This document shows positions 1 to 37,364 of a stretch of DNA of 37,364 bases, piece by piece. The first letter of the stretch is position 1; every line of letters begins with the position of its first letter. Source of the DNA: Mucilaginibacter sp. (GTDB taxonomy: Bacteria > Bacteroidota > Bacteroidia > Sphingobacteriales > Sphingobacteriaceae); contig JAQBOK010000230.1 of assembly GCA_028288085.1 (NCBI GenBank), positions 1 through 37,364 of the forward strand. The letters run 5' to 3'. A program made the translations under genes and the position numbers. The notes under the pieces were generated by a model that ran no database searches, was not told where the DNA came from, and saw only the letters and a program-made list of their open reading frames with translations.

Positions 1-1097
1 CTGAGCGCCTGTTGAGCGAGAGCAGGGAAAGATTAAAATTTGCTGTTGATTCTGCTGGTTTGGGTACCTGGGATTATGACCCGCAAACCAAGGACCTGAT
101 ATGGGATAAAAGATGTAAGGAAATATACGGTTACAAGCCTACGGCTTTGGTAGATATGGCCTCTTTTTACAACGTGGTACACTCTGACGACCGGGCACGG
201 GTTGAAAATAAAATTAACGATACCTTGCTGGACCCTAAATTGGGCGAATACGATGCGGAGTACAGGACCATTCCCATTGTTGGAAGAATTAAGTGGCTGA
301 AAGCTAAGGGCAGGGTTTATTTTAATGAAAATGGTAAGGCCATACGGTTTATAGGCACTTTGCTGGATATTACTTTTCAGAAATTAGTAGATGACGCAAC
401 CCGAGAACTGCTCATTAAAAAGGATGAATTTATCAGCATTGCAAGTCATGAATTGCGTACGCCGATAACCAGCCTCAAGGTAGCATTGCAAGTGATTGAG
501 CGCACCACTTCTAAAAATGAGGAAATGAAGGGGCTGCAGTCCCTTGTAGTTAAATCGCTAAAGCAGGTGGATAAGTTAATAGAGCTGATAAAAGACCTGC
601 TGGATGTAACAAAAATGCAGGCCGGCAAATTAGAGCTAAGGAAATCTGAATTTAACCTGGGCGAATTGATTAATGAATGTTGCGAAGAATTACAGGACCA
701 ATCAAGTAAGCACCAACTGATTATAGAAGGAGATGCCAATATTAATATTTATGCTGACAGGAACCGCATAGAGCAGGTTTTGGTGAACCTGATATCTAAC
801 GCCACCAAATATTCGCAGAATAGCGATAAGGTAATTATTAAGGTTAAACAAGTGGCCAAAGGTGTAAAAGTTGCAATAACTGATTTTGGAATTGGAATAC
901 CCCAAAGCAAAATACCTTTAATATTCGACCGTTTTTACCGGGTGGATGATAATACCCAAAGATATGCGGGCCTGGGCTTAGGCTTATATATTTCTGCCGA
1001 GATCATTAGGAGGCATAATGGCCAAATCAATATAGAAAGTAAAGAAGGCAAAGGATCAACCTTTTGGTTTGTGATACCCCAGGTAACGGGCATTTAA
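1..1097 (+). CDS. PAS-domain sensor histidine kinase (5'-truncated by window edge)
   Basis: The frame is open to the first base (codons for E-R-L precede the TTG at 12), so the gene begins upstream and that TTG is not the start. Counting from position 12, a PAS/PAC sensor fold occupies about residues 5-125. A HisKA dimerisation domain follows with the H-box ASHELRTP (phosphoacceptor His146), then a HATPase_c domain with N-box (NLISNATKYS), G1 (DFGIGIP), F-box (FDRFYRV) and G2 (GLGLGLYIS). All catalytic boxes are intact. No membrane segment is seen in the visible part, and the upstream residues look like the linker between stacked PAS domains. Known for the family: ATP-dependent autophosphorylation and transfer to a response regulator. 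No regulator is adjacent; the nearest single-domain receivers are at 5.0 and 6.4 kb, and pairing with them is only a guess. Confidence 0.93.
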   Translation, partial: ERLLSESRERLKFAVDSAGLGTWDYDPQTKDLIWDKRCKEIYGYKPTALVDMASFYNVVHSDDRARVENKINDTLLDPKLGEYDAEYRTIPIVGRIKWLKAKGRVYFNENGKAIRFIGTLLDITFQKLVDDATRELLIKKDEFISIASHELRTPITSLKVALQVIERTTSKNEEMKGLQSLVVKSLKQVDKLIELIKDLLDVTKMQAGKLELRKSEFNLGELINECCEELQDQSSKHQLIIEGDANINIYADRNRIEQVLVNLISNATKYSQNSDKVIIKVKQVAKGVKVAITDFGIGIPQSKIPLIFDRFYRVDDNTQRYAGLGLGLYISAEIIRRHNGQINIESKEGKGSTFWFVIPQVTGI

Positions 1098-1263
1098 GAT
1101 AGCGTAACGGCTGTCCGTCCGTCCGCTAGGTTACTACGTATGTTCTTATTTGCAAGAAGGCAAAAGATCAATCTTTTGGTTTATGATACCGCTGGTAAAG
1201 GCATTTAAGATACGTAACGATTGTCCGTCCGTTCTATAGGGTACAAAGTATGTCCATATTTGC
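1042..1263 (+). repeat. 112-bp tandem duplication of the kinase 3' end
   Basis: Bases 1042-1153 (last codons of the histidine kinase, its stop and about 55 bp beyond) are repeated in diverged form at 1154-1263. Both copies begin aagaaggcaaa, run through the codons for FWF-IP, a catttaaga stop region, a TGTCCGTCCG motif, and end atttgc. The second copy is not translated with the gene. It looks like an old tandem duplication now decaying. Confidence 0.85.
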
Positions 1264-1334
1264 TATTCATATCTATTACCATTATTCTTATTATTTGCTG
1301 TTCTCATTTATTATAACATAAGAACGGACGGACA
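1222..1334. repeat. 14-bp perfect inverted repeat pair (TGTCCGTCCGTTCT)
   Basis: TGTCCGTCCGTTCT at 1222-1235 is repeated as its exact reverse complement at 1321-1334, with 85 bp between. The left arm lies in the second copy of the kinase-tail duplication; the right arm overlaps the left terminus of the MITE-like segment. Confidence 0.75.
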
Positions 1335-1982
1335 CCACTAACAATGCCTACCACCTACATAATTTAGCATTGGCAGCGTATTAGACCGGTGTTATAGGCA
1401 GGGGATAAATTTTGCACACCCTGCATTAGCTGCCACTCATGAGCATAATAGTTTATTTGCTACATTGCTTCAATAGCGTAGTTAATAGCAGTAAAATGTT
1501 ATTGTAAATCAAGTTGCGGTAAAGCATATTTATCGGCAAATAATTACTCCTTCTCCCCTATTTTTGTCATGCTGATATGATGCTATGCTTAAATCATATT
1601 GTAACCCCACGTATTATACTGATCTATTTGGGTTAGCGGTATTGCAGGCATAAATTTATCATTCTACAGGCTCGGCTTAAGTAATTAAAAAAGCAGTTAT
1701 TTATAATTTTTAAATAGTAGCAAGCAGTCTGCTATTTGTTAAACAGCTATTTATCTGCCAATCAGATCAAATTTCCACCGGTAATTTAATCATACTCCTC
1801 CCTTACCCACTTACTTATATAATTATTATATAAAGTAAAGGATGGCTTTGCAGCAGATAGACCGGTAAAATGAATGATTTGCTTAGGGAAGCGCTATACT
1901 AACAAAGTTAGCAAAAATAAATTAATTATAACAGATATTCGATAAATAAATTTGCTAAGCATGGGTAGTGGTGTCCGTCCGT
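1324..1982. mobile_element. Putative non-coding MITE-like segment with 24-bp terminal inverted repeats
   Basis: Positions 1324-1347 and 1959-1982 are inverted repeats matching at 22 of 24 bases (core TAGTGGTGTCCGTCCGT read inward to outward). They bound 659 bp of AT-rich DNA without an open reading frame. Long terminal inverted repeats around non-coding DNA suggest a miniature inverted-repeat element or transposon remnant. Against this, further copies of the GTCCGTCC core lie outside the segment, so this may be two members of a dispersed palindromic repeat family. No target-site duplication was identified. Confidence 0.4.
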
Positions 1983-2054
1983 CCAGGGGTAACACTAACA
2001 GGACACATCGTCCGTTTATTTTCAATCTATCTATAACAAACGGACGGACGGACA
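1972..2054. repeat. 13-bp perfect inverted repeat pair (TGTCCGTCCGTCC)
   Basis: TGTCCGTCCGTCC at 1972-1984 has its exact reverse complement at 2042-2054, 57 bp apart. A degenerate half copy (CGTCCGTTT, about 2008-2016) lies inside. It belongs to the same repeat family as the copies at 1112, 1222 and 1321. Confidence 0.75.
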
Positions 2055-2138
2055 AGCCCACCCGGCACATCTTTACTATGTAGCAGGCAATTGTTGCAGC
2101 GGCGCAAGGCAATCATGCAGGGTTTAATACTCCAGCTA

Positions 2139-2567
2139 TCAGGATTGTATGTAACTCCTTAACTGCTCAATGGTTTCTTCGTGCGTAAGGATGGTTTCGG
2201 TTACCAGGTCATTAATAGAAACAATACCGCATAGCTGGTTATTTTTAAACACAGGCAGGTAACGGATATTATTCTCACTCATAATGTGCATACAGGTTTC
2301 TACCGTATTTTCTGGTATAAGGTGCGGCAAATCGATGGTCATAATTTCGCGTACCGAGGTTTCTTCAGATGATTTCCCCTTTAGTATCACCTTACGGGCG
2401 TAGTCGCGCTCAGTAAGCAGGCCCCGGTAGTCGCCATTATCAGTAACCACTACCGAACCGATATTTTTATCATCCATCAATCTTAATGCATCCAGCACTG
2501 TGGTTTCCGCATCTATAGTAATTACAACACCTCCCTTGCGTGCAAGGATATCCGAAACTTTTTTCAT
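2139..2567 (-). CDS. CBS-domain pair protein
   Basis: A 142-residue protein made almost wholly of two CBS motifs (about residues 5-60 and 70-130). Typical signatures are the NIGSVVVTD strand, the TERDY helix start, and IRYLPVF followed by a LCGIVSINDLV segment in the second repeat. CBS pairs form a Bateman module that binds adenine nucleotides and acts as an energy or ligand sensor; here no effector domain is attached, so the partner is unknown. A longer frame to 2618 exists, but ATG at 2567 is preferred: an exact TAnnTTTG -7 element (TATATTTG on minus, 2603-2610) lies between the two candidate starts, and the product then begins MKKVSDILARKG as close relatives do. It is transcribed divergently from the hydrolase at 2700. 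Confidence 0.88.
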   Translation of the reverse strand: MKKVSDILARKGGVVITIDAETTVLDALRLMDDKNIGSVVVTDNGDYRGLLTERDYARKVILKGKSSEETSVREIMTIDLPHLIPENTVETCMHIMSENNIRYLPVFKNNQLCGIVSINDLVTETILTHEETIEQLRSYIQS

Positions 2568-2602
2568 AACATGATGATTTAGTGGCGCAACAGGCTTATA
2601 AT

Positions 2603-2610
2603 CAAATATA
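2603..2610 (-). promoter_or_regulatory. Bacteroidota -7 promoter element for the CBS gene
   Basis: TATATTTG on the minus strand matches the Bacteroidota sigma-factor -7 consensus TAnnTTTG. It lies about 35 bp before the ATG at 2567, which supports that start. No clean -33 TTTG was scored. Confidence 0.45.
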
Positions 2611-2699
2611 CAAATCAATTGTAATAAGAAGAATAATTAATTTCAAAATGTAATGTTTAATTTTAATGACTTCAATCTGTTGTATAATTTATCTAAACC

Positions 2700-3503
2700 A
2701 TGAAGAGCGCTTTTATCTGCCTTATTATACTTTTTACTTTAATTGTCAGCCCGGCATCTGCGCAGCAGGAAAATTCCGGACAGTATTACACCTCATTTGA
2801 TGGCGTTAAGATATATTATGAAGTAAAGGGCGATGGTTACCCGGTGCTGCTTATCCACGGCTTTTCGGGCACGGGGCAAGGCTGGAAAAGCGGGCAGCTT
2901 TATGGCGATTTGATTAAGGCAGGCTACAAGGTGATTATACTTGACCAACGGGGCAACGGACGGACAGATAAGCCACACACCGATGCGGCCTATGCCAATG
3001 ATGCCGAAGCAAAAGATATTATGGGATTGATAACCTCACTAAACATTAAGCATTATGATGTAGTAGGTTACTCGCGCGGATCTATCATTGCATCAAGGCT
3101 GCTGGTGCTGGATAAGCGGGTAAATAAAACAGTAATGGGCGGCATGGGCGATGCTTACACCAACCCCAACTGGCCACGCAGGATACATGCCTACCGCGCC
3201 TTGATGGGCGATACCACCCTGCATGATGTTGATGATATGATAAAGTATATCCACAGCCAGCATTTTGATGAGCTGGCCCTTGCCCTACAGCAAAAGTATC
3301 AACCATCAACCAGCACACAGGAGTTATCCAAAGTAAAAAACCCGGTGCTCATCATCCGCGGTACGGAGGATAAGGAGAACGGATCAGAAACCGGCCTGCA
3401 GCAGCTTATCCCGGCATCAAAGCTGGTATACGTGCCAGGCAACCATAATACGGCATCAAAAAACAGCCAATTTTCTGAAGCAGTGCTTGATTTTTTTAAG
3501 TAA
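2700..3503 (+). CDS. Secreted alpha/beta hydrolase
   Basis: 267 residues with an N-terminal signal peptide (residues 1-21, ending SPASAQ), so periplasmic or exported. The alpha/beta-hydrolase fold is clear: oxyanion motif HGFSG (53-57), DQRGNGRTDKP after strand 4, nucleophile elbow GYSRGS with Ser125, probable acid Asp224 in RGTEDK, and catalytic His249 in PGNHN. The complete triad indicates an active esterase, lipase or related hydrolase; the substrate cannot be told. The gene stands alone between the divergent CBS gene and the barrel gene at 3632 (128 bp gap). Confidence 0.88.
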   Translation: MKSAFICLIILFTLIVSPASAQQENSGQYYTSFDGVKIYYEVKGDGYPVLLIHGFSGTGQGWKSGQLYGDLIKAGYKVIILDQRGNGRTDKPHTDAAYANDAEAKDIMGLITSLNIKHYDVVGYSRGSIIASRLLVLDKRVNKTVMGGMGDAYTNPNWPRRIHAYRALMGDTTLHDVDDMIKYIHSQHFDELALALQQKYQPSTSTQELSKVKNPVLIIRGTEDKENGSETGLQQLIPASKLVYVPGNHNTASKNSQFSEAVLDFFK

Positions 3504-3631
3504 ACTGTGCTTTTATCACATCTAAACAGAAAAATTTCATTGGGCTATCTCATTATCTGTACTCTTTACGTTTAATATTTTTTTAACAGGCTATAAACAA
3601 ACCCAACAGGCCGAGGTTTTTAGAGAGAATA

Positions 3632-4840
3632 ATGCGTAAAATTTTATATTTAATATTCTTTTGTTTAATTCCGGGCATGTTACTGGCACAAAAGGCAATT
3701 AATCCCAACAGGCTGATTGATACCACCAACAAAACAGACCTTGTTGATGTTGCCCGCGACCTATTTCACATCAGTCCAAAACCGGTAACTGCCGAAAAGG
3801 ACAGATCATTTTATTTCTCTATACTGCCACTATCCTATTCTGTGCCGGGTGGCGGCAGGGCGTTGTTTACTGCGACAACCGCGGGCTTCTACCTGGGCGA
3901 ACGCAGCACAACCTATCTATCTACAGTTACTTTTGCGCCGTATTTTAATTTTAAGGGCAGATATGGCCTGCCGTTCCGCTCAAGCGTATGGACAAAGGAT
4001 AATAGCTGGAACATACAGGGCGATACCCGCTTCCTGGTTTATCCGCAGTATACCTGGGGCCTGGGAGGCAATCAGCCCGAAAGCAATAAGTTTATTGTCA
4101 ACTACGAGTATATCCGTTTTTATCAGAGCTTTCTTAAACGTATTACCTCCTACCTTTATGCCGGCATTGGCTACAACCTGGATTATTACCTGGATATAGA
4201 AACCAACTCTCCCAACTCACTTCAAAAGTTTACCGGTTACCCATATGGCACTTCATCAGATAAAAACTCCTTCTCAACAGGTACTACCTTAAACCTGCTG
4301 TATGATACCCGCAACAATGAGCTAAACCCATTACCCGGCTCATACACCAACGTGGTATACAGGGTAAATTCGCGAATGCTGGGGAGCGATGGCAACTGGC
4401 AGTCGTTGTACATAGATATGCGCAAATACATTTCGCTTACCACTACCAGGGAACAAAATGTACTGGCTCTTTGGGCATATTACTGGAAAACATTTGGCAA
4501 CGGCATCCCTTACCTGAGTTTACCAAGTATAGGGTGGGACCCTTACCAACGATCAGGCAGGGGGATTGAGCAAAACCGCTACCGGGGCAAAAGCCTGCTT
4601 TATTTCGAAACTGAGTACCGCAGGGATATTACGGCCAATGGATTGTTGGGCTTTGTGTTATTCGCCAATGTAAATGCAGTTACCGAGCCCATCACCAACC
4701 AGTTTAGCTATTGGCGCCCTGCTACCGGAACCGGCCTGCGTATTAAATTCAATAAAGGCTCAGGCACCAATATCGCTATTGATTATGGTATCAGCCAAAA
4801 CTATTCGAGTATAACCTTAGGGCTTGGGGAAGCATTTTAA
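3632..4840 (+). CDS. Omp85/BamA-TamA superfamily outer-membrane barrel lacking POTRA domains
   Basis: 402 residues with a signal peptide (residues 1-19, cut before QKAINPN). The rest alternates amphipathic beta-strands and ends in an aromatic residue (GLGEAF), as for outer-membrane proteins. Omp85-type marks are YDTRNNELNPLPGSY (224-238, the usual D-T-R-x-N...P-x-x-G element), a YRGKSLLYFETEYRR element resembling the conserved RG loop, and a final strand TNIAIDYGIS. Full BamA or TamA carries N-terminal POTRA repeats; here only about 40 residues precede the barrel. This fits the POTRA-less branch of the family, whose function is largely unknown. It appears monocistronic. Confidence 0.78.
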   Translation: MRKILYLIFFCLIPGMLLAQKAINPNRLIDTTNKTDLVDVARDLFHISPKPVTAEKDRSFYFSILPLSYSVPGGGRALFTATTAGFYLGERSTTYLSTVTFAPYFNFKGRYGLPFRSSVWTKDNSWNIQGDTRFLVYPQYTWGLGGNQPESNKFIVNYEYIRFYQSFLKRITSYLYAGIGYNLDYYLDIETNSPNSLQKFTGYPYGTSSDKNSFSTGTTLNLLYDTRNNELNPLPGSYTNVVYRVNSRMLGSDGNWQSLYIDMRKYISLTTTREQNVLALWAYYWKTFGNGIPYLSLPSIGWDPYQRSGRGIEQNRYRGKSLLYFETEYRRDITANGLLGFVLFANVNAVTEPITNQFSYWRPATGTGLRIKFNKGSGTNIAIDYGISQNYSSITLGLGEAF

Positions 4841-5036
4841 CAAGCTGGCTGTAAGCTATTTGTTACATTGCACCCCACTTTATTATGATATTATATTACC
4901 CATAAATCAAAAAATATTATATATTTGATGGTAATTAACAGGGTAAATTTTTAGCCGAACCTTTTTTCAAACAGGAATTTTTTTTTTCCGAGAGCAATCA
5001 TTAACCTTTTTCCAATTTAATATTTAAAATAACCCT

Positions 5037-5396
5037 ATGTTGAAGCGCGTTTTAGTTTTGGACGACAACCAGGATATACTTGAGATTGTTCATGAAGCAT
5101 TGTCTTATGAGCAATTTGAGGTAAAAAGCGTTTCTGAAAGCAACCAGGTAATGCCTTTGGTTAAAGAGTTTAATCCCGATCTTGTGATATTGGACTATCG
5201 TGTTGCCGGCGAAAATGGTGGCGAGATATGTATGCAGATCAAATCGCATCCTGAATTTAACGATATACCTGTAATTATCTTTTCGGCTTATATTAACCGT
5301 GACGAGGAGATATTAGCATACGGTTGTGATGCAGTAATTAATAAACCATTTGACCTGGTTGAATTAATTGAAAAGGTAAACAATCTCATCTACTAA
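5037..5396 (+). CDS. Single-domain response regulator (CheY-like receiver)
   Basis: 119 residues, a lone receiver domain with no output module. Acidic pocket Asp9-Asp10, phosphoacceptor Asp53 (VILDYR), conserved Ser83 (IIFSA) and Lys103 (INKPF) are all present, so it should be phosphorylated by a histidine kinase. Stand-alone receivers act through protein contacts or as phosphorelay intermediates. It shares its plan with the receiver at 6386, and between the two lie two small zinc-ribbon genes. The cognate kinase is unknown. Confidence 0.9.
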   Translation: MLKRVLVLDDNQDILEIVHEALSYEQFEVKSVSESNQVMPLVKEFNPDLVILDYRVAGENGGEICMQIKSHPEFNDIPVIIFSAYINRDEEILAYGCDAVINKPFDLVELIEKVNNLIY

Positions 5397-5443
5397 GCCC
5401 AGCTTTTTTCCCGCTCAAATCAGATGTGTATTAGAATACGATG

Positions 5444-5485
5444 GTCTTAACAATTCCTTTAAAAAAAGGGAATATCTTAACAATT
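5444..5485. repeat. Direct repeat with internal palindrome
   Basis: TCTTAACAATT occurs at 5444-5454 and again at 5475-5485. Between them ATTCCTTT and AAAGGGAAT form an imperfect hairpin. It lies after the response regulator at 5037 and before the zinc-ribbon gene at 5587. It could be a weak transcription end or a binding site; there is no T-tract directly after the stem. Confidence 0.35.
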
Positions 5486-5524
5486 TATTAATAAGATCAT
5501 CAGGTTAATCTTTTTTTATAGCAA

Positions 5525-5532
5525 TATATTTG
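5525..5532 (+). promoter_or_regulatory. Candidate -7 promoter element of the zinc-ribbon gene
   Basis: TATATTTG is an exact match to the Bacteroidota -7 consensus TAnnTTTG, preceded by a T-run at 5510-5517 in roughly the -33 position. It lies about 55 bp before the ATG at 5587. Confidence 0.4.
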
Positions 5533-5586
5533 CAGTTAAATAAAAACATACTGCGGTGCATACAATATCCCCTAATTGTATAAAAC

Positions 5587-5769
5587 ATGGTAACTACATT
5601 AAAAGTCACCACTAAAACAACCAGGAGAACGCCTCTGTGCCCTACTTGCAGGATAGAGCTTAGCCACCGTATAAGACGTGGGTTTTTATTCAAAAAAATA
5701 TTTAACTGGCTCCCGGTAAAAAGATACTACTGTTACAAGTGCAAACGAAAACATTACGTGTGGGATTAA
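5587..5769 (+). CDS. Small zinc-ribbon protein, copy 1
   Basis: 60 residues, strongly basic, with two CxxC knuckles (CPTC at 18-21, CYKC at 49-52) separated by about 27 residues, a layout typical of a zinc ribbon. The spacer contains FKKIFNWLPVKRYYC, which closely parallels the next gene's VKNIFFFLHVKKFFC. No catalytic domain is present. It probably binds zinc and perhaps nucleic acid or a partner protein; the function is not known. The ATG at 5587 follows a plausible -7 promoter element. A paralogue follows at 5880 and single-domain response regulators lie on both sides. Confidence 0.72.
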   Translation: MVTTLKVTTKTTRRTPLCPTCRIELSHRIRRGFLFKKIFNWLPVKRYYCYKCKRKHYVWD

Positions 5770-5879
5770 TTATAAATTAATATTTCCTGACTAATAGTAC
5801 ATTAATTTAAGGCATCTACGATCCGTTAAATTTAGTTTTTCGTATTTCGATTTTTTTATTTCGATTAATTGAATTAAAA

Positions 5880-6059
5880 TTGACAACGAAAACTAAAGTG
5901 AACACCGTTTATTACTGCCCCAAATGTGGCAACTCCTTTCATTACCAGCTACACCGGAGTTGGGTGGTGAAGAATATTTTCTTTTTTTTACATGTGAAAA
6001 AATTCTTCTGCGCCAAATGCAAAAAAGCTCGTTATGTTGCAATAAAAAACAAGGACTAG
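5880..6059 (+). CDS. Small zinc-ribbon protein, copy 2 (TTG start)
   Basis: A 59-residue protein read from TTG at 5880 to TAG at 6057-6059. The frame is open upstream to 5811 but has no ATG or GTG. Two CxxC knuckles (CPKC, CAKC) and the spacing match the preceding gene, with shared segments HRSWVVKNIF/RRGFLFKKIF and LHVKKFFC/LPVKRYYC, so the two are tandem paralogues. Conservation of the cysteines and of the spacer, despite little nucleotide identity, argues that it is a real coding gene although short and with a rare start codon. Product function unknown; a zinc-binding adaptor or nucleic-acid-binding role is conjecture. Confidence 0.65.
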   Translation: MTTKTKVNTVYYCPKCGNSFHYQLHRSWVVKNIFFFLHVKKFFCAKCKKARYVAIKNKD

Positions 6060-6385
6060 AAGGCATATCGGCCTAATTATGATATTGTTGGATAGGTGTA
6101 TTAAATAAAGCTCGATATTCTGCACTTAAAATAGGATAATGTTTCTCAAATCGAAAAAAGTGCATTTTATAAAAAAAACAAATCCACTTTTATTCCCCAT
6201 ACAATTAGCTGTAATCAGGTTCAGCAATTAACAGTTACTATAAATTGCTACACACTGATAGTCAGGTACATACACTTTTAAAAGCGTCAACAATCAAATT
6301 ACTTGTTGATATCTATTACATAAATTTGGTATAATTATTGCGCTTAAGTTAAATAATTATACATATACAATAGATTTGGAACGTG
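6060..6385. other. Intergenic region before the second response regulator
   Basis: 326 bp, AT-rich, without an open frame that resembles a gene. It contains a candidate -7 element TAAATTTG at 6321-6328, about 58 bp before the ATG at 6386. Nothing else was recognised. Confidence 0.5.
6321..6328 (+). promoter_or_regulatory. Candidate -7 promoter element of the second response regulator
   Basis: TAAATTTG matches the Bacteroidota consensus TAnnTTTG. The predicted transcript would have a leader of about 50 nt. No convincing -33 TTTG at the usual spacing. Confidence 0.35.
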
Positions 6386-6751
6386 ATGCAAAGGATTTTA
6401 GCCGTAGACGACAACGAAGACATTTTAGAAATTATGCAATTGATTCTTGAAGATTCTGGTTACGAGGTAGCAACTTTAACGGACGGGCATTTTCTTTTTG
6501 ATAAGATAAAAGAGTACAGGCCCGATTTAATATTGCTGGATATTATGCTTGGCAACATGGACGGACGCGAATTGTGCAAGGATGTAAAATCAAAGTTGGA
6601 AACTCATAACATTCCCGTTATTTTGATTTCGGCAAGTCATAATTTATCCGGCTTGTTTAAACCAAGCAATGCACCCAATGATTTTTTAGCAAAACCATTT
6701 AATATCAATGATTTGCTTGACAAGGTACATACACAGTTATCTGCAGCATAA
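6386..6751 (+). CDS. Single-domain response regulator (CheY-like receiver)
   Basis: 121 residues read from the ATG at 6386; a GTG immediately before it gives one extra residue. It is a receiver domain only: acidic Asp8-Asp9, phosphoacceptor Asp52 (LLDIML), Ser82 (LISAS) and Lys103 (LAKPF). All phosphorylation residues are intact. It is similar in plan to the regulator at 5037, but the sequences are only moderately alike. The gene ends 6 bp before the end of the convergent DUF2252 gene. Output partner and kinase are unknown. Confidence 0.9.
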   Translation: MQRILAVDDNEDILEIMQLILEDSGYEVATLTDGHFLFDKIKEYRPDLILLDIMLGNMDGRELCKDVKSKLETHNIPVILISASHNLSGLFKPSNAPNDFLAKPFNINDLLDKVHTQLSAA

Positions 6752-6757
6752 ACTTTC

Positions 6758-7960
6758 CTATTTGTACTTCCCCTTTTTGTAACCGGTTAAGTATTGCTTG
6801 TAATCTTGCTTTACCTGCCTGGCATACTTCAAAGAATAATTTAATACTTCATCCTGCCATTGGGTACTTAGGCCATAGGCAATTAGCTTATCAGCAATTG
6901 CTGAACCCTGCCGGCCAGCACTACGTAATTGTGATGAGGCAGTTAGTAAAGCCATATCATCTATTACCATATATATATCCCGGTATTGATCTTTTATTAC
7001 CCCAAAATTGATGCTATCTTCTGTAGGCTGCATTTCTTGCAACACATAGCTATCACCTTTAAACATAATTGCCCCTAATAATGCAGGCGAAAAATTCTGC
7101 ATACGCTGCTGTATCTGTATCACCCGGTCGGCCTCTGATTCCCAATGCGGTTGATTGACTGATAAATAGGGTTGCAGCGATGATCGCGTAGCCTGCTTCA
7201 TATCCAGCAACAGGAATTTATTTTTAGTATTGAGGCTTTTGAGTAAAAAAAGATACCGCTTTACCCCTACGCTCCCGGTACCTGCCAGTCTAAAAACACA
7301 ATCAACAACTTTAAAGTTATATGGCCCGTCGCTGCTGGTTTCTATCCAATCGTTAATAAACCTGGTCAATTCCTTTTTAAGCGGCTTATCTAATTCAAAA
7401 TGCTTTTCGTGATCAAGCGATAGAAAAAGCCTGTGCTTTTTTTCTGTAGTACGCTTCTTTAGCAGTTCTTTTTGCTTGCGGTTATTAGCCTTAATTAAAA
7501 AAGTGCAAACAATACCTTTAGCAGTGCGCGGTTCAATACTAATGGCTTTCCCTTTAGTCAGCGTGGCAGAATAACTCTTTAAGTACAACTGCGCCATTTT
7601 TACGGCCTTTTCCTCCTCTATTTCCAGGTTCTCAAAAGCGATAAATATGCTGGTTATCATTCTTGCTACTTCCCATATACAGGGCCCCAACACAGCCTCA
7701 TCAAAATCATTCAGGTCAAAATAAACCAGGCGGTTATCAGCCTTATAGCTTCCAAAATTTTCCAGGTGCAGGTCTCCGCATATCCATGTTGATGGGGATG
7801 GTGGCAAAGAATCTGCCTTGTTCAAGTCTTCATAAAACAGGTGACAAGTACCCCGGTAAAACCTGTAAATATTCTCGGCCATTGCCTCATATTTTAGCTT
7901 TACCATATCAGGCAGCAAGTTTTTATTAAAGGCTGTTATTCTATCGTAAATGCCGGGCAT
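6758..7960 (-). CDS. DUF2252 family protein
   Basis: 400 residues, the usual length for DUF2252. Family marks include YRGTCHLFYEDL (about 35-46), WICGDLHLENFGSY (59-72) and VYFDLNDFDEA (79-89), a layout recalling the catalytic loop and metal-binding region of aminoglycoside-phosphotransferase-like kinases. The family has no established function; kinase-like activity is inferred from the fold resemblance only. There is no signal peptide or membrane span, so it is cytoplasmic. It stands alone, tail-to-tail with the receiver gene at 6386, and is followed on the same strand by nothing within an operon distance. Confidence 0.82.
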   Translation of the reverse strand: MPGIYDRITAFNKNLLPDMVKLKYEAMAENIYRFYRGTCHLFYEDLNKADSLPPSPSTWICGDLHLENFGSYKADNRLVYFDLNDFDEAVLGPCIWEVARMITSIFIAFENLEIEEEKAVKMAQLYLKSYSATLTKGKAISIEPRTAKGIVCTFLIKANNRKQKELLKKRTTEKKHRLFLSLDHEKHFELDKPLKKELTRFINDWIETSSDGPYNFKVVDCVFRLAGTGSVGVKRYLFLLKSLNTKNKFLLLDMKQATRSSLQPYLSVNQPHWESEADRVIQIQQRMQNFSPALLGAIMFKGDSYVLQEMQPTEDSINFGVIKDQYRDIYMVIDDMALLTASSQLRSAGRQGSAIADKLIAYGLSTQWQDEVLNYSLKYARQVKQDYKQYLTGYKKGKYK

Positions 7961-8056
7961 GCAAGTGTAAATTAAATACAGAAGATTTTGTTTTGCTATT
8001 AATATCCTTAACGGTAAATCTTTTCCAAATCACCCCGCTTATTGTATACACTGGTT

Positions 8057-8866
8057 TCAAAATTCAAGGGTGATTTGATCGCATGTTATGATATTAAATT
8101 GCTGATTGCTTTTTATAAATTGTGACGGGCTTAACCCAAACATTTTAACCAGCATCTTATGAAAATGGCTGCTATCTGTAAACCCGGCCTCTAACGCGGC
8201 CTCGTTTACCGCGCATCCATTCATGATACGGTTTATGGCAAAACGGATACGGCTCCACATGATGTACTGATATACAGGGATACCCGTCTCTGCTTTAAAC
8301 AGCACACGCAACCTGCTTTCTGATAAACATACCAGGTTTGCCAGGTAAGCTACCGAAAGGCCCGAAGGATGGCATTCAGCAATAAGCTGCCTGGCTTTGC
8401 TTATTCTTTCGTCAGCTTTTGAAGCATCCTTTGTTCCACAAAATACATTTAACACCCGGTTTACTACATCCAGCAGCAGACCTTGGTCTGGCTTCAGAAT
8501 AGCTTGCTGCAGTGCTTTAGGATCAATATCCTTAAATATATTTATATCCGGCGAATACATATCCAGCTTATCCATGTACCTGGATTTAATTTCTTTAGCC
8601 ACGGTAGTTTCACTATCCAGATAGATGAGCAACTGAACGCTATCATTAGTATTGAGCTGGTGTATGACATTTTCCCGTATGATGAGGTTTTTATAGGCTT
8701 TCCATTGGCCATCTCCTATTTTACACTTAAAACTACCCTGTATATCCACTATGATCTGCATCGTATTATGACTGTGAATATTAGTGATACAGTGAGAAAA
8801 GAAAAATGCGGATACGCCATGCCACATATAAAAACTTGTTCGATAAGGGCTTATAGCGGCTTTCAT
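8057..8866 (-). CDS. AraC-family transcriptional regulator
   Basis: 269 residues. The C-terminal about 100 residues (170-262) form the double helix-turn-helix of the AraC/XylS family, with LSVAYLANLVCLSESRLRVLF as first HTH region and VNEAALEAGFTDSSHFHKMLVKMFGLSPSQF as the signature second HTH region (given here by its ends V-N-E and S-Q-F). The N-terminal half resembles a cupin-type sensing domain with a SHNTMQIIVDIQG strand pair. It is divergently oriented from the ABM-like and VOC genes at 8991 and 9347 with a 124-bp shared promoter region, so these are the likeliest targets. The ligand is unknown. Confidence 0.88.
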   Translation of the reverse strand: MKAAISPYRTSFYMWHGVSAFFFSHCITNIHSHNTMQIIVDIQGSFKCKIGDGQWKAYKNLIIRENVIHQLNTNDSVQLLIYLDSETTVAKEIKSRYMDKLDMYSPDINIFKDIDPKALQQAILKPDQGLLLDVVNRVLNVFCGTKDASKADERISKARQLIAECHPSGLSVAYLANLVCLSESRLRVLFKAETGIPVYQYIMWSRIRFAINRIMNGCAVNEAALEAGFTDSSHFHKMLVKMFGLSPSQFIKSNQQFNIITCDQITLEF

Positions 8867-8990
8867 AACTAAAAACTCAATTCAGATATATTGTACAATT
8901 TTTTGCGACCATTCGCCAGTACTTTTACACAAGATAACACTAAATCTAATATTCAGGATATGCTCGCAAACTAAATACTGAAGACACATT

Positions 8991-9311
8991 ATGGAAGAAC
9001 GAATTGTAATTGTTGGCTATAAGCCAAAAACAGGCAAGGCGGAAGATCTTCGTCAATTAATGAGAGCGCATCTCTTGATCTTAAAACGGCAAAACCTTGT
9101 AACCGACCGGCCCTCTATTGTTATGGAAGCCCGGGATGGGACAATTATTGAGGTATTTGAATGGAGATCTAAATCTGCGATAGAACAGGCTCATACAAAT
9201 CCTGCCGTTTTAAAAATGTGGGGGAAATATGCGGAGGCGTGTGAGTATGTCCCTGTAGGTCAGGTAGCAGAAACAGGCAATTTATTTTCTGAATTCACAC
9301 CTTTTATGTAG
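8991..9311 (+). CDS. Antibiotic-biosynthesis-monooxygenase-like (ABM) domain protein
   Basis: 106 residues forming a single dimeric alpha/beta-barrel of ABM type: an initial strand RIVIVGYKPK, a helix with LMRAHLLILKRQ, a strand IVMEARDGTIIEVFEW, and the helix AIEQAHTNPAVLKMWGKYAE. Small ABM-fold proteins include heme-degrading and quinone-forming monooxygenases and many with no known reaction; no family-specific catalytic residue can be assigned. It is followed after 35 bp by a VOC gene and is divergent from the AraC regulator. Confidence 0.62.
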   Translation: MEERIVIVGYKPKTGKAEDLRQLMRAHLLILKRQNLVTDRPSIVMEARDGTIIEVFEWRSKSAIEQAHTNPAVLKMWGKYAEACEYVPVGQVAETGNLFSEFTPFM

Positions 9312-9346
9312 AAAAATAAAAATTACTGGTTTAACCAATATCTAAT

Positions 9347-9721
9347 ATGCTTATAAACGAAACACTAAAAACATTTGTGCCTACCATAAAACCACAGGAG
9401 GCCAAAACATTTTACCAGGATATACTGGAGCTTAAATTATTAAACGAAGACAGCTATGGTATTGAGTTTGATTCTGGCGGCACATTATTACGGGTAATTA
9501 CCGTACGCGAACTAAAACCACATGAGTTTACAGTTTTAGGATGGAATGTAAAAGACATTGAAACAATGATCCGCACGCTCAACGATAAAAGTGTTTATTG
9601 TGAAAAATATGATTTTTTAACGCAGGACGACCTCGGTATATGGACATCGCCCAATAACTCAAAGGTGGCCTGGTTTAAAGATCCCGACGGAAATATTTTG
9701 TCGTTATCGCAAATGCCTTAA
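9347..9721 (+). CDS. VOC (glyoxalase/bleomycin-resistance/dioxygenase) family protein
   Basis: 124 residues with the paired beta-alpha-beta-beta-beta modules of the vicinal oxygen chelate fold: IKPQEAKTFYQDILELKLL near the start and KVAWFKDPDGNILSLSQ at the end, the characteristic final strand with FxDPDGN. Putative metal ligands cannot be fixed with confidence. The reaction is unknown; it may bind or modify a small molecule. It sits directly behind the ABM-like gene, probably in one transcript, and ends 4 bp from the convergent DUF922 gene. Confidence 0.75.
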   Translation: MLINETLKTFVPTIKPQEAKTFYQDILELKLLNEDSYGIEFDSGGTLLRVITVRELKPHEFTVLGWNVKDIETMIRTLNDKSVYCEKYDFLTQDDLGIWTSPNNSKVAWFKDPDGNILSLSQMP

Positions 9722-9725
9722 CCGC

Positions 9726-10829
9726 TTACTTTTTTACACCATAGGCCTTTAATTCTTTATCAATCCTATCATTCCATTGCTCCTGGGCTTGTCGGTCCAT
9801 GCCATGATGCGTTTCGGCGTCGTACTGTTTTTGCATTCGGGTTGCTTCGCGCAAGGTTTCCAGGTATTCAACATTTATCGGCCCGTCATAATTCTCCACT
9901 GGCAGGGTCATACCCGATATCTTTTCTTTAAAATGCTCGGCAACCAGCTTTTCTATGTCGAAATGCCGTTGTTCATGATTTAAAATATAATCGTCGTGGC
10001 TGTCACCCTTTATCCAGCAATCACTTTTGGGTAAATCCACTTTTAAAGCAATATTGATATCAATAACACCTTTTACTACTGCCATTTGCTCAGTATATCC
10101 TATACTGGTAAATATCTCCGCCTCAAACCTGCTTGCCCTGGGCTTATCCTGGAAATCACTCCATTTTAAAGGACGATTAATAGCATAGTAGATCGTATCG
10201 CCTTCCTGCTTTTCAGTATAGTCCGTAAAATGAACTTTAACAACCTTTGCCAGCAAAGCATTACTATCTGCCTGCTGATCCATCCATGTATTAAAGGCCA
10301 ATAAGGCCTCCTCAATGCCACGCCTTAATGCTGGTTCGGCAGCATCAGGTTGTTTATCAGACCTGTCATACCTGATACCGCCACTATAATCCATTAAATG
10401 CACAGTGATGTATTTCAGTTGCAGTTCAAAAGAAAAAACTACCAATAAATGGCCATTTACACGCCCTCCGGGCAAGGTGGATTCCGTCAACTTAAACTCT
10501 TTTAAAGTAATTATCACAGGACTTAGCGTAGTATTACGGGCCAGGTTATGATTAACAAATTGTTTAATGGCTGTTGCAGCCCCACCCTGCAGGTCCGCCT
10601 TTTCTATTGCGGATGTATGCGTTGTATTATTGGTGATCAATGCAGCTACAGAAGAACGGTCGTTCCGCTCATCCACCACATTATCTATATAAAATTCATG
10701 AGGGGTAAATGCCATCTTTTCATCAAGCAGAATAATACTTTTTTCTTTTTTTTGATATAGATTAAATCCCTCAAAAAATAAAATACAGGTTATAGAAAAC
10801 AATAAAACTCTTAATGTGGTTATTGACAT
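9726..10829 (-). CDS. DUF922 putative zinc protease with N-terminal anchor
   Basis: 367 residues. Residues 7-24 form a hydrophobic signal-anchor or signal peptide, placing the rest in the periplasm. The C-terminal part (about 210-340) matches DUF922-type predicted secreted metalloproteases, with INRPLKWSDFQDKP and the HExxH-like zinc site HEQRH (His285, Glu286, His289) followed by FDI. The middle (about 40-200) is an extra domain that I do not recognise and that looks like the ligand-binding part of envelope lipoproteins. Activity is predicted from the motif only. It is monocistronic and convergent with the VOC gene. Confidence 0.72.
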   Translation of the reverse strand: MSITTLRVLLFSITCILFFEGFNLYQKKEKSIILLDEKMAFTPHEFYIDNVVDERNDRSSVAALITNNTTHTSAIEKADLQGGAATAIKQFVNHNLARNTTLSPVIITLKEFKLTESTLPGGRVNGHLLVVFSFELQLKYITVHLMDYSGGIRYDRSDKQPDAAEPALRRGIEEALLAFNTWMDQQADSNALLAKVVKVHFTDYTEKQEGDTIYYAINRPLKWSDFQDKPRASRFEAEIFTSIGYTEQMAVVKGVIDINIALKVDLPKSDCWIKGDSHDDYILNHEQRHFDIEKLVAEHFKEKISGMTLPVENYDGPINVEYLETLREATRMQKQYDAETHHGMDRQAQEQWNDRIDKELKAYGVKK

Positions 10830-10933
10830 GCTATTTCGAAACGAATTGATATTAACTGTATTGTTGAATCCATAAAGTTTTCCACACCCATAACAAGCAT
10901 AGGATACAATCGTTAATTTAAAATAAATATGTT

Positions 10934-10949
10934 ATTCACATTTGTGAAT
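10934..10949. promoter_or_regulatory. Palindrome overlapping the predicted -33 box of the TPR gene
   Basis: ATTCACA-TT-TGTGAAT has perfect 7-bp arms. It overlaps the TTTG (10941-10944) proposed as -33 box for the TPR operon and lies in the region shared with the divergent DUF922 gene, so it could be an operator. No regulator can be named. Confidence 0.4.
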
Positions 10950-10972
10950 TACTTATGTGGATTGCATTTTTG
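10941..10972 (+). promoter_or_regulatory. Predicted promoter of the TPR-ExbBD-TonB cluster
   Basis: TTTG at 10941-10944, a 20-bp spacer and CATTTTTG at 10965-10972 resemble the Bacteroidota promoter (TTTG, about 19 bp, TAnnTTTG) with one mismatch. Transcription would start near 10979, which places the coding start at ATG 11010 and not at the upstream ATG 10929. Confidence 0.45.
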
Positions 10973-11009
10973 TGTTATCGCTACTTTCGCATATTGTTAT
11001 CTCGCGTTT

Positions 11010-14000
11010 ATGACCAAATTCAAATACATCACCCTATTTGTTCCTTTATTTTTCACCCTTTCTGCCAGCGCCCAGCAAGACCCTTCTTATCAGGTATACC
11101 GAATTTACCATACTGCAACTGATCTGCTCAATAAAGGTAAGTACGTTGCTGCTGCTGAGCAATTCCGGCTGGTAGAGCGGTCAAGGCTTAAAACCAGCAC
11201 CCAACCGCAATTTGAGTCGGAGTTGTCATTGGTAAAAGAGAATGCCCAATATTACGAGGCCCTTTGTGCACTGGAATTGGGAAATGATGATGCCGAAAGT
11301 CTTTTCCTGAAGTTCATTAAAGATTTTCCTGAAAACCCTTTAACTAAATTAGCTTATTTCCAGATAGGTAAATCTTATTTTAAGCAGAATAAATATGAAG
11401 ATGCATTGCGCTGGTTCAATAAAGTGCAGGCGGGCGAGCTGAACGGCCGCGAGAATACAGAATATAAATTTCGTAAAGGGTATACTTACTTTGCCCTCAA
11501 TGATTATAAAAATGCGCAGCTGCTATTCAGCGAGGTAAAAAACAAAAAATCGCCTTATACAGAGGATGCCACCTATTATTTTGCTTACATAGCTTATTTA
11601 AACAAGGACTATCACCTGGCACTTGTAAACTTTGAAAAACTTAAAAACTCAAAGAAGTATGAAAACAGTTATCCTTATTACATTACCGCCGTATATTTCC
11701 TTGACAAGCGATACAACGATGTGATCACCTATGCGGTGCCTATTTTAAAGACTACACACCAGCAGCACGAAACCGAAATGCTGCGTATTGTTGGGGCATC
11801 CTATTTCGCCAAAGTTGATTACGATAATTCAGTAAAATACTATAGCCGCTTTGAGGAGCAGGATAACGGCAAAACCCAAAATACCCAGGATAGCTATCAG
11901 ATGGGTTACGCTTACTATAAAGTAGGCAACTTTGCTAAAGCTGCTACCGAACTTGAAAAACTGATTGACCAGAATGACGTTTATGCCCAAAACGGTAATT
12001 ATACCCTGGGAAACGTTTTCCTGAAAATGAAAAATAAACAAAGTGCGCGTAATGCCTTCTTTGTTGCATCAAAGCTAACTTTCGACCCCCAGTTACAGGA
12101 AGATGCCCTTTATGAATATGCCAAGTTATCCTACGAGCTCGACTTTAACACCCAGGCGCTGAATGCTACCCGGTTATATTTAAAAAACTATCCGCAATCA
12201 GTAAGGAATGACGAAATGAAAACCCTGTTGGGCGAAGAACTCCTAAACTCGCGCAATTACAAGGAAGCGGTTGAAATACTGGAGCCTATTCCGAATAAAT
12301 CGGCAAGCGCGAAAGCAGCATATCAAAAAGTCACTTACTATCGTGGCCTTGAGTTTTATAATGAGCGTGCTTTTGAGAATGCCATTGGTATTTTCCTGCG
12401 TTCGTTAAAAACACCTGTTGATCGCAAAACTGAAGCCTTAACCGTTTATTGGATGGCCGAAGCGATGTACGAAGTGCGAAAATATGGCGAGTCGGTTGAA
12501 AACTTTGAGCGGTTTTTAGATATGGACGAGGCCAGTGAAACTGATGTTTCTAACTATGCTAATTACGCCCTGGCTTACGCTGCTTTTGGTGGCGAACAGT
12601 ATAAAAAGGCTGCCACTTATTTTGAGAAATTTTTAAAGGGCGACGAAAAGGACAAAAACACTATAAACGATGCAATAACACGTTTGGGTGATAGTTACTT
12701 TGTATTGAAAAATTATGCGAAGGCCCGCGAAGATTACGACCGCATTATAGCGCAGCATAATAAAGGCGAAGATTATGCTTTATTCCAACGGGGGATGATA
12801 CAGGGCTTGCAGGGTTCGCCTGATAATAAGATCAGCACACTCACCGATGTACTAAATACGTTCCCGAACTCGGATTATGCCGATGATGCCTCTTTTGAAA
12901 TAGCCTATACTTATTTCTTAAAAAATGATGGCGCCACCGCTAAAACTGATCTGCTGGCCATGATAGAAAAATATCCGCGCAGCAGTTATATACCCAGAGC
13001 ACTGGTAACCATAGGACTTATTGATTATAATAATGGTAACGATGACCTGGCTGTTGAATCGTTTAAGCGGGTGGTACAGGATTACTCATCAACTGACGAG
13101 GCCAAACAGGCATTAAAACAAATTGAAAAGATATATACCGATAAAGGTGATGCACAAACCTTTATCACCTATGCCGCTACTACTCCTATCGGTAATTACT
13201 CATTAGCTGACCAGGAAAACATTATGTATACTGCAGCCAATAACCTTTATTTAAAGGGCGATTGGGGCGGAACAGTAATGGCAGTAAACGCTTATTTTGA
13301 CAAGTTCCCAACCAAACCTATCTATGATAAACAATCGAGGTTTATACGCGCCCAAAGTTTGGTTAACCTGAACAGGCCGAATGAAGCGGTTGGCGATTAT
13401 AATGTAATATTGAACGACTGGACCAGCGCTTACACTGAAAAATCGCTGATCAGCATGGCGAAGTTATATATCGCCCAGAAAAAATATAACGAGGCAATAG
13501 TATTCCTTAAAAAGCTGGAAACCAACTCGGAATATAAGGCCGACTACTCGTTCGCGATTGATAACCTACTCTTGTGCTATGCCCAGATGCAAATGCCCGA
13601 TGATGCACTTAAATATGCAAAACTGGTGCGCGATTATGAAAAATCCTCACAGGAAGACAAGTTTAAAACCGGCTTATATTCGGGTATTGCCTATTTACAA
13701 AAAGGCGACACCACATCAGCAGTGAAAGAATTTGACTATACTGTGGCCAACACAAAAACCATAGCTGCTGCCGAAGCAAAATACAATATTGCCAATATTG
13801 AGTATCTGAGGGGCAAATACAAGGCATCGCAAAAAACGTGTTTTGATTTGGTGAAAGAGCTACCAAACTATGACTACTGGGTAGCGAAAACTTATATTTT
13901 ATTGGCTGATGATTATATAGCGATGAAAGACAATTTTCAGGCTAAGGCAACGCTGCAAAGTATTATTGACAACTATAAAGGAGACGACGATATTTTATCA

Positions 14001-14117
14001 ACTGCAAAACAGAAGATGGAGAAATTAAGTCCTGGCAAAGTTGACAAGAAAATTGACACAGGTGTACCTGAGCAAAAGCCAGATACAACGGCAAAACCCG
14101 ACACGACTAAGAATTAA
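11010..14117 (+). CDS. Periplasmic tetratricopeptide-repeat protein
   Basis: 1035 residues from ATG 11010. The frame extends 27 codons further, but the promoter lies inside that part, and from 11010 the product begins with a good signal peptide (residues 1-21, ending SASAQQ). Almost all of the mature protein is TPR and TPR-like helical hairpins, for instance LTKLAYFQIGKSYFKQNKYE, TEDATYYFAYIAYLNKDYH and DDASFEIAYTYFLKNDG. The C-terminus is a short Lys/Pro/Thr tail (PDTTAKPDTTKN). It is a scaffold for protein-protein contacts in the periplasm. It starts a co-directional series with an outer-membrane barrel, an HU-SPOR protein, ExbB, ExbD and TonB, so it is likely a periplasmic partner of that motor complex. 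The sequence gives no enzymatic signature. Confidence 0.88.
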   Translation: MTKFKYITLFVPLFFTLSASAQQDPSYQVYRIYHTATDLLNKGKYVAAAEQFRLVERSRLKTSTQPQFESELSLVKENAQYYEALCALELGNDDAESLFLKFIKDFPENPLTKLAYFQIGKSYFKQNKYEDALRWFNKVQAGELNGRENTEYKFRKGYTYFALNDYKNAQLLFSEVKNKKSPYTEDATYYFAYIAYLNKDYHLALVNFEKLKNSKKYENSYPYYITAVYFLDKRYNDVITYAVPILKTTHQQHETEMLRIVGASYFAKVDYDNSVKYYSRFEEQDNGKTQNTQDSYQMGYAYYKVGNFAKAATELEKLIDQNDVYAQNGNYTLGNVFLKMKNKQSARNAFFVASKLTFDPQLQEDALYEYAKLSYELDFNTQALNATRLYLKNYPQSVRNDEMKTLLGEELLNSRNYKEAVEILEPIPNKSASAKAAYQKVTYYRGLEFYNERAFENAIGIFLRSLKTPVDRKTEALTVYWMAEAMYEVRKYGESVENFERFLDMDEASETDVSNYANYALAYAAFGGEQYKKAATYFEKFLKGDEKDKNTINDAITRLGDSYFVLKNYAKAREDYDRIIAQHNKGEDYALFQRGMIQGLQGSPDNKISTLTDVLNTFPNSDYADDASFEIAYTYFLKNDGATAKTDLLAMIEKYPRSSYIPRALVTIGLIDYNNGNDDLAVESFKRVVQDYSSTDEAKQALKQIEKIYTDKGDAQTFITYAATTPIGNYSLADQENIMYTAANNLYLKGDWGGTVMAVNAYFDKFPTKPIYDKQSRFIRAQSLVNLNRPNEAVGDYNVILNDWTSAYTEKSLISMAKLYIAQKKYNEAIVFLKKLETNSEYKADYSFAIDNLLLCYAQMQMPDDALKYAKLVRDYEKSSQEDKFKTGLYSGIAYLQKGDTTSAVKEFDYTVANTKTIAAAEAKYNIANIEYLRGKYKASQKTCFDLVKELPNYDYWVAKTYILLADDYIAMKDNFQAKATLQSIIDNYKGDDDILSTAKQKMEKLSPGKVDKKIDTGVPEQKPDTTAKPDTTKN

Positions 14118-14153
14118 TAACAGGATAACAAAGAACATAGGAAAAGACAAGCA

Positions 14154-15974
14154 ATGATCAGATCAAAATATATATACACGCTGCTTACCTTATTAATAGT
14201 ATTTTACTTTGCTCCTGCTAACGCACAAAATAAAAGCACTACTAAAAAGCCGGCTAAAAAGACTACAATAAAAAAAGCGCCTGCTAAGCAAAAACCTGCT
14301 ACTAAAAAAGCAGGTACTGCGGCAGCGGCAAAAGACACCACCAAAGGCGGAAAAGCTAATGGCAATAATCCCGGGGCTACCCTGTCAGAAGAGATAGTGG
14401 TTACTACGGCCTACAAGCCGGTATTGGCTGACGCGGTTAAAATACGCCGCAATCCTGACCTGGAAGATAAAACACCTTTTAAAGCTCCGCTTGCCTATAT
14501 TACGTTGGACAAACGATTGGAGCGGAATACAGATATCCATCAGCTTGACCCTATGAAAATGCCAGCAGAACAGGACTCGGTGCCTTCTAACAACTATGCA
14601 AGGGTTGGGCTGGGGAATTTAAAAACCACCTTTGGCGAAGCTTATTTTAATAACGGGAAAGATGCCGGCTTACAGGTTGGCGGCTATTTAAAGCACCTGG
14701 CACAATCTGGATCAAGCATTTATAAACAAAATGAAATTCGCGATGAAGTGGGTGTATTTGGCAAGGCCATAACCGATGATAATACCTTTAGCGGCCGTAT
14801 AAACTACAACAGGCGCGGCACCTATTTTTATGGATATGACCCATTGAACCCGCCTGCATCTTTCAACCCGGAAAAGCAGCACTTCAGCACGCTGGGGGCA
14901 GAAGGTGAGTTAACCAAAAACTTCAAGGATGTACCAAACGATTTCACTTATGCTTTAAAACTGAGTGGTTATACATGGGATAATGCTTTCCAGGCTAAAG
15001 AAAGCAACCTGGTGCTTACTGGCTTTGTAAACGAAACTGTGAAGCAGTTTTATGCCGGGCTGGGTGGTTCACTTGATCTGAGTACACAAAAGGACAGCGC
15101 TTACTCCTATAACAATAGCTTATTAAGGCTTAATCCTTATTTAAAGTTTCAGGGCGACAATTATAAAATTGATGCCGGACTAAACCTGGTAAGGGAGTTT
15201 GGTTTCTCATCGCGTGTTTTTATCTTCCCTGCTGCAAAGCTCGAACTACAGGTAATACCAAAATATGTGCGCCTGTTTGCCGAAGTAAAGGGCGATGTGG
15301 ATAAGGCCTCACTCCATGATTTTTCGGAAACCAATCCGTTTATCGGACAGAATATTGAAATCAAAAACTCTGTTGACAAATTGGATATAAGCGTAGGTTT
15401 AAAAGGCACATTAGCACCGGGGTTGGGCTTTAAAGCTACTGTGTTTCGTAATAGCATAAAGGATATGCCATTATTTGTCAGCAATTTTTCAGCTGGAAAT
15501 AACAAATTTGCCGTTATCTATGATAATGGAAATTCACGCGTTAACGGGTTTAATGGCGAACTGGATTACAAAGCCTCAGACGACCTGGATATTTTTGGCA
15601 GAGTTGAGTTCAGGAATTATACTATGGCTACCGAGGCCGAACCATGGAACCTGCCCAAGTTTAAACTAACGGCAGGTACAGTGATACATATTACGGATAA
15701 ATTAAGCGTAAACGGAACATTGTTGTTCAGGGGCGCCACATTTGATAGGGTGATATCAAGTACCCTGCCATCTCAAAATACCATAGCAGGTGGTAATATG
15801 GTAGTTAATATAGGTTCATTTGCTGACCTTAATGGCGGTATAGAATATAAGGCGACCAGCAGGATATCAATTTTTGCACAGGTAAACAATATTTTAAATA
15901 CTACAAACCAGGTATGGCTGTACTATCCTAACTACGGATTTAATATATTTGGCGGTGTCGGATTTCATTTTTAA
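14154..15974 (+). CDS. TonB-dependent-receptor-like outer-membrane beta-barrel with lysine-rich N-terminal tail
   Basis: 606 residues. The signal peptide (1-25, ANAQ) is followed by a low-complexity Lys/Ala/Thr/Pro tail (27-66) and a short segment EEIVVTTAYKPVLADAVKIRR (80-100; the first residues recall the start of a TonB-dependent plug, but no full plug domain is present). From about 150 onward alternating beta-strands resemble the receptor barrel, with a C-terminal strand ending FGGVGFHF. A typical TonB-dependent receptor is 700-1000 residues with a plug of about 130. The gene lies 36 bp after the TPR gene and before HU-SPOR, ExbB, ExbD and TonB, so it is presumably an energised or anchored outer-membrane partner of that motor. 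A transport substrate is not evident. Confidence 0.75.
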   Translation: MIRSKYIYTLLTLLIVFYFAPANAQNKSTTKKPAKKTTIKKAPAKQKPATKKAGTAAAAKDTTKGGKANGNNPGATLSEEIVVTTAYKPVLADAVKIRRNPDLEDKTPFKAPLAYITLDKRLERNTDIHQLDPMKMPAEQDSVPSNNYARVGLGNLKTTFGEAYFNNGKDAGLQVGGYLKHLAQSGSSIYKQNEIRDEVGVFGKAITDDNTFSGRINYNRRGTYFYGYDPLNPPASFNPEKQHFSTLGAEGELTKNFKDVPNDFTYALKLSGYTWDNAFQAKESNLVLTGFVNETVKQFYAGLGGSLDLSTQKDSAYSYNNSLLRLNPYLKFQGDNYKIDAGLNLVREFGFSSRVFIFPAAKLELQVIPKYVRLFAEVKGDVDKASLHDFSETNPFIGQNIEIKNSVDKLDISVGLKGTLAPGLGFKATVFRNSIKDMPLFVSNFSAGNNKFAVIYDNGNSRVNGFNGELDYKASDDLDIFGRVEFRNYTMATEAEPWNLPKFKLTAGTVIHITDKLSVNGTLLFRGATFDRVISSTLPSQNTIAGGNMVVNIGSFADLNGGIEYKATSRISIFAQVNNILNTTNQVWLYYPNYGFNIFGGVGFHF

Positions 15975-16014
15975 AGTATTTGATGTTATCTGATTTACTT
16001 TTATTTTTAGCTGG

Positions 16015-17163
16015 ATGGATTTAGCCGTTTACATACGTGAATTACTGGGGTTACAGGGCGAGGTGAATGTACCCGATATGGGCCATTTTGCGCAAGTGCG
16101 TACCAATGGCTATTATGATGAACGTGAAAGTAAATTTTATCCCCCGCGCCACGAAGTCAATTTTCAGCCGCAGTTAACAAAAGATGATGCCCTTGCAAAA
16201 TATCTCTCTGATAAAAAAAATATCTCTCTGGCTTCATCCGTTTATTTTATAGACAAATATGTTATTGATATAAAGAAAAAGGTTGCATTGCAAGAGGTTG
16301 AAATAACAGGACTGGGATATTTATATACAGACAACTCGGGATTAGCATTCAAACCCAATAATACTGCAAGGGAAAATGACCCGGATTTTTATGGCTTTGT
16401 ACCACTTAAGGTTTACAAACTTAGCGAACAAAGGGTAACAACCGATGTACCAATTGCAGTTGAGGAAACAAAAGTAACAGAACCGGAAACCATAATTGAT
16501 AAATTACCGGTTGAAGAAACACCCGCAGATGTAGTAGTTGATGAACCTACTGTAATACCCGAGCTGTTAGTATCGCCTCTGAAAGTTCAGGAGGAGGAGG
16601 AAGAATATATAGATGAGGAAACAGATCAGAGGCCATCATCGGGTATATGGAAGGTAATATTACTAATTACAGCCATTATATCATTATCACTGGTTGGCAT
16701 TTATCAATACTACCCGGAAGCATTCGACATATTTAAAAGCAAACAGCAAATAGCCATAGGAGAGAAAAAGCCAAACGTGGTTAAATCGGATGCTGTGCAG
16801 GGATCGCCGTCAAAACCGGATTCAATAGCAAAAACTGCGGTTCAACCACAAACAGGCTCACCAACTAATATCGTTCCAAAACAAACGGAACAGACGCCCG
16901 TTGATACTTTTGCCACGGTACATTATGATATATTAGGCGGTGCTTTTAAAACGCTTACACAAGCCGATGCGGTAATAAAAAACTATCAAAAATTGGCCCT
17001 TCAGCCAAGGATACTTAAACATGCTACCGGCAATAGGTACAAAATCACACTGGGTACTTATTTCGATAAGGACAGAGCTCAAAAAGTGGAAGACAGCATT
17101 TTAAGTGTCACCAAAATCAATAAAAGGGATATTTATTTACAACCATACAAACCAAAAAAATGA
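16015..17163 (+). CDS. HU-CCDC81-like and SPOR domain membrane protein
   Basis: 382 residues. The N-terminal about 135 residues (MDLAVYIRELLGLQGEVNVP, then FYPPRHEVNFQP and DFYGFVPLKVYKL) match the CCDC81-type prokaryotic HU-like domain pair. An acidic and Pro-rich linker (140-205) leads to one transmembrane helix (about 211-232) and a C-terminal SPOR domain (about 305-382; YDILGGAFKTLTQADAVIKNY and YKITLGTYFDKDRAQ). The HU part is thus cytoplasmic and the SPOR part periplasmic. Known: SPOR domains bind denuded septal peptidoglycan, and HU folds bind DNA. A link between chromosome and division site has been suggested computationally for this architecture but not, to my knowledge, shown. The stop overlaps the ExbB start (ATGA at 17160-17163), indicating translational coupling. 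Confidence 0.85.
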   Translation: MDLAVYIRELLGLQGEVNVPDMGHFAQVRTNGYYDERESKFYPPRHEVNFQPQLTKDDALAKYLSDKKNISLASSVYFIDKYVIDIKKKVALQEVEITGLGYLYTDNSGLAFKPNNTARENDPDFYGFVPLKVYKLSEQRVTTDVPIAVEETKVTEPETIIDKLPVEETPADVVVDEPTVIPELLVSPLKVQEEEEEYIDEETDQRPSSGIWKVILLITAIISLSLVGIYQYYPEAFDIFKSKQQIAIGEKKPNVVKSDAVQGSPSKPDSIAKTAVQPQTGSPTNIVPKQTEQTPVDTFATVHYDILGGAFKTLTQADAVIKNYQKLALQPRILKHATGNRYKITLGTYFDKDRAQKVEDSILSVTKINKRDIYLQPYKPKK

Positions 17164-17864
17164 TGCTATTAGCACAAATAACAGATACCGCACACAAGCT
17201 TATTGATACCGCAAAAAATTTGCCACAGGTAGGGGCTCCGGCCGAAGAACTGCGATTTGGCGACTTGATTGTAAAAGGGGGCTGGGTAATGGTTCCTATC
17301 GGAATATTAGCTGTGTTGGGTCTTGTGATATTTTTTGAACGCTATTTTACTATAAGAAAAGCCGCAAAAGATGAATCAAATTTAATGAGCCAGGTACGTA
17401 CCAGTATTTTAACCGGCAAACTGGAATCGGCCATTGCAATTTGCCGCAACAGCAACTCGGCGCTTGGGCGTATGCTGCAAAAAGGTTTGTTACGAATAGG
17501 CAGACCTATTAAAGATATTGAAGGCGCTATTGAAAACATAGGTAAATTGGAAGTAGCCAAACTTGAAAAAAACATCAGCATACTGGGTATTGTTGCCGGT
17601 ATAGCTCCTATGTTTGGATTTTTGGGAACCATTGCAGGGGTTATAAAAATATTTTATGACATATCTAAAACAGATAATATCAGTATGGGCGTTATATCTG
17701 GTGGGTTATATGTTAAAATGGTAACCTCGGCCGCAGGGTTGATGGTGGGTATAGTGGCTTATGTGTGTTATCATATATTGATGATGATGGTGGATAAGGT
17801 GATACTGAAGCTGGAAACCGATGCTATTGAGTTTATCGACCTGTTAGAGGAGCCTAGCAAATGA
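17160..17864 (+). CDS. exbB: MotA/TolQ/ExbB family proton channel subunit
   Basis: 234 residues. Three transmembrane helices (about 42-60, 140-163 and 186-209) with a large cytoplasmic loop between the first two; the second contains the family signature APMFGFLGTIAGVI. With ExbD it forms the inner-membrane proton channel that drives TonB. Its ATG overlaps the preceding stop (ATGA), and its own stop overlaps the ExbD start (ATGA at 17861-17864), so the three genes are tightly coupled. TolQ or an ExbB-like paralogue with a dedicated partner set is possible; the neighbouring TonB-like gene favours ExbB. Confidence 0.92.
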   Translation: MMLLAQITDTAHKLIDTAKNLPQVGAPAEELRFGDLIVKGGWVMVPIGILAVLGLVIFFERYFTIRKAAKDESNLMSQVRTSILTGKLESAIAICRNSNSALGRMLQKGLLRIGRPIKDIEGAIENIGKLEVAKLEKNISILGIVAGIAPMFGFLGTIAGVIKIFYDISKTDNISMGVISGGLYVKMVTSAAGLMVGIVAYVCYHILMMMVDKVILKLETDAIEFIDLLEEPSK

Positions 17865-18262
17865 ATTTAAGAAAAAGACAACGGCGTGTATCAGCCGAGG
17901 TGCATACCTCAGCAATGAACGATATCATGTTCTTCCTGCTGCTTTTTTTCCTGATCGCATCAACTGTGACCAATCCGAACGTGATCAAGCTACTGCTGCC
18001 TAAATCTTCATCGGGGCAAGCGGTATCTAAAAAAACCATTTCGGTAACCATTAGTCAGGACCTCAAATACACAGTTAACAATAAGGCTATAAAGATTGAG
18101 GATATGCAAAATACGCTTATGGGCTTTAAGAAACTGGCAACCGAACTAACCATTGTTTTGTCTGTTGATCGTACTGTTGCGATACAAAATGTGGTGCAGA
18201 TAATGGATATAGCGCAAAAACTGAATATAAAACTGGTTTTGGCAACAGAACCGAAAGGATAG
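17861..18262 (+). CDS. exbD: ExbD/TolR family biopolymer transport protein
   Basis: 133 residues, a normal ExbD length. A short basic cytoplasmic N-terminus (MNLRKRQRR) is followed by one transmembrane helix (about 20-36) with the proton-carrying Asp21 in AMNDIMFFLLLFFL, and a periplasmic alpha/beta domain (about 45-133). It works with the adjacent ExbB, coupling proton flow to movement of TonB. The start overlaps the ExbB stop by 4 bp. Confidence 0.92.
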   Translation: MNLRKRQRRVSAEVHTSAMNDIMFFLLLFFLIASTVTNPNVIKLLLPKSSSGQAVSKKTISVTISQDLKYTVNNKAIKIEDMQNTLMGFKKLATELTIVLSVDRTVAIQNVVQIMDIAQKLNIKLVLATEPKG

Positions 18263-18325
18263 GTTAAAGGTGAAAGGCGAAAGGTACTTGATACCCAATA
18301 CTAATTACTTGATACTGGAATAAAA
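18263..18325. repeat. Short direct repeats between exbD and tonB
   Basis: The 63-bp gap holds AAAGG-type repeats (aaaggtgaaaggcgaaagg) and two ACTTGATAC copies. It resembles dispersed simple repeats seen between Bacteroidota genes. It separates tonB from the otherwise overlapping exbB-exbD pair. Confidence 0.35.
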
Positions 18326-19138
18326 ATGGAATACTACCAGGAAGAAAATAATTACCCCAAAGCGTTTTTAGCAACCGGCATCATTATGGCCATACTAATT
18401 GCTTTGTGCTATTTTATTGTATTTAAAAACCCACCCAAGCAAGAAGACGGCACCGGTGGCATATTAGTAAACTATGGCACTACGGATGAAGGTATGGGTA
18501 ACGACCTTACGAGCGTTGAAGAACCATCGAAAGCTGAAAGACCCAATCATACCAAGCCTACAAAGGTAACCCCTGCCCCACCTACACCACAGAAAACACA
18601 GGTAGAGCAAAGTGATAAAAAGGTAGTTACCCAGAATACTGAAGATGCTCCTGTAGTTGATGCAAATTCAAAAAAAGCAAGTAAAACTGTAGCTACACAA
18701 CCTGTAACTAAATCAGCCAAGCCAACCGTTAATCAGAATGCTTTATATAAAGGCAAAAGCAACGGTGCCACAGGCGAAGGCGACGGAACTACCAATACAC
18801 CTGGCAACCAGGGTAAACCCAATGGATCAACCCTTGCCGATAACTATAATGGTACAGGCTCTGGTAATGGTGGCTTGCAGATGGCCCAGCGTAGCTTTGT
18901 AAATAAGCCTGCAGTTACCGATGATAACAGGCGCACCGGCAAAGTGGTTGTTGATATACGGGTGGATAAAAACGGCAATGTGATTTACGCCAGCGCAGGC
19001 GCCAAGGGAACCACCATAACCGATCCCGGCTTGCTGCAAAAATGTGAAGATGCGGTAAAAAACTCCAAACTCAATTCCTCTGAAAACGCTCCTGATAACC
19101 AGGTAGGGAAAGTGGTTTTTGTATTCAAAGTAAATTAA
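18326..19138 (+). CDS. tonB: Energy transducer TonB
   Basis: 270 residues. A short cytoplasmic N-terminus, one transmembrane helix (about 13-33, KAFLATGIIMAILIALCYF), a long Pro/Lys/Thr/Gln-rich periplasmic linker (about 36-195), and a C-terminal TonB-like domain (about 200-270; KVVVDIRVDKNGNVIYASAG, ending KVVFVFKVN). The linker includes a Gly/Asn/Thr-rich part after about 145. The histidine typical of the E. coli TonB transmembrane helix is absent, as is common in diverged homologues. With the upstream exbB and exbD genes it would make a complete motor, probably serving the barrel and TPR proteins of the same cluster. Confidence 0.88.
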   Translation: MEYYQEENNYPKAFLATGIIMAILIALCYFIVFKNPPKQEDGTGGILVNYGTTDEGMGNDLTSVEEPSKAERPNHTKPTKVTPAPPTPQKTQVEQSDKKVVTQNTEDAPVVDANSKKASKTVATQPVTKSAKPTVNQNALYKGKSNGATGEGDGTTNTPGNQGKPNGSTLADNYNGTGSGNGGLQMAQRSFVNKPAVTDDNRRTGKVVVDIRVDKNGNVIYASAGAKGTTITDPGLLQKCEDAVKNSKLNSSENAPDNQVGKVVFVFKVN

Positions 19139-19227
19139 ATCAATTGACTGTTTTAAGTTTGCAGTTGGCAATTCTAATTCTATAGCTTTGCAATAACAGT
19201 TGCTTACTGCAACCTGAGTATTACCAA

Positions 19228-20538
19228 ATGGACTATAAAAGTACGCTCAACTACCTCTACAGCCAGCTCCCCATGTTCACACGGGATGGGCCTTTGGCAT
19301 TTAAAGCGAACTTGACCAACACCATTGAACTTTGTAAACGGCTGGGTAACCCACAACAGCAATTTAAAAGCGTGCACGTTGCCGGAACAAATGGAAAGGG
19401 TTCCACCTCGCACATGCTTGCCGCCATATTACACACTGCAGGTTACAAAACCGGGCTTTATACCTCGCCACATTTAAAAGATTTCAGGGAACGGATCCGA
19501 ATCGATGGCGAAATGCTCGCGGAGCAGCACGTGATAGATTTTGTAGAAAAACACAAAGTCAACTTTGAGGATATTAAACCATCTTTTTTTGAAATGACAG
19601 TGGGCATGGCCTTCGATGTCTTTGCACAACAAAAAGTAGATATAGCCATTATTGAAGTAGGTTTAGGCGGAAGGCTGGACTCTACCAATATCATTACCCC
19701 ACTCCTATCCATAATTACAAACATTGGCTGGGACCACATGAACATGCTTGGTGATACCCTGAATCAAATTGCAATTGAAAAAGCCGGTATTATAAAACCC
19801 GCCATCCAGGTTATTGTTGGTGAATATCAATCAGAGGTTGCGGATGTATTTATCAGCAAGGCTGAATTGGAAAATGCGCCTATTAGCTTTGCTTCTGCTA
19901 TATGGAATATCTCAGATGTGGAAACTGGCGAACAGGCATCTGAAACAGTAAAGGAATACCTGGATTTCACAATCTCCAAAGACGATTCACCACTTGTTAC
20001 TTACCACCTGCGACTTGACCTGCCCGGAACCTATCAGCTTAAAAATATAAAAGCAGTTTTATCAGCCGTTGATGAATTAAGAGAACAAGGATTTGAGATA
20101 ACAGATGAACATATAACTGAGGCGCTGCGGAAAGTTAAAACGCTAACCGGCCTTCATGGACGTTGGGAGATTTTGACCCATGACCCACTTACTATATGTG
20201 ATACAGGCCATAACCCCGAGGGGATTATCGAAGTACTGAAAAATATTGAAAACATATCCTATCATCAGTTACATTTTGTAATGGGCGTAGTAAATGATAA
20301 AGATATCAGCAAGATGCTGGCCATGCTGCCTAAAAACGCCACCTATTATTTTTGCAAACCAAATATCCCCCGCGGGCTGGATGCTGAAAGCTTAAAGGTT
20401 AAAGCTGAAAGTTTTAATTTACTTGGTGATACTTATCCTTCGGTAACAGCTGCATTACAAGCGGCACAGCGCGAGGCGGACAATCATGATCTTGTATTTG
20501 TTGGTGGCAGTACTTTTGTAGTTGCAGAGGTAATTTAA
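19228..20538 (+). CDS. folC: Bifunctional folylpolyglutamate synthase/dihydrofolate synthase
   Basis: 436 residues, the usual FolC length. Mur-ligase-type fold: P-loop GTNGKGS (53-59), TSPHLKDFRERIRI, EVGLGGRLDSTNI, GWDHMNMLG followed by IAIEKAGIIK (the carbamylated-lysine region), GRWE, and the C-terminal DTGHNPEG. It adds glutamate to dihydropteroate and to folates in the cytoplasm. It follows tonB by 89 bp on the same strand. That gene order recurs in relatives, but the biochemical roles are unrelated and it may simply share the transcript. Confidence 0.95.
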   Translation: MDYKSTLNYLYSQLPMFTRDGPLAFKANLTNTIELCKRLGNPQQQFKSVHVAGTNGKGSTSHMLAAILHTAGYKTGLYTSPHLKDFRERIRIDGEMLAEQHVIDFVEKHKVNFEDIKPSFFEMTVGMAFDVFAQQKVDIAIIEVGLGGRLDSTNIITPLLSIITNIGWDHMNMLGDTLNQIAIEKAGIIKPAIQVIVGEYQSEVADVFISKAELENAPISFASAIWNISDVETGEQASETVKEYLDFTISKDDSPLVTYHLRLDLPGTYQLKNIKAVLSAVDELREQGFEITDEHITEALRKVKTLTGLHGRWEILTHDPLTICDTGHNPEGIIEVLKNIENISYHQLHFVMGVVNDKDISKMLAMLPKNATYYFCKPNIPRGLDAESLKVKAESFNLLGDTYPSVTAALQAAQREADNHDLVFVGGSTFVVAEVI

Positions 20539-20730
20539 TACAGGCCAAAAAAATATTCCCTTTTCTATCTTTATTACGCAATTGGGCTAAAGAACAGATG
20601 TTGTTAAATCATATTGAGGTGATGCCATGACGCCCGCGTATAATTAAAATTTTTTAGTACAAAATTATTACATCCGTTATTTATATAAAATTCTATTTTT
20701 ACCTTCATTAAATTCTATTTATTCCCTTTT

Positions 20731-21720
20731 ATGACCTACCTACCCTCTCCTGATAGATATAAAAATATGATATACCGCCGCTGCGGCCGTAGCGGCATTA
20801 AACTGCCGGCAGTATCGCTTGGTTTGTGGCACAATTTCGGTGGTGTGGATGTGGCGGAGAATTTCCGTAAAATCTTACATCTTGCTTTTGATAGCGGCAT
20901 CACCCATTTCGACCTGGCTAATAATTATGGCCCGCCGCCCGGATCAGCAGAAGAAAATTTCGGCCGTATCCTGAAAGAAGATTTTAAGGCATACCGCGAC
21001 GAGATTATCATATCGAGCAAGGCCGGTTATACCATGTGGGATGGCCCTTATGGTGATTGGGGCTCAAAGAAATATCTTGTATCAAGCCTGGATCAAAGTC
21101 TGCAACGCATGGGCCTTGAATATGTGGACATTTTTTACCATCACCGTCCAGACCCTGAAACTCCCTTAGAAGAAACTATGGGCGCACTTGACCTGATTGT
21201 ACGGCAAGGCAAGGCGTTATATGCAGGTATATCTAATTACCCTGCTGCCGAGGCGGATAAAGCAATCAGTATATTAAAAAAATTGGGCACGCCATGTTTG
21301 ATCCATCAGCCTAAATATTCCATGTTTGAACGCTGGGCAGAAGGTGGCCTGTTGGATGTATTGGAAAAAGATGGTGTGGGCTGTATCCCATTTTCGCCGC
21401 TGGCCCAGGGCTTGTTAACTGACAAATATCTGCACGGTATCCCGGAAGATTCAAGGGCGGCAAAATCAACAGGCTTTTTACAAAAGAGCCAGGTAACTGA
21501 TGACAGGATCGGCCAGATAAAAAGATTGAACGACATTGCATTGCAACGCGGACAAACACTGGCCCAAATGGCGCTTTCGTGGTTGTTAAAGGATGAGCGG
21601 GTTACTTCGGTGCTGATAGGTGCAAGTAAACCTGCGCAATTAACAGATTCATTAAAATGCCTTGACAATATTAAATTTTCGGCTGAAGAACTGGCAAAGA
21701 TCGAAGGCATATTGAAGTAG
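20731..21720 (+). CDS. mgrA: Aldo/keto reductase, L-glyceraldehyde-3-phosphate reductase (MgrA/YghZ) type
   Basis: 329 residues, close in sequence to E. coli YghZ over its length, including the N-terminal PDRYKNMIYRRCGRSG, which supports the start at 20731. Catalytic tetrad: Asp61 and Tyr66 in HFDLANNYGPPPGSAEENFG, Lys97 in ISSKAGY, and a His at 137-138 in IFYHHRPD. The C-terminal NADPH-binding segment ALSWLLKDERVTSVLIGAS is intact. The YghZ family reduces L-glyceraldehyde 3-phosphate and methylglyoxal-like aldehydes with NADPH. An oxidoreductase of the Gfo/Idh/MocA family follows after a palindromic repeat, suggesting a sugar or aldehyde detoxification role. Confidence 0.9.
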   Translation: MTYLPSPDRYKNMIYRRCGRSGIKLPAVSLGLWHNFGGVDVAENFRKILHLAFDSGITHFDLANNYGPPPGSAEENFGRILKEDFKAYRDEIIISSKAGYTMWDGPYGDWGSKKYLVSSLDQSLQRMGLEYVDIFYHHRPDPETPLEETMGALDLIVRQGKALYAGISNYPAAEADKAISILKKLGTPCLIHQPKYSMFERWAEGGLLDVLEKDGVGCIPFSPLAQGLLTDKYLHGIPEDSRAAKSTGFLQKSQVTDDRIGQIKRLNDIALQRGQTLAQMALSWLLKDERVTSVLIGASKPAQLTDSLKCLDNIKFSAEELAKIEGILK

Positions 21721-21731
21721 ATCCTTATCGA

Positions 21732-21780
21732 CTCGTCCCCTGCCCTCTTTGCGTAGCAGAGCGGGTGAAGACAGGGTGAG
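21732..21780. repeat. Nested palindromic (REP-like) element after mgrA
   Basis: Outer arms CTCGTCCCCTG (21732-21742) and CAGGGTGAG (21772-21780) enclose an inner imperfect hairpin (CCTCTTTGC, loop GTA, GCAGAGCGG). It resembles a family of G+C-richer palindromes spread through intergenic DNA of these genomes. It may also end transcription from mgrA, although no T-tract follows. Confidence 0.5.
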
Positions 21781-21821
21781 ACAACTAAACATTTTGCTTA
21801 ACTCAAATATTTAAGGGAGAG

Positions 21822-22808
21822 ATGAATAATATTAACTGGGGCATTATTGGCTGTGGAAATGTGACCGAAAAAAAAAGCGGCCAGGCTTATAACAAAGTAC
21901 CTAACAGCAAATTAGTTGCGGTCATGCGCCGTGATGCGGCCAAAGCTGCCGACTATGCGGCTCGCCACGGCGTAGGTAAATGGTATGCTGAGGCCGGGCA
22001 ATTATTGAACGATGTTGAAGTTAATGCTGTTTCTATAGCTACACCTCCTGCTTTTCACCTGGAATATGCAATAGCCGCTTTAAAAAAAGGACTGAATGTT
22101 TATGTGGAAAAGCCGGTGACACGTACTGCACAGGAGGCACAGGCAATGGCAGATGCTGTTAAACAATATAGTGGCAAGCTAACCGTAGCCCATTACCGCA
22201 GGGCATTGCCCATGTTTTTATATATAAAAGAATTACTGGCGAAAAATACTATTGGCGAAATACGCACGGTACAAATAAGAATGTGGAAAAGCCTGAAACC
22301 CGACCTGGTGGCCGATGTGGAAAGTAACTGGCGGGTATTGCCCGAACTTTCGGGTGGGGGATATTTTCATGACCTGGCCCCGCACCAACTCGATTTGATG
22401 TTATACTATTTCGGTGAACCTGAGTTATATCATGGGTTTTCGCTAAATCAATCAGGCGTAAACCCGGCTGATGACCATGTATGCGGGCAAATATTGTTCA
22501 AAAACAAGGTGGTAGTTAATGGCTCATGGTGCTTTAATGTAGCTGATAATGAAACTGTAGACAGTTGCGAAATCATTGGTGCAAATGGGAAGATCACTTT
22601 CCCATTCTTTGGGACATTTGTCAGCTGGGAAAATGAATATGAAGAACAAATTGTGAACTTTACCCATCCTGAGCACATCCAGCAGCCGATGATCGAAAAA
22701 ATTGTTTCCTATTTCAGGGGCGAAGGGCCTAACCCCTGCCCAATTGAGGATGCAGTAACTTTGATGAAGGTGATGGATGCGTTTACAAATAAACCACCAT
22801 TGCTTTAA
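21822..22808 (+). CDS. Gfo/Idh/MocA family NAD(P)-dependent oxidoreductase
   Basis: 328 residues. N-terminal Rossmann fold with IIGCGNVTEKKSG (a variant of GxGxxG) and the family motif VEKPVTRT (the conserved E-K-P segment, about residues 95-102). The C-terminal alpha/beta substrate domain has GGGYFHDLAPHQLDLMLYYFG, containing the HDLAPHQLD metal/substrate-loop motif with catalytic histidine. The family oxidises or reduces sugars, inositols or amino-sugars; the substrate is unknown. The ATG is preceded by a GGGAGA stretch, a rare Shine-Dalgarno-like site in this genome. It is 18 bp upstream of the flavin reductase gene. Confidence 0.88.
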   Translation: MNNINWGIIGCGNVTEKKSGQAYNKVPNSKLVAVMRRDAAKAADYAARHGVGKWYAEAGQLLNDVEVNAVSIATPPAFHLEYAIAALKKGLNVYVEKPVTRTAQEAQAMADAVKQYSGKLTVAHYRRALPMFLYIKELLAKNTIGEIRTVQIRMWKSLKPDLVADVESNWRVLPELSGGGYFHDLAPHQLDLMLYYFGEPELYHGFSLNQSGVNPADDHVCGQILFKNKVVVNGSWCFNVADNETVDSCEIIGANGKITFPFFGTFVSWENEYEEQIVNFTHPEHIQQPMIEKIVSYFRGEGPNPCPIEDAVTLMKVMDAFTNKPPLL

Positions 22809-22826
22809 TGCTTTATCCAATAGTAT

Positions 22827-23717
22827 ATGCTATCAATTAACATAAAAGACCTATCCATCCCTGAGTTACACAATTACCTGCAATATGCAATTGCCCCACG
22901 TCCTATCTGTTTTGCATCAACCGTGGACAAGGGAGGTAATGTTAATTTGAGCCCTTTTAGCTTTTTCAACCTGTTTAGCACCAACCCGCCTATTTGTGTA
23001 TTTTCCCCGTCAAGGAAGGTGCGTGATAATACAACCAAGCACACGCTCGAAAACATATTAGAAGTGCCTGAATGTGTAATCAATATGGTGAATTACGATA
23101 TGGTTCAGCAAACATCATTGGCAAGTGTGGAGTATCCGAAAAGGATAAATGAATTTATTAAGGCAGGCTTTACTGCTATACCATCCCATTTGGTAAAACC
23201 GCCACGGGTAGCAGAAGCCCCTGTGCAGTTAGAATGTGTGGTAAACGAAGTAAAATCTTTGGGCAGTGGCCCCGGTGCAGGTAACCTGGTGATAGCCGAA
23301 ATAAAGATCATCCATATTAACGAAGCCATTTTGGATACCGATGGTAAAATTGACCAGGCAAAAATTGACCTGGTAGCGCGCCTTGGCGGCGACTGGTATT
23401 GCCGGGTTACCAAAGACAACCTTTTTAAAGTGGCAAAGCCTGTTCGCACTATCGGCATCGGTGTAGATGCTATACCTTATCCCATCCGCAATTCAAAAGT
23501 GCTTACAGGAAATAATCTTGGCCAGCTAGGCAATGTGGAAGTATTACCAACCGATGAGGAAACCGAAACCTACAGCCAATCACCAGAACTCAAAGACTTG
23601 CTGGATGCTACCATCGGCGACAGCCAAACACGCGAACTGCAACTACATTTAAAAGCAAAGGAGTTATTGGATGAAGGGAAGGTGGAAGAGGCTTGGATGG
23701 TGTTATTGATATCGTAA
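22827..23717 (+). CDS. Flavin-reductase-like (FMN-binding split barrel) protein
   Basis: 296 residues. Residues about 17-200 are a flavin reductase-like domain: IAPRPICFASTVDKGGNVNLSPFSFFNLFSTNPPICVFSP and the later CVNEVKSLGSGPGAGNLVIAEIKIIH (given in pieces as RPICFAST, NLSPFSFF and GNLVIAEI) with the FMN-binding pattern of the DIM6/NTAB family. The C-terminal 90 residues are an extra helical part of unknown role. It probably binds FMN and reduces it with NAD(P)H. It follows the Gfo/Idh/MocA gene by 18 bp and faces the VanW-glycosyltransferase gene tail-to-tail. Confidence 0.85.
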   Translation: MLSINIKDLSIPELHNYLQYAIAPRPICFASTVDKGGNVNLSPFSFFNLFSTNPPICVFSPSRKVRDNTTKHTLENILEVPECVINMVNYDMVQQTSLASVEYPKRINEFIKAGFTAIPSHLVKPPRVAEAPVQLECVVNEVKSLGSGPGAGNLVIAEIKIIHINEAILDTDGKIDQAKIDLVARLGGDWYCRVTKDNLFKVAKPVRTIGIGVDAIPYPIRNSKVLTGNNLGQLGNVEVLPTDEETETYSQSPELKDLLDATIGDSQTRELQLHLKAKELLDEGKVEEAWMVLLIS

Positions 23718-23736
23718 GACGCAAGGCATTTTATCT

Positions 23737-25459
23737 CTACAAGATAAGTTTCAAAACTGCGGCTTTAAAAGCATCATAATCCCCTGCGGGTATAATATTC
23801 AAGTTTTCTCTTTCGGTAATTCCGCAAGCAGGTGTAGTAATAACCGGGATATTTAACGCCAACGCTTTTAAAATCAATCTTGGCTGATGCTCAATATAAG
23901 TAGGTATAATAACCAGGCCAATGTTTTCAAACAGATTTACCCCTGCAATTTGGATATTTACATCTTTCCAAAACTCTGCATTTTCCAGCGTTTTCCCTGT
24001 TACTGTTAGTGTAAGGTTTAATTCCCTGGCCAATTGGCGTACTTCATATGCGCCCTTTCTTGCCAGGGCTGACGCCGGAACAATATTCTGTACGCATCGT
24101 TTGGTTGAGCTGGCTTTCCGCCGGGCATACACCATTCCAACCTAACAGATTTGTTCTGAAATATATTGGCTATATCCCGGTGCGGTGTAATAATATGTCT
24201 TGATCTTGTGAGTGAAAGACTTTCCAGATTGATCAATTCATTGTTTGCCCGAAAATCGTTGAGGGTTTTGCTTTGGGTATGATTTTGTAATGCCTTATTT
24301 AACTGCTCATGTATTTTTTCCATAGGCAGGCGGGTCATTAGCACATCAAATGTTCTTCCCCATAAAATGCCTTGCTGCCAGGCAAAGGGCAGCAGGTTTT
24401 GTGATATCACAATATGGGTTGTTTCAATGGGAATAAGCTTTTTTATTCCCGCTATAATCTTGCTATCATACTTTAAATATGCGGGTGGCAAAGTGGCATT
24501 AAAATAGTTAGCTGCCGTATGGAAATCGACCGTTTAAAGGCGATAGACGAAAATGTTTTGTGACGGTCCGGATTGACATCCCATGTAAAGCGGTTGATAC
24601 TCCAAGTACTATTGAATGAGAACGGAACTATGAAATAGTCGATATTTTTAGCTGTAGACTTAACGTATTCATCAAACTCGGGCCATTTTTCATCCAGTAT
24701 AAATGTGGTAATACTATACGATTCATTAGTAAAATCTTTTGCGGGATTGCGGTGGCAATCAAAATTCCCGCAGCTATAACAATCATTCAGTACAACAGCT
24801 TTAAATTGAGTATTAGCTGGCGGGTAAAGAACAGTATTATTGGTAACCCCTCTGAATTGAACAAGGAGATTTTGAACCGTAAAATCAATCACAATTTTAA
24901 AACTATAAGCTGATTTAAACTGAAGATCGATATAGTTCCATTTAACCGTGGCGTCCAGGTCATTTTCAGATAACGAGCCTTTAACTATCTGTGTATGCCT
25001 ATGCCTTTCAATAATCTCGAAATTTGCTTTCAATGCAGCATCGTATAAAGCATTGGATAACTGGCAAAGCCCACCAGCAATAGTGGGAATCATACATCCT
25101 TCCCTTATTTCACGCCCCATCACGTAACCATTTCCGGCTGATGGTTTGCCGATATGTTTCCAGAAACTAAATATTGTATTTGCCGGAATTTCGAGCCCGT
25201 TCAATTTTTCAGATGCCACTCTTAAATTCTGAACTTTACCGGCCGTTAATATCCAGTTTTGCTTATTATCATCATTATTCCATAACTCGCTTTCTGAAAA
25301 TGATATTACCGGCGCCGATGCCAATTGATCGCCAACTGGAAATTTTATCGGCCCATCAATAAAAAGATTGGTAAACAATCGTTTTACAATGAGCAAATTC
25401 GACCTTAAATAAAAGCTTAGTGACTTTGAAAAACTATGGCGCTGAGATAAGGTGGTCAT
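23737..25459 (-). pseudogene. VanW-glycosyltransferase fusion, broken by two frameshifts
   Basis: Three consecutive minus-strand frames together encode one expected protein of about 574 residues. The first (ATG at 25459) has the VanW domain (GREIREGC, then AGGLCQLSNALYDAAL around residues 116-143) and runs into a foreign tail at 24473. The next frame begins about 24530 without a proper start and continues the glycosyltransferase half (ISQNLLPFAWQQG, GRTFDVLMTRLP, RHIITPHRDIAN). The third resumes at PASALARKGAYEVRQLA and ends EHQPRLILKALALNIPVITTPACG, typical of GT-B group 1. The junctions (between 24495 and 24535, and near 24077-24090) each need one extra base to rejoin. VanW is a partly characterised domain of unknown reaction. 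It is either a recent pseudogene or carries sequencing errors. Confidence 0.8.
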
Positions 25460-25593
25460 TTAGATATCTTGTTCAAAAGAACTTACTGCTTTCTTTTAAA
25501 GAAGTTAAGGTAAGGATTTTAAAGAAGAAAATTTAGTTTGTCTCTGATTGTACCTTTCTTATCTAAAAAGCGAGCAAGTACATTATTGTTTGT

Positions 25594-25657
25594 TCATTCT
25601 GAGCGATAGCGAAGAATCTATTAGCACGTCATTAGATGCTTCGTTTCTCAGCACGAT
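25594..25657. repeat. REP-like palindromic repeat
   Basis: CTGAGCGATAGCGAAG at 25599-25614 and CTTCGTTTCTCAG at 25639-25651 form an imperfect hairpin. The surrounding words (attctgagcg, gcgaagaatct, gatgcttcgt) are those of a repeat common in Sphingobacteriaceae intergenic DNA. The 123-residue plus-strand frame across it (25548-25919) is a by-product. Confidence 0.5.
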
Positions 25658-25703
25658 AATTGGGGTAAATCCGAAATCGAACACCCAAACATCCAATATC
25701 AAC

Positions 25704-26444
25704 CTATATCCCCAGCACTTGTTTCAACTTCGCATAACCTGTTTTGCTAACCGGTATCTTAGCGCCCGATTTAAGGATGGCAAGGTGGGCATCTTTTTCA
25801 TAAGGGTCTATCCGGGTGATATCCTGTATCTTAATTATATAGGAACGGTGCACACGAACAAACTGTGTTGGGTCAAGCATCTGCTCAAAAAAGCTCATGG
25901 TTTTATTTTTCAGGAATGAGCCTTCCTTGGTATGCACGCTTACGTAATCATCATCAGCTTCTAAATATTCAACATCAGCAACCGGGATGATCTTCACTTT
26001 GGTCCCCGTTTTCACCACAATACGCTCGTGTTGCGCGGGTGATTGTGCAGCGGTATCTAAAAGGTTTTCGGTTTGCTTTACAACCTGGGCAGGTGTTTGG
26101 GCCAGAAATTTTTCAACTGCTTTGTTAAACCGGTCCTTGCTGAAAGGTTTCAGCAGGTAATCAATGGCGTGGGTTTCAAAAGCTTTGATTGCATATTCGT
26201 CAAAAGCTGTGGTAAAAATTACCGATGGCGGCTGTTCCACCAGTTCCAGCATTTCAAAACCATTTATTTTAGGCATTTGCACATCCAGGAATATCAGGTC
26301 GGGCTGGTACTGCTGAATAGCTTTCAGACCTTCAAAGCCATCGTTACATTCCTGTAAAACTTCAATATCTTTAAAATTCTGCAAATATTCCAGTACAACT
26401 AACCGGGCTAAAGGTTCATCATCAATAATAAGTGCACGCTTCAT
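25704..26444 (-). CDS. LytTR-family response regulator
   Basis: 246 residues. The N-terminal receiver has Asp8-Asp9, phosphoacceptor Asp54 (LIFLDVQMP) and Lys99 (LLKPF). After a Gln/Ala/Thr-rich linker, the C-terminal LytTR DNA-binding domain spans about 143-246 (VEYLEADDDYVSVHTKEG and FVRVHRSYIIKI). LytTR proteins bind pairs of direct repeats about 21 bp apart. Its ATG overlaps the kinase stop by 4 bp, and the kinase is its presumed phosphate donor. The operon also carries a LiaF-like protein. Candidate binding sites lie upstream of the operon's first gene (28671) and of the LiaF-like gene at 31394. Confidence 0.93.
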   Translation of the reverse strand: MKRALIIDDEPLARLVVLEYLQNFKDIEVLQECNDGFEGLKAIQQYQPDLIFLDVQMPKINGFEMLELVEQPPSVIFTTAFDEYAIKAFETHAIDYLLKPFSKDRFNKAVEKFLAQTPAQVVKQTENLLDTAAQSPAQHERIVVKTGTKVKIIPVADVEYLEADDDYVSVHTKEGSFLKNKTMSFFEQMLDPTQFVRVHRSYIIKIQDITRIDPYEKDAHLAILKSGAKIPVSKTGYAKLKQVLGI

Positions 26445-27475
26445 ATTTGTGGAATTTTAATAATTGTTGTAAATATATTATCATTTGCATGAGTTTCAAC
26501 CAGGTCAGTGCGTGCAAAAAGCAAATCGAGCCGTCTTTGCACCCCGCTCAGCCCAAAGCCAGTACCTTTGCGCGGTCTTGCTGTTTTAGGGTCGTATGGG
26601 TTTTGTATCATCAATGTCAGGTAGTTATCTTCCATTTCGGCCCTTAAACTAACAGTTACACTTTCGGTTGTATCATAAAGGCCAAACTTAATAGCATTTT
26701 CAACAATGGGCTGCAATATCATTGAAGGTAATTTGCAATCCTGGCATTTTTTGTCGCAGCTTATCTCTGTCATCAAACGATGCCCAAAACGCACTTTTTC
26801 AATATCCAAATATAACTGCAAATGCGCTAACTCCTCGGTTAAAGTAACCTGTTGCTGATCGTCTTTTTTAAGGGTTCCACGCAAAAAGTCAGATAGCTGG
26901 TGGATCATCTTTCTGGCCTCATCAGGTTTAAAACCTATTAAAGCGTTGATGGAGTTGAGGCTATTGAACAGGAAATGTGGTTGTAATTGCTGCCGCAGGT
27001 TGTATAATTCGGCGTCGCGGGCCAGTTTCTCAGCCTCCGCTTTTCTTTTTTCGTTTTCCTTTTGGTCCTGTTGCGAATACCAGATCATGCTGATCATGGC
27101 CATCCACCCGATAGCTAAAAAATCAGTAAAGAAACGGATGGTTAACGACAGGATTACAAAATTACTGTAAACCGAGTTGTTGTTTACATAGGGCAATATC
27201 CAGCGGCAGCCAAATGTACAGGCGCCTGCCAGTGCTACACACCAGAAAAATATATTAATATAGCTGCCTTTGCCCGGCTGAAAATAACGAAGGTTATTAT
27301 TGATAAGCCAGCAAGCTGCTGCCAGCAGCACCGAACTGATGACGCCATCTGTAATGCCGATGAACCATGCAAATCCAAAACCGTGTATAAGGTAAGTTAA
27401 CAATGCGGCCCAAACAAGGCCACCTGTTACAAACGCTGTACGCAATTTTGAAAATGTTAACGGTGAATTCGCCAA
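26441..27475 (-). CDS. LytS/YehU-type sensor histidine kinase
   Basis: 344 residues. Four predicted membrane helices (about 14-38, 42-58, 72-92 and 103-133) with no large periplasmic domain, then a cytoplasmic coiled linker and a His_kinase domain with LQPHFLFNSLNSINAL (His167). The ATPase part has PSMILQPIVENAIKFG and KGTGFGLSGVQRRLDLLF. The compact membrane sensor resembles intramembrane-sensing kinases of envelope stress, with the LiaF-like protein encoded two genes upstream as possible partner. It precedes the LytTR regulator with a 4-bp overlap. Confidence 0.93.
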   Translation of the reverse strand: MANSPLTFSKLRTAFVTGGLVWAALLTYLIHGFGFAWFIGITDGVISSVLLAAACWLINNNLRYFQPGKGSYINIFFWCVALAGACTFGCRWILPYVNNNSVYSNFVILSLTIRFFTDFLAIGWMAMISMIWYSQQDQKENEKRKAEAEKLARDAELYNLRQQLQPHFLFNSLNSINALIGFKPDEARKMIHQLSDFLRGTLKKDDQQQVTLTEELAHLQLYLDIEKVRFGHRLMTEISCDKKCQDCKLPSMILQPIVENAIKFGLYDTTESVTVSLRAEMEDNYLTLMIQNPYDPKTARPRKGTGFGLSGVQRRLDLLFARTDLVETHANDNIFTTIIKIPQI

Positions 27476-27495
27476 AATTTATTTATTTATCCTAA

Positions 27496-27831
27496 TTAAT
27501 TTTTTATGCCCAGCAACGCCGATTTATGGTGCGCCCATGCAATATAAAGGTCGGCATCAGGCGCTTCGTGTATCTGGTAATATAGTTCAGTGCCGTTAGA
27601 CAGGTCATTCAACTGGTTAATCTGGGCCACATCAATAAACTGCCATTTAACCTGCTCACTTTGATTATTTAGAAAACTATCCTGATTATTAAGACCTATA
27701 CGACTTGCTTTTTCAAAAGCCTGATGTTCATCATCTGCACTTATCAATCGCAGTTGCTCATCAAATTGTGCATGGTGATTGCCATTACCGCTTACTATTC
27801 TGAAAACTATTTTTGCTACGTACCAATTCAT
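27496..27831 (-). CDS. DUF4288 family protein
   Basis: 111 residues, cytoplasmic, no signal peptide. It begins MNWYVAKIVFRIVSG and contains FDEQLRLISADDEHQAFEKASRIG, both typical of DUF4288, a small alpha/beta family of unknown function. It lies 18 bp after the LiaF-like gene and 20 bp before the kinase gene, so it belongs to the same transcript; a regulatory role in this signalling operon is a guess. The start at 27831 gives the standard family N-terminus. Confidence 0.65.
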   Translation of the reverse strand: MNWYVAKIVFRIVSGNGNHHAQFDEQLRLISADDEHQAFEKASRIGLNNQDSFLNNQSEQVKWQFIDVAQINQLNDLSNGTELYYQIHEAPDADLYIAWAHHKSALLGIKN

Positions 27832-27849
27832 TCCAGTAAAATTTAATGA

Positions 27850-28671
27850 TTAATAGCTGCGTATATCTATTCCGGCAAAAATTGAAACACCTTTTAGCAC
27901 CAATATTTTATCGGCATTGGGGTTGGCGGTACTCCTCATTCTTTTATCATCCACGCTGGCAAATACTGCGGCAATGTCTGACACTACCTGCCAGTTAGAA
28001 GGCACTACGATCTTGGTGCCGCCAAATATTTGAGTGATATCAATAACTACCCGCCCGTTGATGTCGGCCTGGGTCATGTCAAGTTCAGCGCCACCAAAAA
28101 TATTCACGATGTCGCCGCCCTTAAAGTCTTTTGCTAAAATGGTCTTTTTAACTCCGCCAAATACGGATACCGCGTCCAGGTAATCGTCACCATATGAATG
28201 TGGCGCCCCACCGGTAAAATCTTTATTGGTATCCGGAGGAATGTTATTAGGGTCTGGTGCGGGTTGGTTAGGTTGCGGAGTGCGCCAGTCCCATTTATTT
28301 TTATCCCAGTCTTTTTTCCATGTTTTACTATCAAAATTATGGTTGCGTCTTAATATCATCCAAAGGCCGAATACAATAATCATAACCGGCCATGTAATGT
28401 GGTCTACCTTGTATCCGGGAAAAGCGTCATTTAACAGGAATACCATGCCGACAAGTACCATAATGAACCAACCGGAGTTTCTGAAATTATGTTTAGCTCC
28501 ACTATAAAGCCCTATCACAATCAATATCATTGGCCACCTGAACAACCAGAATGGGAAAGCGAAAATGCTCAACTGGTCTAGCAGGAGTATAGCCCCAACA
28601 ACCAGTAGTATAACCCCCGCAATTGCTTTGTTACTGCGTGGTTTGTTTTGTAAATCTATATTGTCACTCAT
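27850..28671 (-). CDS. LiaF-like/DUF5668 membrane protein
   Basis: 273 residues. After a short polar N-terminus, four predicted membrane helices span about residues 15-110 (AGVILLVVGAILLLDQL, FRWPMILIVIGLYSG, WFIMVLVGMVFLLNDAF, WPVMIIVFGLWMIL). A linker rich in Asp, Pro and Asn follows, then a C-terminal beta-rich LiaF-type domain (about 165-273; SVFGGVKKTILAKDFKGGDIVNIFGG and IFGGTKIVVP), containing three FGG repeats. LiaF in Firmicutes inhibits the LiaSR pair. Here it heads an operon with DUF4288, a membrane kinase and a LytTR regulator, so a similar sensing or inhibitory part is plausible but unproven. A truncated paralogue lies at 31035-31394. Confidence 0.82.
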   Translation of the reverse strand: MSDNIDLQNKPRSNKAIAGVILLVVGAILLLDQLSIFAFPFWLFRWPMILIVIGLYSGAKHNFRNSGWFIMVLVGMVFLLNDAFPGYKVDHITWPVMIIVFGLWMILRRNHNFDSKTWKKDWDKNKWDWRTPQPNQPAPDPNNIPPDTNKDFTGGAPHSYGDDYLDAVSVFGGVKKTILAKDFKGGDIVNIFGGAELDMTQADINGRVVIDITQIFGGTKIVVPSNWQVVSDIAAVFASVDDKRMRSTANPNADKILVLKGVSIFAGIDIRSY

Positions 28672-28690
28672 GATATGTATTCTATTTTAT

Positions 28691-28795
28691 AATCTTATCC
28701 AAAACTAAGGTAATACTTAAGGCGAACCTATCAAATATTGGCGATATAATTAAACAAGTCGGTAAGATCGGATAAATTGTCGGTGAAAAATTTCA
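28691..28795 (-). promoter_or_regulatory. Conserved promoter with paired LytTR-like direct repeats (LiaF operon)
   Basis: On the minus strand, a -7 element TAGTTTTG (28700-28707) lies about 29 bp before the ATG. Upstream are CCAATATT (28734-28741) and two ACCGAC-containing 9-bp direct repeats (cores 28779-28784 and 28758-28763) with a 21-bp period and 12-bp spacer. The whole stretch aligns without gaps with 31409-31513 upstream of the second LiaF-like gene. The geometry fits an activating LytTR site at about -60 to -90. Confidence 0.7.
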
Positions 28796-28850
28796 TCGTT
28801 GATTATTTGCGGTACTTATGATATATTCACGGCACCTTATTACAAGATAA

Positions 28851-30004
28851 ATGGAAACTGAATATACCACATCTATCGGCTACAAAATTTTTTATGGTGT
28901 GCTTGGGGCCGTCGCTTTTATCGCGGCATTTGCTCTTTTTAAAACGAAGGCTGATGCCAGTTCAAAATTAATATACCTGCTTCCCTTAGTTATGGTGGCT
29001 GGTGGAATAATGATTTTCCTGAACTTATTTAAAAGAAAGATCGTCATCACCGATGATAGCATTACGTACTCATTTATTTTTAAAACGATAGGAATAACCT
29101 TTGATCATATTAAAGGCTTCAGGGTTGGCGATAAGGCTATTTATATTGAGCCTGACCAGGAAGGGTATGCCAAAATCAAAATTGGCGATTATATGAGCAT
29201 TGGTGATTATAAAGGCTTGAAAGCATGGCTTAGCACTAACTTTAAAGATTTGGATAAAGTAGAGTATGAGGAAGAAAAAAAAGCAATTTTACATGATTCC
29301 ACTTTAGGCGCAACTGAAGCAGATCGTGAACTGAAATTCAACAATGCAAGAAAATACACCATAGTTTACAGCATAGGTGGCATAGTATTGTTGTTCGGTT
29401 CGATGATTCTGCACAGAAAGATGTACCTGTTATCTTATGTTCTGTTGATCTATCCTTTGGCCGGCGCCCTGTTAATGGGGTTTAGTAAGGGTTTGATCAG
29501 ATTGTTCGCCAAGAAAGCAGCGCTTATGCATCTGTGTTTACCGGGTTGTTTTTCCCGGCTGTTGCGCTTGTGATGCAGGGCGCTGTTGACACAAAAGTTT
29601 TAAGTTACGATAATGTATGGGCTCCGTCCCTGGCAATTGGATTCGGTATGATTATCGCTTTATACTTTGCCGGAATAAAAAAATCAAACGAGTCAATAGT
29701 TGGCCAAATAATTATCGCTGTTGTGATTGCCGCGGCGTATGGATTTGGAAGCACTATGCAGATCAATAGCGTTTTTGATCAGTCAAAACCACAGGTTTTT
29801 AATGCGATGGTGACCAATCGCCATATAACACACGGAAAAAGCACCACTTACCACCTCATATTGAGTGAATGGGGTCAACATCATGAATCTGATAATATTT
29901 CGGTATCAGAAGCATTTTATTACCAGGTACAAGTTGGATCGCAACTAAAAATAGATCTAAAAAAAGGCACACTTAACATCCCCTGGTATTACGTAGAACA
30001 ATAG
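28851..30004 (+). pseudogene. Polytopic membrane protein gene, frameshifted near 29.5 kb
   Basis: Two overlapping frames form one membrane protein of about 385 residues. The first (ATG 28851, METEYTTSIGYK) has two membrane helices (about 9-30 and 40-58), a compact beta-rich part like a PH domain (KIVITDDSITYSFIFKTIGI, then FDHIKGFRVG) and two more helices before leaving frame at a stop at 29571-29573. The second frame, starting upstream of 29534 without its own promoter, resumes with YASVFTGLFFPAVALVMQG and ends in an extracytoplasmic domain (THGKSTTYHLILSEWGQH to NIPWYYVEQ). Around 29488-29494 the run aagggtttgat would need one more G or T to join the frames. No family is recognised. It is divergent from the LiaF operon. 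Confidence 0.65.
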
Positions 30005-30015
30005 TTGGGCTTGTT

Positions 30016-30930
30016 TTATTTCTTCGGCAAAGTTACCGTAATACTCCACCCGCTCCCACTACCAATATGATATACTTTAGCAAAATCGCCTTGATTTAAG
30101 GCCAGTGAAAATTGTAACAAGCTATTTAAATACGCCAAAGGCTTCCCTTTTGCAACCGCGCCAAAGGTTTGGCAAAAGGGCGCATCGCCTGTATAAACCT
30201 GTTTGTTGTTATGGTAGATGGTTATATGAAATACGTCTCCATACTTCGGTTTGAGCTGGTTTGTTAATGAATCTGTAATGTTAGTCCAAACGTTGCCGTA
30301 CTGCACGTCCAAAATCGCAATATTACCTTTCAGGGTTTTACCTTTTAATACGGCTGTTTGATAGGGTAAGCTAACTACGTGGTTTGGTAATGCAGGCCCA
30401 ACCTGTTCAAAAGTGATTACACCTGCAGCAAGCCTTGCACCGGTAAATGCATACACATCACGCCCGTGAAAAGTATATGATTTTTGTGAGTCCTTTCTGC
30501 GGTTCACAGCTTCGTCTATTTCTCTTATTTCAGTAATTCCCAATGATTCTGCTATCAAGGTTAGAGTTCCATTGTCAGGAGTAACAATGTAATGGCCTGT
30601 CTTTGTTTTAAGCACAACAGATTTCCTTTGTGTACCTACACCGGGATCAACAACAGAAACAAATACGGTACCCTTTGGCCAATACCTTACGGTTTGTTCC
30701 AGTCGGTAGGCTGCTTCCCATATATTGTAGGCAGGTATTTCATGGGTAAGATCGTATAACTTCAAATCAGTTGAAACCCCCATGGCAACCCCTTTCATAG
30801 CAGAAACGGCGCCATCCTTTACTCCAAAATCTGATTGGAAAACAACAATTTTGTTTTGAGAATAGGAGAATTTTGCAAATAATAGCAGTAGGGTGACGCA
30901 GATAATTGCAGGTAAATTTTTCTTTATCAT
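30016..30930 (-). CDS. Secreted SAM hydroxide adenosyltransferase-like protein (DUF62 family)
   Basis: 304 residues with a signal peptide (residues 1-25, ending FSYSQ), so it acts outside the cytoplasm. The rest matches the SAM hydrolase/chlorinase-fluorinase family: SDFGVKDG (33-40), THEIPAYN (62-69), VDPGVG (94-99), PDNGTL (118-123) and FHGRD (154-158). The family's Asp-Arg-His triad is seen as Asp95, Arg102 and His155, with spacing close to the archaeal SAM hydrolase. The halogenases lack this triad, so hydrolysis of SAM to adenosine and methionine is the best prediction. An exported form is odd because SAM is cytoplasmic. The gene converges with the membrane protein gene at 30004. Confidence 0.85.
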   Translation of the reverse strand: MIKKNLPAIICVTLLLLFAKFSYSQNKIVVFQSDFGVKDGAVSAMKGVAMGVSTDLKLYDLTHEIPAYNIWEAAYRLEQTVRYWPKGTVFVSVVDPGVGTQRKSVVLKTKTGHYIVTPDNGTLTLIAESLGITEIREIDEAVNRRKDSQKSYTFHGRDVYAFTGARLAAGVITFEQVGPALPNHVVSLPYQTAVLKGKTLKGNIAILDVQYGNVWTNITDSLTNQLKPKYGDVFHITIYHNNKQVYTGDAPFCQTFGAVAKGKPLAYLNSLLQFSLALNQGDFAKVYHIGSGSGWSITVTLPKK

Positions 30931-30958
30931 ATTACCCCTAAATCTAATAGATATTTGT

Positions 30959-31010
30959 TAAAAAAAAGAAAGCCAGGCAAATCTGTATCGCCTGGCTCCT
31001 ATTTTTTTTG
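30959..31010. terminator. Bidirectional rho-independent terminator
   Basis: Perfect 8-bp stem AGCCAGGC (30971-30978) with GCCTGGCT (30990-30997) and an 11-base loop. It is flanked by an A-run on the left (T-tract on minus) and TATTTTTTTT on the right. It ends the minus-strand LiaF-like gene at 31035 and separates it from the SAM hydrolase gene. Confidence 0.85.
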
Positions 31011-31034
31011 GAAAGATTACTATCGGATTGTTTC

Positions 31035-31394
31035 TTATACTGATTTTTCAGGATAATCGGTATCTGCCTTTTTGTGATGCCTTAATACCATCCATAAACC
31101 CGCTCCAATAATACCAGCAGGCCAAACCACGCGGCTGGCATCGGCAACATTTTCAGTAAATAAAAACGCTACACCCAAAAATATCATGATTACCCATATC
31201 GGTTTCCTGAAATTGTGTTTAACACCTGTATAAATGCCAAAAGCAATTAACCACATTGGCCAGCTAAAAAGCCAACCGGGTATAAAAAACAAGTTTAATT
31301 GATTGATCAGCAATAAAGCGCCTACTGTTAATATGATTACACCGGCCACAGTTTTATGGTTAGTTTGATTTTGGTTTTCTATAATAGTTTTCAT
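31035..31394 (-). CDS. Stand-alone DUF5668/LiaF-like membrane domain protein
   Basis: 119 residues, almost all membrane: four predicted helices (about 17-34, 38-54, 66-82 and 88-104). It is a close paralogue of the membrane half of the protein at 27850-28671 (AGVIILTVGALLLINQL against AGVILLVVGAILLLDQL; KHNFRKPIWVIMIF against KHNFRNSGWFIMVL). It lacks the C-terminal LiaF domain. Its upstream 105 bp are also paralogous to the LiaF operon promoter. It is followed by a strong terminator, so it is a single-gene unit. It may compete with or modulate the full-length LiaF-like protein, but this is inference. Confidence 0.85.
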   Translation of the reverse strand: MKTIIENQNQTNHKTVAGVIILTVGALLLINQLNLFFIPGWLFSWPMWLIAFGIYTGVKHNFRKPIWVIMIFLGVAFLFTENVADASRVVWPAGIIGAGLWMVLRHHKKADTDYPEKSV

Positions 31395-31408
31395 CGTTTT
31401 GAATTTTA

Positions 31409-31513
31409 AATCTTACCCAAAACTACGGTGCTATCACAGATCCATCAATCGAATATTGGTGGTTGGTTTAAAGAAGTCGGCAGATATAAGGAACTCGTCG
31501 GTGAAAGATGTTT
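31409..31513 (-). promoter_or_regulatory. Conserved promoter with paired LytTR-like direct repeats (stand-alone gene)
   Basis: It carries the same elements at the same spacing as 28691-28795: TAGTTTTG on minus (31418-31425), CCAATATT (31452-31459), and two (A/G)CCGAC repeats (cores 31497-31502 and 31476-31481; the second is GCCGAC) 21 bp apart. Intervening bases differ much more than these blocks, which suggests selection on the motifs. The -7 element is about 24 bp before the ATG. Confidence 0.7.
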
Positions 31514-31538
31514 AAACATAAATGTCGGCCGGAATTTA

Positions 31539-32570
31539 TTACACCGAGGGTTCCTGCTGACTCAAACAATGAAAACTCCCTAATCCCCAGATAATATCTG
31601 TAGAATCAATACCCACAATTTTTCTATCAGGAAAGCATTGCTGTAATATATCAAGCGCCTTATCATCATTTTTAGAGCGATAAGTGGGTACTATAATTGC
31701 AGCATTGGCAATATAAAAATTAGCATATGATGCAGGCAAACGTTGTCCATCATAATGCACCGCATCAGGCATTGGTAACTCAATAATATTGAGCTGTTTA
31801 CCATTCAGCAGGCGCATGATTTTTAAGGATTGCAGATTTTCTTGCAGTATGTGATAATTCTCGTCGTTTTTATTTTCTTCGATAACCGTTACTACGGTAT
31901 CCTCGTTCACAAAACGCGTAATATCATCAATATGTCCGTCGGTGTCGTCCCCTACAATGCCGTCACCAAGCCACAATACCTGTTCAATACCATAATAGTT
32001 TTGCAGGTATGCTTCAATTTGAGCCTGGGTTAAATGAGGATTTCTGTTTTTATTGAGCAGGCAGGCAGTAGTGGTTAAAACGGTCCCTTTACCATTAAAA
32101 TCAACTGAACCGCCTTCCATCACAATGCCGGGGTGATAGACAGGCAAATTAAAATGCTGCGCAATTTTGGTAGGGATCGCATCATCCAGATCATAAGGCG
32201 GATATTTATTGCCCCAAGCATTGTAGCCCCAGTCTACTATTACTTTTTCTTTAGTTTCAGAATTGATCAGGAAAGCCGGTCCATGATCGCGGCACCATGC
32301 ATCATTGGTTGGAAATTCAAAAAAACTGATACGTTTCAAATCAGCGCCCACCATAAGTAACTGTTCTTTAACAAAAGCCGCCATTTGCTCATTGATGACG
32401 TTTATCCGAACCAACTCACCTTCCGTTAACACCTTGATAAACTCGCAATAAGGGCGATATACAGTCGTGATTTTACCCGGCCATGATTCTTCTTTATGTG
32501 GCCAGCTTAGCCATGTTGCAGTATGTGGCGCCCATTCGGCAGGAAAGTGGAAACCTGTTAGTTTGTCCAT
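31539..32570 (-). CDS. aguA: Agmatine deiminase
   Basis: 343 residues from ATG at 32570. An ATG 21 bp upstream lies within a simple repeat and would add only MDHRLST. Peptidyl-arginine deiminase-like fold: FPAEWAPHTATWLSWPH near the start, NDAWCRDHGPAFL, VMEGGSVDFNGKG (substrate-binding), GDDTDGHIDDITRF (His and Asp of the catalytic site), and the C-terminal nucleophile Cys335 in GLGSFHCLSQQEP. It converts agmatine to N-carbamoylputrescine plus ammonia, the first step of putrescine synthesis here. The next enzyme, N-carbamoylputrescine amidase, is encoded just upstream at 32991-33860, with a four-helix-bundle gene in between. Confidence 0.94.
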   Translation of the reverse strand: MDKLTGFHFPAEWAPHTATWLSWPHKEESWPGKITTVYRPYCEFIKVLTEGELVRINVINEQMAAFVKEQLLMVGADLKRISFFEFPTNDAWCRDHGPAFLINSETKEKVIVDWGYNAWGNKYPPYDLDDAIPTKIAQHFNLPVYHPGIVMEGGSVDFNGKGTVLTTTACLLNKNRNPHLTQAQIEAYLQNYYGIEQVLWLGDGIVGDDTDGHIDDITRFVNEDTVVTVIEENKNDENYHILQENLQSLKIMRLLNGKQLNIIELPMPDAVHYDGQRLPASYANFYIANAAIIVPTYRSKNDDKALDILQQCFPDRKIVGIDSTDIIWGLGSFHCLSQQEPSV

Positions 32571-32586
32571 AGTCGATAGTCGATGG

Positions 32587-32966
32587 TCCATAGTAAATCT
32601 TATAAAGTATTTCTTAAAGCTGTGATCATTTTTGTTAGCGATTGATATTCATTGTAAAGCTTTACAAAATTATCTTCATTAATGATTTTTCTTTTTTTAG
32701 CAATAAACAGACACGAAACAACTTCAATGCCTGAACGTAGTGAATAATTCAAAAACACTTTAAAAACAGCATTACTTTGTCCCGTACAGCCTTCTGCAAT
32801 ATTTAAAACAACCGAATCGGCAGCTCTTTTGATTTGGGGTGTCAAAACATACAATTCATCTTTTGGAAAAGATTTTGTCAATTGATTTACATCCTCACCC
32901 AGATCAAGTGCTTTTTGCCATACTTGAAGGCTTTCAAACTTAAACGCCATTATACATTTACTATGG
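32587..32966. mobile_element. Four-helix-bundle gene cassette bounded by inverted repeats
   Basis: CCATAGTAAAT (ending 32598) and its perfect reverse complement ATTTACTATGG (32956-32966) lie just outside the four-helix-bundle gene. Outward, both sides continue with related CCATAGTC-A/G-ATAG words (about 32566-32590 and 32966-32990). The cassette sits between two genes of one pathway on the same strand, so it looks inserted. It is not in a 23S rRNA gene as classical intervening sequences are. No transposase was seen. Confidence 0.45.
32600..32950 (-). CDS. Four-helix bundle protein (23S rRNA intervening-sequence type)
   Basis: 116 residues, all helical. The N-terminus MAFKFESLQVWQKALDLGEDV and the core IKRAADSVVLNIAEGCTGQSNAVFKVFLNYSLRSGIE (seen in two pieces, AADSVVLNIAEG and YSLRSGIEV) match the four-helix bundle/S23 family. 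These genes occur in 23S rRNA intervening sequences and free in genomes; the function of free ones is unknown. Here it lies on the same strand between aguB and aguA and is bounded by an 11-bp perfect inverted repeat, as though inserted into that operon. Confidence 0.85.
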   Translation of the reverse strand: MAFKFESLQVWQKALDLGEDVNQLTKSFPKDELYVLTPQIKRAADSVVLNIAEGCTGQSNAVFKVFLNYSLRSGIEVVSCLFIAKKRKIINEDNFVKLYNEYQSLTKMITALRNTL

Positions 32967-32990
32967 TCTATTGACTATGGTCCATACTAT

Positions 32991-33860
32991 TTAGTCCTCG
33001 TCTATAAATCGTTTTGTTATTGGCTGATAAGAATCAATTCTCCTGTCACGCAAAAATGGCCAATGACTTCTGTAGTAATCCGATTTACCAAGATCCAATT
33101 CTTCTACAACTACTTCTTCTTCGCCATGTGATGCCTGGTATATTATACTTCCAAAAGGATTAGAAAAGAAAGATCCTCCCCAAAATTTTAATTCTTCTTC
33201 TTGCCCAACACGGTTAATACTTACTACGTGCACCCCGTTGGCCACAGCATGTGAACGCTGCATGGTTTGCCATGCGTTATATTGTTCGGTATTGGTAGCC
33301 TTATCCTGACTGGTGGCCCAGCCTATGGCTGTTGGGTAGAACAATATTTCGGCGCCCATTAACGCCGTAATACGTGCTGCTTCGGGATACCATTGATCCC
33401 AGCAGATCAACACGCCGATTGTAGCGTATTTAGTTTTAAAAACTTTATAACCGAGGTCGCCGGGAGTAAAATAGAATTTTTCATAAAAGCCCGGATCATC
33501 CGGGATATGCATTTTGCGGTATTTGCCCATATAAGCGCCATCAGCATCCAATACGGCGGTAGTATTATGATATAATCCCTGGGCGCGCTTTTCAAATAAT
33601 GAGGCTATAATTACCACATTTAATTCCTTCGCCACTTTGGATAGTTCATCAGTAGATGGACCGGGAACAGCTTCGGCAAGCTGGAAATTATCATAATTTT
33701 CTACATCGCAAAAATACAACGAGGTAAACAATTCCTGTAAACAAACAATCTGCGCACCTTTGGCTGCGGCCTCGCGTACCTTAACAATTGCCTTTTGCAA
33801 ATTCTGCTGCTTATCAGCTGTGCAGGACATTTGCACCAAACCAACTTTTACTTTAGCCAT
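32991..33860 (-). CDS. aguB: N-carbamoylputrescine amidase (carbon-nitrogen hydrolase)
   Basis: 289 residues. Nitrilase-superfamily catalytic residues: Glu43 in CLQELF, Lys116 in YRKMHIPD and Cys153 in LICWDQWYPE. The segments FYEKFYFTPGD and the C-terminal HWPFLRDRRIDSY are typical of N-carbamoylputrescine amidases. It hydrolyses N-carbamoylputrescine to putrescine, CO2 and ammonia. The adjacent agmatine deiminase gene (downstream, same strand) confirms the pathway. A TAAATTTG -7 element (minus, 33878-33885) lies about 18-25 bp before its ATG. Confidence 0.94.
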   Translation of the reverse strand: MAKVKVGLVQMSCTADKQQNLQKAIVKVREAAAKGAQIVCLQELFTSLYFCDVENYDNFQLAEAVPGPSTDELSKVAKELNVVIIASLFEKRAQGLYHNTTAVLDADGAYMGKYRKMHIPDDPGFYEKFYFTPGDLGYKVFKTKYATIGVLICWDQWYPEAARITALMGAEILFYPTAIGWATSQDKATNTEQYNAWQTMQRSHAVANGVHVVSINRVGQEEELKFWGGSFFSNPFGSIIYQASHGEEEVVVEELDLGKSDYYRSHWPFLRDRRIDSYQPITKRFIDED

Positions 33861-33877
33861 ACCGCTTAAATTTTGGG

Positions 33878-33885
33878 CAAATTTA
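33878..33885 (-). promoter_or_regulatory. Candidate -7 promoter element for aguB
   Basis: TAAATTTG on the minus strand matches the Bacteroidota TAnnTTTG consensus and is close to the start at 33860, giving a very short leader. A distinct -33 box is not evident. Confidence 0.35.
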
Positions 33886-34004
33886 GAATTTTAATGTTAA
33901 CTGGTTTGTCAATTTTATTTATTAACAAATCAAATGGTTAAGGTAATCGTTTGATAATCGGTGTAATCATAATAAATGAAATCAAAATATTACTTTTGCT
34001 GCCA

Positions 34005-34949
34005 ATGACAAGAATTGAAGAATCTATCGTAAATGAAGTTGAGGAAGAAATTAAACCTAAAACTTGGAAAGATATAGCCTGGAGTGTAGTTAAAACTCTT
34101 TTAAAAGTGGCGGTGACTTCAGTTCTGCTTTATTACGTATTTCGGAACGTGCATTTTAAGGACGTTAAATACAGGCTTTATCATGCCAATTACTGGTGGA
34201 TGCTGGCGGCCCTGATAAGTTTCTTTATTTCAATGGTGATTTCAGCATGGCGTTTGCAAAGCTTTTTCAGATCTATTGAATTAAAACTCGATCCCCGCTT
34301 TAATTTCAGATTATACCTTTTGGGGCTTTTTTATAACTTTTTACTACCAGGCGGCATTGGTGGCGATGGCTACAAAATATACTTACTCAAGAAAAACTAT
34401 CAGCTTCCGGCAAGGAAGGTTTTTTGGGCCATTATGTTTGACAGGCTAAGTGGACTGTGGGCTATAGGATTGATCACCGTAGCTCTTATTTTCCTGATAC
34501 CGCAAATAGATGTACACATTGCTATCCCATTGGGGATTTTTACAGTGGCATCGGCAATTTACTATTTTGTAGCTTACAGGTTTTTTAGAGAATACACCCG
34601 GTATTTTTTTGAGGGGCATCTGAAGGCGGTTATGGTACAAGGCTTGCAGGTACTTACTATTGTATTTGTTTTGCTGGGGCAAGATTTCTCAGGGAAATTC
34701 TCTCCTTACCTGTTATCATTTTTGATATCAGCATTAGCAACAATAATTCCGATAAGTGTAGGTGGCGCAGGTATACGCGAAACAGTTTTTCAGCAATTGA
34801 CCAAAGTATTCCCTATGGATAAAAGCCTGGCTGTATTCTTACCAGGTTCATTTTATATCATATCCCTTATAGTTGCTTTATTGGGTATTTATTATGTGCT
34901 CAGGCCAAAAAGGCTAGAAGAAGGCTTACCATCTTTCGAAGAAAAATAG
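34005..34949 (+). CDS. Lysylphosphatidylglycerol synthase/flippase-type membrane protein (UPF0104 family)
   Basis: 314 residues from ATG 34005 (a TTG-initiated extension to 33951 is possible but less likely, as a TACTTTTG -7-like element at 33991-33998 lies within it). About eight membrane helices follow an acidic N-terminus (MTRIEESIVNEVEEEIK). Family marks: FFISMVISAWRLQSFF, FYNFLLPGGIGGDGYKIYLLKK, SGLWAIGLI and, in the last third, ISVGGAGIRETVF, which is characteristic of the lysylphosphatidylglycerol synthase membrane domain (PF03706). The aminoacyl-transferase part of MprF is absent, so it probably acts as a lipid flippase or transporter. No partner gene is adjacent. Confidence 0.82.
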   Translation: MTRIEESIVNEVEEEIKPKTWKDIAWSVVKTLLKVAVTSVLLYYVFRNVHFKDVKYRLYHANYWWMLAALISFFISMVISAWRLQSFFRSIELKLDPRFNFRLYLLGLFYNFLLPGGIGGDGYKIYLLKKNYQLPARKVFWAIMFDRLSGLWAIGLITVALIFLIPQIDVHIAIPLGIFTVASAIYYFVAYRFFREYTRYFFEGHLKAVMVQGLQVLTIVFVLLGQDFSGKFSPYLLSFLISALATIIPISVGGAGIRETVFQQLTKVFPMDKSLAVFLPGSFYIISLIVALLGIYYVLRPKRLEEGLPSFEEK

Positions 34950-34961
34950 GGCTTAGCGATC

Positions 34962-34969
34962 TAATTTTG
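34962..34969 (+). promoter_or_regulatory. -7 promoter element of the aromatic amino acid hydroxylase gene
   Basis: TAATTTTG matches the Bacteroidota TAnnTTTG consensus exactly. Transcription would start near 34975, at the foot of the hairpin at 34975-35004. Confidence 0.5.
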
Positions 34970-34974
34970 TAATT

Positions 34975-35004
34975 TTACATTCTCTGATAAACCAAAGAAT
35001 GTAA
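34975..35004 (+). promoter_or_regulatory. Perfect inverted repeat ending at the hydroxylase start codon
   Basis: TTACATTCT (34975-34983) pairs with AGAATGTAA (34996-35004), whose last A is the first base of the ATG. The loop is 12 bases. As RNA it could hide the start codon; as DNA it could be a repressor or regulator site. Confidence 0.5.
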
Positions 35005-36770
35005 TGAGTGATTTTAATAATCCGCAAGTCGCGGCTCTACCCCGTCATTTAAAGCAATTTATCGTAAACCAACACTACGAACACTATACCCCTATCGATC
35101 ATGCTGTGTGGCGCTATGTAATGCGCCAAAATTACAGCTATTTAAAAGATGTTGCTTATTATCCATACATACCCGGCTTACAAAAAGCAGGTTTAACTAT
35201 TGAGAAGATCCCTGATTTGCAGGAAATGAACGATGCACTTGGCAAAATAGGCTGGGGCGCTGTTACGGTGGATGGCTTTATACCACCGGCCGCTTTTATG
35301 GAATACCAGGCCTACCGGGTTTTGGTAATTGCAGCCGATATACGCCAGTTAAAACATATTGAATACACTCCTGCGCCTGATATTATTCATGAATCTGCAG
35401 GGCATGCACCTATTATAGCTGATAAAGACTATCATAATTACCTGAGTTATTTTGGGTCGATAGGTGCAAAAGCAATGTTTTCGGCACAGGATTTTGAATT
35501 GTACGAGGCCATCAGGGCCTTATCGATATGGAAAGAAATGCCCGATGCCGATGCTGATGAAATAAAGAAAGCTGAAGAATTGGTTGCCTTGCGGCAGGAG
35601 AACATGGGTGAGCCCTCTGAAATGGCGCTATTGAGCCGCCTGCATTGGTGGACCGTTGAATATGGTTTGATCGGCACTTTAGAGAACCCGAAGATATACG
35701 GCGCTGGCCTGCTTTCGTCAATAGGCGAGAGTTCAAGCTGCATGCGGGCTGATATCAAAAAACTATGGTACAATAAATATGCGGTAAATTACGCCTACGA
35801 TATTACTAAAACGCAACCACAGCTTTTTGTTACAGATACTTTTCAGAACCTGATTGATGTATTGGAAGAATTTGCTGATACCATGTCATTCAGAGTTGGC
35901 GGGGAACATGGTTTGAAAAAGGCCCTGGAAAGCAAAAACACCTGTACTGCAGTGTATAGCTCGGGCTTGCAGGTTTCGGGTACAATTGCTGATTTTAAAG
36001 TCGCGAATGAGCAACCGTCGTTCATTAAAACCACTGGCGCAACTATGTTATCCTGTAATAACAAACAGTTGAAGGGGCATGGTAAAAACCATCATCGCGA
36101 TGGGTTTAGTTCGCCGATCGGTAAATTGAAAAACATAACTACTACCCTTGAAGATATGACCGAAGATGATCTGATGCTTCTTGGTATAGAGAGTGGCAAA
36201 CAGTCAGTATTAAATTTTGAAAGTGGTATTACAGTGAGCGGAACGGTTAAACAGGTATTGACCCAGGATGGCAAAACCATGTTAATCACTTTTACTAACT
36301 GTACAGTGGTGGATAATGAAAACAAAGTATTATTCGATCCATCATGGGGCGATTATGACATGGCGGTTGGTGAGAAGATAGTATCTGTTTTTTGCGGCGC
36401 GGCCGATAAAGATGCTTATGAAGAAATTGTATACAAATCAACAACCAATACACACCATGTACAGTATGACCTGCGAACTATTGAATTACATAAACTTTAC
36501 CAGCAGGTGAGAGACCGCAGGCACAAGGGCGGCGATTATGGTTTTTTAGGTAATGTGTGGTTAATGTTACAAAGAAACCATCATGATGACTGGCTTTGCG
36601 CATTAGAAATATTGGAAATATTAGACCATGAAGAGATTGAGCCTGAATTAGCTTCAGAGATAACTACATTTCTTGAAAATAAAGCCATCCATGAGCAGGA
36701 ATTAAAAAAACTGATCAGCGATGGCTTTTATCTCATCAAACACCCTGTTGAACAAAAATTGGTGGTTTGA
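35004..36770 (+). CDS. Aromatic amino acid hydroxylase (phenylalanine 4-monooxygenase-like)
   Basis: 588 residues. The N-terminal about 280 residues are the biopterin-dependent hydroxylase catalytic domain: VDGFIPPAAFMEYQAYR, iron ligands His129 and His134 in IIHESAGHAP, and Glu219 in WWTVEYGLIG, with SSIGESSSCM after it. It hydroxylates phenylalanine (or a related aromatic acid) using Fe(II), O2 and tetrahydropterin. The C-terminal about 300 residues, with several beta-rich segments (SSGLQVSGTIADFKVANEQP, SGITVSGTVKQVLTQDGKT) and a helical end, are not found in the roughly 270-300-residue proteobacterial enzymes; the Bacteroidota form is generally of this length. It is followed after 22 bp by an SDR gene. 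Confidence 0.9.
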   Translation: MSDFNNPQVAALPRHLKQFIVNQHYEHYTPIDHAVWRYVMRQNYSYLKDVAYYPYIPGLQKAGLTIEKIPDLQEMNDALGKIGWGAVTVDGFIPPAAFMEYQAYRVLVIAADIRQLKHIEYTPAPDIIHESAGHAPIIADKDYHNYLSYFGSIGAKAMFSAQDFELYEAIRALSIWKEMPDADADEIKKAEELVALRQENMGEPSEMALLSRLHWWTVEYGLIGTLENPKIYGAGLLSSIGESSSCMRADIKKLWYNKYAVNYAYDITKTQPQLFVTDTFQNLIDVLEEFADTMSFRVGGEHGLKKALESKNTCTAVYSSGLQVSGTIADFKVANEQPSFIKTTGATMLSCNNKQLKGHGKNHHRDGFSSPIGKLKNITTTLEDMTEDDLMLLGIESGKQSVLNFESGITVSGTVKQVLTQDGKTMLITFTNCTVVDNENKVLFDPSWGDYDMAVGEKIVSVFCGAADKDAYEEIVYKSTTNTHHVQYDLRTIELHKLYQQVRDRRHKGGDYGFLGNVWLMLQRNHHDDWLCALEILEILDHEEIEPELASEITTFLENKAIHEQELKKLISDGFYLIKHPVEQKLVV

Positions 36771-36792
36771 TAAATTTAATATCTTAGCATCT

Positions 36793-37364
36793 ATGAACAT
36801 TATTATAACAGGCGCAAGCAGCGGAGTGGGTTTTGAGGCTGTTTTAGATCTGATATTATCCGGCAAACATAAAGTTATAGCGCTGGCACGATCTGAAACC
36901 AAACTGGCGAAATTATTGGATATAGCCAAAGGGTTAAACCCTGACTGCACGCTTTATCCGGTGGCTTTTGATATTGTACATGACGATTATGCCGATCTGC
37001 TGCAGTTTATTGGCAGCCACCTGGATAACCGGGTAGATGTTTTAATAAATAATGCAGGTGTATTAATTAATAAGCCCTTTATCAATCTGTTAGAAACCGA
37101 CTTTGTAGAAATGCTGCAAAGCAATTACATAGGGCATGTGCGTATTATACAAAGCCTGCTAAAATTCATGGGCGAGGGCTCGCATATACTTAATATTGGC
37201 AGTATGGGTGGTTTCCAGGGCAGTGCTAAATTTAATGGACTATCTGCCTACTCGGCAAGTAAAGCTGCCTTACATACACTAACCGAATGCCTGGCGCAAG
37301 AACTGGTTGAGCAGGGCATAAGTGTAAATTGCCTGGCATTGGGTTCGGCACAAACAGAAATGCT
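36793..37364 (+). CDS. SDR-family NAD(P)-dependent oxidoreductase (3'-truncated by window edge)
   Basis: ATG at 36793, open to the last base; 190 residues visible. Classical short-chain dehydrogenase marks: the Rossmann glycine motif TGASSGVG (6-13), NNAG (86-89), the catalytic Ser137 in NIGSMGG, and YSASK with Tyr153 and Lys157. The substrate-specific C-terminal part is beyond the window. It begins 22 bp after the hydroxylase and probably shares its transcript. Substrate unknown. Confidence 0.92.
   Translation, partial: MNIIITGASSGVGFEAVLDLILSGKHKVIALARSETKLAKLLDIAKGLNPDCTLYPVAFDIVHDDYADLLQFIGSHLDNRVDVLINNAGVLINKPFINLLETDFVEMLQSNYIGHVRIIQSLLKFMGEGSHILNIGSMGGFQGSAKFNGLSAYSASKAALHTLTECLAQELVEQGISVNCLALGSAQTEM

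Follow-up and report, generated by a model that had tools for sequence, protein, structure and literature searches.

A candidate LytTR-type operator-promoter shared by a LiaFSR-like operon and a LiaF-TM paralogue in Mucilaginibacter

Two minus-strand stretches in a 37,364-nucleotide piece of Mucilaginibacter DNA (the whole analyzed stretch, referred to here as the window) share one arrangement of direct repeats and promoter elements, one in front of an operon that encodes a LiaF-like protein, a kinase, and a LytTR regulator, and the other in front of a stand-alone LiaF-TM gene. Judged from sequence, this shared stretch is very probably the operator-promoter through which a LiaFSR-like envelope-stress system with a LytTR-type regulator activates its own expression. 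Support comes from the sites, their spacing, their conservation, the genes that recur beside them, and the joint absence of site and regulator.

The operon runs on the minus strand in the order LiaF-like gene, DUF4288 gene, kinase gene, and REC-LytTR gene. The LiaF-like protein has 273 amino acids (27850..28671; PF22570, PF18917, and PF09922 over cut-off) and is followed by a DUF4288 protein of 111 amino acids, also an operon member (27496..27831; PF14119). The LytS-type histidine kinase of 344 amino acids (26441..27475; PF06580) carries an H-box and four transmembrane segments predicted by a simple hydropathy scan. The response regulator of 246 amino acids (25704..26444; PF00072 and PF04397) is the presumed binder of the sites; together with the LytS-type kinase, its LytTR domain and its receiver with a phospho-acceptor aspartate make up a LytTR two-component system, and that residue, D54, is kept in 78 of 78 aligned sequences, its own included. 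The best 80 of 362 related loci found with the regulator belong to Mucilaginibacter wherever the genus is named. A search of solved structures gave almost exclusively receiver-domain matches among the 60 matches listed and was discarded as a guide to DNA contacts. The stand-alone LiaF-TM gene (31035..31394, minus strand; 119 amino acids, PF22570) lies 2.4 kb upstream of the operon; in BLASTP, 115 residues align between its product and the N-terminal part of LiaF at 45% identity. Two genes without a Pfam match (240 and 156 amino acids; 28851-30004, plus strand) diverge from the LiaF gene. Many genus loci have relatives of one or both genes close to the operon, at 25 to 47% identity, as if the pair were fast evolving.

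The original prediction held that 28691-28795 and 31409-31513 align without gaps, and this was borne out. As ungapped reverse complements, the two stretches are identical at 67 of 105 positions; the best 105-bp ungapped match in 299 random pairs of 179-bp stretches drawn from the window averaged 42 identities and never exceeded 49. The operator-promoter of the operon spans 28693..28792 and that of the LiaF-TM gene 31411..31510, both on the minus strand as alignment rows. R1, a sequence-only promoter profile for which genome matches were counted at an E value of 0.01, matches them at 28694-28791 (E 4.6e-23) and 31412-31508 (E 1.0e-16), E values that are not independent because both promoters are rows of the model. 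Also as predicted, TAGTTTTG, CCAATATT, and the (A/G)CCGAC cores are all present at equal distances in both stretches. In the operon promoter, the half-site 1 core ACCGAC (28779..28784, minus strand, as are all elements that follow) precedes the half-site 2 core ACCGAC (28758..28763) by 21 bp and a putative half-site 3, GCCAAT (28737..28742), lies another 21 bp on, upstream of the -7 element TAGTTTTG of the TAnnTTTG type (28700..28707). The LiaF-TM promoter has ACCGAC (31497..31502) as half-site 1, GCCGAC (31476..31481) as half-site 2, ACCAAT (31455..31460) as putative half-site 3, and a -33-like TTG (31446..31448) located 20 bp before its -7 element TAGTTTTG (31418..31425); the LiaF promoter has TAG in place of this TTG. 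Both promoters resemble LytTR promoters, in which a pair of direct repeats of about 9 bp, spaced by 10 to 13 bp, lies just upstream of the -35 or -33 region: here the cores are 21 bp apart, with putative half-site 3 at positions 42 to 47 and the TTG-like element at 54 to 56. A genome-wide search for the paired cores had been proposed as a way to define the regulon. It found 5 places in the organism's own genome and 5 with the reversed pattern, and the two-core pattern alone was therefore rejected as a regulon marker. That pattern by itself is not rare; the evidence is the whole layout together with its conservation.

Within Mucilaginibacter, an orthologue of the regulator was found in 34 of 36 relatives at 80 to 91% identity. 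At all 34 loci the kinase adjoins the regulator, and LiaF gene and kinase lie upstream of it in that order; a DUF4288 gene stands between LiaF and kinase in part of these loci. The layout was scored on 24 consensus columns that comprise a pair of ACCGAC-type cores, with a 21-bp step between them, placed 77 bp before TAnnTTTG. Absence of the motif upstream of orthologous LiaF-like genes had been named as the outcome that would speak against the prediction, and the motif was kept in all 34 loci with at least 19 of the 24 columns. In each case the site lies ahead of the gene that heads the operon, which is LiaF in 30 loci and LiaF-TM-like in three (L042, L050, and L053), the remaining locus being L052, where the row is shifted by one base. 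In those three loci a LiaF-TM-type gene directly precedes LiaF and one site serves the pair, an arrangement that fits common control. Three LiaF genes inside operons scored 13 to 15 of 24, and 19 of 20 further LiaF-TM-type genes at genus loci scored at least 19. The strict pattern, with both cores RCCGAY and 21 bp apart, was found at 21 of the 34 loci. A set of 49 genus promoters was used for column statistics; it omits L052_LiaF, L043_TM1, and L048_TM1 (one-base shifts), L054_TM1 (degenerate first core), rows scoring below 19, and every row of L074 to L076. ACCG in core 1, CCGA in core 2, and TAnnTTT are invariant in this set, these columns having been part of the selection.

The original prediction described a pair of repeats. 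Its two cores spaced by 21 bp stand, and a third half-site probably joins them, CCAATATT lying at the third step of the 21-bp period. The dinucleotide CC occurs at the corresponding offset (43) in 49 of 49 genus promoters, in a column not used in row choice, and elsewhere between offsets 28 and 75 in at most 19 of 49. Outside the genus, 11 of 17 promoters, selected on sites 1 and 2 and the -7 element, have CC at the third place, compared with at most 3 at other places. The half-site score along the promoter was rejected as proof of a third copy. Offset 42 has the highest mean score in both sets, in the genus barely above offset 39, and no more than 15 of 49 genus rows and 4 of 17 outside rows have it as their single best offset. 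The putative third copy is supported by the CC counts and the 21-bp period and not by the half-site score. Promoter columns 12 to 16, in the spacer that separates half-site 1 from half-site 2, hold a C-rich run of moderate conservation.

The Bacteroidetes sigma-A consensus is given as TAnnTTTG at -12 to -5 in the available text of PMC9723704, and the -7 element here is of the same type, with TAnnTTT in 49 of 49 genus promoters and the final G in 43 (the element was used in row choice). With TAnnTTTG placed at these positions, the half-sites would begin near -89, -68, and -47. The third one sits just upstream of the -33-like TTG, of which the first T is present in 49 of 49 and the last G in 39 of 49 genus promoters. 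Unlike the sigma-A promoters described in that text, those here have repeats in front of the -33 element, and some rows show this element in imperfect form.

LytTR Regulatory Systems (LRS) offer one comparison. The LRS regulator has an inhibitory membrane protein as its partner and is not known to have a kinase or a receiver domain. In HdrRM and BrsRM of Streptococcus mutans, ACC-type repeats about 12 bp apart lie just upstream of the -35 region and serve autoactivation, and LRS-like operons in Bacteroides encode an NfeD-like/DUF2154 membrane protein and a LytTR protein with transmembrane segments (both from the available part of PMC6193735). As far as that part goes, the LRS and the present system have in common ACC-type LytTR repeats with a step of about 21 bp just upstream of the promoter of the regulator's own operon and a membrane partner encoded in that operon. 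Unlike an LRS, the present system is a two-component system with a kinase and a receiver domain, which places it outside the LRS, and it differs further in its LiaF-like membrane protein, its likely third half-site, and its other targets. RcoM1 and CoxC, described in the accessible portion of PMC11347149, are LytTR proteins whose operators each have three direct repeats at intervals of about two helical turns. Those proteins differ in their TTCNNGCA/TTNNNGCN repeats and in CO sensing, no receiver domain is named for them in that portion, and CoxC represses.

The example of CoxC raises the question of whether the protein bound here also represses rather than activates its promoters, and the closeness of the third half-site to the -33 region would agree with that. 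However, in the same portion of PMC11347149 the CoxC operator overlaps the -35 box, while the operator here stops just upstream of the -33-like element, the position of activating LytTR systems in the available parts of PMC6193735 and PMC11347149. Some rows, that of the window's LiaF promoter included, have an imperfect -33 element, which suits an activated promoter. We therefore regard repression as unlikely and activation as the preferred reading.

Site and regulator also largely go together across genomes. R1 matches 99 of 100 genus genomes; 35 of these, the organism's own included, supplied its rows, and 64 of the 65 others match. The sole miss, G032 (95% complete), has no orthologue of the LytTR protein, only paralogues of at most 41% identity. 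A LiaF-TM search of G032 gave two weak adjacent matches. G015 (71% complete) has three R1 matches and no orthologue in the sequence searched. In a family sample of 81 genomes, R1 matched 54 of the 65 with an orthologue, leaving 11 without a match, and 1 of the 16 without an orthologue; since all 16 are 2.4 Mb or smaller, this co-absence is weak and not an independent count. In the one exception, G143, R1 matches twice (E 1.1e-5 and 3.2e-4) and no orthologue reaches 1e-60. Both matches (L326 and L327) precede small proteins without an assigned family. Contrasts within a genus come from G032 and G185 only, G185 being without both site and orthologue and four congeners having both. No such site was found at 8 paralogous LytTR loci searched with up to 1.5 kb on either side; their gapless scores of -27 to -59 were no better than those of a reversed-sequence control, which reached at most -21.9 over 758 kb. 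The 60 regions chosen by R1 and described below all scored above -10, R1 and the gapless score sharing their source promoters.

The prediction that the regulator controls its own operon and the LiaF-TM paralogue is accordingly supported, as far as sequence goes, by synteny, the LytTR-type period, and co-absence. It is improbable that another LytTR paralogue, or several, binds the sites instead. LytTR response regulators are indeed numerous (each of six genus genomes gave 6 to 16 matches at 1e-20), and R1 matches occur in G143 and G015, where no orthologue was found. Yet the site heads the regulator's own operon at 34 of 34 genus loci, and G032, which keeps paralogues, is without both orthologue and R1 match; G185 is likewise without both. 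Further, none of the 8 paralogous loci has the site. Among the aligned regulators two residues never vary: K179 of the LytTR domain (78 of 78), which differs in all 8 paralogues, and R141, which differs in 7 of the 8. The operon-encoded regulator remains the preferred binder.

Outside the genus, the layout was followed with a looser rule that asks for RCC at two or more of three places with a period of 21, together with TA..TTT at a distance of 35. It was kept at 29 of 42 loci of other genera and families and failed at 13; L274, with no LiaF in its stretch, was left out. Controls gave at most 3 loci for other distances, at most 9 for other periods, and 0 to 1 in 20 mononucleotide shuffles. RCCG pairs 21 bp apart were present at 26 of the 42 loci, versus 0 to 7 when other spacings between 10 and 31 were tried. 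At periods of 14 and 28 the looser rule still picks up 9 and 8 loci, matches that may come from a CC-rich run in the spacer.

The original prediction named two targets, the operon and the paralogue. Both are supported, and a wider set of candidate targets had been missed. In the organism's own genome, R1 finds a site before a stand-alone LiaF-C (Toastrack) gene (C302, E 6e-10), before a TM2 gene (C255, E 1e-9), and 459 bases from an ABC transporter gene (C164, E 5e-4), and a weak one before an SDR-PspC operon (C366, E 0.0026), whose gapless score of -25.6 lies inside the control range. The gene beside TM2, which we take to be DUF2752-like, was rejected as a target because it lies upstream of the site in this genome. 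Among 60 regions from 24 genomes, matches with E values up to 1.4e-5 that were taken as lying off the LiaF locus, the site preceded 32 TM2 genes, 7 Toastrack genes (one reassigned after a BLAST match to the C-terminal part of LiaF), 7 SDR-PspC or PspC genes, 6 LiaF or LiaF-TM genes, 3 FAD monooxygenase genes, 2 cyclase-domain genes, 1 ABC transporter gene, and 2 genes without a family. These counts are not genus frequencies, the genomes having been picked mainly for several R1 matches, and strong or paired matches in G068, G096, G108, G111, G117, G118, G119, and G122 were assumed to be the LiaF locus. Start codons of TM2 and Toastrack genes lie 21 to 57 bases past the start of the -7 element. 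At the FAD-binding monooxygenase genes of three genomes (L164, L179, and L185), the ATG follows that start by 13 to 28 bases. The TM2 site was absent at 6 of 8 further TM2 loci from genomes with few R1 matches, five of the six in genomes that have the regulator (G002, G035, G036, G071, and G093). Lack of the TM2 site in G032 was rejected as a marker of regulator loss, since these five regulator-bearing genomes are also without it.

Beyond the genus, 20 family regions were hand-picked from R1 matches, 18 from other genera and 2 from G143. BLAST identified PspC or LiaF-like genes behind the site in three of them, and L332 resembles one of these three. Most of the remaining sites precede what look, from their first residues, like small secreted proteins of unassigned family (L329, L331, L333 to L337, and L342), many beginning with MKTLK. 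Sites before other gene types in this sample imply that the target set shifts. That the two window promoters are alike merely through functionless residual homology after a gene duplication is highly improbable, for although LiaF and LiaF-TM are paralogues whose upstream regions may have a common origin, the 49 genus promoters show conserved blocks at fixed distances with free bases in between, and similar sites stand before unrelated gene families and persist outside the genus.

LiaFSR and VraTSR are autoregulated, and LiaFSR is induced by cell-envelope stress, with LiaF inhibiting the kinase. The present LiaF has a LiaF-like C-terminal domain (PF22570 and PF09922 over cut-off) and, as in LiaFSR and VraTSR in the available part of PMC11237479, is encoded beside a kinase and a response regulator. 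The present system differs from LiaFSR in having a LytTR regulator and not an HTH-type LiaR, in its LytS-type kinase, and in its phylum; it may work like LiaFSR, yet with no HTH-type LiaR it is not a member. In that part of PMC11237479, Firmicutes are the only group named as combining LytTR with Toastrack-LiaF-TM operons. An envelope-stress role is suggested by LiaF, PspC, and Toastrack and by the analogy with Lia and Psp in the same source. Each element of the system has precedents; the combination was not found reported in the open-access literature searched.

For binding, phosphorylation, the sign of control, and the stress signal, we infer the following course. LiaF in the membrane would probably restrain the four-transmembrane kinase, which would phosphorylate D54 of the LytTR protein. 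In this form the regulator would then bind the direct repeats on one helix face at their 21-bp period, using two strong half-sites (YACCGAC) and a weaker third one (RCCAAT/ACCTAAT) next to the -33 region, and would recruit sigma-A RNA polymerase to TAnnTTTG. Its targets would be its own operon, the LiaF-TM paralogue, the TM2 protein, the stand-alone Toastrack protein, and the SDR-PspC operon.

To our knowledge, envelope-stress control in Bacteroidota is little studied. On balance, we lean toward the broader view that much of Bacteroidia has an ancient LiaFSR-like envelope-stress system of LiaF, kinase, and LytTR protein, in which a LytTR activator uses an operator of three 21-bp steps in fixed register with the -7 element and the wider targets are rewired genus by genus. 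The rewired targets would be TM2, Toastrack, and PspC, and in other genera also secreted-looking proteins. The analysis yields a candidate regulator, a base-exact operator, and a short list of targets that includes TM2, the stand-alone Toastrack protein, and DUF4288, and it makes the circuit testable in an environmental genus. It also provides an example of spacing between activator sites and a non-standard promoter that has been conserved in different genera and families.
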